This document shows, one piece after another, positions 1 to 37,853 of a DNA stretch of 37,853 bases; positions within the stretch are counted from its first letter, which is position 1, and the number at the start of each line of letters is the position of its first letter. A program made the position numbers and the translations under genes. Below the pieces are notes generated by a model. The model was not told the origin of the DNA and did no database searches. It was given only the letters and a program-made list of their open reading frames with translations. Source of the DNA: a virus; IMG/VR virus record IMGVR_UViG_3300035016_000032, positions 1 through 37,853 of that record; one strand, given 5' to 3'.

Positions 1-108
1 TTCTGCCGGCTCAAGGACTTCAGGCGCATCGCAACCCGCTACGACAAGCTCGCCCGGAACTTCCTCTCAGCCGTCATCCTCGCAACCCTCGTGGCGTTCT
101 GGGTGTGA
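1..108 (+). CDS. IS5-family transposase, C-terminal 35 residues
   Basis: Reading from base 1 in frame gives FCRLKDFRRIATRYDKLARN and then a hydrophobic tail ending LVAFWV before TGA at 106-108. The RLK-FRRIATRYDKLA-NF motif is the characteristic end of IS5-group DDE transposases, just after the last catalytic region, so these proteins cut and paste or copy the element. Only the C-terminus is present because the window starts inside the gene. Whether the full element is intact cannot be seen. It is transcribed opposite to the gene it interrupts. Confidence 0.85.
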   Translation, partial: FCRLKDFRRIATRYDKLARNFLSAVILATLVAFWV

Positions 109-121
109 TTGAGTCTCAGCC
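1..121 (+). mobile_element. Right end of an IS5-family insertion sequence
   Basis: The first 108 bases encode the C-terminus of an IS5-type transposase, and the bases after its stop read TTGAGTCTCAGCC (109-121), which looks like a terminal inverted repeat. The left end lies outside the window, so the repeat cannot be paired and the boundary is good to a few bases only. The insertion lies over the 3' end of the minus-strand gene at 39-626 and replaces its native C-terminus. Confidence 0.7.
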
Positions 122-626
122 GTAGTATCGTCGCTCCACACTCGTTTACAGTGGGCGCGACGATATGGTCGTTTATCAGTCGGTTGATCTCAACGTGTCG
201 AAGTTCGCCCAACTGAGGATATATGGTCATCATGAACTCGTATTCAGTTCTCGCCAGCAGGACAACGAAGAGCTCTTGAGCCGAGACGTATAGCGACCAC
301 CTCTCAAGCAATTTCGCGAACTGCTCTTTCATCTCCATTGCAAATAGTAGTTCGTACTCTCTCCCGGAGTGATGCAACTTAGCCTCAAGTCCAGCGACCC
401 CGTCCGGTGCTTGCTTACGGTAGTAGCGCTGGAGCTGGTCGATCGTGTGCTGGATTTGCGCGCGACGATCGATTTCAACCTGCAAGTTGGCGAGCAGCCG
501 CTCTACTACTGATAGGACCCGCTCGCGGCTGTGTATGACGGTGACTTTGTCTCGCCCGACAATGTCCCCGTCAGCCTGCGCTCCGGTCTGATCGACGCCG
601 GGATGCAAGATAAGGGAGCCTGGCAA
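39..626 (-). CDS. ABC-three-component-system-like protein, C-terminus replaced by an IS
   Basis: From a TTG at 626 with AAGGT about ten bases upstream, this reads 195 residues. Residues 12-28 carry the tag DQTGAQADGDIVGRDKV, followed by a helical domain (about 35-168) with ERWSLYVSAQELFVVLLAR and ending near TVNECG. This arrangement matches, from memory, proteins annotated as components of ABC-three-component (ABC-3C) conflict systems. Residues from about 169 to 195 are encoded by the IS5 end, so the native tail, perhaps 20-30 residues, is missing. A longer reading from 716 would overlap the upstream gene by 86 bases and is less likely. No ABC ATPase partner is in the window. It follows the membrane protein at 631-807 with a 4-base gap, so the two are probably co-transcribed. 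Confidence 0.65.
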   Translation of the reverse strand: MPGSLILHPGVDQTGAQADGDIVGRDKVTVIHSRERVLSVVERLLANLQVEIDRRAQIQHTIDQLQRYYRKQAPDGVAGLEAKLHHSGREYELLFAMEMKEQFAKLLERWSLYVSAQELFVVLLARTEYEFMMTIYPQLGELRHVEINRLINDHIVAPTVNECGATILRLRLNHTQNATRVARMTAERKFRASLS

Positions 627-630
627 CCAG

Positions 631-807
631 CTACTTACCTTGCCGCGTAGACTTGTTCCCCCCGACAATGTCGCCGCCCGACCGTGCACGGCTCTGATCG
701 ACGACGCTGCCGTCACCTCGAACCTTGTTTCGGGTGAATGCGATCGTGACCAACGCCCCGCCGCAAAAGCCTACAAGCAGGCTGATTACTTCCGATAGAT
801 ACTCCAC
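631..807 (-). CDS. Small membrane protein with a GGDIVGG tag
   Basis: This 58-residue protein has one membrane segment (about 5-25, SEVISLLVGFCGGALVTIAF) and a C-terminal tag, DQSRARSGGDIVGGNKS (37-53). The tag closely resembles the one at the start of the next gene. The GTG start at 807 is chosen because GGGAGG lies six to seven bases upstream; an upstream ATG at 846 has no such site. The shared tag and the operon arrangement suggest that the two products act together at the inner membrane. The function is not known. Confidence 0.6.
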   Translation of the reverse strand: MEYLSEVISLLVGFCGGALVTIAFTRNKVRGDGSVVDQSRARSGGDIVGGNKSTRQGK

Positions 808-925
808 GCGTATGCCTCCCGCTTTAGCGGGCCACCAGCCCCACAATCAACGCGGGAATCGCGGCTCGCAGCTTAGCGTAGGCATAAGCTGCACCAGAAT
901 CCAGGGGAGCACGTTCCGACGAGGC

Positions 926-1348
926 TTACCTTCCGAAATCCGTCGCGGCCGTCTGTGCCGTCGACGCAACGGCGGCAACCGCCGCACTCGTGCTCCTGGT
1001 TGCTCCAGCCAGCCCTTTCGAGGCGGTCTCGGCGCGCTGCGCGGCGGCAGAGAGTTTCGTCAGGAAGGCGGTGCCCCTTTCAACCTGAGAGCTTTCGACC
1101 GCCAGCCCGCGTGTTGCCGCTGCGGCCGCGCTTGTCGCGTTCGCCGATTTGGTCGCCGCGCTGGCCGCGCTGTTCAGAGAGGCAGACGCCACCGCCGCAG
1201 CGGCACCCGTGTTCTTGTTGGCGGCGGAAAGGCTCTGGGAAGCTGCGTCAGCCTTCTTGGCCGAACTGGCGAACTGGTCGAGATCGGATGCGCCCTTCCG
1301 AACCTGATCAGAGCGGACTTCGATGCCCAACGTGGCGATGTCGGCCAT
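926..1348 (-). CDS. Tape measure protein, N-terminal fragment
   Basis: Tape measure proteins set the tail length in siphoviruses and are normally 600 to more than 1000 residues. This one starts typically (MADIATLGIEVRSDQVRKG, then a long Ala/Ser-rich helical stretch) but stops with TAA after 140 residues. The same frame stays open for about 33 more codons after the stop, with no tape-measure-like content. Its position downstream of the G-T chaperone genes fits, although plus-strand accessory genes are wedged in between. A functional tail cannot be built from this fragment, so it is evidence of a deletion or replacement at the left end of the prophage. Confidence 0.75.
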   Translation of the reverse strand: MADIATLGIEVRSDQVRKGASDLDQFASSAKKADAASQSLSAANKNTGAAAAVASASLNSAASAATKSANATSAAAAATRGLAVESSQVERGTAFLTKLSAAAQRAETASKGLAGATRSTSAAVAAVASTAQTAATDFGR

Positions 1349-1401
1349 GATTGCTCCTGATTTCGACGTGCGGTAGCGTCCCAGCCCTTCGGAGGGGCGA
1401 G

Positions 1402-1608
1402 ATGCGGGTTGTGCTTGCTGCTGTTCTAGGGACCGCCATCGGAGCGGCTGGGGTGTACGTGTGGTTCCGCCAGTTTCCCGATTGGCGGGCTGAGCGCCTA
1501 GAAATGCTCGGCTGCGTTCAAGCCGAAGGTCGTGGGATGTCGAACCTGACTGCCTATTGTGTGGAGCAGGGCTTCCCTCTCCGAGAGGAACAGCAACCCT
1601 CCGGTTGA
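1402..1608 (+). CDS. Small membrane-anchored protein, unknown
   Basis: This 68-residue protein starts MRVVLAAVLGTAIGAAGVYV, a single membrane anchor or uncleaved signal, followed by a polar domain with two cysteines. The ATG at 1402 has GGAGGGG five bases upstream, which favours it over an in-frame upstream start. It runs opposite to the late operon, next to the tape measure fragment, as phage accessory (moron) genes often do. No family is recognised. Confidence 0.55.
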   Translation: MRVVLAAVLGTAIGAAGVYVWFRQFPDWRAERLEMLGCVQAEGRGMSNLTAYCVEQGFPLREEQQPSG

Positions 1609-1615
1609 TCGGGGC

Positions 1616-2032
1616 CTACGTCATGCCGGTATGGGCTTCTGAAATCCCGAACTGGGTTCCGGTCCTCACGTCCTGCATCGCGACGGTGATTTCCGTTCTG
1701 GCATTCCTGTGCGCGTCCAGCAGCGCCGTCAGCTCCGGCCGGATGAAATGCTGCGCTTCCTCGGCGGCCTCGATATCCACCAGGAGCACCGGGAGGGCAC
1801 CCTTGCCGTCACGGCCGCGGCTGGCGGGATAAACCTCCGCAGACCAGCGGCCATCACCATAGTCGTCGAGCGCGGCCGAAAGCTCCTTGGCAAGCCGCCG
1901 GACCTTTGCGTCCCGATGCTCGGGCTCAGCAGCCATCGCCACGGCTTCACAAGCCGGGACGGCAACAACAGCAGCGACTGAAGGAATTGCGCGCAACATC
2001 GCGCGCCTCGTGATAGAGGCAGTGTCAGCCAT
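1616..2032 (-). CDS. Exported protein with a Tat-like signal, unknown
   Basis: The 138-residue product begins with a twin-arginine-like leader (SITRRAMLRAIPSVAAVVAV) and an Ala-rich hydrophobic stretch, so it is probably secreted to the periplasm. The rest is a mixed polar domain with no recognised motif. The ATG at 2032 has a strong AGGAGG about eight bases upstream. It is the only minus-strand gene in the accessory block between the tape measure fragment and the tail chaperone genes. Confidence 0.6.
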   Translation of the reverse strand: MADTASITRRAMLRAIPSVAAVVAVPACEAVAMAAEPEHRDAKVRRLAKELSAALDDYGDGRWSAEVYPASRGRDGKGALPVLLVDIEAAEEAQHFIRPELTALLDAHRNARTEITVAMQDVRTGTQFGISEAHTGMT

Positions 2033-2065
2033 GGTTCGATCCTCCTGCGATCGTTCTGTGGTTAG

Positions 2066-2107
2066 GGCCGAAGCGTGGATGCCAGTCCTTGCTTCGGCCT
2101 GCCTTTT
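2066..2107 (+). terminator. Perfect 9-bp hairpin with a short T run
   Basis: GGCCGAAGC (2066-2074) pairs perfectly with GCTTCGGCC (2091-2099) across a 16-base loop, followed by TGCC and TTTT. On the plus strand this looks like a weak intrinsic terminator. It could stop readthrough from the small gene at 1402 before the RHH gene at 2124, or act as a leader hairpin in the RHH transcript. The T run is short, so function is uncertain. Confidence 0.4.
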
Positions 2108-2123
2108 ATGGCACCGTTAAATC

Positions 2124-2333
2124 ATGAATGCAATAGATGGTGCTAAAAAATCGAAAAGGGGTAGGCCGCCCGTTGATAGCGAGCCTGTAAACCTCCGGCT
2201 TACCCGTGACCTTCTTGTTGCCGTGGATGAGTTCCGACGGGCTCACCCGTCCTTGCCCACCCGGCCCGAAGCCATTCGCCTCGCGCTCACGGACTGGCTT
2301 CGCCAGAACGGCTACCTGAAGGCTGGCGAGTAG
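2124..2333 (+). CDS. Ribbon-helix-helix DNA-binding protein
   Basis: This 69-residue protein has a basic KSKRGRPPVDSEPVNLRL strand region followed by two helices around RPEAIRLALTDWLRQNGYL, the pattern of a CopG/Arc-type ribbon-helix-helix repressor that binds DNA as a dimer. It is immediately followed, after three bases, by an XRE-RHH fusion whose C-terminus is similar (RPEA-R and GYLK), so the two are probably paralogues in one operon. The target is unknown. It lies on the opposite strand to the tail genes. Confidence 0.7.
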   Translation: MNAIDGAKKSKRGRPPVDSEPVNLRLTRDLLVAVDEFRRAHPSLPTRPEAIRLALTDWLRQNGYLKAGE

Positions 2334-2336
2334 CTT

Positions 2337-2720
2337 ATGGCTCCCCCGCCGCCTGTTTCAAAGAACGAACTCGGGCGGAGGCTTTATCGGCTCATGCTCG
2401 CCAAGGGATGGACACAAGCCGGGCTAGCCGAGCAAACCTCTCTCTCTCGAGATCGTATCTCCTCCCTCATTCGCGGGCTCAGCGAACCTACAGTCGAGGA
2501 GGGCCAGCATCTTGCCGCCGCTCTGGGTGTCGAGCCGAAACACATTCTTCCGCTTATTTCAGTGACAGGTGAAAGCATCACCGTGTCCTTTGATGTGGCA
2601 CTTCTCGCCGCCCTTGACGCCTACGCTTCCGACACCTCCGCCCCCTCTCGTCCCGAAGCCGTTCGCGCCCTTGTGCAGGAGCGGCTTGCGGCGCGGGGCT
2701 ATCTGAAATCCTCCGAGTAA
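2337..2720 (+). CDS. XRE helix-turn-helix fused to a ribbon-helix-helix
   Basis: Residues 10-68 form an XRE/Cro-type HTH (LYRLMLAKGWTQAGLAEQTS, then LSRDRISSLIRGLSEPT). Residues 75-127 contain a strand (ESITVSFDVALLAALDAYA) and helices with RPEAVRALVQERLAARGYLK, an RHH unit like that of the preceding gene. Two DNA-binding folds in one 127-residue chain is unusual; it could dimerise through the RHH part, possibly with the neighbouring RHH protein. No toxin gene is adjacent, so a classical toxin-antitoxin role is not supported. Confidence 0.7.
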   Translation: MAPPPPVSKNELGRRLYRLMLAKGWTQAGLAEQTSLSRDRISSLIRGLSEPTVEEGQHLAAALGVEPKHILPLISVTGESITVSFDVALLAALDAYASDTSAPSRPEAVRALVQERLAARGYLKSSE

Positions 2721-2830
2721 GCGTCTGCGCGGTGGTCTACGAGGACGGCACCAGAGAGACGTTCGAGTAGGAACCCCTCGACTCGCGGTTGCGGTTCTGA
2801 TTCCCTCTCGCAAAATGGGAGGATTCGGCC

Positions 2831-3385
2831 ATGCGCCGCCTGCTCATCGGCCTGCTGCTGGTTATCTTGGCAGGATGTGGCACGCTCACCGTGCCTGCTG
2901 CCGTCCGCCTTTCCGACGGCACAGTGATGATTGGAACCGCGACAGCCGCTGTTTCGGGCGGCACCTTCGCGGTCGCGACGTCAGACAGCAGCACCAGATG
3001 CAGCGGCACCTATAACGCCCTCGACACGACGCCGACGATCTCCGTGCCTGTGGTCTGCTCCGACGGCCGCTATGCGGACGCGACAGTCACTCGCTCGCGC
3101 GACGGAATGAGCGGCACTGGTTTCGCAGTAGTCTCAGACGGGACGCTCGCCCGTGTGGCTTTCGGCAACAATGCACTGACAGCAGTGACGCCCATCGAGT
3201 CACAAGCACAAACCGCCTTTCCGACTGATCGAGCGCCTGCACCGGTCATGACACCTCGCTCTGATGTTCAGGAGGTACGCTCATCGTGCTGCAAAATCTG
3301 CCGCACCGGCATTGCCTGCGGTGATAGCTGCATCTCGGCGGGCAAACAGTGCCGGAAAGGCCGCGGCTGCGCCTGCAACGGATAG
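2831..3385 (+). CDS. Lipoprotein with a C-terminal eight-cysteine motif
   Basis: The start MRRLLIGLLLVILAGC gives a type II signal with lipobox LAGC and Cys16 as the lipidation site, so the protein is probably anchored in the inner or outer membrane. The last 32 residues hold cysteines at 153, 154, 157, 163, 167, 174, 180 and 182, a spacing (CCxxC, CGDSCIS, GCAC) found at the end of various exported bacterial proteins of unknown role. The middle is low in charged residues. The ATG at 2831 has GGGAGGA upstream. Surface lipoproteins in prophages often alter phage reception, but this is inference. Confidence 0.7.
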   Translation: MRRLLIGLLLVILAGCGTLTVPAAVRLSDGTVMIGTATAAVSGGTFAVATSDSSTRCSGTYNALDTTPTISVPVVCSDGRYADATVTRSRDGMSGTGFAVVSDGTLARVAFGNNALTAVTPIESQAQTAFPTDRAPAPVMTPRSDVQEVRSSCCKICRTGIACGDSCISAGKQCRKGRGCACNG

Positions 3386-3428
3386 CACCGCATCAGGCTG
3401 CATTTTCCCCACCTAGAAAGGATGCACC

Positions 3429-3659
3429 ATGGCAGTCGATTTCGATAAGCTGGAACGCGATCTCACTGAAAAGGAGATGGCCCTCTTCATGGGTGTGACC
3501 ATGGCAATGTTCAGCGCCATCGAGGCTGGAGCCAATGCTCGGAACCTTCATCAGCGTCTCCAAACGCACGTCGACAACTTCGGTGTCCGCAGACAAGCTG
3601 ACGCAAAGCACGTGATGGAAGCTTTCCAAGCCATGGTGCAAAGCACTTTGCCTAAGTGA
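3429..3659 (+). CDS. Small hypothetical protein
   Basis: This 76-residue, mostly helical protein (FDKLERDLTEKEMALFMGV, then a second helix near the C-terminus, KHVMEAFQAMVQ) has no recognised family. GAAAGGA lies upstream of the ATG at 3429. It is the last plus-strand gene of the accessory block and is convergent with the tail chaperone gene ending at 3671. Confidence 0.55.
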   Translation: MAVDFDKLERDLTEKEMALFMGVTMAMFSAIEAGANARNLHQRLQTHVDNFGVRRQADAKHVMEAFQAMVQSTLPK

Positions 3660-3670
3660 GAACACTGCCG

Positions 3671-4051
3671 CTACCTCGCGCCGCCGTCCTGTGATCGGGC
3701 TCGCGCTACTTCCTGCTCCTCAGCCGCAGCACCACGATAGGCAGCGTCCATCGCCAGCAAAACGCGGACCTCTTCTCGCCGCACGATCTCGCCGGTAAGC
3801 GCGGTCCAGCTCGCGATCTCAGAGAAAGTGATGGGCTCCGGTCCTGAGAAGCCCTGCCCCCGAACTGCGCTGAGCTGCCAAAACCATTCCCAGAGGTGCG
3901 CCCAGTGCTCTTCGACTTCCACGGTCGGGCTGACCTCGGGCCGGCCGAACCGCTCGTTCCGCTGGCGCCGGGTCTCTCCGTTCTCGTCCTTGGTGTCGTA
4001 CCGGACGGTCAGCGCGACCGCTTGGCAGCAGGCGTCGGCGGTGCGCTCGTA
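3671..4051 (-). CDS. Tail assembly chaperone T domain, made as a G-T frameshift fusion
   Basis: This frame has no good start of its own. It joins the upstream G gene at the slippery site 4051-4057: after a -1 slip reading resumes at TAC (4051-4049) as YERTADACCQAVALTVRYD and runs 126 residues to TAG at 3671. The full G-T fusion would be 250 residues. The T part includes HLWEWFWQLSAVRGQGFSGP, typical of lambda gpT-like domains that bind the tape measure and recruit tail tube subunits. Annotation pipelines would call only the part from the GTG at 3922 (83 residues). Confidence 0.8.
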   Translation of the reverse strand, partial: YERTADACCQAVALTVRYDTKDENGETRRQRNERFGRPEVSPTVEVEEHWAHLWEWFWQLSAVRGQGFSGPEPITFSEIASWTALTGEIVRREEVRVLLAMDAAYRGAAAEEQEVARARSQDGGAR

Positions 4052-4422
4052 AAATTTGCGAGCTTGTTCGCCGCCTCACTCACCTGGGCATAGATCCAGT
4101 CCTCCCGCTCCAGGATGGCCAAAGCCTTCTTGAAGGAGAACTCCGGCTTTTCACCCTGGTAGGTGTGCTCGCCCCAGTCCCACGAGGCGATCCAGGACGC
4201 GGCCTTCTCCAGCTCCTGCCGCAGTCGCATCTCGCCCTTGACGAGCTTGCCGCGCTGCTGGCGTTCCGTGACCTCGTCGACATGCTTGCGGAGAACCCGC
4301 TTGGCCTCGTCGCTGGAGGCCGAGCGGATCTGAAAGGTGATGCCAAGAGGCTCTTCCGTGTCGGGGCGCGTGAGCTCCAGCGGGAAGAGCGTCTCGTAGT
4401 TGTAGATGCCGGCGATATCCAT
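4009..4422 (-). CDS. Tail assembly chaperone G
   Basis: The 137-residue protein starts MDIAGIYNYETLFPLELTRP and is mostly helical after residue 40, as expected for lambda gpG-like chaperones that coat the tape measure protein during tail assembly. It lies directly downstream of the tail tube gene. Most ribosomes should end at 4009; a minority should slip at codon 124 into the T frame. The last 13 residues (TSAPPTPAAKRSR) are specific to the unshifted product. Confidence 0.8.
   Translation of the reverse strand: MDIAGIYNYETLFPLELTRPDTEEPLGITFQIRSASSDEAKRVLRKHVDEVTERQQRGKLVKGEMRLRQELEKAASWIASWDWGEHTYQGEKPEFSFKKALAILEREDWIYAQVSEAANKLANFTSAPPTPAAKRSR
4051..4057 (-). other. Programmed -1 ribosomal frameshift site (A AAT TTT)
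   Basis: Read on the minus strand in the G frame, the codons are GCA AAT TTT ACG, so the heptamer A AAT TTT fits the X XXY YYZ rule exactly. Three bases downstream, AGCGCACCGC can pair with GCGGTCGCGCT through one bulged C, giving a stimulatory stem of ten pairs around the G stop region. The -1 frame stays open to 3671. This is the conserved G/G-T arrangement known from lambda and many other long-tailed phages. Confidence 0.85.
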
Positions 4423-4430
4423 GGGCGCTC

Positions 4431-4928
4431 TCAGATTGCCGTCGGGTTGACGACGATTTCCTTCTGGACCAGCCCAAGCGTGAAGATCTCGAGGATGAAG
4501 TCCTCATTGCGCCCGCCCGGCCGGCGCGGGCCAGTGACGAGCCCGCGGTTGTAGTAGATCGAGTTGGTAGAGTTCGCGTCGGGCGCGTCCGCATCCTCGA
4601 TCTTGAAGGCGTAGTTGAACTTGGTCGCCGCCGCGGCGCGCATGGCGATCTGGCCGGGATCGGTGGGGTTGCGGGCGCATTCGATGTCGGGATCACCGGC
4701 GTTCGAGATGCCTTTGCCCTTCTGGGTGACGTCCGTTCCGAGCTCGTCATAGGAGACGGTGTTGGTCTGCGTGCCGCGATCACCAACCATGCCGACGTTC
4801 TTCACCTCGGTCCAAAGCAGAGCCGCATAGGCAGACCCGGTGAGATCGGTAGGCTGGGCGAGGGGAATGGGGCCGCCTGCCACGGTGCAAGCGATGTAGA
4901 CCTTCCGGCCTGCATTGGTCTGAGCCAT
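4431..4928 (-). CDS. Major tail tube protein
   Basis: The 165-residue product (MAQTNAGRKVYIACTVAGGP, then KNVGMVGDRGTQTNTVSYDE) resembles siphovirus tail tube subunits, which polymerise into the tail shaft. It sits just before the G/G-T chaperone genes and after the tail terminator gene, the usual place for this gene. Length and the mixed beta-rich character fit the tube fold. Motif-level recognition rather than a close named homologue supports the call. Confidence 0.75.
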   Translation of the reverse strand: MAQTNAGRKVYIACTVAGGPIPLAQPTDLTGSAYAALLWTEVKNVGMVGDRGTQTNTVSYDELGTDVTQKGKGISNAGDPDIECARNPTDPGQIAMRAAAATKFNYAFKIEDADAPDANSTNSIYYNRGLVTGPRRPGGRNEDFILEIFTLGLVQKEIVVNPTAI

Positions 4929-4931
4929 CGA

Positions 4932-5168
4932 TCAGCCCTCCTTCTTGGCTTCGGCCGCGGCGGCCTTCTTGGCTTCGGGCATGTCGGACAGCGGCACGAC
5001 CTTAGCGCCAGCATCCTCATAGGCGGCTTGAAGCGCGGGATAGTCGCCGTTCAGATAGACCTTCTTCACGCCCGGCTCGGGGGTAACGAAGAAGATCGGG
5101 TTGAGCGCTCGGCGCCCGCCTTTGTCGGGCACAGGCGTCGTCGAGTAGATGATCTCGTTTTCCACCAT
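4932..5168 (-). CDS. Small tail-region protein, unknown
   Basis: This 78-residue protein has a beta-like N-terminal half (NPIFFVTPEPGVKKVYL) and a Lys/Ala-rich C-terminal tail (EAKKAAAAEAKKEG). It lies between the tail terminator and tail tube genes with only three bases before the tube gene, so it is part of the late operon. No family is recognised; a tail-tube accessory or assembly role is inferred from position only. Confidence 0.6.
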   Translation of the reverse strand: MVENEIIYSTTPVPDKGGRRALNPIFFVTPEPGVKKVYLNGDYPALQAAYEDAGAKVVPLSDMPEAKKAAAAEAKKEG

Positions 5169-5178
5169 GGGTCAGCTC

Positions 5179-5595
5179 CTAAGCGAAGGCTTGATACGGA
5201 ATAGAGACAGGCACCCTCTTCCGGCCGTCATCGAGCAGCGGTGGGGCGACGGAGGGTTTGGCGGTGATCCTCACCCGCACCCCGTCTTTCTCGACGGTGG
5301 TTCCCTTGGCGAAGTGGGCGACGATCCGGCCGGCGATGTCGTTGAGCGCCACGACTTGCTCTTTCGGGGCCCCGACAACCGTCACCTGGAGCAGCCCGAC
5401 ATGCTGCGTCGGATCCGAGTTGCCCAGGAACAGGTTCCGGTTCGTGTTCGGCAGGAACGTCAGCTCGAGATACGCCCCGGCCGGTGGCGTGAACGGCTTG
5501 CCAGGCCAAGCGATGGGCAGGGCCGGCGAGAGTGTCAGAGTGTCCAGGTGCCGGAACAGCGCGTCAGGAATGGCGGCTTCCGCCGTGAGCGGCAT
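5179..5595 (-). CDS. Tail terminator protein
   Basis: The 138-residue product (PIAWPGKPFTPPAGAYLELT, later DIAGRIVAHFAKGTTVEKDG) matches the DUF4128/lambda gpU-like tail terminator pattern: an N-terminal 'P-AWPG--F-PP-G-YLE' segment and a strand-helix domain. These proteins cap the finished tail tube and join it to the head. The order gp10-like protein, terminator, tube is standard for this phage type. Confidence 0.75.
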   Translation of the reverse strand: MPLTAEAAIPDALFRHLDTLTLSPALPIAWPGKPFTPPAGAYLELTFLPNTNRNLFLGNSDPTQHVGLLQVTVVGAPKEQVVALNDIAGRIVAHFAKGTTVEKDGVRVRITAKPSVAPPLLDDGRKRVPVSIPYQAFA

Positions 5596-5612
5596 GTGCT
5601 ATTCCTTCGCTC

Positions 5613-5828
5613 GTGAACGACAATGAACCGCTATCCGACAACCAAGCCGGCGATCTTCTCTATGCCGTGCTCGAGATGCTCGGCACCGCGCCTGGCGCTA
5701 CAGTCCGCGCCGATGCGGCCCTGAAAGCCGCCCGGCGTTCCATTTGGCTGCTTCAGCTCGGGCTCTTGATGGCGAGTGAGCGCGGCGAGGATGACGTGCC
5801 GGGGATTACGCCCCGGAACGGGCCTTAG
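5613..5828 (+). CDS. Small helical protein on the opposite strand, unknown
   Basis: A 71-residue plus-strand ORF starting at GTG 5613 fills the 210-base gap between two minus-strand structural genes. Its sequence (LSDNQAGDLLYAVLEMLGTA, then KAARRSIWLLQLGLLMASER) is a plausible helical protein. No clear ribosome-binding site is seen. Its 3' end overlaps the gp10-like gene by 23 bases. It is probably a small accessory gene inserted in the head-tail joining cluster. Confidence 0.45.
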   Translation: MNDNEPLSDNQAGDLLYAVLEMLGTAPGATVRADAALKAARRSIWLLQLGLLMASERGEDDVPGITPRNGP

Positions 5829-6234
5829 CCGCCGCCACAGCGCGATCCACGTGAACGGGCCAGTTCTGGGCGGCGAGCCTCACCATCGCCCTCCCTGCCC
5901 TTCCCTTGGCCCCGTATTCGACATGCCCGGCATACCCAGCGACGAAGGAGGCGAACACGGTGTCGCCGATCTCAGCGCCGGCAATCGAAAGCGCATAGGG
6001 CTGGACGGTGTATGTCTGTCCTTCCGCCGGCTGGGCATTCTCGCGGATGGGTAATGGCCCGGTTGTCGTGACCGTGAGGCTTGCCCGGAGATAGCCGGTG
6101 TCCACCGGCGTCCGGTCGAGCACATCCTCGACGACGAACTGCGCCGCGGTGCGGAACACGGCGAGCATGCGGACTTCGGTTTCGCGGACCCAGGCATCCA
6201 CCTGGGCTGCAAAGTTGAGCGTGGTGGTCGCCAC
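5806..6234 (-). CDS. HK97 gp10-like head-tail joining protein
   Basis: This 142-residue protein contains VEDVLDRTPVDTGYLRASLT near residues 35-54, the hallmark of HK97 gp10-like proteins, and VAGYAGHVEYGAKGRAGRAM near 98-117, the second conserved segment. These proteins lie at the head-tail junction or help tail completion. It is followed by the tail terminator gene and overlaps by one codon's length with the preceding reading region, as expected in a compact late operon. Confidence 0.8.
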   Translation of the reverse strand: MATTTLNFAAQVDAWVRETEVRMLAVFRTAAQFVVEDVLDRTPVDTGYLRASLTVTTTGPLPIRENAQPAEGQTYTVQPYALSIAGAEIGDTVFASFVAGYAGHVEYGAKGRAGRAMVRLAAQNWPVHVDRAVAAAKARSGA

Positions 6235-6235
6235 G

Positions 6236-7261
6236 TCAGGCCGCTTGTCTCAGCGAAGCGAAATAGTCGATCCGCACCCGTTCGTGGCAGCGGCACATGA
6301 TGTCGATCGAGTGCGGGGCGTGCATGCTCGGCCCCGTTGGGGTGGCGAAAGGCTCTTTCCAGGCCCGGCCGTCCTTATTCATGCCCGGGATCATGCGGTG
6401 CGTTGAGCGCACCCGTTCATCCCGCGCCGTGAACCAGAACTTGCGGATTGAGCCTTCCTGGACGTTCCCGCGCTCGATGGCCTGGTCGTAGGCTTCGGTC
6501 TGTGCGGCGCCCAAGGCTCGGATCGTCTCGTTGCGTGAGATCACGTCGGCTCGGTATTTCAAGGCGCGAGAGGCATAGAGCGTGCGCAGCCTCGCCACCG
6601 TGTCGGCCGGCAGCGGCTTCCCTTCGCGGATGGCCTTCTCGATTGTCCGGTCGAAGCGCTTGTCCCTCAGCCCACGCTTGAGCGCGTTGCGCATCGCCTC
6701 CGGATCGCCGGACGTCAGTTCCTCGGCATAGGCGGCCACCCAGCGCTCCTGCTGGCTTGTAAGGCCTATGATGCCCCCCACCCGCTCGTTGCGTCCTGCG
6801 GGCATCCTACCGGCCAAGTCCAGGGCGACCGTGCGGGGGTTGAGCCCCCTTTCCAGCCCCGACGCCATGCTCTGCCGAATGGCCGTGCGCTGGTCCTCCA
6901 CGATCTCGCGCACAAGGGTTGAAGAGCGTTCCCTGGCCCACTCTTCGGCCCGCGGGTTCCTTACATCGAACCGAAAGCGCACCACGCCCCCAAGCGGCTC
7001 GCGAAGCGCGGGAATCGCCGTTTCCGTGGCCTTTCCACCGGCGTCAAAGCTTTGGGCGATCAGGCTGTCGAGGTCGCGGAAGTCGAGTTCGTCGATCCCC
7101 ACGGCCCTCACCGCGCCCTCGATGTCGCCGCGATCCAGAAGCTGGGCGACGGTTGAAATTTGCACCCGGTTTGCGATCTCGGCCACGGCGCGCAGGAAGG
7201 CATCCCGCAGGCGCGGCTCCCATTCCGCCGTGAGCGCGTCGAAGTCGAGGCCGCGGGCCAT
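6236..7261 (-). CDS. Minor head protein, phage Mu F/SPP1 gp7-like
   Basis: The 341-residue protein ends with the Mu F-like signature: SRNETIRALGAAQTEAYDQA, then KFWFTARDERVRSTHRMIPG and PHSIDIMCRCHERVRIDYF, a conserved Cys/His-containing end. Proteins of this class sit at or near the portal and are often injected or needed for head morphogenesis. In most phages the gene follows the portal gene; here it lies after the connector genes, a mild rearrangement. The N-terminal half is helical without other motifs. Confidence 0.8.
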   Translation of the reverse strand: MARGLDFDALTAEWEPRLRDAFLRAVAEIANRVQISTVAQLLDRGDIEGAVRAVGIDELDFRDLDSLIAQSFDAGGKATETAIPALREPLGGVVRFRFDVRNPRAEEWARERSSTLVREIVEDQRTAIRQSMASGLERGLNPRTVALDLAGRMPAGRNERVGGIIGLTSQQERWVAAYAEELTSGDPEAMRNALKRGLRDKRFDRTIEKAIREGKPLPADTVARLRTLYASRALKYRADVISRNETIRALGAAQTEAYDQAIERGNVQEGSIRKFWFTARDERVRSTHRMIPGMNKDGRAWKEPFATPTGPSMHAPHSIDIMCRCHERVRIDYFASLRQAA

Positions 7262-7486
7262 TCAGTCCTCGCCGAACACGATCTGGCGCTTGGCCTTCTC
7301 CATGAGGATCAACGTCTCGCCGGCATTGGCCGAGCCGCTCACCCAGAAGGAGCCGTCTTCGCACTCGGCAAGCACCGCAACGGTGGTGAAACCCTGCCCT
7401 TTGGCCTCTTCGAGGATCTTGTCAGGGTCGAAGCGAAAACCCTCGCCAACCACTTCAGGGACGAGCTCAACAACCTTCGCGGTCAT
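7262..7486 (-). CDS. Small conserved phage protein, unknown
   Basis: This 74-residue acidic protein (KILEEAKGQGFTTVAVLAEC, then EDGSFWVSGSANAGETLILM) looks like a compact alpha-beta fold. Its stop directly abuts the minor head gene, and its start overlaps the end of the upstream joining protein by one base. The second half, around a strand and GETL-LMEKAKR helix, resembles small proteins found in other rhizobial prophages. No function is assigned. Confidence 0.6.
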   Translation of the reverse strand: MTAKVVELVPEVVGEGFRFDPDKILEEAKGQGFTTVAVLAECEDGSFWVSGSANAGETLILMEKAKRQIVFGED

Positions 7487-7848
7487 CAGCGCACCTGCAG
7501 CTCAAACATCACCGCCTCACCCGCAGGCGCCAGCGTTTTGACCGAGATGATGGCGTGCTCTTGCTCGCCGATTAGTAGCGTGTCGCTGCTATCGGACGGC
7601 ATGATTTCAAGCCCTTGCGCCGACATCAGAACACGCTTGTCGAACTCTTGGATCGCCGTGCCCTGCCGGTCCTGGGCCGTGTAGTCGAAGACCGTGACGG
7701 TCACGGGGTGATCGCCTGGCGTGCCGGCAGTCTCGTTCCAGGGGTCGCCTGAGCCCTCCCCCGGTCGGCGGAGCACGGCGGCCTGCCCGAACCGCGTCAA
7801 CAGCCGGTCAGCCGTGGCGCGGGGCTTGGCGTAGTCGAAGGTGGTCAC
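7486..7848 (-). CDS. Head-tail connector/stopper protein
   Basis: The 120-residue protein (LTRFGQAAVLRRPGEGSGDP, a central strand region, and an EHAIISVKTLAPAGEAVMFE end) has the beta-barrel-like pattern of small head-completion proteins such as SPP1 gp16 or lambda FII relatives, which seal the connector after DNA packaging. The position between the DnaT-like connector gene and the minor head gene supports this. The overlap with the upstream gene is four bases. Confidence 0.65.
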   Translation of the reverse strand: MTTFDYAKPRATADRLLTRFGQAAVLRRPGEGSGDPWNETAGTPGDHPVTVTVFDYTAQDRQGTAIQEFDKRVLMSAQGLEIMPSDSSDTLLIGEQEHAIISVKTLAPAGEAVMFELQVR

Positions 7849-8330
7849 GCCCGCACCGGCCAGCTTGCCTGCGTGGAGGCATGAAGCGGCGAGGTGAGAA
7901 GCCCCGCCAAGAGCCCGTCGATCACCGCGATCACAGGCCGAACGTCATTGGCCGAGCCGCCCGCGAAGTACTCGGTCTCGATGACGTCGACCCGCTCGCG
8001 CTTCACGGCTTGCGCGGCGACAAAATCGGGCATGAGGGAGCTAGGCGACCGAAGCTCGCGCAATGCGGCCTCATACGTGGCGTGCTCCACCTCTGCCGGA
8101 ACTTCGTCCGAGGCGATGGCGTCGCCGTTCCCGTCCACGGCTCCAACGCGAGGCCACGCCAGCGCCTGGCCCCTGCCCCCAGCCTTGCGACCAGGAAACC
8201 GGCTGCCGTAAGTCCCGTCTATAAAAGCGGAGCCCCGCGTGAGCGCAGGCTCCACGTCTCCGGCCGGGACCGTGTAGCCCCGCGCCGTGCAGTAAGGCTG
8301 GAAGGCCGCAGCCGTGCCGTAGAACGCCAT
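7845..8330 (-). CDS. DnaT-like head-tail connector protein
   Basis: This 161-residue protein begins MAFYGTAAAFQPYCTARGYT, then AGDVEPALTRGSAFIDGTYG and EVEHATYEAALRELRSP, matching the phage protein family often labelled 'putative DnaT-like ssDNA-binding'. Despite that label the family sits in head-tail joining clusters and is expected to be a connector adaptor. The start codon overlaps nothing upstream; its end overlaps the next gene by four bases. Confidence 0.7.
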   Translation of the reverse strand: MAFYGTAAAFQPYCTARGYTVPAGDVEPALTRGSAFIDGTYGSRFPGRKAGGRGQALAWPRVGAVDGNGDAIASDEVPAEVEHATYEAALRELRSPSSLMPDFVAAQAVKRERVDVIETEYFAGGSANDVRPVIAVIDGLLAGLLTSPLHASTQASWPVRA

Positions 8331-8360
8331 GCGGCGGCCTCCCTATACCCTTTGCGCGGC

Positions 8361-9029
8361 TCAGGCTTCCCGGCGCTTCAGCTCTGCCTCGATTGCCGCG
8401 TTCGCGTCGTCGCTGTTCTTGACCGGCGTGGTGGCGAACTGGGCGGCAAGCGAGCGACGCTCGGGCCATGGCAGATCCTGCCAGTTTTCGGGGATCTCCG
8501 CGCTTGAGGCCCCGTCGGCGGGAGGTTCGACCGGCTGATTGCCGCGCGTGATCTTCGCCGGCGCGGCGGTGGGGGCGGGCTGCTGCATCGGCGAAACCAC
8601 GCCGGCCTCCTCCGCAGTCTGCGCGGGCTCGCCGGCTTCTGTGGAGTTGGAGGAGTCGATCCCAACGCCGCCGGTGCCGGCAACCTCCGAATTGATGGCG
8701 AAATTGCCGGAACGATCCGCGAGGGGCGCGGCCTGGCCTTCCGGGTCAATCGGCAACCTCACCGCGTTCAGCTCGTCGAGCCGTTCAGCGGATTCAGTCT
8801 CGGCCTGGGCCGCCTGTTCCGCCGCTTCGGCGCGAGCATCCGGCCCGTACGGGCTGCGGAGCTGACGGCCACGCATGATGTTGGCCATGGACTCGTCACG
8901 GCGCGAGATGGCTTCGGCCGTCGCCTGCTCTTCGAGAAGCAGGCGCTCGGCGTTCCGCGGCAGGGCCGCCGCCGTCTGAGCCTCGCGCAGAACGCGGTCG
9001 AGATCGGCGCTGGTTTCTGCATTTGCCAT
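8361..9029 (-). CDS. Capsid-region protein, helical and disordered
   Basis: The 222-residue protein is Ala/Glu-rich and helical for residues 1-90 (LLLEEQATAEAISRRDESMA), then low-complexity with Pro/Ala/Ser, and ends with a conserved-looking domain (PENWQDLPWPERRSLAAQFA, then an ANAAIEAELKRREA helix). It lies just downstream of the major capsid gene. A head decoration or internal head protein is possible from position; no family is recognised. Confidence 0.6.
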   Translation of the reverse strand: MANAETSADLDRVLREAQTAAALPRNAERLLLEEQATAEAISRRDESMANIMRGRQLRSPYGPDARAEAAEQAAQAETESAERLDELNAVRLPIDPEGQAAPLADRSGNFAINSEVAGTGGVGIDSSNSTEAGEPAQTAEEAGVVSPMQQPAPTAAPAKITRGNQPVEPPADGASSAEIPENWQDLPWPERRSLAAQFATTPVKNSDDANAAIEAELKRREA

Positions 9030-9089
9030 TGGAGGGTCTCCTGTTCGTTTGGGGGAAGAGGGAGCCGAGGCGATCCCCGGCTATCCCCA

Positions 9090-10124
9090 TCATCCGTTGG
9101 TGGTCACCGCGACGAGCCGAACGAGCTTCGGGTCGTAAACCCGCGTCCAGTTGGCAGCCGTGGCGAGCTCAGCATCGGTAACGCCTGCCGCCGAGGCCGG
9201 TGTGCCCGTGAAGGCGATGCCGCGGGGGTGCATGACCCAGTGGCGGCGATACCAGACTGTCTCAATGCCCTCGCCGTTGCCGGCGGCCTCGAGGCGTTCG
9301 ATGCCCACCGGGTTCTGCGGACCGCCATCTCCCGTCGCTTCCGCGTAGCCGATCGAGCCGTTGGCAAAGAGGTAGCTCGTGTAGACGTAGCCACTGGTTG
9401 TGCCGGCGCGGCGCGGCAAGTCATCGGAGTAGATGACGCGCTTACCCTGCCAGTACGGGATCAGGAAGTTCGGGTCGTTGGGCCCCATCGCGGCCGGGTT
9501 CTCCCGCCATTCGATCGAGCCTGCCGCGACCCAGTTCCAGAAGATGCGCGAGTGAACGGCAATGGCGACGAGGGTGCCGCCGCGGTCGCCGAGCAGCGCA
9601 TGAGCGTTGGCCGCCACATCGGGGTCGAGGGTGACGGCATTGGCGCCCGCGCTGCCGGCCGGGTCCTCGTGCGCCGCAGGGAGAACGTTGCCTGCCATGG
9701 ACGCGGCGGCGAAGATGCCGTTAAGGATCGAGATCATGATCCTCTGTTCCTCGCCGACCCAGTAGGAGCCGATTTGGCGGGCAACTTCGGTGAGCGGGTC
9801 TTCGCCGATCAGCGAGCCGACGAGATCGGCGGACTGGACGCCGATGTTGCGCCGGATCTTGCGCGCCATGTCCTGCCCTTGAGTGAGCTTCTTCGGCGTG
9901 GCGGTCTGCGCCGGGTCGTCGGTCGAGACGTTGGAAGGCCCCGTCAGAGGGTTCCAGAACGGCATCTGAACGATGTCGCCGGGGCCATTCGCAAACCGCT
10001 GAACCATTGGATCGGCCACCGCGATTCCGGATGTCCGGAGAAGCGACTGGGCAACGATTTCCGCGCGCGCAGTTGGGAGAAAGAGCGGGCCGTAGATGAC
10101 GTCCGCGAGGCGAGTCGTCGCCAT
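9090..10124 (-). CDS. Major capsid protein
   Basis: The 344-residue product (MATTRLADVIYGPLFLPTAR, then FANGPGDIVQMPFWNPLTG) belongs to the HK97-fold coat protein type seen with DUF4055 portals. A helix-rich middle (YWVGEEQRIMISILNGIFAA) and a P-domain-like beta region follow, with a short C-terminal strand. It is preceded by a scaffold gene and followed by connector genes, as expected. GAAAGGA lies eight bases before the ATG at 10124. No cleaved delta domain is evident because a separate scaffold gene exists. Confidence 0.85.
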   Translation of the reverse strand: MATTRLADVIYGPLFLPTARAEIVAQSLLRTSGIAVADPMVQRFANGPGDIVQMPFWNPLTGPSNVSTDDPAQTATPKKLTQGQDMARKIRRNIGVQSADLVGSLIGEDPLTEVARQIGSYWVGEEQRIMISILNGIFAAASMAGNVLPAAHEDPAGSAGANAVTLDPDVAANAHALLGDRGGTLVAIAVHSRIFWNWVAAGSIEWRENPAAMGPNDPNFLIPYWQGKRVIYSDDLPRRAGTTSGYVYTSYLFANGSIGYAEATGDGGPQNPVGIERLEAAGNGEGIETVWYRRHWVMHPRGIAFTGTPASAAGVTDAELATAANWTRVYDPKLVRLVAVTTNG

Positions 10125-10139
10125 GGCGTGGTTCCTTTC

Positions 10140-10175
10140 AAGGGATGGGTTGGGGTCTGGGATCAGCCATCCCTT
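10140..10175 (-). other. Hairpin between scaffold and capsid genes
   Basis: AAGGGATGG (10140-10148) and CCATCCCTT (10167-10175) are perfect complements separated by 18 bases. The hairpin lies in the 102-base gap between the scaffold stop and the major capsid start, about 15 bases upstream of the capsid ATG. There is no T run, so it is not a standard terminator. It could be an RNA-processing or stability element that raises capsid over scaffold output. Confidence 0.4.
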
Positions 10176-10226
10176 CGGGCCCGGCTGCTTTGGCTGGTGG
10201 CGTCCTCGACGCCGGTAGGCGGGTGG

Positions 10227-11009
10227 TTACCAGTAGGGCTTCACGCCCACGCTCTCGGCCATTTGACGAGCCTTGGCGTCGTTTGCGACGATCAGCTCCT
10301 GCTGCTTCGTCTTGTTCGGGTTCTTGGGATCGAACGGGTTCTCGCCGAAGGTCCGGCCGTTGCCGCCCTTGGCGTCCCCGCCTGTGGCCTTGGCGATGAA
10401 GGGCTTCCCTTCATCCTCGCCGGCCCACTTCTTCACGTAGTCGGTGAGAGGCGTCCGGTCGTTCACGCCGTCATCGGCGAAAACCTCAACGTCATCGTCT
10501 TCCTCGACGAGCTTGATCTGCCCCTTTTCCTTCAGAAGCGCCTTGGCCGCGGGCAGGAACTGCTTGTCCACGCCGGCATCGAGCAAAGCCTTGGTCAAAC
10601 CCTCATCGATCTTCGTGCGACGCAGGGATTTCTCCAGTTTGGCGGCGCGGTCTTCGAGCTTCTGGCGATCCTTCGCGAACTTGGCCTCGAGCTGCGTCTT
10701 CTGCGCGTTGAGGCGCTCGTCGAGCTTCGGCGGCTCCTTGCCTTCGGCTTGCTGACGTAGCGCCTCGTAGGCATCTGCGTCGAAGTCATCCGGCAGTCCC
10801 TCCAGCCGCTCCTTGGCGGAGGCAAGCTCCGTGCTGAGCGTGCGGTTGGTCTGCTTCTGCCGCTCGTGCGCCGACTTCAGGTTCACCACGGCAGGGTGAT
10901 CGTTGACCCCATCGAGGTCGAGAACGAACTTGCCGTCGATCTCCTTGTATTCGCCACGTAGTGCCTCGGACACCTCGTCGAGGTTGTCGATAATCGTCTT
11001 AAGAGCCAT
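10227..11009 (-). CDS. Capsid scaffolding protein
   Basis: This 260-residue acidic protein has a long coiled-coil region (about 45-150, for example LNAQKTQLEAKFAKDRQKLE) and an acidic stretch (EEDDDVEVF), followed by a Gly/Asn-rich basic tail near the C-terminus (KTKQQELIVANDAKARQMAE). This is the usual composition of phage scaffold proteins, which direct procapsid assembly and bind coat protein through the C-terminus. The gene lies directly before the major capsid gene. The start has GGAGGCGAG about eight bases upstream. Confidence 0.8.
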   Translation of the reverse strand: MALKTIIDNLDEVSEALRGEYKEIDGKFVLDLDGVNDHPAVVNLKSAHERQKQTNRTLSTELASAKERLEGLPDDFDADAYEALRQQAEGKEPPKLDERLNAQKTQLEAKFAKDRQKLEDRAAKLEKSLRRTKIDEGLTKALLDAGVDKQFLPAAKALLKEKGQIKLVEEDDDVEVFADDGVNDRTPLTDYVKKWAGEDEGKPFIAKATGGDAKGGNGRTFGENPFDPKNPNKTKQQELIVANDAKARQMAESVGVKPYW

Positions 11010-11049
11010 CGGCTCGCCTCCTGGGTTGCGTCAGGCCTCGCCCGACATG

Positions 11050-11071
11050 AAAAACCCGCCTATGCGGCGGG
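11050..11071 (-). terminator. Intrinsic terminator at the end of the portal gene
   Basis: On the minus strand CCCGCC pairs with GGCGGG across the loop GCATA and is followed directly by TTTTT. The portal stop codon TAG overlaps the loop and second arm, so the hairpin is partly coding. A six-pair GC stem with a five-T tail is a credible rho-independent terminator. It lies inside the late operon, between packaging genes and capsid genes. Confidence 0.65.
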
Positions 11072-12451
11072 CTGATTGGCTGGCGGTGGGAGCAGGCCAC
11101 TGACTTCGGTCAAGTCCTCCCGCACCATCTCCTTGTCCATCAGCGCGAGCTCGGCTTCGTGGTCGCGCTCGGCAGAGGCCACCTCCCCGCGCTGTAGGTT
11201 CTCATAGAGGGTCTGGTAGGAGATCGCGTTGTTCTGCCAGAGCGCCACGAGCTTGTTGGCTTCCTCGGGGCTCAGTGTGGCGTCCACGAAGGAGAGGTTC
11301 GGCTTGACCACCACCGAGGCGGGATCGAGCCCCATCATCACCGCGACGTGCCGCAGCCCCTTCTCCAACCCTTGGGCGCTCGCCTGGGCGATGGAAACGA
11401 GAGTGGCCGTCTGAGCCGCATACCGGATGCGAAGGGCGTCCCCGCTCTCCGCGGTCTTCTTCTCGGCATCGAACAGCCTGGCGCCCGCCGCCGCCGCGTT
11501 CTGCCGCTCGTCCAGAATGGCGGTGCGGTGTGCCGCGATGCCAGTGCCGGCCGGGCCGACATACTTGGCGTCCGCCTGCTTGCCGTCGCCCTCGGGTTTG
11601 ATCGATACCACCACCCCGGCACCCACGGCCGAGGGAGCATCCCCGCCGAACACGAAGAGCGTTTCCTGCCCCGTCATGTAGAGCTGGTGACGATAGTCGG
11701 CGTCGAGGCGGTAGATCGCCAGGGCAGCACGGGCCACGCCGATCAAGGGTGGCTCGTCCACGCTCACGGACAGATCTCGTGAGCCGATCACCACGAACGG
11801 AATGGCGTCGAGCGTTCCTCCACCCCGGGCGGTCGGTTGCGCCCCGGCTTCGTTCTTCGCCTCGTTGTCGTAAGTCTCGACCTCGTAGCGTCCTTCGGTC
11901 AGCCGCAGCACGCGGTGGCGCTTGACGGCCTTCCACTCGAAGTCGTCGCGCTCGAGCCCGCTTTCGTCGAGCACGAAGAAGTCCCGCTCGTCTGCCCAGT
12001 TGATGACGCACTCGGCCGTGTAGCCGGCGAGGAACGGCAGATCAGAGCCTTCCGCCGCAGCGTCCGCCAGGAGCCCGTAGCGGCCCGTCAGAAGAAGCTC
12101 TCCGGTGATCCGGCGGTGAAGAGCCTCCAAGGGCAGCCCGTCTCGTGTCGCGCGCTCCCAGAGGCCTTCCATGGCGTCCGGCATGTCGATCTGCGCTTCG
12201 GTGCGGTGGATCACGCCGACCATGCCGCGAACGGTGGGGGCGAGAAGGTCGGGGAATTGCGCTCGGGTCTGATAGGCCCGATACATCGCCGCGCCGCTGT
12301 CCAACTGGGCACGGAAGCCCGACGGCATCGGCAGGTACTTGTCGCCCTGCCCCTTCACGTCTTGCTCGCCGCGGGCGGCATGGCGAAGCATCGCCCATTC
12401 CGCCGCCCGATCGGTCCAATCGGGATGCTTGTCGCTTACCTTGCCGGCCAC
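11060..12451 (-). CDS. Portal protein (DUF4055 type)
   Basis: The 463-residue protein begins MAGKVSDKHPDWTDRAAEWA and includes GDKYLPMPSGFRAQ and RGMVGVIHRTEAQIDMP, the features of DUF4055 portal proteins. A dodecamer of this protein forms the head vertex through which DNA is packaged and ejected. A C-terminal helical crown region follows (residues about 330-450). It is downstream of terL by two bases, the standard order. Length is normal for the family. Confidence 0.85.
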   Translation of the reverse strand: MAGKVSDKHPDWTDRAAEWAMLRHAARGEQDVKGQGDKYLPMPSGFRAQLDSGAAMYRAYQTRAQFPDLLAPTVRGMVGVIHRTEAQIDMPDAMEGLWERATRDGLPLEALHRRITGELLLTGRYGLLADAAAEGSDLPFLAGYTAECVINWADERDFFVLDESGLERDDFEWKAVKRHRVLRLTEGRYEVETYDNEAKNEAGAQPTARGGGTLDAIPFVVIGSRDLSVSVDEPPLIGVARAALAIYRLDADYRHQLYMTGQETLFVFGGDAPSAVGAGVVVSIKPEGDGKQADAKYVGPAGTGIAAHRTAILDERQNAAAAGARLFDAEKKTAESGDALRIRYAAQTATLVSIAQASAQGLEKGLRHVAVMMGLDPASVVVKPNLSFVDATLSPEEANKLVALWQNNAISYQTLYENLQRGEVASAERDHEAELALMDKEMVREDLTEVSGLLPPPANQPAA

Positions 12452-12452
12452 G

Positions 12453-13994
12453 TCAGAACATCCCGACGACGGTGGAAGTCGTGGTCTGCGCCGGCCGCTT
12501 CAACAATCGCCCGAACGCGCCGGAGCTGGCGTCGACCTGATCCTTGAACGTGCCGCCCGGAAAGAGACAGAGCTCGTCGAGGTAGTCGGCATTCCAGTCG
12601 CCTTGCACGATGAACACGTTGCCTGCCTCGCATTGAGCCGCGAAGGGCTCGGCTCTCGTCACCTTGTCGCCAGTTTCCGGCTCGGCGCGGACATTCCAGC
12701 CGGCGAGCATCGAAACGAAGTCACGCGCCTGCACCTTGCCGGCTTGGCCGGGATCTTGGGGCAGGCTGATTTCCACCGTGCGCCCATCCGTTTCCGCGAT
12801 GCTCTTGATGAGCACGCGAACCTCGTTGCCTTCGGACTGCGTCTTGGCGACGTGGCCGACGATGAACCGCCCGTCCGGCGCCCTGCCCAGTTTCACGCCT
12901 GCCGTCCGAGCTGCATTGGACTTGGCGGTTGCCGCCAGATCCCAATGCCGAACCCACCGGGTTCCCTGCGGTGCGGAGCCGATGAACTTGCCCTCGAACC
13001 ATTCCCGCTTAAACAGCCCGCCCTCTCTCGGCACCGGGCGCTGCTGAAATTGTCCTGCCACCGCATAGGAGCCCATCGGCACCTTGTCGCGGTCAACCAC
13101 CTCCCGCGGGAAGCGCTCGGGAAAGAGCAGTTCGCCCTCGTAGGTGCGCGGATCGGTGAAGCCGATGGAGGTATGGCACCGGCGCTCCGGCTCAAACTCC
13201 ATCGGCAGCATCAGGTGCTCGTAGCCGAGGTGAAGCTTGATCGCCTGGCCGGACACATCGTCCTCGTGCAGCCTTTGCATGATCACGACGATTGCCGAGG
13301 TTTGAGGATCGACCAAACGGGACGGGACCGATTCCCGGAAGATGCGCGTGGTCCGCGCCCTCTCTGCTGGGCTTTCCGCCGTCTCTGTCGAATGCGGATC
13401 GTCGATGATGACGCGATGCCCGCGACCGCCGGTGAGCGAGGCGAAGGGAACACCCTCGCGAAATCCTGTGGCCGTGTTGGCGAACGATGCCTCGCCGGCC
13501 CGAACAAGCTGCACCTCCGGCCAGAGCGAGGTGAACCACTCGCTCGACACCAGATCCCGCATGCGCCGGCTGTCGCGCTTCACGTAGCCCTCGGAATAGG
13601 AGGTTGTAAGATAGCGCAGCCGGGCCAGACCCTTCGGACCCCATTCCCACGCCGGCCACAGAACCGACGCCAGCAGCGACTTCATCGTGCCGGGCGGAAT
13701 GTTGATCAGGAGGCGGGTGATCCGGCCGTCCGTGATCGCCTCCATGTGCATGCAAAGGGCGTCGACGTGCCAGCCATGGACGTAGCGGTTGCCGGGCTCC
13801 AGCACATGCCATGCCTCCCGCACGAATCCCGCAAGCGTCTGGCACCGGGCCCGGATGCGCTCAGCGTCTCGGCTGACCCTCTCCCTTTCCGCCTCAGCCG
13901 CTCGCCTGGCCCTCTCCGCCCGGATCAGGCGCATCATCGTCGCCGGGTCCGGCAAGCGGGCCGAAGATGCTTTCAAGTTGATCGAGCTGGTCAC
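12453..13994 (-). CDS. terL: Terminase large subunit
   Basis: This is the ATP-driven packaging motor and nuclease. The ATPase domain has a Walker A-like NIPPGTMKS (98-106) and Walker B VIIDDP (195-200); the nuclease domain starts near HWDLAAT (350-356). It recognises the portal and cuts concatemeric phage DNA. The GTG at 13994 would overlap terS by 101 bases; an ATG pair at 13937/13934 is an alternative start that loses only a charged N-terminal tail. The length (513, or about 494) fits the family. Confidence 0.9.
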   Translation of the reverse strand: MTSSINLKASSARLPDPATMMRLIRAERARRAAEAERERVSRDAERIRARCQTLAGFVREAWHVLEPGNRYVHGWHVDALCMHMEAITDGRITRLLINIPPGTMKSLLASVLWPAWEWGPKGLARLRYLTTSYSEGYVKRDSRRMRDLVSSEWFTSLWPEVQLVRAGEASFANTATGFREGVPFASLTGGRGHRVIIDDPHSTETAESPAERARTTRIFRESVPSRLVDPQTSAIVVIMQRLHEDDVSGQAIKLHLGYEHLMLPMEFEPERRCHTSIGFTDPRTYEGELLFPERFPREVVDRDKVPMGSYAVAGQFQQRPVPREGGLFKREWFEGKFIGSAPQGTRWVRHWDLAATAKSNAARTAGVKLGRAPDGRFIVGHVAKTQSEGNEVRVLIKSIAETDGRTVEISLPQDPGQAGKVQARDFVSMLAGWNVRAEPETGDKVTRAEPFAAQCEAGNVFIVQGDWNADYLDELCLFPGGTFKDQVDASSGAFGRLLKRPAQTTTSTVVGMF

Positions 13995-14295
13995 CGGATA
14001 GCTTCGTCAGATCCACGATGGGAATGGGCCCGCCATTGGGGCCTGAGTGCTTCACCGCCTGGGAAGGACGACCGAAGCCGCGGTCGAGCAGGGCATTCGC
14101 TGCCGCCACCCTGGCACCCTCGCTTTCGCCCTTCTGCGCCACCTCAGCGAGCGTCTTCATCGCGACTTCGGCATAGGACTGAGCGAGTTCGGTGATGTTC
14201 GCCTTGAGGGCCTTGGTGGCCCGGTTGCGCGCCCCCTGTGGGCGACCGGCCCCCGGCCTCTTGCCACCGTGGCTTATTGCTGCGCTTGATTTCAT
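13894..14295 (-). CDS. terS: Terminase small subunit
   Basis: This 133-residue protein starts with the GGKRPGAGRPQGARNRAT motif common to many phage small terminases, followed by a helical region that would form the oligomer core (ITELAQSYAEVAMKTLAEVA) and a disordered acidic end. It binds the packaging start site and loads the large subunit. Its 3' end overlaps terL. Only 24 bases separate its ATG from the divergent plus-strand gene at 14320. Confidence 0.75.
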   Translation of the reverse strand: MKSSAAISHGGKRPGAGRPQGARNRATKALKANITELAQSYAEVAMKTLAEVAQKGESEGARVAAANALLDRGFGRPSQAVKHSGPNGGPIPIVDLTKLSGDQLDQLESIFGPLAGPGDDDAPDPGGEGQASG

Positions 14296-14319
14296 CTTGA
14301 TTTTTCAGAGGAGGCCGAG

Positions 14320-14523
14320 ATGGCTCAGTATCAGGTGTTCTGGACGGCTCCCGGCGACGATCCGAAAAGCACCACAATCGAGGATGAGCGTAACCTTCGA
14401 GGCCTAGGCATCACCCTCCGAGACGAAGGTTGTTTGATCACGCGCGAAGCCCCCGGACGGCTCCATCAAGGCCGCGAATTGCTGATTCCAGCATCAGCCA
14501 TAAAGATGATCATCCCATTCTGA
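14320..14523 (+). CDS. Small hypothetical protein divergent from terS
   Basis: This 67-residue protein (MAQYQVFWTAPGDDPKSTTI, then ITREAPGRLHQGRELLIPAS) appears to be a small beta-rich fold with no recognised family. AGAGGAGG lies five bases before the ATG, a strong ribosome-binding site. Its start region faces the terminase start, so regulatory sequences for one gene must lie within the other or overlap. Confidence 0.6.
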   Translation: MAQYQVFWTAPGDDPKSTTIEDERNLRGLGITLRDEGCLITREAPGRLHQGRELLIPASAIKMIIPF

Positions 14524-14566
14524 GCCCACCCCAGCGGACCGCTCGCTTCCCACCCGGGCTAGGGCC

Positions 14567-14719
14567 CTATCGCCGCTTGCGTTCTTCAGACATCGCCCAA
14601 AAGGCAAAACCGATGGCTGCGCCCAAGGTCGCGCCGATCAGGATGATGACCGCCGAGTTCCCTGTGGCTGCCCCAACGGTTGCGGAAAGAATAGCGCCGG
14701 TGGCGATATACATACGCAT
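14567..14719 (-). CDS. Small two-helix membrane protein, unknown
   Basis: From the ATG at 14719 the 50-residue product is almost entirely two hydrophobic segments (YIATGAILSATVGAATG and AVIILIGATLGAAIGFAFWA) with a basic C-terminus (SEERKRR). A longer ORF from 14806 adds a non-conserved-looking polar stretch. Holin-like topology is possible, but no endolysin is adjacent, so this remains a guess. Confidence 0.45.
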   Translation of the reverse strand: MRMYIATGAILSATVGAATGNSAVIILIGATLGAAIGFAFWAMSEERKRR

Positions 14720-14806
14720 CCGCGGGCAGTTACTTGACTTAAGCTGGCTTGTCAGCCCCGGCCTTAGCCTCGTCCGTCCGCTGGGGTGGTTGCCCCTGAG
14801 CGCCAC

Positions 14807-15355
14807 CTACCGATTCAGCTCATTCGCAAGGGCGCCTGCGTACCCGCACGCCGATGATCCAGTGTAGACCTCGCACACGGTCTGAGCAGCCTTGATCATG
14901 TCAGACCAGATTGCCCGATCATCGAACTTGTCGCATTCGCCCCATCGGTACTGAACCGTTGTCGCTTCACGCCAGGCCTCTGGTGCGGCATGCCCGGTAA
15001 AGGTCTGGTCGCGCCGGCTATCCGCATTGATGCCCCAGCGCTCGGTGAAGGCAAAGACTGGCTCCCCATTACTCTTCAGAAAAAACGTGCCAACACAAAC
15101 CGTATCTCCATCTCGGTTCGAGTCGTTTGTGAGCAGAAGCCGCACCCAGATGTCCCCAGTGTCCGGGTTGACCCGATAGAAGAGGTAGCTGAACTGCCTC
15201 TTGCCCCAACCCTCGTGGAAGGCGAGGAAGCCGTTTCCCTCATTGCTCGGCGTGTACTCGAATGGCCTCTCCCGCGTGTGTATGACGTCGGCGAAAGCAG
15301 CACCCGGCATCACAAGTGCCGATGCAGCGACAAGCCATTTTAGTGTTGCAAGCAT
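14807..15355 (-). CDS. Exported protein, unknown
   Basis: The 182-residue product starts MLATLKWLVAASALVMPGAA with a likely cleavage after AFA, so it is exported. The mature part is polar and beta-rich, with four cysteines, three of them near the C-terminus, that could form disulphides. GGGAGGA six bases before the ATG at 15355 fixes the start; the ORF open to 15430 is longer. It forms a small minus-strand group with the neighbouring membrane proteins; no family is recognised. Confidence 0.6.
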   Translation of the reverse strand: MLATLKWLVAASALVMPGAAFADVIHTRERPFEYTPSNEGNGFLAFHEGWGKRQFSYLFYRVNPDTGDIWVRLLLTNDSNRDGDTVCVGTFFLKSNGEPVFAFTERWGINADSRRDQTFTGHAAPEAWREATTVQYRWGECDKFDDRAIWSDMIKAAQTVCEVYTGSSACGYAGALANELNR

Positions 15356-15496
15356 CTCTGTCCTCCCATCGTGCGGGCAGAGATTACGCTGCGGCATATA
15401 CTGAGCGCAACCCGCAGATGCCGAGCCCAAGCGGCTGAAGGATCGCGGGTGCTGAGTGGGGCGCGACGGCTTCCCCTCAGTATTCTGTCGGACCGC

Positions 15497-15616
15497 CTAG
15501 AACACGCAGGAGAAGCCGAACTCCGTGAAAGGGCAGTGCATCACCACCGCCGATGTAAGCGCCACGCCGAGCATCAAAGAGAGCCCGAAGGCTATCGGAA
15601 CGGATAACGTTTGCAT
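15497..15616 (-). CDS. Very small membrane protein, unknown
   Basis: The ORF from ATG 15616 gives 39 residues with one membrane helix (VPIAFGLSLMLGVALTSAVV) and a short Cys-containing tail. CGGAG lies about seven bases upstream. Its size makes the call uncertain; the hydrophobic helix and ribosome-binding site are the only support. Confidence 0.4.
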   Translation of the reverse strand: MQTLSVPIAFGLSLMLGVALTSAVVMHCPFTEFGFSCVF

Positions 15617-15798
15617 CAATGTCTCCGCGCTGGTTGGCGAGCGGAAATGAGCGTTGCCCCCCGCCAGTTCCATACCCGTGCGGCCTGCATTCAAGACGGT
15701 TAACGGAGAGTGTCAGCCCGCCTTGGCCTGCTGCTTGCGCGCCCCGCTGGCGCATCTTCTGCGAATGTCGAAACCCATGCATTTCCGCTCACCGGGCG

Positions 15799-16410
15799 TC
15801 AACGCTGGTTGAACGAAGGTTGCGGGACTGTTCGTTTTCTGTTGACGTACGGGCGACCCGCGAAGCCCCACATGACTGCCAAGTCCTGAAGGCAGTCGCG
15901 GAGATTGTCGGCGGCGGTGAGGCGTTGCCGCTTTGCGATCTCGCCTGGGAATAGCTCACCGAGCGACTTGCCTTGCCCGCACACGCTGACCAGGAGCCGA
16001 TAGTTGCGCGTACCAATTTCGGCGCGCGCCCTGGCCAATTCTTTTCGGGCGCGGGCGCGTTGCATGGTGATCGGGGCCTTGGCCGTGCCACCATCAACCT
16101 GCTCCCGGGCATAGTCCACCGCTGAGACGTCGGCCCTGGCGAACACCTCGAAATGCTCGCGGAAGGCATCGGCGGTTTTCTTTTGGAGGCGCGTCAGCTC
16201 CCCTCTGGCATACAGCGTCGCCACCGCGCTTTCCTTGACGTTGACGGCCGAGCCGATCTCACGCGGGAAGCCCTTCTCGCCATCCAAGTCGGGCCGCCAG
16301 TCGGGATTCTCGACCTTGGTGACCCGAACCTGGATGTCTAGGTCTCTGGCCAGAGATGGGCCGGCTGCGGCTGCACCTTTCGCATTCCTGGACTTCTGTT
16401 GCCGCGCCAT
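15799..16410 (-). CDS. DUF6456-like phage protein, possible regulator
   Basis: The 203-residue protein has a central helical domain (TRLQKKTADAFREHFEVFAR) and a conserved C-terminal domain (NYRLLVSVCGQGKSLGELFP, then LRDCLQDLAVMWGFAG). The pattern resembles the DUF6456-type domain of alphaproteobacterial and phage regulators; this assignment is tentative. The ATG overlaps the stop of the preceding gene (TGATG). As the last early gene before the late region it is a candidate for late-gene control. Confidence 0.55.
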   Translation of the reverse strand: MARQQKSRNAKGAAAAGPSLARDLDIQVRVTKVENPDWRPDLDGEKGFPREIGSAVNVKESAVATLYARGELTRLQKKTADAFREHFEVFARADVSAVDYAREQVDGGTAKAPITMQRARARKELARARAEIGTRNYRLLVSVCGQGKSLGELFPGEIAKRQRLTAADNLRDCLQDLAVMWGFAGRPYVNRKRTVPQPSFNQR

Positions 16411-16742
16411 CAGGTGCGCTCCGGTTTGCACGGGTGAAGCATGTAGCCAAGCCGACGCTTGCCGGTGATCGCCCAGCCCAGGCGGGCGAGCTTGACGCGC
16501 ATGCGGGAGAGCATGGACTTGACGGAGTGGCCGGCGAAGGCCGGGAAGTTCTCAGGCCGGCCATAGGCGGCGCGGCAGAGTTCGGAGACGGCAACCCAGG
16601 CACCCATCTTGTCGGCAAGGCAGCGCAGGATGACGCCCTCCGTCGGCCCGAAGATCAGCGGAGAGACGCGGATCAGGGCATCCATCGGAACGGTCTCGAC
16701 AGGATAGGCTTGGCCGCAGGCGGGGCATGTGTGGGCCGTCAC
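16410..16742 (-). CDS. CPACG motif plus winged-helix DNA-binding protein
   Basis: The start GTG at 16742 overlaps the upstream TGA (GTGA). The 110-residue protein has CPACG at residues 6-10 and then a winged-helix domain (about 30-108): LIFGPTEGVILRCLADKMGA and VKSMLSRMRVKLARLGWAIT, the pattern of OmpR/PhoB-type output domains. Only one cysteine pair is near the N-terminus, so a full zinc ribbon is not proven. It is likely to bind DNA and, by position, may activate the late operon or regulate early genes. Confidence 0.65.
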   Translation of the reverse strand: MTAHTCPACGQAYPVETVPMDALIRVSPLIFGPTEGVILRCLADKMGAWVAVSELCRAAYGRPENFPAFAGHSVKSMLSRMRVKLARLGWAITGKRRLGYMLHPCKPERT

Positions 16743-17197
16743 GCCGCGATCCTTTCCGCTTCCGGCCACCGCGGCAGGATCTGGTAGTAGGTCTCGAAGC
16801 TATGAGCCCCGAAGCGGATCATCGCGACGGGCAGCTTGAACCTCCGGCGGGCGGTTGTGACGGCGTTGTGGACGCGCCTTTGCAGCCACCCGGTTTCGCC
16901 CATCAACTCTGCCATCGAGATCATCGGGCGGGCGCGGATCAGGGCGATGATGCGCTGTGCGTCCTTCCGGTCGAATGGTGAGATGGCGTTGCGTGGGGCC
17001 CGCTTGAGCCGAGCAGAGGAGCCCAGCTCTTCGATGAGAACGCGCACGATGGATTCGCGCGGGTAGCCCATGATCTGGCCGATCTCGCCGGCGTGGTGGC
17101 CGAGGTTGAACAGACGGACTGCTTCCTTGCGGTCGATCAGGCGGCGCCTGCCTCTGCCGGGCCGGTCTGTGCTGGAATGGCGAAGGGCGAGGTTCAT
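16739..17197 (-). CDS. Double helix-turn-helix protein
   Basis: The 152-residue protein has two HTH-like units: IDRKEAVRLFNLGHHAGEIG (about 20-45) and FDRKDAQRIIALIRARPMIS (about 75-110), the second followed by a recognition-like helix near GWLQRRVHNAV. The ATG at 17197 is preceded by GGAGGGGG. It overlaps the winged-helix gene by four bases, and the three consecutive genes look like a regulatory cassette at the end of the leftward early operon. Confidence 0.6.
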   Translation of the reverse strand: MNLALRHSSTDRPGRGRRRLIDRKEAVRLFNLGHHAGEIGQIMGYPRESIVRVLIEELGSSARLKRAPRNAISPFDRKDAQRIIALIRARPMISMAELMGETGWLQRRVHNAVTTARRRFKLPVAMIRFGAHSFETYYQILPRWPEAERIAA

Positions 17198-17277
17198 GCC
17201 GGCCCCCTCCACTCCTCGGCCTTCCCAGTTGAGCGCGGGCGTGACAGGTTCGGCACCGTGCCCAAAGGAGCTTGTTG

Positions 17278-17580
17278 ATGACCGATGAAGTCGTGGTGTC
17301 GAGCGGACAAGTTTTGTCCATCGGTACGGACGAGTGGGAGATCGTGGGTGACACGGATCTGCCCGTTCAGTTCGTGGACCTGATCACCGAGGCTCGTCAC
17401 TTGAATGGTGTGGTTTACCTGTCCTTTGCCTCTGGGGTGGTCGACGCCAACAACACCGGAAGGGCGCACATGGCCTGTCGGCTTCGTATGAGCCTCGGCA
17501 CCGCACAAGGGCTTCACCATCTCTTGGGTGACATGATCTCGACTGCCCTCAAGCCAATCGACCCATCTACGACGAACTGA
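17278..17580 (+). CDS. DUF3467-like small protein on the opposite strand
   Basis: This 100-residue protein (LNGVVYLSFASGVVDANNTG, then RLRMSLGTAQGLHHLLGDMI) resembles the short DUF3467-type fold, a beta-sheet followed by one helix; the match is weak and tentative. AAAGGAG lies seven bases before the ATG at 17278. It is transcribed against the surrounding replication genes and lies between the double-HTH gene and the helicase accessory gene, as an inserted accessory gene would. Confidence 0.5.
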   Translation: MTDEVVVSSGQVLSIGTDEWEIVGDTDLPVQFVDLITEARHLNGVVYLSFASGVVDANNTGRAHMACRLRMSLGTAQGLHHLLGDMISTALKPIDPSTTN

Positions 17581-17591
17581 GGTGACGTCGC

Positions 17592-17849
17592 TCATGCCAT
17601 CCCCTCGCTGATGGCGTCGGCAAAGGCGCGCTTGAGCCTGTCCGCGTCCTGAAAGGAGATGCCCAGACTCCGCGGGACGGTGGCGCTGAGAATGGCGTTG
17701 CGAAGCCGCTTCTCCACGAACAGCCGGGCGGCTTTCGCCATTACCACCCATTCGGCCTGCTCGTCCTCGTCGAGCTCTTCCCAGGCGCAGGGACGCTTGT
17801 CGGCGATCCACATCTCACGGGCGAGGTTGCGGTCCACGAGGCGGTTCAT
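17592..17849 (-). CDS. Small helical protein downstream of the helicase
   Basis: This 85-residue helical protein (CAWEELDEDEQAEWVVMAKA) overlaps the helicase gene by four bases, so translation is coupled. Its pattern resembles short early-region phage proteins of rhizobial prophages. A role as a helicase partner is a guess from gene order; no family is recognised. Confidence 0.6.
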   Translation of the reverse strand: MNRLVDRNLAREMWIADKRPCAWEELDEDEQAEWVVMAKAARLFVEKRLRNAILSATVPRSLGISFQDADRLKRAFADAISEGMA

Positions 17850-19300
17850 TGCCAGTCCTCCAGCCCAAGGCCGGCTTCCCGACTGGTCAGATACCGGGTG
17901 AAGCGATCCTCGAAGCGGACCTCCCGGCGAATGTCCGACCGGCCGAAGCGCACCTTGAGCGCGCCGAGCTCGGCCAAGCCTTCGCAGTCGTCAGGAAAGA
18001 CGCGCCTGATCTTTTTCCAGTCGGCATCCGAAGCGGCCGTGGCCTCCTTGTCCTTTTTGAACTTCTCCGGCCGGTAGAGATAAAGGATGGCGTCATAGGC
18101 CTGCTTCGCCGGATCGCCGCCGTAGAGGTCGGCCGAGATCGGGCGGGGGTTGTCCCGCTTCATGCCTTCCGAGTTGCGTTGGTTGAGGATCAGCCATGCC
18201 GACTTTGTTTGGCCGGCGCCGGCCTTCAGAACCTTGTTGATGTCCCGTGCCTTGCTGCCAGGGTCCGCCCGGGGATCCGGCGGCGTGATCGATTGGATGT
18301 GGTCCACCACGACTAGGGGCGGCTTGCCGCCGCCGAACCGCTTCACGAACCGTCGCGCATAGCCACAAAGCTTCGGCGCGCCTTCCTCCGAGCACTTGAT
18401 GATCTCGAAGGGCTGCGCATCGATCCAATTCGCGAAGTCTATCGCCCGACCCCACTCCCGCTCATTGAGCCGGCCGGCTCGCTGGCTGGGAACGTCCACC
18501 CCATATTCCTGCGCCACCATCTGGCGGACACACTGTTCCGCGGACTGGTCGTAGGACAGGAACAAGACCGGGTGGGCCCGTTTCAGAGCATGGGCGACGA
18601 TCTGCAGCGTGAGGCTGGTCTTGCCCTCGCCCGACGATGAAAGCAGTGCGTAGAGGTTGCCCGCCTCGAAGCAGGGCTCGGAGATCACTTCCGCGATTTC
18701 GTCGAGGCAGATTGGAACCCCTTCGATCTCGCCACGGGCGCAAGCCGCGCTCATGCTCGCCAGATAGCGGGCGCCCATACCCAGCCGGTTCTCCTCCCTC
18801 ACCCGCTCCGCCCGGAGCTCCGTCAGCCGTTCCTCCAGCGGCTCCAGCTCGATCAGGACGTCTTTGTCAGGTGGGAGATCGAAGGCGACGTGAACCACAT
18901 CCTGGGCGGCCGCGATGGCCTCCCGTCTGATCCACATATCGACGATGGCAGAGGCGTAATCTCGTGCGCCGGCCACAGTGACAGCCTCAGCCGCAAGTCG
19001 GGCCAGGTATCGGGGCATAGGAGCGGTGTCTGTCTCGCCGTCCAACTTCACGCCGGAATCGGCAGGAAGATAGCTCTTCATCGTTACGGGGTCCGCCGCT
19101 TTACCTGCCCCGATCATCTTGGCCGCCACCTCGAAGATCCTGCCGTGCAGCCGCTCATAGAAGTGCTTGGGCTCCAGGAACGGCACACGGTCCAATGCTT
19201 CGTTGTTGATGAGAAGCGCGCCAAGCAGAGCCTGCTCGGCCTCGACGTTCGACGGCACCTCGGCCGGCGGATGATCGGAGAAGCGCTCGTGCTTGTTCAT
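17846..19300 (-). CDS. DnaB-like replicative helicase
   Basis: The 484-residue protein has an N-terminal DnaB-type helical domain (residues about 15-130, EAEQALLGALLINNEALDRV) and a RecA-like ATPase domain with Walker A SSSGEGKTS (221-229) and Walker B LVVVD (329-333). The first Walker A position, usually Gly, is Ser here. It unwinds DNA at the phage replication fork. Neighbours are a RuvC-like nuclease and a methyltransferase, a standard phage replication module. A separate loader or primase gene was not seen. Confidence 0.85.
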   Translation of the reverse strand: MNKHERFSDHPPAEVPSNVEAEQALLGALLINNEALDRVPFLEPKHFYERLHGRIFEVAAKMIGAGKAADPVTMKSYLPADSGVKLDGETDTAPMPRYLARLAAEAVTVAGARDYASAIVDMWIRREAIAAAQDVVHVAFDLPPDKDVLIELEPLEERLTELRAERVREENRLGMGARYLASMSAACARGEIEGVPICLDEIAEVISEPCFEAGNLYALLSSSGEGKTSLTLQIVAHALKRAHPVLFLSYDQSAEQCVRQMVAQEYGVDVPSQRAGRLNEREWGRAIDFANWIDAQPFEIIKCSEEGAPKLCGYARRFVKRFGGGKPPLVVVDHIQSITPPDPRADPGSKARDINKVLKAGAGQTKSAWLILNQRNSEGMKRDNPRPISADLYGGDPAKQAYDAILYLYRPEKFKKDKEATAASDADWKKIRRVFPDDCEGLAELGALKVRFGRSDIRREVRFEDRFTRYLTSREAGLGLEDWQ

Positions 19301-19857
19301 GCGGCCGCGCTCCGCTCGGTCATCTTGAAGGCCTGGGAGGCTGATCCGGCGAAGGCCACCCCAACGGCGTCGGCCTGATCATCGTTGGTGACATGGATGC
19401 GCAGTTGCTGGCACCGCTCGCGCGTCGCCCGTTTCCAATCCTTGCGCACCCATCCCGGCCGGCGGCCGAAGCCCAGGAACTGCTTTCGCCACGTCGCGGG
19501 CGGGATGACCTCGAAGGGAATGGAGTAGGCCCGGATGATCGCCGCGGCCGCGCCGGTGAGTTGGTTCAGGAGCAGCGCGGTCCCGGCGTTGATCGTCACA
19601 TCGTCGCGCTCTCCGGCAAAATCAGAGACGTGCTTGCGCTGAGGCATGACGTTCCGCACGGGCTGTTCGATCGCTACGAAGTCGGGACGCCGCGGCTTGA
19701 TCGTGCGGATGAGGATCGATCCCATCTCGCCGGCGCGCTGTTCGTAGTCGCCGGGGCCAATGCGGAACGACCCGGCTTCGATGGCCGAAAGCTCGGCCCG
19801 CGTGTCGTACCAGGCGAAGCCGGTCACGGTGGCAATGTCGAGGGCCAAGATGAGCAT
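19297..19857 (-). CDS. RuvC-like Holliday junction resolvase
   Basis: The 186-residue product starts MLILALDIATVTGFAWYD, with Asp7 in the first RuvC motif; DFVAIEQPVRN holds the Glu of the second, and NDDQADAVGVAF the Asp-x-x-Asp pair of the last. These are the metal ligands of RNase H-fold resolvases. The protein probably resolves branched replication intermediates before packaging. It overlaps the helicase gene by four bases. Confidence 0.8.
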   Translation of the reverse strand: MLILALDIATVTGFAWYDTRAELSAIEAGSFRIGPGDYEQRAGEMGSILIRTIKPRRPDFVAIEQPVRNVMPQRKHVSDFAGERDDVTINAGTALLLNQLTGAAAAIIRAYSIPFEVIPPATWRKQFLGFGRRPGWVRKDWKRATRERCQQLRIHVTNDDQADAVGVAFAGSASQAFKMTERSAAA

Positions 19858-20537
19858 CAGGCGGCGGCCTCCGCGAAAAGTTCAGCCTGGCGCGCGTCCT
19901 TGCGGTCGAGCATGCGCAGGACCGTCTCACCCTTCCAAGCCTTGTCCCAGACGAACCAGCCGTTGAGCATGGGCGGTGCGCCCTGGCCGGTGAAGTCGAT
20001 CTTCCAGCGCATGAGGTAGACGCGGGCCGGCGGATGCCGCACCCAGAACGGCGCGAGCCCACCAGCGCCGGGGAATGTCCAGTTGAGCAGCAGCGCCATG
20101 TATTCGACGTTCAAGACGTCGAGGGCATGCTTGAGCCAGCGCGCCTTGCCGTTGCCCCAGCCGCATTCCGCGAAGGGAGGATTCGTGACGATCGCGCCGG
20201 CCGCTGGGAAGCTCCAGTCGTAGAAGCTCCGAACCTCAGCGCCGCAGCCGCGGTCGATAAGATCGGAGGCCACGACCGAAAGCCCAAGCGTCCGCATCTC
20301 CCGAACCATGGCCCCGTCGCCGGCCGCCGGCTCCCAGACTGTGCCGAATCCCCGGAGGCGGTCGATCTCGGCATGAAGGAATGCGCGCGTGGGCTCGGGC
20401 GGCGTCGGATAGAACTCATCCGCCTCCCGCTCCATGTGCTCGACCCGCCGGTACGAGCCGTCGAGGTCGCGCTGGACGACCGGCTTCGACTTCTTGCCGG
20501 TGGCGCGGAACAAGCCATGTGCGGAAGCGGTGGCCAT
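19857..20537 (-). CDS. Phage DNA methyltransferase
   Basis: The 226-residue protein has a SAM-binding motif (VWEPAAGDGAMVREM) and the catalytic NPPF (in AGAIVTNPPFAECG), as in N6-adenine DNA methyltransferases. The ATG at 20537 has GGAG seven bases upstream and overlaps the preceding stop (TGATG); the much longer open frame upstream looks non-coding. It probably modifies phage DNA against host restriction; the site and base are unknown. An RNA or protein target is less likely. Confidence 0.75.
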   Translation of the reverse strand: MATASAHGLFRATGKKSKPVVQRDLDGSYRRVEHMEREADEFYPTPPEPTRAFLHAEIDRLRGFGTVWEPAAGDGAMVREMRTLGLSVVASDLIDRGCGAEVRSFYDWSFPAAGAIVTNPPFAECGWGNGKARWLKHALDVLNVEYMALLLNWTFPGAGGLAPFWVRHPPARVYLMRWKIDFTGQGAPPMLNGWFVWDKAWKGETVLRMLDRKDARQAELFAEAAA

Positions 20538-20884
20538 CAAGTTGGCTCCCCCACGTCCTTCGCAGGCGCCGCTTCCCAGCCCTCGCCGCCGATCACCCCG
20601 CAGGTCATCCCGTTGGGCAGGGTGCGAACCACGCTCCATGAGCCATCCTTCGGGTCCACCACCAGCGTGATAAGCTCGCCCCGTGCCGACACGCCGGCCG
20701 CCGTAGGTTCCTCGCCGTAGCGCTCCTGCAGCCTCCGGAGCATGGCGTCGGTGGACGTGCAGAGCACTTGGGCATCGGCTTCCCGCACCGCCCACGCCAG
20801 AGCCAAGGCGGCGAGAGAGATGAGCGCCAAGGCACTGAGGGTTTGATCCAGGCGGCGCTTGGCCGCTTCGCTTCGCAGGCGCAT
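20537..20884 (-). CDS. Exported or membrane-anchored protein, unknown
   Basis: The 115-residue protein has a basic start, a hydrophobic segment (SALALISLAALALAWAVREA) and a possible cleavage after ADA, followed by a mature part with TLPNGMTCGVIGGEGW. This type of short secreted protein recurs in early regions of rhizobial prophages as far as I recall. Why an exported protein is in the replication operon is unclear. Confidence 0.6.
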   Translation of the reverse strand: MRLRSEAAKRRLDQTLSALALISLAALALAWAVREADAQVLCTSTDAMLRRLQERYGEEPTAAGVSARGELITLVVDPKDGSWSVVRTLPNGMTCGVIGGEGWEAAPAKDVGEPT

Positions 20885-20889
20885 GGGCT

Positions 20890-21477
20890 CTACTCCGCAG
20901 CCTGGAGCTCGGGATCAGCGGCGTCCCACTCCTCATCGCCGGCCGTGAAACCGGGATCGGTGTCGCCTTCGCCCTTGATCAGTTCGGAGTCGGGTGCCGG
21001 CTCCATCGCCAGCACGAGCTCGCGCTCCTTGTTGCCGCCGTACCAAGCCTCAAGCCAGGCCTGCCCCGGCTTGCTGGACGTGTCGTGCGGACAGGTGTCC
21101 TGCCCCAAGCCCATGATGCCGGCGTAGCGCCCGTCCTGCCGCGCGATTTCCACGCCTGGCGTGCGCTTCTCCTCCACTCGGAAGAGGTCCAGTTGCTCGC
21201 GCTTGAGCGGGACGCCGAGGATGGCGAGATACTCGAAGAGCTTCTGCAGCTCCTCCACGATCTCATCCCGATCATCCGCCTTTGCGATGGCGAGCGCGCG
21301 CTTGGCCGCCTTCATGTGGATGCCTTTGCCCTCCACATGCTTGACGACGTTCCGGTAGGAGCCGTTCGCGCTTTCGAACTCCTCCTTGGCGCGCCGGAGC
21401 TTGCCCAAATTGAGCGCGATCACCGCGTCCTCCGCCGGAGCAACGCCGCTGTTGTGTCCAACTGCTTCAGCCATCAC
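20890..21477 (-). CDS. GapR-like and ribosome modulation factor-like fusion
   Basis: This 195-residue protein starts with VGHNS, common in alphaproteobacterial GapR-like proteins. Residues about 23-92 look GapR-like (KGIHMKAAKRALAIAKADDR, ending FEYLAILG). Residues about 112-153 resemble ribosome modulation factor: GRYAGIMGLGQDTCPHDTSS followed by WLEAWYGG, matching the GYQAG...CP...WL-GW pattern of RMF. The tail is acidic. A DNA-binding plus ribosome-binding architecture is suggested by pattern only; it may bind DNA during replication. Confidence 0.6.
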   Translation of the reverse strand: MMAEAVGHNSGVAPAEDAVIALNLGKLRRAKEEFESANGSYRNVVKHVEGKGIHMKAAKRALAIAKADDRDEIVEELQKLFEYLAILGVPLKREQLDLFRVEEKRTPGVEIARQDGRYAGIMGLGQDTCPHDTSSKPGQAWLEAWYGGNKERELVLAMEPAPDSELIKGEGDTDPGFTAGDEEWDAADPELQAAE

Positions 21478-21495
21478 TTCCTCCCTTCGCGCCGC

Positions 21496-21897
21496 TCAAG
21501 GACGCGCCTTCTGAATGCGCCGATCCATTTCAGGACGGCCCGCAGCAACCGCAGCCGCATGACGCCTCACTCTCAGGTCGTTGGTTTCTGCATCCATCGC
21601 GTCGGCGGAGGCTTCGATCCGCTCGCAAAGCCGCCCGTAAGCGGCCTGCAAAGCCAACAGCGTGTCGCCGTCGGCCTTCTTCATTTCCCGCCAGCGATGC
21701 CAGATGCGGAAGGCGTATGAGACGGGGACGCCAGCCTTATCGGCCGCCCTTCCCATCGCCGCTCCCCAGGTGTCGCCGCGGCCGCGATGCTCCGCAGTCG
21801 TAAGCTTTTCGAGAAGCCGGTAGCTCTCAGCCGCCGCCGCACTCATTGCGTCCTCGTCAATCCTGTTGTCGCCAGCGACAATTCTGTTGTCGGACAA
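21496..21897 (-). CDS. Small helical phage protein, unknown
   Basis: From a TTG at 21897 with GGAG upstream the product is 133 residues; an ATG at 21846 would give 116. The sequence is mainly helices (ESYRLLEKLTTAEHRGRGDT, then GVPVSYAFRIWHRWREMKKA). The middle has an HTH-like feel (AADKAGVPVSYAFRIWHRW), so DNA binding is possible. It is followed at once by the GapR/RMF-like gene in the leftward early operon. Confidence 0.55.
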   Translation of the reverse strand: MSDNRIVAGDNRIDEDAMSAAAAESYRLLEKLTTAEHRGRGDTWGAAMGRAADKAGVPVSYAFRIWHRWREMKKADGDTLLALQAAYGRLCERIEASADAMDAETNDLRVRRHAAAVAAGRPEMDRRIQKARP

Positions 21898-21906
21898 GAG
21901 TGATCT

Positions 21907-21930
21907 CCACGGTTACTTTCCGAACCGTGG
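21907..21930. repeat. Inverted repeat CCACGGTT-N8-AACCGTGG
   Basis: Two perfect 8-base arms flank an 8-base loop between the small TM gene and the gene starting at 21897. No T run follows on either strand, so it is more likely an operator or an mRNA hairpin than a terminator. It differs from the CI/Cro operator motif. Confidence 0.4.
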
Positions 21931-21991
21931 GTTGGGGCACAGCGAAGCGCCGAGCCATAGTTGAGAGGCAAATCGAGGACGGGCACGAACC

Positions 21992-22195
21992 ATGATCCGC
22001 CAAGAACAGCGTTCGGCCCAACTCTCGTTTGATTTCCGGCCGCGCCCGCGCGCGGCGAATGATGATGATTGGCTGTCACCGGCGCCCCCGCTGCACATGC
22101 GGATGTCGGCGGGTGCGCCCGCTGCTGATCCGCAGCGCCACGACCAGGACGTTCAGCCCAAGCCAAGCCGTGCCAGCCAGAAGGAGCGCGGTTGA
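21992..22195 (+). CDS. Possible small basic protein, weakly supported
   Basis: A 67-residue plus-strand ORF (AQLSFDFRPRPRAANDDDWL) lies opposite the small membrane protein gene. The N-terminal composition looks protein-like, but there is only a poor GAGG site upstream, and the 3' half is Pro/Ala/Gln-rich. It may be a shadow. Confidence 0.25.
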   Translation: MIRQEQRSAQLSFDFRPRPRAANDDDWLSPAPPLHMRMSAGAPAADPQRHDQDVQPKPSRASQKERG

Positions 22196-22204
22196 GAGGG
22201 TCAA
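22076..22204 (-). CDS. Tiny membrane protein coupled to an HTH gene
   Basis: A TTG at 22204 overlaps the upstream TGA (TTGA), with GGGAGG about six bases before it. The 42-residue product is one membrane helix (LSTALLLAGTAWLGLNVLVV) and a basic tail (RRHPHVQRGRR). The position in the leftward early operon and the ribosome-binding site support it; the function is unknown. Confidence 0.5.
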   Translation of the reverse strand: MTLSTALLLAGTAWLGLNVLVVALRISSGRTRRHPHVQRGRR

Positions 22205-22557
22205 TTGATCCTCCCGCGCACGTCGATCACGACGCCGAGTTGCTGATGCGCGCCGATGAACTTGAGGAAGTCGCTCCGGGCCTGAGCGTCCGCACGGCTC
22301 CACGCCTGGAGCAGATCGGGCGAGCCCTGGGCCGCGGTCTCGACAAGCGGCACGATCGACCGGCTGGAGTTCTTCTCGAAGCGAACGTGACCGCGCTTTT
22401 CCAGTTGATGAGCGAGCCGATGAATGCCCGACTTGGCTATGCCCAGCGCGTCGCCGATCTCCACATAGCTCGGCGAGTATCCATGCTGCGCTCGGTAGGT
22501 GCGGAGGAAGTCGAGAAACCGACGCTGGGGAGCGGTGAGGCCGAGTGCTGCGGTCAT
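22201..22557 (-). CDS. LexA-like N-terminal HTH protein
   Basis: Residues 1-60 (TAPQRRFLDFLRTYRAQHGY, then SYVEIGDALGIAKSGIHRL) follow the LexA DNA-binding domain pattern, including the Gly-Tyr-Ser-Pro-Ser-Tyr turn. There is no peptidase domain: residues 61-118 are a short helical tail. It probably represses or activates early genes. Start and stop overlap both neighbours (ATGA, TTGA), so it belongs to the leftward early operon. Confidence 0.7.
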   Translation of the reverse strand: MTAALGLTAPQRRFLDFLRTYRAQHGYSPSYVEIGDALGIAKSGIHRLAHQLEKRGHVRFEKNSSRSIVPLVETAAQGSPDLLQAWSRADAQARSDFLKFIGAHQQLGVVIDVRGRIN

Positions 22558-23759
22558 GCCGCCGCCTCACCGCTGGCGCGCCGGACCTTGCCGCCATGCT
22601 CCTGCGTCAATCCCGCAGCGCGAAGGCACGAATGGCAGTGCTGAGAGCCCGAACCGGCGCAGTCCTTCGCTCCGTCACCCTTGAGACACCACGGCCGGAG
22701 GATGAACTTGCCCTTGATCAGGGGTTCGGGAAGGTCAGAGGGCTTTGCCGCTGTTTCCGTGCTGACGGGGGGAACGTCATCTGCACGGGAGGCTTCGGTC
22801 GCCGTCGGAGGAGTGGGGCTGGCGGAGACCTCGCGGCGCTCCTCATTCGGGAAGGGATCGACCGTGAAGCCGTTGCGCTCACGGAACAGGCGCTGGCCCT
22901 CAGCGCCGGCCTTGTCATAAACCGCCTGGATCGCGTCGCGCTCCTTCTCGGCCGTGGTGCGCGTGTCGACGGGTTTGGCCTTGAGCTTGTCGATCTCCGC
23001 CTGGAGCCGCTCGGCCTCCTTCCGCGCCGCCTCTTCCTTTTCATTGGCGGCATTCAACTCGGCGGCCAGACGATCTTCGGCCTCCTTCTCAGCCTCAGCC
23101 CTGGCATCCGAGAGGGCTTTGGCGAGTTCCGGACCATGCAAGCCCTTCGGCGCCTCGCCCTCGACCTGATCCGGATTCGCTTCGACCTGAGCTTTCAGGT
23201 CCGCGATGGCCGCGGCCGCCTCGCGTTCCTTGCGGGAGGCTTCTTCTTTCAGCGCCTTGACCTGAGCGGCGGTGAAGACCTCGCCGGCTTCGACGCGCTC
23301 GGCGATCAGGGCTTGAATGTCGGGTTCGGCGGTGGCCGCTTCTTCGCGAGCGGACCCCGAAAGTTTGACAAATTCGTCAAACTTTTCGACCGCCTCGAAC
23401 TGCTGGATCGCACGATACGCGGCCCGCTGATTGATGTGTGGCAGGCGCGCCGCGAGCCATCCGGTGAACCCTTTCTCGTCCCGCCGAAACCGGAAAACCT
23501 CCTGGGCGGCTTTCAACTCGCGCCCGATCTCGAACACCGCCTTGCCCTGAATCGCCTCGACGTTGAGGGCGTGCTGTTCAAGCTGCTGTTCCACGGTGGC
23601 GAGTTCGGCCGGCTCCTGACCGGCAGGAGCAACAGCGTTCACAGGCGCCTCCTTCTTCTTTCGGGGGGCTTTGGCGAGCTTTTCAGCCGGCAGCGCCATG
23701 GGAAGTTCGCCGCCTTTGGCCGCTGCGTAGCCGTTCGGAGCGGAAGACATCCGGATCAC
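22554..23759 (-). CDS. DUF3102-like coiled-coil protein with a Cys cluster
   Basis: Residues about 60-130 resemble DUF3102 (HALNVEAIQGKAVFEIGREL, then FTGWLAARLPHINQRAAYRA). Residues 140-285 are Glu/Ala/Lys-rich coiled coil, and a C-terminal cluster has cysteines at 358, 367, 375 and 378 that may bind zinc. The GTG at 23759 overlaps the Cro stop (GTGA), so it is the second gene of the leftward early operon. The family is common in phages and plasmids; a DNA-partition or replication role is a guess. Confidence 0.65.
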   Translation of the reverse strand: MIRMSSAPNGYAAAKGGELPMALPAEKLAKAPRKKKEAPVNAVAPAGQEPAELATVEQQLEQHALNVEAIQGKAVFEIGRELKAAQEVFRFRRDEKGFTGWLAARLPHINQRAAYRAIQQFEAVEKFDEFVKLSGSAREEAATAEPDIQALIAERVEAGEVFTAAQVKALKEEASRKEREAAAAIADLKAQVEANPDQVEGEAPKGLHGPELAKALSDARAEAEKEAEDRLAAELNAANEKEEAARKEAERLQAEIDKLKAKPVDTRTTAEKERDAIQAVYDKAGAEGQRLFRERNGFTVDPFPNEERREVSASPTPPTATEASRADDVPPVSTETAAKPSDLPEPLIKGKFILRPWCLKGDGAKDCAGSGSQHCHSCLRAAGLTQEHGGKVRRASGEAAA

Positions 23760-23974
23760 GCCGCCTCCTGGGGAGAGGGCTGGGCGGGGTCGGCCATGAA
23801 ATCAGCCGCCGTCACGGCGCCGGCGGTCGCTGCCTGGATCTTCGCCACCAGGCCCAGCCCGGGCGACCGTTCCCCACGTAGGAGGCGGGTGATTGTCGAG
23901 GCCGGAACACCGACCTCAGTAGCAAAGTGCGCGGGCTTGATCCCGCGGTCGGAGAGGTATCGTTCGAGCGTCAT
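23756..23974 (-). CDS. Cro-like repressor
   Basis: This 72-residue protein is a single XRE-type HTH: MTLERYLSDRGIKPAHFATE, then VPASTITRLLRGERSPGLGL. It diverges from the CI gene with 92 bases between the start codons, which contain three of four operator sites. In lambda-like phages Cro represses CI and later tempers early transcription. It is the first gene of the leftward early operon. No good Shine-Dalgarno precedes the ATG, so translation may be leaderless or nearly so. Confidence 0.85.
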   Translation of the reverse strand: MTLERYLSDRGIKPAHFATEVGVPASTITRLLRGERSPGLGLVAKIQAATAGAVTAADFMADPAQPSPQEAA

Positions 23975-23983
23975 GCTCTATCG

Positions 23984-23997
23984 TTGCCATGTGGCAA
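23984..23997. promoter_or_regulatory. Operator O1, perfect site next to cro
   Basis: TTGCCATGTGGCAA is two perfect 6-base half-sites with a 2-base spacer. It lies ten bases upstream of the Cro start, where it would block the leftward early promoter. Centre-to-centre distance to O2 is 19 bases. Confidence 0.8.
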
Positions 23998-24002
23998 ACG
24001 AT

Positions 24003-24016
24003 TTGACAAGTGGCAA
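24003..24016. promoter_or_regulatory. Operator O2, with a -35-like element
   Basis: TTGACAAGTGGCAA matches the operator with one changed base. Read leftward it contains TTGTCA, a plausible -35 for the Cro transcript, with O1 lying in the space between it and the expected -10. No clear -10 hexamer is seen. Confidence 0.75.
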
Positions 24017-24017
24017 T

Positions 24018-24031
24018 TTGCCAGTTGGCGG
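24018..24031. promoter_or_regulatory. Operator O3
   Basis: TTGCCAGTTGGCGG has one perfect half-site and one with two mismatches. It is centred 15 bases from O2, so proteins bound at O2 and O3 could contact each other. Confidence 0.65.
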
Positions 24032-24059
24032 TGGCGGGTAGCTCTGCGGTGCAGAATAT

Positions 24060-24073
24060 TCGCCAGATGGCAA
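24060..24073. promoter_or_regulatory. Operator O4 over the CI start codon
   Basis: TCGCCAGATGGCAA has one mismatch to the operator and includes the CI ATG (24067-24069). Binding there would repress CI itself, a negative autoregulation site like lambda OR3 but placed within the coding start. The transcript probably has little or no leader, since no Shine-Dalgarno is present. Confidence 0.65.
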
Positions 24074-24774
24074 ATTGGATCCGTGACGTCCGCAAGGAGC
24101 GAACAATCACGCTCGAGAAGCTCGCCGAGCTGACCGGGCTGTCACCCTCGTTCATCTCCCGTATGGAGGCCGGAAAGCGGGGCGTCAGCCTAGAGCACGC
24201 GGTGACGATCGCGCGGGCATTGTCGGTCGACGTAGGCCGGATAACCGACGAGTACGGGAAGGAGCAGGTTGAAGCCGCTGAGCGGGCGCTTCCCGAGCCA
24301 GTAGAGCGAGACGCCGCGCCCCCATCCGATGCCGTTTTCATCTCCGGCGCCCTGCCGCGCCCCACCGGCCCTCGCGACGTGGAGAAGCTCGGCGTAGCAG
24401 CGGCTGGCGAAGATGGCGACTTCCAATTCAACGGCGAGGTGATCGACTACGTCACCCGGCCGCGGGGCCTGGCAGGGCGGCCCGGCGTGTTCGCTCTCGA
24501 GGTCATCAGCGACAGCATGTATCCCGCCTATCGCAAGGGGGACGTGATCTTCTGCGACCGCCTGGACCCGAAGATCGATGACGACGTGGTGATCGAGACC
24601 TTTCCCGAGAACGGGGAGACGGCCGGCAAAGCCTACGTCAAGCGGCTCAAACGCCGGACCAAATCAGCCCTCGTGGTCGAGCAGTTCAATCCGCCCGGCG
24701 ACCTGACCTTCGATCCGTACGCGATCAAGCACCTCTGGCGCGTCGTGCCGAACCGCGAGCTTCACGGCTATTGA
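24067..24774 (+). CDS. CI-like repressor with an S24 peptidase domain
   Basis: The 235-residue protein has an XRE HTH (about 12-60, TITLEKLAELTGLSPSFISR) and a LexA/CI-type C-terminal domain with the Ser-Lys pair Ser150 (in ISDSMYPAYRKGD) and Lys192 (in AYVKRL). Ala113-Gly114 (GVAAAGED) is a candidate cleavage site, so RecA-dependent self-cleavage on DNA damage is plausible. It should hold the lysogen by binding the operators at 24.0 and 29.35 kb. The ATG at 24067 is preferred to one at 24010 because it starts just before the conserved domain. Confidence 0.85.
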   Translation: MANWIRDVRKERTITLEKLAELTGLSPSFISRMEAGKRGVSLEHAVTIARALSVDVGRITDEYGKEQVEAAERALPEPVERDAAPPSDAVFISGALPRPTGPRDVEKLGVAAAGEDGDFQFNGEVIDYVTRPRGLAGRPGVFALEVISDSMYPAYRKGDVIFCDRLDPKIDDDVVIETFPENGETAGKAYVKRLKRRTKSALVVEQFNPPGDLTFDPYAIKHLWRVVPNRELHGY

Positions 24775-25033
24775 TGAGGTATGCTTCCGCCCTCAGCCGC
24801 GCCAGGTTCGAAGCGAACGCAGCCTGTATGGTGAAGTTGCGGCCCGGCTCGCCTTCGTCTCGGCATTCCTTACAGACGAGGCGCTTCGCGACTTCCGACA
24901 GCCGGGTCGCACCGGTGACGCCGAACTCGGCGAGCTCGGCACGCTTCATTCTGCAACGGTGGCCGCAGTCGCCGCACTCCATCGTCAGGGAAAGCACCTG
25001 CGAGACGACGGCCTCTTTTCCGGGGTACGACAT
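24725..25033 (-). CDS. Zinc-ribbon protein downstream of and convergent with CI
   Basis: The 102-residue protein has CGDCGHRC (20-27) and CKEC (54-57), a classical four-or-more cysteine zinc ribbon, followed by a helical tail. The ATG at 25033 has GGAG upstream. Its 3' end overlaps the CI gene by 50 bases on the opposite strand, which could produce antisense interference with CI. The function is unknown; zinc ribbons of this size often bind nucleic acid or partner proteins. Confidence 0.6.
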   Translation of the reverse strand: MSYPGKEAVVSQVLSLTMECGDCGHRCRMKRAELAEFGVTGATRLSEVAKRLVCKECRDEGEPGRNFTIQAAFASNLARLRAEAYLINSREARGSARRARGA

Positions 25034-25120
25034 GCTTCCGGGCTCCGTTGTCGCTTCCGCAGAGTCAGTCCTGACTCCGAAAAGCGAACGGATCAAGAAC
25101 AGCGGATCCGGGCGCTGCCC

Positions 25121-25141
25121 TGTGCATAACTCTGTGGATAA
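25121..25141. promoter_or_regulatory. Two DnaA-box-like sites in tandem
   Basis: TGTGCATAA (25121-25129) and TGTGGATAA (25133-25141) are, on the other strand, TTATGCACA and TTATCCACA, the DnaA box pattern TTATNCACA. They are in the same orientation, 12 bases apart. They lie in the intergenic region between the zinc-ribbon gene and the plus-strand cassette. They may load DnaA at a phage origin or be a DnaA-sensitive control point for the cassette. Confidence 0.6.
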
Positions 25142-25174
25142 CGGGGATGGCGCCGAAAGAAGGCTTGGTGTGCT

Positions 25175-25531
25175 GTGAGCGATGATCCCGACCACCGCCC
25201 CGACCTGCCGAGCGTCCTCAACGAGCTCGTGCGCGCCGCGAACCGCGTTCCGCTCCTGGGCGACCCCGAAAAGCAGCGCCTCCTGGATCTTGCCGCCTAC
25301 ACGCTGAAGGAAGGCCGGCGCCGAGTGGCGTTCTCCGAACCCGAGAACGACTGGGACCTAGACGAGCCGACGTTCCGCTGGCGCGTCATGTCCATCGCCG
25401 TCCACGAGCACAGCGATGACGAGGTGCAAGCGGCACTCCTTGAGGCGGCGGAGCTGATCCGGGAGCTCAAGATCATCTTGGATGCCAAGGCCGAGGTGCT
25501 GGGCGAGAACGAGCGCGAGGGGAACGCCTGA
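25175..25531 (+). CDS. Helical protein A1 of a paralogous pair
   Basis: A GTG at 25175 starts a 118-residue helical protein. Its motifs VLNELVRAANRVPLLGDPEK, DEPTFRWRVMSIAV and EAAELIRELKIIL recur in order in the protein at 26520-26843 (FVAELFRAANEIEKLG, DPTFRLRAISL, GAAQEIRTLKIKL), so the two are paralogues. No known family is recognised. It is the first gene of the plus-strand cassette between the two operator clusters and ends in an overlap (TGATG) with the exported protein gene. Confidence 0.6.
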   Translation: MSDDPDHRPDLPSVLNELVRAANRVPLLGDPEKQRLLDLAAYTLKEGRRRVAFSEPENDWDLDEPTFRWRVMSIAVHEHSDDEVQAALLEAAELIRELKIILDAKAEVLGENEREGNA

Positions 25532-26142
25532 TGCGGCTAGCCTCCAGTTTTCCAGCGGTAGCTTTCGCTGCGATCTCGGCGACGTGCATGCTCGCCCTGG
25601 GAGTGCCTGTCCACGCGCAGAGCGGCATTCCAGCTCTTCCCGGCACCAGCACGGCTGAAAGGGCGATCACAGACTGTCAGGAAGTGCAGGCGACCTTCGA
25701 ACGGGAAATGGCCCAGGTCGACCTTTTCCGTCCGTCGATCGCTCCGAACTTCAAGGTCCAATCCTACCCGTTCTGGCGTCTTTCTGGGCTTCTCGACTGC
25801 ATCGAACGAGAGTTCGATGCACTACAGACCTGCATCGAGAGCCATGACTTCAGCGCTGCTGACGCGAGCTACGCCATCCGGGAGACGAAGGCGAAGTTCT
25901 CCGGGGTGCTTACAGCGTACCTCCATGCGACGCGCCCCGGCTCGGAGGAAAGGCTTAAGCCCCTCATCGACGAAGCGCTTGAAGGCGCCGAGGAAATCCT
26001 CGCCACCGGAGAGTTCAGTGAAGAGTACCATGTGAAGACAGCGCAAGCGCCCTTCGGTGTTGGTGAGTGGGTCCACGTGTGGATTTCCATGAGCGCCGCT
26101 GATCTCGCGTTCTGCGTCGGCAACGTGCGCTCGTCGTACTGA
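25531..26142 (+). CDS. Exported protein in the immunity-region cassette
   Basis: The 203-residue product has a signal peptide (MRLASSFPAVAFAAISATCM, likely cleaved after VHA) and a mature helical domain with four cysteines (DCQE, LDCIERE, TCIES and FCVGN) that could form disulphides in the periplasm. Starts with ATG overlapping the upstream stop. No family is recognised. An exported product in the immunity region may act at the cell envelope, like many superinfection-exclusion proteins, but this is inferred from position only. Confidence 0.6.
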   Translation: MRLASSFPAVAFAAISATCMLALGVPVHAQSGIPALPGTSTAERAITDCQEVQATFEREMAQVDLFRPSIAPNFKVQSYPFWRLSGLLDCIEREFDALQTCIESHDFSAADASYAIRETKAKFSGVLTAYLHATRPGSEERLKPLIDEALEGAEEILATGEFSEEYHVKTAQAPFGVGEWVHVWISMSAADLAFCVGNVRSSY

Positions 26143-26158
26143 TCGGGCGAGAGGTTTG

Positions 26159-26341
26159 ATGCGCCTGACCCTCCCCCTGCCCGCGGACGTGGCTGTTGCG
26201 CTCAGGCGCTATGCGGAATTGGAGGGCATTGAGATCGAGCTCGCTGGGGTCATCGCCATGCGAGAGTGGCTGATCCATGTCGGCTACCTCGTAGAAGAGC
26301 CAGAGATGGAAGAAGACGCCCCGACCGAGCGGACCGCCTGA
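26159..26341 (+). CDS. Small RHH-like protein B1 of a tandem pair
   Basis: This 60-residue protein starts MRLTLPLPADVAVALRRYAE, followed by EGIEIELAGVIAMREWLIH and an acidic tail ending DAPTERTA. The strand-helix-helix pattern resembles a ribbon-helix-helix domain. GAGAGG lies before the ATG. The next gene is a close paralogue of the same length. The two may form a heterodimer. Confidence 0.6.
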   Translation: MRLTLPLPADVAVALRRYAELEGIEIELAGVIAMREWLIHVGYLVEEPEMEEDAPTERTA

Positions 26342-26523
26342 TGCGCCTGACCCTCCACATACCCGACGAGGCAGGAGAAGCTCTCCAAAAGGTCGCGGCG
26401 AGCGAAGGCATCGAAATCGAAATCGCAGCGTCTGTTGCCATCGTCATGTGGCTTGTTGGCGAAGGCCTTCTCGAACTGCCCGACGAGCTAGACGAGGACA
26501 CGCCGACGGAGGGAACGGCGTGA
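26341..26523 (+). CDS. Small RHH-like protein B2 of a tandem pair
   Basis: This 60-residue protein (MRLTLHIPDEAGEALQKVAA, then SEGIEIEIAASVAIVMWLVG) shares the MRLTL start, EGIEIE motif, WL/G turn and PTEGTA end with B1, and is translated from an ATG overlapping the B1 stop (TGATG). It is a recent tandem duplication by eye. DNA binding as an RHH dimer is the likeliest role, unproven. Confidence 0.6.
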   Translation: MRLTLHIPDEAGEALQKVAASEGIEIEIAASVAIVMWLVGEGLLELPDELDEDTPTEGTA

Positions 26524-26843
26524 CCGTCGAACCCAACAGCATCCCTGGTTTCGTTGCCGAATTGTTTCGGGCTGCGAACGAGATCGAGAAGCTGGGCACC
26601 GAGGAAAGGCAGAGGCTGCTTGAACGGGCGTCCCATACAATCGGAGACCTGCGCGCCGCGATGATCCGAGCCGGCCGAGTGCTGGAACTTGAGAGGACCG
26701 ATCCAACGTTCAGGCTTCGGGCTATATCGTTGCAGGCCAAGGATATTCCCTCGTCCAGGATCGCCGCCGAGCTTCTCGGTGCAGCCCAGGAGATCAGAAC
26801 CCTGAAGATCAAGCTTGAGCAGCCGACGGAGGGGAGCGCGTGA
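26520..26843 (+). CDS. Helical protein A2, paralogue of A1
   Basis: The GTG at 26520 overlaps the B2 stop (GTGA) and gives 107 residues. The alignment with A1 covers nearly the whole protein: the N-terminal helices, RQRLLERASHTIGDLR, the DPTFRLRAISL segment and the final LKIKLEQ. It is shorter and lacks the acidic loop of A1. An A-B-B-A arrangement thus spans the cassette, with the exported gene following A1. Confidence 0.6.
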   Translation: MTVEPNSIPGFVAELFRAANEIEKLGTEERQRLLERASHTIGDLRAAMIRAGRVLELERTDPTFRLRAISLQAKDIPSSRIAAELLGAAQEIRTLKIKLEQPTEGSA

Positions 26844-27154
26844 GCGACGACGAGGATCAAACCGGAGCGCTGCCCGACGGACGGGTTGTGCCATTCTCAG
26901 CAGAAACAATCAGGAGGTTTGCGCGCTCCAAGGGGCTACTTGACCGGGCCTGCGAACTGTGCGGCGCGCATAGCTGGGACATGGAGAAAACAAACGATGA
27001 TGGTAGCCTCTCCGGCGAGGCCGTGTACGGCACCATCCCCGACAACAGGCTGCGCTCCTACTACGGTGCCTACCTCATGATCTGCGACAACTGTGGAAAC
27101 ATCCGGTTCCTTTACGACGGCGTCGTGATTAACTGGGTACGAGCCAATGACTGA
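26840..27154 (+). CDS. Zinc-ribbon protein in the cassette
   Basis: The 104-residue protein has CELC (38-41) and CDNC (82-85), a split zinc ribbon with about 40 residues between the pairs, inside a small alpha-beta protein ending FLYDGVVINWVRAND. A GTG start overlaps the A2 stop by four bases (GTGA), so the cassette is one transcript. No family is recognised. Confidence 0.6.
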   Translation: MSDDEDQTGALPDGRVVPFSAETIRRFARSKGLLDRACELCGAHSWDMEKTNDDGSLSGEAVYGTIPDNRLRSYYGAYLMICDNCGNIRFLYDGVVINWVRAND

Positions 27155-27491
27155 CCGCCAGCCTCTACAGGTCGTCAGCTCGAATGTGTATCCGGTAGCA
27201 GGAAAGTCTGGTGGGCCGACAGATGGAGGGACTCCATTGGAACCCCGCTTAAGAGCGCTTGAGGATAAGTTCGACAGGATCGAAGCCAAGCTGAACGGTA
27301 TCTCAACCGACCTCGCTGAGATCAAAGGCAAGCTGAGCGGAATGCCGGGAGCTTATGAGTTCGGCCAACTCAAGGGCCGGGTGGACAGCCTGCCTACTAC
27401 GGCGAAAGCCGCAACTCTCCTCGGCATAGCGGGAACCCTGATAACCATCATCCTGAAGTGGCCCGAGCTCAAAGTATGGTTCGCGGGCTAG
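27147..27491 (+). CDS. Coiled-coil protein with a C-terminal membrane segment
   Basis: The 114-residue protein has a coiled coil (about 32-68, RALEDKFDRIEAKLNGISTD) and a C-terminal hydrophobic segment (ATLLGIAGTLITIILKW), an XhlA-like architecture that occurs in phage lysis and membrane proteins. It is the last gene of the cassette; its ATG lies inside the end of the zinc-ribbon gene. Acting as a membrane-anchored component of the cassette is an inference. A holin role is possible but no endolysin is nearby. Confidence 0.6.
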   Translation: MTDRQPLQVVSSNVYPVAGKSGGPTDGGTPLEPRLRALEDKFDRIEAKLNGISTDLAEIKGKLSGMPGAYEFGQLKGRVDSLPTTAKAATLLGIAGTLITIILKWPELKVWFAG

Positions 27492-27517
27492 CCCCTCTCC
27501 TTTTACCTCTCAGCCGG

Positions 27518-28282
27518 CTAAAACAGTTCGGCTTGAGGGGTTTCGTCCAAGCGCAGCACTCCTAGAAGCTGCCAGACTTGAGGTCGCTTCGCTTGGTTGC
27601 CGACGGCGAAGACCATGCCGGCCCTCGGGTATTTCACATTGAACGTGTCGTTCATCCAGTCGAGAACCTCGGCCTCGCTCTTCCCGCTTCGCAGGCCATT
27701 GTAGAACATGGCATGAGCCTCCCAGTCGCCATTCGTGTAGGTGTGATCTGCCTCGGCGTCTCGGAACTTGAATTTGAACTCGTACGGCGTGGGCTCAATA
27801 GCGGCGAGTTCCTTGTCGAAGAGCGAAGTCTGCCGGGCGGCGCGCTGAAAGGCGTCCCGGTCCTCCTGGACTTCCGCCGCGGTCTTGCGACGCCATGAGA
27901 ATCGCGGCTCTCGCGGGCGGACGAGCGCCAATGACTGCTCGCGCCTTACAGCCTCGCCGACGGATGGCAGGACAAGGGGGCCAAGGATCCTCGTCCGATC
28001 CCTCTCAGGCATCCATCCTACGACCTGAATGCTATCCTCATGGACATGGCAGCTTTCTAGCCGGACGTCTCTGAGCGGAAGAGTGTAGCGGAATTGGACG
28101 GCATCCCACCGACCAAAGCTGCTACCGCCAGCCAGGTGCCGGAAGCGAACCGGGTAGAGGCGTTTCCATTGCCGGTCGGCCGTGTCACCAGCGCAGCAGA
28201 CGGTTTCTCCGTACTTCGCGCTAGGCTGCGGCAACGCTTTGACAAGGATGGTGACGCGGCAGTCTTGCGGCGTTCCGCGCAT
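27518..28282 (-). CDS. Partner protein of the DUF488 gene, unknown
   Basis: From the ATG at 28282 the protein is 254 residues. Its N-terminus has a strong conserved-looking pattern (VTILVKALPQPSAKYGETVC, then WKRLYPVRFRHL) that I recall next to DUF488 proteins in other bacteria. The C-terminal part is basic and contains DWEAHAMFYNGLRSGKSEAE. The overlap of 62 bases with the DUF488 gene shows co-translation. Family and function are not established. Confidence 0.6.
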   Translation of the reverse strand: MRGTPQDCRVTILVKALPQPSAKYGETVCCAGDTADRQWKRLYPVRFRHLAGGSSFGRWDAVQFRYTLPLRDVRLESCHVHEDSIQVVGWMPERDRTRILGPLVLPSVGEAVRREQSLALVRPREPRFSWRRKTAAEVQEDRDAFQRAARQTSLFDKELAAIEPTPYEFKFKFRDAEADHTYTNGDWEAHAMFYNGLRSGKSEAEVLDWMNDTFNVKYPRAGMVFAVGNQAKRPQVWQLLGVLRLDETPQAELF

Positions 28283-28733
28283 AGCGTTCGGGCTCGTCCC
28301 CGTAGAGGTCACAAACCTCGAAGCCTCTGCTTCCCAACTCGGCCGCGACAATCGATCGGTGGCATGTTGCCGGATCCCGCTCGAAACAAAGAAGTGCCGT
28401 CGCTCGAGCGCAAGCCAGCGCCACCAGCTGGGTCATCTCGTTCTGGGCAGCTTCAGCCTGGAGGTGCGCCCCGTAGATAGCACGAAACCTGTCGTAGTGT
28501 CCTGCCCGCGCGGCCTCCCTCCCCGGTTTCGGATCGCCCAAGCCAGAGAATGGCAGATAGAGAAGACCTTCTGCTTCAAGACGCGCAGCAAGCGATTTCT
28601 TCGAGAATCCGCGCTTCCTGGATAAGGGGACTGCCCGCACGTCAGCGACTTGTTGCACGCCCGCGGCTCGTAGCGTCGCCATAAACCGATCGATGTCGGT
28701 GCCCTCATAACCGATGGTGAAGACGACGCTCAT
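28221..28733 (-). CDS. DUF488 family protein
   Basis: This 170-residue protein has the DUF488 signature: FTIGYEG near the start, VADVRAVPLSRKRGFSK, then YLPFSGLGDPK and the Cys/His motif LLCFERDPATCHRSIVAAEL. These proteins are thought to act on nucleic acid or its modification, but no activity is established. GGGAG lies six bases before the ATG at 28733. Together with its partner it forms a two-gene minus-strand unit in the immunity region, opposite to the surrounding cassette, typical of an inserted cargo unit. Confidence 0.8.
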   Translation of the reverse strand: MSVVFTIGYEGTDIDRFMATLRAAGVQQVADVRAVPLSRKRGFSKKSLAARLEAEGLLYLPFSGLGDPKPGREAARAGHYDRFRAIYGAHLQAEAAQNEMTQLVALACARATALLCFERDPATCHRSIVAAELGSRGFEVCDLYGDEPERYARNAARLPRHHPCQSVAAA

Positions 28734-29264
28734 GTGTACTCCCTCGAGAGGCCTTACTCGCAAGGCTGGCTTGCGTCACCCGTGCGTCGTGTCGCGCCCT
28801 TCTGGACGCACTACGCCCATTCAAGACGTTCGCCCTGAGACCACCAGGGGTTCCGCCCTTTCGCCCCGCCGTATGCTGGCGGGCCGGGATGCTATGAAGT
28901 CGGGATATCCTGCGCTGCCCGTTTCCCCGGTGGGCCAGTCCGTCTGATCGTCTCAGGGCATGTTGCGCAGTTTACACCTCAGCTCGCATCCAAAGCATTC
29001 GGACGGCGCCTACCCGTCCCGACCGTCGATTGAGCCTGGCAATCGAAACCGCTGAGCACTCATGCACCGGAATGATCGGCGCGACGGGGCAATGCCCGAG
29101 GAAGACCGTCGCCTCTGCGCTTTCCTGATTCCTCACGGCCGGGAGCCTCCGAGCAGACACCGTGGGGTGAGCAGTTCCGCGCCGCGAGGCCGCCTGTAGG
29201 TTGCCGGTGAGCCCGTTCTGGGCTATGTTTCCGGTTGCAAGCACTTCTTTTTGGCTTCCTCGCG
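28734..29264. other. Gene-free stretch of about 530 bases
   Basis: No ORF here has both a ribosome-binding site and a protein-like composition; the longest, 28972-29325 on the minus strand, starts within the terminator and looks like a shadow. An AGCCC-GTTCT-GGGCT hairpin lies near 29213-29227. The stretch ends at an intrinsic plus-strand terminator although no plus-strand gene precedes it, so a small untranslated RNA is possible. No tRNA or other known RNA was recognised. Confidence 0.4.
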
Positions 29265-29300
29265 CCCCGGCCGGATCATCCCCGCCGGGGTTTTTCTTTT
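29265..29300 (+). terminator. Intrinsic terminator before the rightward operators
   Basis: CCCCGGC (29265-29271) pairs with GCCGGGG (29284-29290), followed by TTTTTCTTTT. This seven-pair GC stem with a long T run is a strong rho-independent terminator. It isolates the rightward early promoter region (operators at 29333-29380) from transcription of the immunity region. Confidence 0.75.
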
Positions 29301-29332
29301 GCGCCAGGTCGCGCGAGGGCGTCAAGAATTAT

Positions 29333-29346
29333 TTGCCACTTGGCAT
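29333..29346. promoter_or_regulatory. Operator R1 of the rightward cluster
   Basis: TTGCCACTTGGCAT matches the CI/Cro operator TTGCCA-N2-TGGCAA with one base changed. It is centred 15 bases from R2, the same as O2-O3 in the CI-cro region. Confidence 0.75.
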
Positions 29347-29347
29347 T

Positions 29348-29361
29348 TTGCCACTTGCCAC
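29348..29361. promoter_or_regulatory. Degenerate operator R2 with a -35-like element
   Basis: TTGCCACTTGCCAC keeps one perfect half-site; the other is degenerate and contains TTGCCA (29355-29360), a plausible -35. O2 in the reverse direction reads TTGCCACTTGTCAA, so the two share nearly all their first eleven bases and the same -35 position. Confidence 0.65.
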
Positions 29362-29366
29362 CTGCT

Positions 29367-29380
29367 TTGCCATCTGGCAA
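29367..29380. promoter_or_regulatory. Operator R3, perfect site next to the rightward operon
   Basis: TTGCCATCTGGCAA has two perfect half-sites. It is centred 19 bases from R2, as O1 is from O2. It lies between the presumed -35 and -10 of the rightward early transcript, 48 bases before the first start codon. Confidence 0.8.
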
Positions 29381-29428
29381 GTTCTCTCCATACCGGCACC
29401 CGAGCCGGCCCGGAGGAGAGAGACGCAG

Positions 29429-29659
29429 ATGGCCCGCTACCGCAACCCTTGGCACCGCCCCCACGACGCGAGCTACGGCCCGGAGTTCTACGAGACGGAC
29501 GCGCGGCCTGCCGAGTATCGCGGGCATCTCGTTTATCGCCGCCTCTCGGCCTGCTGGGACATCGTGAAGGACGGCGAGTGCGTCGGCCAATATGCGGGGC
29601 CGAATGGGGCGCGCCGCGCCATCGACGCTCTGTCCGCCTCTCTCGCTCAAGCCGCGTGA
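29429..29659 (+). CDS. First gene of the rightward early operon, unknown
   Basis: The 76-residue protein (MARYRNPWHRPHDASYGPEF, then YRGHLVYRRLSACWDIVKDG) has a beta-rich core with aromatic residues and no recognised family. GGAGGAGAG precedes the ATG. Being first after the operators, it is expressed earliest on induction, as lambda N or early host-takeover genes are; there is no evidence for an antiterminator. Confidence 0.6.
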   Translation: MARYRNPWHRPHDASYGPEFYETDARPAEYRGHLVYRRLSACWDIVKDGECVGQYAGPNGARRAIDALSASLAQAA

Positions 29660-29670
29660 CGGAGGCCACC

Positions 29671-29880
29671 ATGACCTCTCCACACACGCCCCTCCCCGCC
29701 CACGGGCATACGGCGACGGCCTGCTTCTACTGTAAAGCCGAGCCCGAGGCTGGTTGGATCGAGATGCCGAACAACGGCCCCATCGTTCCCTGCCCAGTCT
29801 GCAATTCCAAGACGGATCGCGAAATCGAGTTTGAGCGCGCCCTTGCACAGCGCGCCGCAGCCACCGGGAGCGCGACATGA
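29671..29880 (+). CDS. Small zinc-ribbon protein
   Basis: This 69-residue protein has CFYC and CPVC motifs about 20 residues apart, a minimal zinc ribbon, then a helical end (DREIEFERALAQRAAATGSA). GGAGG lies before the ATG. It overlaps the next gene (ATGA). Zinc ribbons of this size in phage early operons often bind nucleic acids or host proteins. Confidence 0.6.
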   Translation: MTSPHTPLPAHGHTATACFYCKAEPEAGWIEMPNNGPIVPCPVCNSKTDREIEFERALAQRAAATGSAT

Positions 29881-30101
29881 GCCGCCTCCCCCCGCACGTC
29901 CCAGCGCGGCTTGAGCGGGCCGAGCGCTACGAGAGCTTCGGCGGGCCGTTCCGGGCCGAGGCCGCACGGCTCCGCTCTCTCACCGACGAGCAGTTCGAGG
30001 ACGAGGCCTGGGGCGCCTACGAGGGCTCGCTCAAGGCCGCCCAGGACCGCTCCAGCGCCTTTTGCCTGCGCGGTGAGCGCCGGCCCCGCCCCTTTCCCTG
30101 A
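29877..30101 (+). CDS. Small helical protein, unknown
   Basis: This 74-residue protein (FGGPFRAEAARLRSLTDEQF) is helical and highly charged. It overlaps the zinc-ribbon gene by four bases and is followed 19 bases later by a GTG-start gene. No family recognised. Confidence 0.5.
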   Translation: MSRLPPHVPARLERAERYESFGGPFRAEAARLRSLTDEQFEDEAWGAYEGSLKAAQDRSSAFCLRGERRPRPFP

Positions 30102-30120
30102 CAACGTGAGGAGCTTTCCC

Positions 30121-30369
30121 GTGAGCCTTTCCGATCACGCCGTTTCGCTCGCCAAAGAGCATGCCCGCTATCTCTACGAGGACTTGCTTCTGGCCGTACA
30201 TCGGCCGGCCGAGCGGGACTACCACCTTGAGCTGGCCAGGCGCTGCTTCCGAGAGATCGCCCCGGCGCTCGGCATCAATATCCCGCCCGCCGATCCCGAG
30301 CGCGAGCATGTCGACTCTGCCGTCCTGGCGCTGGGCGACGGGCACGCGGCTCCGGCGAGGGCGGCATAG
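30121..30369 (+). CDS. Small protein of the early operon, unknown
   Basis: A GTG at 30121 with GAGGAG upstream starts an 82-residue protein with two helices (HAVSLAKEHARYLYEDLLLA, then YHLELARRCFREIAPALGIN). A longer reading frame from 29911 has no support. No family recognised. Confidence 0.5.
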   Translation: MSLSDHAVSLAKEHARYLYEDLLLAVHRPAERDYHLELARRCFREIAPALGINIPPADPEREHVDSAVLALGDGHAAPARAA

Positions 30370-30371
30370 CC

Positions 30372-30521
30372 ATGGCCGACCTGCTCAACGCGATCTTCTA
30401 TAGCTTCTGGACCTTCGCCGGGACGCTGCTTCTGCTTTCGCTCGTGGTGCGAGGGCTAGTCGCCCTCTGCGCCCTCATCGTCGGCATGACGATTCGCCTC
30501 AAGCAAGAGGGGGATCGCTGA
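30372..30521 (+). CDS. Tiny membrane protein, too short for standard ORF calling
   Basis: The 49-residue product has a long hydrophobic region (SFWTFAGTLLLLSLVVRGLV, then LCALIVGMTI) and a charged end (RLKQEGDR). Its ATG lies two bases after the upstream stop and its TGA overlaps the next ATG (TGATG). The close packing and membrane pattern support it. A holin or membrane effector role cannot be told apart. Confidence 0.5.
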   Translation: MADLLNAIFYSFWTFAGTLLLLSLVVRGLVALCALIVGMTIRLKQEGDR

Positions 30522-30706
30522 TGCGCCCCCTCACCTTCACCGGCTCCCGCAAGGCTGCGGCCGAGCTGTTCGCGAACCTGCCGCCGGCGGACTGCTCCCT
30601 TGAGCAGTTCGGGCAATGGCTCTCCAGCCACAACGCGTTTCTGGCGGTGGGCGTAGCGATCAGCTTCGCGCTGCCGATCGCGGCGCTCGCGATGGGACTC
30701 CGGTGA
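30521..30706 (+). CDS. Small membrane protein, unknown
   Basis: This 61-residue protein has a polar N-terminal half (TFTGSRKAAAELFANLPPAD) and a C-terminal membrane helix (FLAVGVAISFALPIAALAMG). It overlaps both neighbours (TGATG at each end), which marks the operon as translationally coupled. The function is unknown. Confidence 0.5.
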   Translation: MRPLTFTGSRKAAAELFANLPPADCSLEQFGQWLSSHNAFLAVGVAISFALPIAALAMGLR

Positions 30707-30894
30707 TGGACGCGACCGAACTCATCAACGAGGGCGCGATCGCGATCTATCGCGAGTGGAGCCGAGAGCGGGATCCGGTCCGGGCACGGCAACGGTTCGA
30801 CCGGCTGCGCCCCGCCATCCGTGAGCAGTTCGAGGCCGAGGCCAAGGCCTGCTTTCGCACCTTCGAAATGCTCGGAATGGAGCTGCGCACATGA
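30706..30894 (+). CDS. Small helical protein before the RecE-like gene
   Basis: A 62-residue helical protein (AIAIYREWSRERDPVRARQR) whose ATG overlaps the preceding TGA and whose TGA overlaps the next ATG. GTG at 30703 is an alternative start. By gene order, a small accessory factor of the recombination module is possible. Confidence 0.5.
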   Translation: MDATELINEGAIAIYREWSRERDPVRARQRFDRLRPAIREQFEAEAKACFRTFEMLGMELRT

Positions 30895-31904
30895 ACGACC
30901 TTCCAAGGATCGAGCCCGACAAGTTCGAGCCCATCGGCGCCGCTGCTTCTCGCGTGGTGAGCAACCTCGCCGCCGAGCGCGTCTGGGATGGAAAGCCGAT
31001 CAGCGAGCCGGGCTGTTTCCGCGGGATCAGCCTCGCTGACTATCACGGCAAGCGTGATCTGTTCGACGGGCCGTCGGTGTCCAAGAGCGTGCTGGCTTGG
31101 CTGCTTCCGACGCATGGAGGGAGCCCAAAAGCCTTCTGGGGGCGCTGGACGTGGAACCCCAACCACGTCAAGCTCAAGAGCACCGACGCCCTTGATTTTG
31201 GGCGGGCCTGTCACGCCCTCATGCTGGCCGACGAAGTGTTCTCCGAAAGCTTCGCAGTTCGGCCTGCGAACTTCCGAGACTACAAAACCAAGGCAGCGCA
31301 GGAATGGCGGGCCGAGGTTGAGGCGTCCGGCAAGACGCCCGTCACGCCCGACCAGATCGAGCGCATAAAGCGCATGGCCGATGACGCGGCCCGCTATGAC
31401 GTGGTGCGCGCCGGCGTGCTGAACGGCGCCGTCGAGCGCACCCTCGCCTGCAAGGATCCCGAGACCGGCATTTGGCTCAAGACGCGGCCCGACGCCATGG
31501 CTCGGGTGGACGGGGTCTTCGCCGACCTCAAGACGACAAGCAGCCTCGACGAAGACTTCCTCGAGCGGCAATTCGGCGATGCCTGCTACTTCCTGCAGGC
31601 GGCCATGACGCGGATGATCTGCCGCGAACTCGGCATCCCCTTTGAGACCTTCGTCCTGATCTACGTCCTCAACGACGACGTGCCCGACACTGCGCACGTC
31701 GAGGCGGATCAGTTCGACCTGGACCGCGGCGAGCGCGTGATCCGCTGGTGCCTTCGCGGCATTCGGCGTGGGCTCGACACGGGCGAATGGCCGGGAGCTC
31801 GCCCCTTCAATGCAGGCGAGCGTCGAATCCAGATGAAGGTCTGGCTGAAGGATCGGCTCGACCGCTTTCTCGACATCGAAGAGCGTCTGCAGGAGGCCGC
31901 GTGA
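30891..31904 (+). CDS. RecE/exonuclease VIII-like PD-(D/E)xK nuclease
   Basis: The 337-residue protein matches the phage exonuclease type that resects double-stranded ends. Motifs seen: GRACHALM with His108, a Glu at 182, Asp201 in KTRPDAMAR and FADLKTT with Asp212 and Lys214, the PD-(D/E)xK catalytic set, and a conserved YFLQAAMT after it. The next-but-one gene is RecT, the matching annealing protein, and one nuclease-like gene lies between them. It should generate ssDNA for RecT-mediated recombination during replication and circularisation. Confidence 0.8.
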
Positions 31905-32710
31905 TGCGCTATTCGATCGAGCGGCATCCTCACCCACCGCATCCTCGTTGGGGCACAGGGAAGCACCCCGGCTTCCGCGATCTGACTGGCCAGAGGTTTG
32001 GACGGCTGCTCGCGCTTCACTATGCAGGCCCGCAGCGTTCGGAGCGCGGCACTCGTCTCTACCCGATCTGGGCCTGCCGGTGCGACTGCGGCGAGGTTGT
32101 GGGCGTCTGGTCGCAGAGTTTGGTGAGCGGCCACACCCAATCGTGCGGTTGCTTGCAAAGCGAGACGGCAAGCCTGGCCAACTCCGGCAGGCTGGCCGGC
32201 AGGAAGTTTGGCCGGCTGACGGTGGCAGAGCGGGCGTTCTCGCGAGATGGCGCGGTTCATTGGGCCTGCCGCTGCGAGTGTGGTGGGGCCGCCGTCGTTG
32301 CTACTGCTTCGCTGTCCAGCGGGAATGTGAAATCCTGCGGCTGCCTGCATGCCGAGAACATCGCTGGCTTGGCGCGCACCCACGGCCGGTCCGGCTCACC
32401 CGAGCACATCGTATGGAAGGGCATGCGGGCCCGGTGCCTCACGCCGAGCAATCCTGCGTTCCCGCACTATGGCGGCCGAGGCATCACGATCTGTGACCGC
32501 TGGCTTGCCAGCTTCGAGGCCTTCCTCGCCGACATGGGGCAGAGACCGCCCGGCCACACCCTCGACCGGATCGACAACGACGGCTCCTACAGTCCCGAGA
32601 ACTGCCGATGGGCAACGCCGTCGGAACAGGCCCGCAACCGTCGGGCTCACACCTATGGCCGCGCGCATGGTGCCGACGGCCGCTTCCTCAAGAACAGCGA
32701 GGCCGCCTAG
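31904..32710 (+). CDS. Double zinc-ribbon HNH-like DNA-binding protein
   Basis: This 268-residue protein carries two tandem repeats of the phage motif FGRL...W.CRC-CG...SL.SG..SCGC: cysteines at 58, 60, 62, 81, 83 and at 122, 124, 126, 145, 147. The C-terminal domain (about 168-247: [20 protein letters not shown], then [20 protein letters not shown]) is of the HNH/His-Me finger-related type common in phage homing endonucleases. The ATG at 31904 overlaps the RecE-like stop. Its place between RecE and RecT suggests an invading free-standing endonuclease or a recombination accessory factor. Confidence 0.75.
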
Positions 32711-32712
32711 CC

Positions 32713-33870
32713 ATGAACGCCGTCGTTCCCCAGACCGAAAAACTTCTGCCGATGACGTCGATCGGCCTGGCCCACAGCGCCGGCGGGACGTCTCTCGCGC
32801 CGCAGAACTTGGCCGAGGTGGTGAAGTTCGCCGAGGTCATGTCGCGGGCCGGCATCGCTCTGCCCAAGCACCTTCGCGGCAATCCCGGCGCCTGCATGGC
32901 CGTGTCGCTCCAGGCGATGCAGTGGGAGATGAACCCCTTTGCGGTCGCGGCGAAGTCCTACTCGGTCAACGACCTGATCGCCTACGAGGCCCAGCTTATC
33001 GCGGCCGTAGTGAACACGCGGTCGGGGATCAAAGGGCGGCTGCGCTACGAGTTTTCCGGTGAGGGCAACGAGCTCTGGTGCAAGGTCACGGGCAACCTCG
33101 ATGGGCAGGATTATGCCTACGAGAGCCCGATGGTCGGGGCGATTCACCCGAAGAACTCGCCGCTTTGGAAGTCCGACCCGCGTCAGCAGCTCGGCTACTA
33201 CTCCGCGCGCGCATGGGCCCGCCGCTATACGCCCGAGGTGATCCTTGGGGTCTATGATCGAGATGAGGCGGCCGAGTTCGGACCCGACAGAGCGCGCGAC
33301 GTGACACCGACAGTCCTGACTCGCCTGCAATCGCGTCAGGATGCCCCAGGAGCGCAGGAAGGGTTCAGCGCGGCCCATGTGACCCGCGAGACGGAGTTGC
33401 TCACCAGCGGCCCGGAAACCGGCCAGGACGAGCCCAAGGAAGACGAGCCCTCCAGCGTCTTCCAGCAGCCGGCCTCGCGGATCAACGAGCCCGAGGCCGA
33501 TGGCGATCTGTTCGGCGGCGGTGAAGGGCCTGCCGCCCCGGAGGACGGTGACGGCGGTTCTGAGCAGGCGAGCGCCGCATCGTCCTCCCCCACACTGAGC
33601 GATGCCGAGCGCACATGGTTGGCCCGCGTGGCGACCGCCCTTTGCGCCGTGACGGCTGCCGACGGCGAGACGGGGCCGATCGAGGACCAGGCCAAGATCG
33701 TCGCCAAGGAAGCCCCGAAGCCGCTGAGCACCCTGGCCAAGGAGAAGGCCTCCAGCATCAAGCGGCAGTGCTTCGCGGTGGCCGAGCAGGAGGTCGAGAA
33801 GGGCGACGCGGCCGCGCACATCGCCGGCATCGCGGGCATCGAGGCTTCTGCGGTGAGGTGGCTGTCATGA
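32713..33870 (+). CDS. recT: RecT-family single-strand annealing protein
   Basis: The 385-residue protein has the RecT core in residues about 25-200 (NLAEVVKFAEVMSRAGIALP, QWEMNPFAVAAKSYSVNDLI and the ARRYTPEVILGVYD end). An acidic, disordered linker (about 235-310) and a helical C-terminal domain (about 310-385) follow, which may bind the exonuclease or SSB. It anneals complementary strands in phage homologous recombination. The length is above the usual 270-300 because of the linker and end domain. Confidence 0.85.
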   Translation: MNAVVPQTEKLLPMTSIGLAHSAGGTSLAPQNLAEVVKFAEVMSRAGIALPKHLRGNPGACMAVSLQAMQWEMNPFAVAAKSYSVNDLIAYEAQLIAAVVNTRSGIKGRLRYEFSGEGNELWCKVTGNLDGQDYAYESPMVGAIHPKNSPLWKSDPRQQLGYYSARAWARRYTPEVILGVYDRDEAAEFGPDRARDVTPTVLTRLQSRQDAPGAQEGFSAAHVTRETELLTSGPETGQDEPKEDEPSSVFQQPASRINEPEADGDLFGGGEGPAAPEDGDGGSEQASAASSSPTLSDAERTWLARVATALCAVTAADGETGPIEDQAKIVAKEAPKPLSTLAKEKASSIKRQCFAVAEQEVEKGDAAAHIAGIAGIEASAVRWLS

Positions 33871-33998
33871 GCCGCGCTCAGATCACGCGAGCGTTCGCCG
33901 CTCGGCACATCCGGTCCTGGATCGCCTGGAAAGGCGCGCAGTGGTGGCGCCGCCGTCGCTCCCGTGAGGCTGCCGCACAGGAGGCGTGTCATGGGTGA
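33867..33998 (+). CDS. Tiny basic protein, unknown
   Basis: This 43-residue very basic ORF (MSRAQITRAFAARHIRSWIA, then KGAQWWRRRRSREAAAQEA) overlaps the recT stop by four bases (ATGA) and the next gene by eight. The basic stretch suggests nucleic-acid or membrane binding. It is short, so the call rests on coupling and composition. Confidence 0.4.
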   Translation: MSRAQITRAFAARHIRSWIAWKGAQWWRRRRSREAAAQEACHG

Positions 33999-34380
33999 GA
34001 CTGAGGAGCACTGGATCGCTTCGCCACGCGGTCGAGACGGCTGGGGCCTGTCCTACAATCCCACTCCCGGCGGGCAGAAGAACGGCGACGGCACGACTAC
34101 CTATCATGTGCGCTTTCCTGCGCTCATCGTGAGTGAATGGGTCGAGAAGCCGGAGGAAGCTGCGCGAGGGCTGGCAGCCGAGCTAAACGCCCTGCCCATC
34201 GTAAGGGCCGCGCTCCAGGAGGCACAGACGGCGCTCGCCACGATGATTGACCCGGCCAACATCAGGGCGACCTCGGTGCTTCACGCCTATGCGCAATGTG
34301 TCGCAGCGGAGGCATCGGCTCGCGCCGCTCTCGCCCTCGCCCGCCCCATCATTGAGCCTGCCGTGAGAGAGGAGGGCTGA
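33991..34380 (+). CDS. Early operon protein, unknown
   Basis: This 129-residue protein has a beta-like N-terminal part (DGTTTYHVRFPALIVSEWVE) and a helical C-terminal half rich in Ala (HAYAQCVAAEASARAALALA). AGGAGG lies before the ATG at 33991. No family is recognised; it is followed after one base by the HNH gene. Confidence 0.55.
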   Translation: MGETEEHWIASPRGRDGWGLSYNPTPGGQKNGDGTTTYHVRFPALIVSEWVEKPEEAARGLAAELNALPIVRAALQEAQTALATMIDPANIRATSVLHAYAQCVAAEASARAALALARPIIEPAVREEG

Positions 34381-34381
34381 G

Positions 34382-34768
34382 ATGGCGCGCCGCGAGTTCA
34401 AAGTCGCCGTGCGTGAAGCCGCTTGGTTCCGCTCGGGCGGAACGTGCGAGGCAGAGGGAGAGGCATACGGTCTGCCGGCTGGCATCCGCTGCGACAGTTC
34501 GCTCGACCGTGGCGTGGAATACGACCACATCCTGCCCGATGGACTCGGCGGCGAGCCCACGCTGGAGAACTGCGCCGCCGTCTGCCTTCCCTGCCATCGG
34601 TGGAAGACGCGCCAGGAAGACCGGCCTCGCATGGACAAGGCTGACCGCATCCTCGCCAAGCGCCGGAAAACAGCAGGCCGCTCCTATCGCAAGATGCAGG
34701 GGCCTGGCTTTCCGAAGCCGCGCTGGCACGTCCCCAACATCACCGAGGCTCAGCAAGACCATGAGTGA
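34382..34768 (+). CDS. HNH endonuclease
   Basis: The 128-residue protein contains an HNH motif: EYDHILPDGLGGEPTLENCA with Asp48-His49, Asn63, and AVCLPCHRWKT with His72; Cys68 and Cys71 with Cys22 and perhaps Cys37 suggest a zinc site. Small HNH proteins of this type are common in the early or packaging regions of phages, where they may cut DNA at packaging sites or act as free homing endonucleases. Its far position from the terminase genes argues for the second or for a recombination role. Confidence 0.8.
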   Translation: MARREFKVAVREAAWFRSGGTCEAEGEAYGLPAGIRCDSSLDRGVEYDHILPDGLGGEPTLENCAAVCLPCHRWKTRQEDRPRMDKADRILAKRRKTAGRSYRKMQGPGFPKPRWHVPNITEAQQDHE

Positions 34769-35045
34769 CACGCTAACACCAGACCAAACCGCGAAGGCCG
34801 AGGGTGCAATGCGAAGCCTGTTCGGGGCCGGCAGGCACATAAGCTTCCATGCTCTTTGGACCCACGCCAACACGGCGTTGGGCTTCGTCGCAGAGGACCA
34901 TCATACTCCCTGCTACCGCCTTGCGGACAGGTTTCTTCAGCGCCACCGCAGAGCAGGCAATATCACCAAGGCCATGCGTGGCGGCCAATGGCAATGGGTT
35001 CTCACCGAGAAGGGCGAGACCGCTTTCGCCAAAGAGGCAGCATGA
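34761..35045 (+). CDS. Early operon protein with a winged-helix-like pattern
   Basis: The 94-residue protein has HISFHALWTHANTALGFVAE, then RLADRFLQRHRRAGNITKAM and GQWQWVLTEKGETAFAKEAA, a helix-turn-helix-wing-like layout with a beta hairpin near the end. DNA binding is possible. The ATG lies within the end of the HNH gene (overlap of eight bases). Confidence 0.5.
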   Translation: MSDTLTPDQTAKAEGAMRSLFGAGRHISFHALWTHANTALGFVAEDHHTPCYRLADRFLQRHRRAGNITKAMRGGQWQWVLTEKGETAFAKEAA

Positions 35046-35572
35046 CTAGCCCCAACCCCACCCCAGCGGCAGAGGGGGCGGTGAGCGCCCGCCTGTTGAG
35101 CGCGGCAAAGCTTCTTTTGGCGAATAGCATCCAGTGCGCCATTCAGCACCACGGCCTTGACCCAGCCGCGCCGATCCCCGGTTGGTTGCGAGACGCCAGG
35201 GCAGACATTGAAGCAGCGGAAACCACCCCAGCGGTGAGCCTCGATGCACGAGGGGGGCAGGAACGCGAGGCGTTCGAAGCGTGGGCACAACCAAAAGGCT
35301 GGGAGCTTAGCCGATGGAAGGGTGAAGACCGCTATCAGGCCGCGTTTGTTCAGGCCGCTTGGGGCCTCTGGCAAGCCCGGGCAGCCATCCAAGCGACACA
35401 GCGGGGAGAGGCTGTGGAGCAAATCCAACGCCTCAAGAAGATGGTGGAGGACGCCTACAATGCGGGATTTTGCGAGGGGATGCGCGAGCACACAAGCCGC
35501 AGCGGCGGCACGGCTTGGTATGACAGCCGGTTCCGCGCCCTCCTCGCCGCTTTCCCCGGAGGCCAGCCATGA
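35042..35572 (+). CDS. Early operon protein, unknown
   Basis: The 176-residue protein is helical in its middle and C-terminal parts (EAFEAWAQPKGWELSRWKGE, then QRLKKMVEDAYNAGFCEGMR). The segment EAF..WA...G..L.R.....Y......Q.AW..W.AR is common to small phage proteins of unknown function. It overlaps both neighbours (ATGA). No function assigned. Confidence 0.55.
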   Translation: MTSPNPTPAAEGAVSARLLSAAKLLLANSIQCAIQHHGLDPAAPIPGWLRDARADIEAAETTPAVSLDARGGQEREAFEAWAQPKGWELSRWKGEDRYQAAFVQAAWGLWQARAAIQATQRGEAVEQIQRLKKMVEDAYNAGFCEGMREHTSRSGGTAWYDSRFRALLAAFPGGQP

Positions 35573-35850
35573 GCAAGTTGCTTGGTGAATGCCGATGCTG
35601 CCGGAAGCCGATCCACCGCTCGCAACTGGCCTGCCCGCCTCACTGGGCGATGCTCCCCGCCCCGCTCAAGGCAGCTATCCGCGAAACGTATCAGGCGCAC
35701 GAGTGGCGCACCTATGCCCGCAACGTTGGAGAGGCCGATAAGATTTGGCAGGACGCCGGGCTATGGAAGCCACCCGTGCCGATGTCGAGGCGCGCCACCA
35801 AGGGCGTCGAGGGTTTGCGGGATTTGCTCAACGAGGGAGGCCAGCCATGA
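35569..35850 (+). CDS. Small Cys-containing protein, unknown
   Basis: The 93-residue protein starts GECRCCRKPIHRSQLACPPH, a probable zinc-binding knuckle with four cysteines and two histidines, followed by helices ending KGVEGLRDLLNEGG. The same layout (C-x-C-C, CP-HW) is familiar from phage and plasmid early genes. It overlaps its neighbours by four bases each. Confidence 0.6.
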   Translation: MSKLLGECRCCRKPIHRSQLACPPHWAMLPAPLKAAIRETYQAHEWRTYARNVGEADKIWQDAGLWKPPVPMSRRATKGVEGLRDLLNEGGQP

Positions 35851-36227
35851 GCGCCGAACTGATCGAGCGGCTGAGGGACAGACGAACCGATGGCGCTCAC
35901 TTTCTGCGGGAAGACGCCGCAGCCGAGATTGAGCGGCTGACACGGGAGCGGGATGAGGCTTGGCACGAATACACACTGCTAAACGGTGAGCGGCTTCGTA
36001 TGGGGCTGGACGTGGCAGAAGCGGAAGCCCGCGCCGAAGCCGCACAGCGCGACTTACGGGAGGCGCGCAAGGCCGCGCTGGAGGAGTTGCGCGAACCCAC
36101 CGAGGAGCAGCTACGGGCAGCATGGGCCAAGGTCGATTACAACATCGACGACTTCTGGCGGGCAATGTTCGATGAACGTCTCCGCTCCCTCGCCTCCCCC
36201 GCCCAGACTGGCACAGGTGAGACATGA
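35847..36227 (+). CDS. Coiled-coil protein, unknown
   Basis: The 126-residue protein is almost fully helical, with a long coiled coil (about 15-85, EIERLTRERDEAWHEYTLLN) and a C-terminal part with DFWRAMFDERLRSL. The IERLTRERDEA motif is frequent in phage proteins with no assigned role. It is coupled to both neighbours by ATGA overlaps. Confidence 0.55.
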   Translation: MSAELIERLRDRRTDGAHFLREDAAAEIERLTRERDEAWHEYTLLNGERLRMGLDVAEAEARAEAAQRDLREARKAALEELREPTEEQLRAAWAKVDYNIDDFWRAMFDERLRSLASPAQTGTGET

Positions 36228-36562
36228 GCGCGCCCGTCCGCATTCAGCTCAAGCGCACGAAGGGCTGGAGGATGCCAGAGAACACCGTGAAGGTGGACCG
36301 GAGCACCAAGTGGGGCAATCCTTTCGTCGTCGGCCAAGTTCGCTTCTTCATCAACGACAACGATCCGAACGACCGCCTCGTCATCCAACCGACTACCGTT
36401 GAGGAAGCCGTCGCGGCGTTCCGTTGGCTCGTGGAACAGCCGAGTCGGCGCGAGGCCATTCTGAAGCTTCGCGGCAAGAACCTTGCCTGTTGGTGCAAGT
36501 CCGGCGAGCCCTGCCACGCTGACGTGCTGCTCGAACTGGCAAACAGCGGAACCACGCCATGA
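36224..36562 (+). CDS. DUF4326 protein
   Basis: This 112-residue protein has the DUF4326 pattern: RIQLKRTKGWRMPENTVKVD, then WGNPF and the C-terminal LRGKNLACWCKSGEPCHADV, with conserved cysteines. The family is common in phages and bacteria and is of unknown biochemical role; a small nucleotide- or nucleic-acid-related function has been suggested by its compactness only. It overlaps the Xis-like gene (ATGA). Confidence 0.8.
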   Translation: MSAPVRIQLKRTKGWRMPENTVKVDRSTKWGNPFVVGQVRFFINDNDPNDRLVIQPTTVEEAVAAFRWLVEQPSRREAILKLRGKNLACWCKSGEPCHADVLLELANSGTTP

Positions 36563-36981
36563 GCAGGCAGGTGCTCAAACCGGACATGGACGAGCCCATC
36601 ACGCTGGCCGAAGCCTGCCGCATCTTCTTCGGTGGCCGTCTGTCCCCCTCCGCCTTGCGAACGGAGTCAGGCAAGGGCAACCTTGAAATCATACAGATCG
36701 CGCGGAAGGATTTCGTGACGCCCCGCGCGATTGAGGAGATGAAGGCGCGATGCCGCAGAACCGTTTGCCGCCCCGACTCTTCCCCCGAGAGGAGCGAGAC
36801 AAGCGAACCGGACACGTCACCGTCTGGTGGGTCATCCGAGACGGCAAACGGCAAAAGCGCACAGGATGCCTTGAGGCTCAGATTGCAGAAGCTGAGCGCA
36901 AGCTTGCCGACTACATCGCCGGCAAATACGAACCGCCAAAGGGCGGGAAGGCAACCAAGGTCACCATCGCGGACGTGCTGA
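36559..36981 (+). CDS. xis: Excisionase-like protein overlapping the integrase gene
   Basis: The 140-residue protein has an N-terminal MerR/Xis-like winged-helix pattern: EPITLAEACRIFFGGRLSPS, then GNLEIIQIARKDFVTPRAIE. It is placed directly before the integrase, as excisionases are, and would direct Int towards excision. Its last 77 codons overlap the integrase gene in a different frame; Ser/Thr/Arg-rich ends of this kind (SP-NTNR) recur in rhizobial relatives as far as I recall, so the overlap may be real. The DNA-binding part ends near residue 65. Confidence 0.65.
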   Translation: MSRQVLKPDMDEPITLAEACRIFFGGRLSPSALRTESGKGNLEIIQIARKDFVTPRAIEEMKARCRRTVCRPDSSPERSETSEPDTSPSGGSSETANGKSAQDALRLRLQKLSASLPTTSPANTNRQRAGRQPRSPSRTC

Positions 36982-37853
36982 TGACCTACGCCGAGGACAA
37001 GGCCGCCGACACCGCAAATCCGAAACTAACGGTGCAAGCCATCGCTCGCCTCAACGCCTTCATGGGCGACAAACCAGTGGCCGAGATCAAGGCGAAGCTC
37101 TGCAACGCCTATGCCGCGCACAGGCAAACGCCCTCGGGCGCGCGACGGGATCTGGAGGTGCTTCGGGCTGCCACGAACCACTACAACGGTGAGCACGGCC
37201 TGGACGTGCTGCCCAAGTTCACGTTACCCGAAAAGAGCCTGCCCCGCGAACGCCACCTGACGCGCTCCGAGGCCGCCGCCCTGCTTTGGGCTTGCCTGGG
37301 ATGGGAGAAGGTCGGCGCGGGCGAGAACAGCTATTGGGTTCGTCACCGGGACCAGAAGCGAGCGCACTTGGCCCGTCTCGTTCTGATCGGGCTCTACACC
37401 GGCACACGGCCTGGAGCCATCCTAAGCCTCCAGTGGATGCCGAACGTCACGGGAGGATGGGTTAATCTGGAGAAGGGCGTCATCTTCCGCCGCGCGGAAG
37501 GCGAGCGAGTGGCGCACAACAAGCGCAAGCCGCCCGTGAAGATGGCCCCTCGCCTCAAGGTTCACATGGCGCGCTGGCGTCGCCTGGATCAAGGGCTGAA
37601 GTTTGTCGTCCACTACCAGGGCGCACAGATCACAAAGCCCAACAAGGCGTTCCGCAGCGCCATTGCGGCGGCCGGGCTCACCAAGGAGGTAACGCCGCAC
37701 GTTCTGCGCCACACGCGGGCAACATGGCTCGCTGAGGCGGGCGTGTCAGCTCGGGAGGCAGCCGCTTCCCTTGGCCTCACCGAGCAGGAATATGAGCGGA
37801 CCTATCTGCACAACGACCCCGAGTTCCAGAAGAGCGCGGCCGAGGCCTACTGA
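36750..37853 (+). CDS. int: Tyrosine recombinase, phage integrase
   Basis: The 367-residue protein has an N-terminal arm domain (about 1-65), a core-binding domain (about 70-160) and a catalytic domain (about 165-367). Visible catalytic residues are Arg220 (TGTRPGAIL), His317 and Arg320 (HVLRH) and the likely nucleophile Tyr352 (TYLHND). The usual LGH motif reads LGL here, as in rhizobial relatives. It integrates and excises the prophage; the att site should lie just past the stop at the right window edge. The start overlaps the Xis-like gene by 232 bases. Confidence 0.9.
   Translation: MPQNRLPPRLFPREERDKRTGHVTVWWVIRDGKRQKRTGCLEAQIAEAERKLADYIAGKYEPPKGGKATKVTIADVLMTYAEDKAADTANPKLTVQAIARLNAFMGDKPVAEIKAKLCNAYAAHRQTPSGARRDLEVLRAATNHYNGEHGLDVLPKFTLPEKSLPRERHLTRSEAAALLWACLGWEKVGAGENSYWVRHRDQKRAHLARLVLIGLYTGTRPGAILSLQWMPNVTGGWVNLEKGVIFRRAEGERVAHNKRKPPVKMAPRLKVHMARWRRLDQGLKFVVHYQGAQITKPNKAFRSAIAAAGLTKEVTPHVLRHTRATWLAEAGVSAREAAASLGLTEQEYERTYLHNDPEFQKSAAEAY

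Follow-up and report, generated by a model that had tools for sequence, protein, structure and literature searches.

A Tagged Small Membrane Protein Encoded beside a Tagged LmuA-like Protein: A Probable Four-Gene Variant of Lamassu/ABC-3C

The stretch of DNA analyzed here (the window) is the whole of IMG/VR virus entry IMGVR_UViG_3300035016_000032 (37,853 bases), which encodes a terminase, a portal, a major head protein, a DnaB-like helicase, and, at its right end, an integrase; its late genes lie on the minus strand and head toward the left end. At that end are the genes for a small membrane protein and for a soluble protein with the ABC-3C domain CTD9, the latter running into the end of an insertion sequence (IS; Table 1). 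The small-protein frame is open from 631 to 846 (with a TTG at 846), and the GTG start lies behind a GGGAGG-type site and gives the product VEYLSEV...GGDIVGGNKSTRQGK; the small protein of a relative (locus L060) has a homologous start as well as a transmembrane helix. The CTD9 frame is open from 39 to 716. A sequence-only reading of this DNA had claimed that the 58-residue membrane protein ends, and that the next protein begins, with a similar tag, and both frames and both tags were confirmed.

Table 1. Features at the left end of the window
Feature	Position	Strand	Basis or remark
End of IS5-family element	1..122	+	Transposase frame C-terminal end at 1-108; record ends in element
CTD9 (LmuA-like) protein, 189 aa as now encoded	39..608	-	TTG start (608) likely; native only 123-608
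CTD9 Pfam domain, native part	123..392	-	Pfam match continues to residue 202 of open frame
N-terminal tag VDQTGAQADGDIVGRDKVT of CTD9 protein	540..596	-	Sequence
Gene for the small tagged membrane protein (58 aa, GTG start at 807)	631..807	-	Reading frame; homologous start in L060
C-terminal tag VDQSRARSGGDIVGGNKS of small protein	649..702	-	Sequence
One glycine-rich hydrophobic stretch (19 residues) with GxxxG-like spacing	733..789	-	Hydrophobicity, residue spacing
Tail tape measure protein, N-terminal 140 aa	926..1348	-	Comparison with relatives

Residues 198–225 of the CTD9 frame are matched on several rhizobial plasmids by IS5-family copies read in antisense, and the aligned ends of three copies (L115–L117) place the IS end at about position 122. 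These matches bear out the earlier claim that an IS5 insertion has replaced the native C-terminus: 162 codons of the frame are native, about 28 are IS-derived (antisense of the transposase), and the operon in the window is broken by the insertion. On the other side of the pair, the tape measure protein has 140 residues versus 704–940 in its relatives (14 examined of 24 found), implying that phage homology ends between the tape measure gene and the operon. This is probably a defective prophage that meets foreign DNA at the truncated tape measure gene. Farther into the late region, two neighboring repressor-like genes on the plus strand (2124–2720) interrupt the run of minus-strand genes; both match phrog_4738, the second through a C-terminal domain that follows a helix-turn-helix. 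At 3671–4422 (minus strand) lie two tail assembly chaperone frames whose overlap resembles that of a programmed frameshift.

The soluble protein matches CTD9 (PF20285; Pfam, E 8.1e-20), as expected from the earlier assignment of an ABC-3C-like helical domain, and also phrog_13193 (E 1.1e-14). The predicted fold of CTD9 is LmuA-like: with the L015 relative modeled by AlphaFold2 (mean pLDDT 78, pTM 0.71), the nine best solved structures are all LmuA, with Z 9.1–10.0, a level that for a helical domain the structure-comparison tool itself calls not decisive, and the next best has Z 4.1. The alignments of this model with LmuA start at residues 34–67 and end at 183–188, all involving the LmuA C-terminal region; with Foldseek, the same model reaches LmuA only at weak E-values (lowest 0.34). 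PADLOC matched LmuA over the length of the L053 protein, which carries a fused N-terminal domain in front of CTD9 (2.4e-5). The PADLOC LmuA models did not recognize the tagged CTD9 proteins, and PADLOC found neither of the window proteins. Searches of PDB sequences gave no match for LmuB (phmmer) and only two chance-like matches for the CTD9 profile. A reading as a phage gene was set aside, since neither P0001 nor its relative P0004 has a match among 50,697 phage records, although the IMG/VR records L034 and L109 hold complete operons.

We tabulated 42 CTD9 loci, of which 34 (window included) have an N-terminal tag, 5 have a fused domain, and 3 have neither; these classes were assigned by hand, and a Fisher test on them was not counted as evidence. 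The loci come from plasmid records, one bacterial genome scan (19 loci), IMG/VR (2 loci), and whole-genome Pfam searches. Matches over the Pfam cut-off occurred in 4 of 385, 5 of 397, 5 of 398, 2 of 369, and 8 of 394 genomes (the draws overlap in part), so the operon is rare and scattered. Dropped before counting were L032/L078 (one degenerate copy), L063 (match under the Pfam cut-off), L079 (CTD9 profile match absent), and the duplicates L033, L073, and L075, and L057, which the core profile missed, was placed by separate inspection.

The tagged pair co-occurs regularly in other genomes, and in 32 of the 34 tagged loci it is followed by the ABC-3C middle component 5 (MC5) and a LmuB-like ATPase, as in L008 (MC5, PF20291, 8e-44; LmuB, PDLC03863, 1.7e-40). 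The same two genes follow CTD9 in all five fused-domain loci and in all three untagged loci. MC5 is matched in 33 of 34 tagged loci, one match being a remnant only; the two exceptions to the MC5-LmuB arrangement are the window, whose record ends in the IS, and L010, which is broken and retains just the MC5 remnant. The operon order is thus small tagged membrane protein, tagged CTD9 protein (LmuA), MC5 (LmuC), and SMC-like ATPase (LmuB). Ensifer adhaerens Corn53 (L009) has all four genes intact. The sequence-only reading had seen no ATPase nearby and proposed an orphan or new two-gene arrangement. The window indeed has no ATPase beside the pair, but its record ends inside the IS, and with MC5 and LmuB present in nearly all tagged relatives a two-gene system is extremely unlikely; the window pair makes up the 5′ half of a Lamassu/ABC-3C operon of four genes. 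A 43-kb IMG/VR record (L109) holds a complete four-gene tagged operon at 3636–6878, adjoining an antirepressor-like gene; this operon, a prophage-borne copy, is not counted among the 34.

The small proteins of the relatives have 50–111 residues and one hydrophobic segment, preceded mostly by acidic or uncharged residues and followed by lysines and arginines. Positively charged residues flank the cytosolic side of a membrane helix (the positive-inside rule), and the C-terminus of the small protein, with its tag, is accordingly predicted to be cytosolic. Glycine spacing by four favors helix packing; small-xxx-small-xxx-small patterns occur 73 times in the helices of 31 segments versus 17.1 (SD 4.0) in shuffles, a statistic that is descriptive only because the segments are related. 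No known domain was found in the small protein by Pfam.

In each locus the small gene was chosen as the best short open reading frame (ORF) by hydrophobicity alone, ending 60–235 bases before the CTD9 core, limits narrowed from an initial range of 330–20 bases that had picked a spurious upstream ORF in L009, L013, and L034. An ORF with a mean Kyte-Doolittle value of at least 1.1 was obtained in 32 of 34 tagged loci; 31 of these ORFs terminate in a tag, and the remaining one (L010) is frameshifted. The selection rule does not capture the tagged ORF of L012 or that of L059. For L010 (frameshifted), L012 (CTD9 frameshifted), and L059 (contig edge), three of the 34, the small gene was assessed by visual inspection. 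The same rule yielded no small hydrophobic protein in the eight loci without a tag (0/8), and a plasmid search with the L011 small protein returned four records, all of them CTD9 operon records.

When the window is read in all six frames, GDIVG[GR][ND]K occurs twice, both times at the tag sites, versus 0.0 per codon-shuffled window, and GDIVG alone occurs 2 times versus 0.025 per codon-shuffled window. Across 13 genomes, a degenerate tag pattern gave 11 matches in 7 genomes, 11/11 of them at the operon, while the reversed pattern gave 0. In IMG/VR the tag pattern is found in 11 contigs, of which 3 hold this operon, 2 a fiber-like protein, and 6 one large-phage protein family. A generic low-complexity motif is ruled out by the confinement to the operon in the 13 genomes together with the small number of IMG/VR contigs. 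The fiber-like protein carries GDIVGSDK, is unrelated, and is taken as a chance occurrence.

Tag types differ between loci and match within a locus: in L013 both proteins carry GDQAGRD, and other within-locus tags are AGRDN (L056), AGGHIA (L058), GHM.GRDVNV (L059), VR.G.DTN (L061), and GDKYV (L072). Pair-private tags are found in L013, L056, L058, L059, L061, L072, and L076. With the small gene picked by hydrophobicity alone, tag similarity is 59.1 for cognate and 38.9 for non-cognate pairs (17 loci, 0/20,000 permutations); at less than 50% core identity the values are 58.8 and 34.3 (12 loci). Cognate similarity exceeded non-cognate similarity in all 20,000 permutations at each of three redundancy cut-offs (n = 17, 15, and 12). 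A locus's own partner is the best tag match in 8 of 17 loci and ranks second to eleventh in the rest, which is unsurprising as many loci share the GDIVGRDK type. Tag-tag distances remain correlated once the CTD9 core is accounted for (partial r 0.54, 0/5,000), whereas the membrane part of the small protein has no such correlation (partial r 0.12, 943/5,000); the small-protein tags also track core phylogeny (partial r 0.48, 10/5,000). Because of broken genes, the tag tests exclude L010, L012, and L027; the distance-correlation test excludes L029 as well. Indirectly, then, the covariation indicates that the two tags of each operon are likely to pair.

Tags could also be alike merely through copying (a duplication, or gene conversion over the short gap between the genes), with no functional pairing; the two stretches that encode a tag pair look homologous and are no more than about 150 bases apart. 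At identical degenerate tag residues, however, the same codon is used in 124 of 349 cases versus 143.5 expected from local codon usage. This agreement, not above expectation, suggests that the likeness is kept at the protein level and that recent copying or duplication is unlikely. Pair-private tag types also persist across deep divergence, and no tag is present where the partner is absent. Taken with the codon counts, these observations leave copying as a very unlikely account of the matching tags. Structure prediction of tag-tag contacts, a check suggested earlier, showed none: in an AlphaFold2 model of a read-through chain that includes the two tags, both had pLDDT below 50 and were left disordered, a result that is neutral as to a cross-beta amyloid.

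In the tagged variant LmuA has no fused effector, and the N-terminal tag stands at the position of the effector domain. Five CTD9 proteins (L052, L053, L054, L057, and L080) have about 290–330 extra N-terminal residues, with no tag and no small protein in the locus. The three extensions scanned, those of L052, L053, and L057, match the serine esterase model DUF676 (L057 weakly, under the cut-off), and those of L054 and L080 are the same kind of sequence. In L055, L074, and L077, a bare CTD9 protein occurs without a tag or small protein, and a gene for a protein of 224–249 residues lies behind LmuB (L055 7291–8004, L077 7486–8160, and L074 1925–2674). These proteins look like multi-helix membrane proteins, match no Pfam family, and are a candidate second membrane effector; their gene is present in 3/3 untagged, 0/34 tagged, and 0/5 fused loci. 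The effector slot is thus occupied exclusively in the loci tabulated, an exclusivity that rests on only two switches, because on the LmuB tree the three states need two changes. That tree, with 40 rows, unites the fused loci (100/97) and likewise the untagged loci (91/77), the latter beside the tagged L013 (100/100).

The sequence-only reading had proposed that tag pairing brings the soluble domain to the membrane. Its pairing component is indirectly supported by covariation, while a role of the small protein as a mere anchor has become less likely. Were the small protein an anchor or regulator, tag pairing would park the LmuA-like protein, or LmuABC, at the membrane, and the output would lie elsewhere, e.g. 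in ATPase-driven DNA handling. The evidence for tag pairing fits this arrangement equally well, and a protein of so few residues with no known domain would suit it. Against it, the tag occupies the position of the fused esterase-like domain of other CTD9 proteins, the tagged small protein is missing where the esterase-like domain or the other membrane gene exists, and the rest of the CTD9 protein has no other recognized domain able to act. Because a fused N-terminal effector takes the place of the tag in those other proteins, the small protein is more likely a split-off effector than an anchor, and we regard the anchor role as unlikely. Our preferred reading, to which we assign a probability of roughly 0.7, is a four-gene Lamassu/ABC-3C variant in which the N-terminal effector of LmuA has become a separate, tagged membrane effector that is recruited by tag-tag pairing.

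ABC-3C is described as belonging to the Lamassu superfamily with LmuA, LmuC (the middle component), and LmuB; LmuA consists of an N-terminal effector and a variable C-terminal docking domain (PMC10586767). Lamassu effectors are described as LmuA-fused domains. The present operon is similar in that CTD9 is one of Pfam's ABC-3C C-terminal domains and has a predicted LmuA-like fold, and in that MC5 and the LmuB-like ATPase, known from the relatives, follow in the same order. It differs in that a tag replaces the LmuA-fused effector and a separate tagged membrane protein is added as a fourth gene; unlike in classical three-gene Lamassu, only the tag precedes the CTD9 core in tagged loci. The Lamassu nuclease-protease pair is comparable in having an extra gene directly upstream of LmuA that supplies part of the effector function (PMC12799240), but that pair consists of an LmuA with a trypsin-like protease and a nuclease partner, the present one of an LmuA with only a tag and a membrane protein. 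In bacterial amyloid signaling, the C-terminal motifs of Bell proteins match N-terminal motifs of NLRs (PMC8086366, PMC12261475); as in the bacterial amyloid signaling sequences BASS 1–10 of the NLR/Bell proteins, similar short motifs stand here on the C-terminus of a small putative effector and on the N-terminus of the neighboring regulator, a likeness of arrangement. Unlike in the BASS systems, Pfam found no NLR or Bell domain in the proteins scanned, and as amyloid is only conjectural here, we do not assign the operon to BASS. Our literature search found neither a tag or membrane partner in Lamassu/ABC-3C nor the tag strings themselves; mention is possible in the ABC-3C classification (gkaa726) or in two Lamassu structure papers, so that the arrangement is not certain to be unpublished.

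Activation of LmuA-type proteins reportedly occurs through oligomerization (PMC12799240, citing structure work). In the split-effector reading, LmuB and LmuC would hold the CTD9 protein at rest, and the sensing of foreign DNA would release it. The released protein would oligomerize through CTD9, as reported for LmuA, so that its gathered N-terminal tags could contact, pair with, and cluster the tagged membrane protein. The clustered glycine-rich helices may then assemble, possibly as a pore, and damage the membrane, and the spread of a phage or plasmid would stop, as in a defense system.

The extended tag, VNQRGAKASGDIVGGNKYST, is also present in a large-phage protein starting MFGWLFGKKK, encoded at L002 854–952 and in L003–L007 (contigs of up to 282,855 bases), in which it is followed by a Ser/His-rich tail. 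This protein matches phrog_13684 (3e-7), and no CTD9 neighbor was seen in the L002–L007 contigs; it is possibly a decoy or an independent use of the tag. A more speculative and rather doubtful extension of the split-effector reading is that the tag is a self-templating amyloid-like motif of an SMC-type DNA sensor (not an NLR). Released LmuA-like proteins might then seed the tags of the pore protein, operon-specific tags might avoid cross-seeding, and the large-phage tag proteins might be blocking decoys.

Lamassu is a large defense superfamily. If the split-effector reading is correct, recruitment of a separate membrane effector by a short tag would show how effectors can be swapped without protein fusion, with the simple rule that tag identity decides the partner, and it would account for the short CTD9 proteins that defense-finding models miss.

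Follow-up and report, generated by a model that had tools for sequence, protein, structure and literature searches.

The 37,853-nt virus record IMGVR_UViG_3300035016_000032 (the window; coordinates refer to this full stretch) carries a run of small genes between a cI-type repressor and a second operator cluster, which raises the question of what these genes contribute to a prophage and whether they do so together. The first operator cluster (23984-24073) comprises four copies of TTGCCAnnTGGCAA in the cro–cI gap, and the second (29333-29380) has three such copies and lies upstream of the early genes transcribed rightward, preceded by a terminator-like hairpin on the + strand (29278-29291). The window yielded 20 rows for the operator pattern (expected, 8.8); 2 of 100 shuffles reached as high a count, and zero copies were found between the two clusters. 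The initial annotation had placed ten open reading frames besides cI in this interval, and all ten were found at about the positions assigned to them. The strand layout required correction, as the first zinc ribbon gene is antisense to cI and the genes for a DUF488 protein and its partner are transcribed opposite to cI, convergent on an operon that contains the paralogous A and B genes.

The cI gene (24067-24774, + strand) encodes a repressor with a LexA-like C-terminal domain, recognized by its similarity to the repressors of two sister phages, L008 (76% identity, C-terminal part) and L009 (57% identity). The C-terminal domain is common to the three repressors, and their N-terminal regions differ, are partly extended and match different operators. 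The zinc ribbon gene (24725-25033, - strand) covers the final 50 nt of cI in antisense orientation, and its product is 60-67% identical to the counterparts in L008 and L009. Exactly the same 50-nt overlap is present in L008 and L009 and was found at 13 of the 28 viral loci that carry a repressor (L186-L213, in which L186 and L193 are L008 and L009). Other loci have a similar zinc ribbon further downstream of cI, and the pairing with cI is also present in rhizobial genomes. Since this association recurs in L008, L009, the other viral loci and rhizobial genomes, sequence comparison assigns the first zinc ribbon to the immunity module as a core partner of cI and not to the cargo. The convergent overlap is strikingly fixed in many rhizobial and related phages. 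In the Mesorhizobium genomes L146-L149 the cI–zinc ribbon pair adjoins sugar-transport genes, with no phage genes evident within the listed few kb.

When the window is compared with L009, the segments 24336-25101 and 28996-29301 are conserved and the DNA that separates them is unrelated, which delimits a cargo slot at 25102-28995 that has no counterpart in L009. In L009 the slot contains a three-Cys-motif partner protein and a DUF5131 protein (PDC-M41A/B), and in L008 it contains an HSDR_N-type protein, an addiction-module pair and PDC-M41A/B. PDC-M41 (three-Cys-motif partner and DUF5131/Gp37-Gp68) shares its slot position with the DUF488 pair of the window, but its proteins are unrelated to that pair. 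Operator clusters of other sequences (GTCACC...GGTGAC and TTGCGATAATCGCGA, as compared to TTGCCAnnTGGCAA in the window) occupy the two equivalent places in the sister phages. As the repressor N-termini and the operators differ among the three phages, but the terminator just ahead of the right operator cluster is nearly identical, these phages are heteroimmune relatives that retain the architecture of the immunity region and exchange its cargo. The two-cluster layout is shown for three phages only, because, when 28 more distant repressor loci were searched for paired clusters of palindromes, it was recovered only in L008 and L009. A search with the shared terminator pattern returned zero further phages of this type, and a DNA search of phages and plasmids with the whole interval returned zero matches. 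In more distant phages with the cI–ribbon pair, the early genes usually begin about 0.4 kb further on, and cargo is scant or absent. The right flank of the slot (28996-29301 in the window, 12960-13254 in L009) is 67% conserved, contains no convincing gene and has a hairpin at its end. This segment may encode a small RNA or act as a promoter region directed leftward; Rfam gave a sub-threshold match only.

The interval is best read as an immunity-linked exchangeable slot with two independent loads, its contents being exchanged among phages that differ in immunity. The initial annotation had likened its position to that of rexAB in lambda, and this positional idea is right and indeed stronger than originally put: the genes have the repressor on one side and the second operator cluster on the other, the equivalent interval in the sister phages is a cargo slot, and PADLOC recognizes candidate defence pairs in all three phages. 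The interval matches rexAB in its location downstream of cI and before the second operator cluster, whereas co-directionality with the repressor applies to the A/B operon only. Like the rexAB relatives CarolAnn gp44/43 and Sbash gp30/31, the window genes are repressor-linked cargo, with no sequence relation to those proteins. Among all ten proteins there was no Pfam match to the RexA-like DUF4747 up to an E-value of 1, and a RexB-like protein with several transmembrane helices is absent, inspection of the sequences revealing only the single-helix protein P0008.

The + strand of the slot encodes A1 (25175-25531), a small helical protein; an exported protein (25531-26142), whose signal peptide with a site between VHA and QS is visible in the sequence; B1 (26159-26341), of 60 aa; B2 (26341-26523); A2 (26520-26843), a predicted four-helix bundle; a second zinc ribbon (26840-27154), related to phrog_4293 (E-value 1e-5); and P0008 (27147-27491), in which a coiled coil is followed by a C-terminal transmembrane helix. 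These genes are co-directional with cI, and their stop and start codons mostly overlap (TGATG, GTGA), therefore we treat them as one operon. The proposed paralogy was confirmed for both pairs (A1/A2, 35% identity over 107 aa, E-value 5e-17; B1/B2, 48% over 60 aa, E-value 1e-16). The accompanying claim that these proteins lack a recognizable family no longer applies to A, which has relatives in 130 rhizobial plasmid records and 31 viral contigs (identifiable relatives also exist for DUF488 and its partner), and it stands for B, which gave only three weak matches in 397 related genomes. Searches of plasmids with B and the exported protein, of PHROGs with A, and of viral sequences with A2 and the exported protein individually gave no matches, and the exported protein yielded no relatives overall. 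The predicted A structure has four helices, and a structural search returned only generic helical bundles (Z-scores 6-7). We considered and rejected A as a HEPN RNase, as no histidine is invariant among 28 members and the RX4-6H motif is thus missing. B looks like a ribbon-helix-helix protein from its sequence pattern, a likeness that is unproven (B2 against Pfam RHH_1, E-value 0.27 and 11.7 bits, below the cut-off of 20.5).

Homologues of A often end chains of tiny overlapping genes in rhizobial elements and are not repressor-linked. Co-occurrence at the same place in other prophages, a check suggested in the initial annotation, is accordingly not supported for A, whose homologues are mostly located elsewhere in rhizobial phages and plasmids, and B is too poorly conserved to be placed. 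The operon is a second load of small, probably regulatory proteins derived from rhizobial mobile elements.

Facing the operon on the - strand are the genes for the partner protein (27518-28282) and the DUF488 protein (28221-28733), which overlap by 62 nt. The latter belongs to the rhodanese-phosphatase superfamily and scores 99.8 bits against Pfam PF04343 (cut-off 22.2) and 34.5 bits against PF22751, the N3-type signature (cut-off 27). PADLOC assigns the two proteins to PDC-M19A (E-value 6.1e-27) and PDC-M19B (E-value 2.9e-28), respectively. Both components of PDC-M19 are thus matched and adjacent as in that system, which is listed as a phage defence candidate, the catalogue giving no mechanism. 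Burroughs and Aravind reportedly described DUF488-containing conflict systems within the rhodanese-phosphatase superfamily in 2023, and the window likewise has a DUF488 protein with the N3-type signature.

Scans for loci encoding the partner gave 15 viral and 67 genomic ones, ranging from alphaproteobacteria to actinobacteria. Intact partner and DUF488 reading frames are adjacent in 79 of these 82 loci; the two genes are convergent in 12 loci, mostly from actinobacteria, and otherwise overlap in tandem. In the three exceptions a transposase sits at the DUF488 place (L090), the DUF488 gene accompanies a broken partner (L057), or DUF488 is missing (L120). Residues C116, E118 and C124-H-R126 of DUF488 are invariant across 81 sequences and also present in the window copy. 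In the partner, sixteen positions are invariant across 73 sequences, including K15, P18, G25-E-T-V-C29, R41, P44, D72, R74 and E76.

The structure predicted for the partner (pLDDT 90.9) suggests a dual OB-fold protein resembling single-stranded DNA or telomere-end binders, as its best Foldseek matches are OB-fold proteins of this kind (CST, E-value 1.4e-4; TEBP; Teb1). Matches to single OB domains reach a Z-score of 8.8, which alone reflects a common arrangement, and whole-protein matches are weak (TM-score up to about 0.35), OB folds being common. Sequence searches against solved structures gave no matches. The Pfam family DuOB (PF22557) was matched by 7 of 73 partner homologues at E-values up to 0.1 (best 0.0056), the window protein being unmatched, and the link to this family is suggestive only. 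An invariant cysteine in both led us to consider the partner as an ARPP (PMC9503650); no Pfam match connects the two.

In Gordonia phages the repressor is gp44, the dual OB-fold protein gp43 and the DUF488 protein gp42. In phage Eviarto, gp43 and the end of gp44, annotated as the immunity repressor gene, share one base, and the convergent gp42 is a DUF488 gene (hmmsearch E-value 1e-54); six further Gordonia records carry the dual OB-fold partner. A prophage-like segment of a Pseudochrobactrum plasmid encodes a cro-like protein, a LexA/CI repressor, a small membrane protein, the dual OB-fold protein, a convergent DUF488 protein, a nuclease and RecT. Recurrence at the same place, a check proposed in the initial annotation, was thus found for the DUF488 pair, which in two further, unrelated groups of phages also adjoins the immunity repressor. 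Other viral copies are located elsewhere, after an endolysin gene (L044) or between ParB-methyltransferase and terminase genes (L045, L046). Among 143 neighbours of chromosomal copies, methyltransferases, resolvases and restriction genes were few, with no strong overall defence-island signal. In the viral contig L043, the DUF488 pair stands in one row with GmrSD and type I restriction genes.

The reading that we favour, with a probability of just under one half (approximately 0.48), is that the slot carries a mobile PDC-M19-type pair that most likely acts on nucleic-acid ends to protect the lysogen, together with a second load of small genes. Protection of the lysogen is the likeliest function of the pair given its genomic context, its invariant residues and the predicted fold of the partner. 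The prophage would carry the pair as a shield against other phages: the dual OB-fold protein would bind nucleic acid that infection generates in single-stranded form or as ends, and the DUF488 enzyme would use its cysteine site to process these ends or their sugar-phosphates, with the outcome that replication of the invader is blocked or the cell is stopped. Expression in the lysogen, which this scheme presumes, would need a promoter of the pair's own, since the pair is transcribed opposite to cI; none was recognized in the window. Consistent with defence are the swaps with candidate defence pairs in the sister slots, the recurrence beside repressors, the restriction genes next to the pair in L043, and a precedent in Gordonia phage CarolAnn, in which gp43 and gp44, encoded beside the repressor, are expressed in the lysogen and defend against other phages (PMC6426606). 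The CarolAnn proteins, for which defence has been demonstrated experimentally, are unrelated to the DUF488 pair. Counted against defence are the many chromosomal copies outside defence islands and several phage copies that follow lysis genes or lie near those for ParB-methyltransferase and terminase, positions that a role in processing phage DNA would fit too.

These same locations bear on an alternative that we regard as possible, if unlikely, namely that the pair is a module for nucleic-acid maintenance or modification that aids its carrier element through end repair, replication or anti-restriction, and does not defend the lysogen. Such a role would agree with phage copies that lie between ParB-methyltransferases and terminase or have RuvC-like genes as neighbours, with copies carried by conjugative plasmids of both bacteria and archaea, and with methyltransferases among the chromosomal neighbours. 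Against it count the repressor-adjacent position of the pair in three phage groups unrelated to one another and the swap with other candidate defence pairs in sister phages. We consider it improbable that the A/B operon is instead the functional module, acting in exclusion or as a toxin-antitoxin system with B1/B2 as antitoxin-like regulators, A1/A2 as helical effectors and the exported and membrane proteins alongside, and with the DUF488 pair as a passenger. The operon is co-directional with cI like rexAB, B has a pattern reminiscent of ribbon-helix-helix proteins and A, in rhizobial elements, is the last gene in chains of tiny overlapping genes; however, no toxin is recognizable, the kind of invariant histidine that the HEPN RX4-6H motif requires is missing from A, and no relatives of B pair with A. 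Least of all can we follow the initial annotation in treating all ten genes as a single lysogen-expressed sensor-effector system, a highly improbable arrangement despite the single slot and the tight overlaps within the + strand operon. The first zinc ribbon follows cI and not the cargo, the two modules converge from opposite strands, and their distributions differ, A occurring without the DUF488 pair and the pair without A or B.

Returning to protection of the lysogen by the DUF488 pair, a more specific form of this reading can be advanced only tentatively, well short of even odds: repressor-linked exclusion expressed in the lysogen, with end recognition by the dual OB-fold protein and processing by DUF488, may occupy the same immunity position in unrelated temperate phages of alphaproteobacteria and actinobacteria. 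The predicted dual OB-fold of the partner and the repeated place beside phage repressors would be new relative to the PDC-M19 catalogue entry. A candidate defence pair so far confined to a catalogue is thereby tied to a site at which prophages keep lysogen-expressed protection genes, and it gains a predicted fold for the partner and candidate active residues. The Gordonia phages of the Nymphadora group are laboratory phages in which the role of the pair can be examined directly (host G. terrae 3612).

Two variations of the pair were also observed. The DUF488 protein of several other phyla has a conserved N-terminal domain of approximately 150 aa (L103, L104, L109, L111, L113, L115, L122, L124), for which there was no Pfam match in those loci. 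In the Sulfolobus plasmid pSOG2 (L216, 3992-5352), the dual OB-fold gene adjoins not DUF488 but a reading frame of 168 aa that resembles a PD-(D/E)XK nuclease by eye; if this assignment, made by inspection alone, is correct, the enzyme partner of the dual OB-fold protein would be exchangeable.
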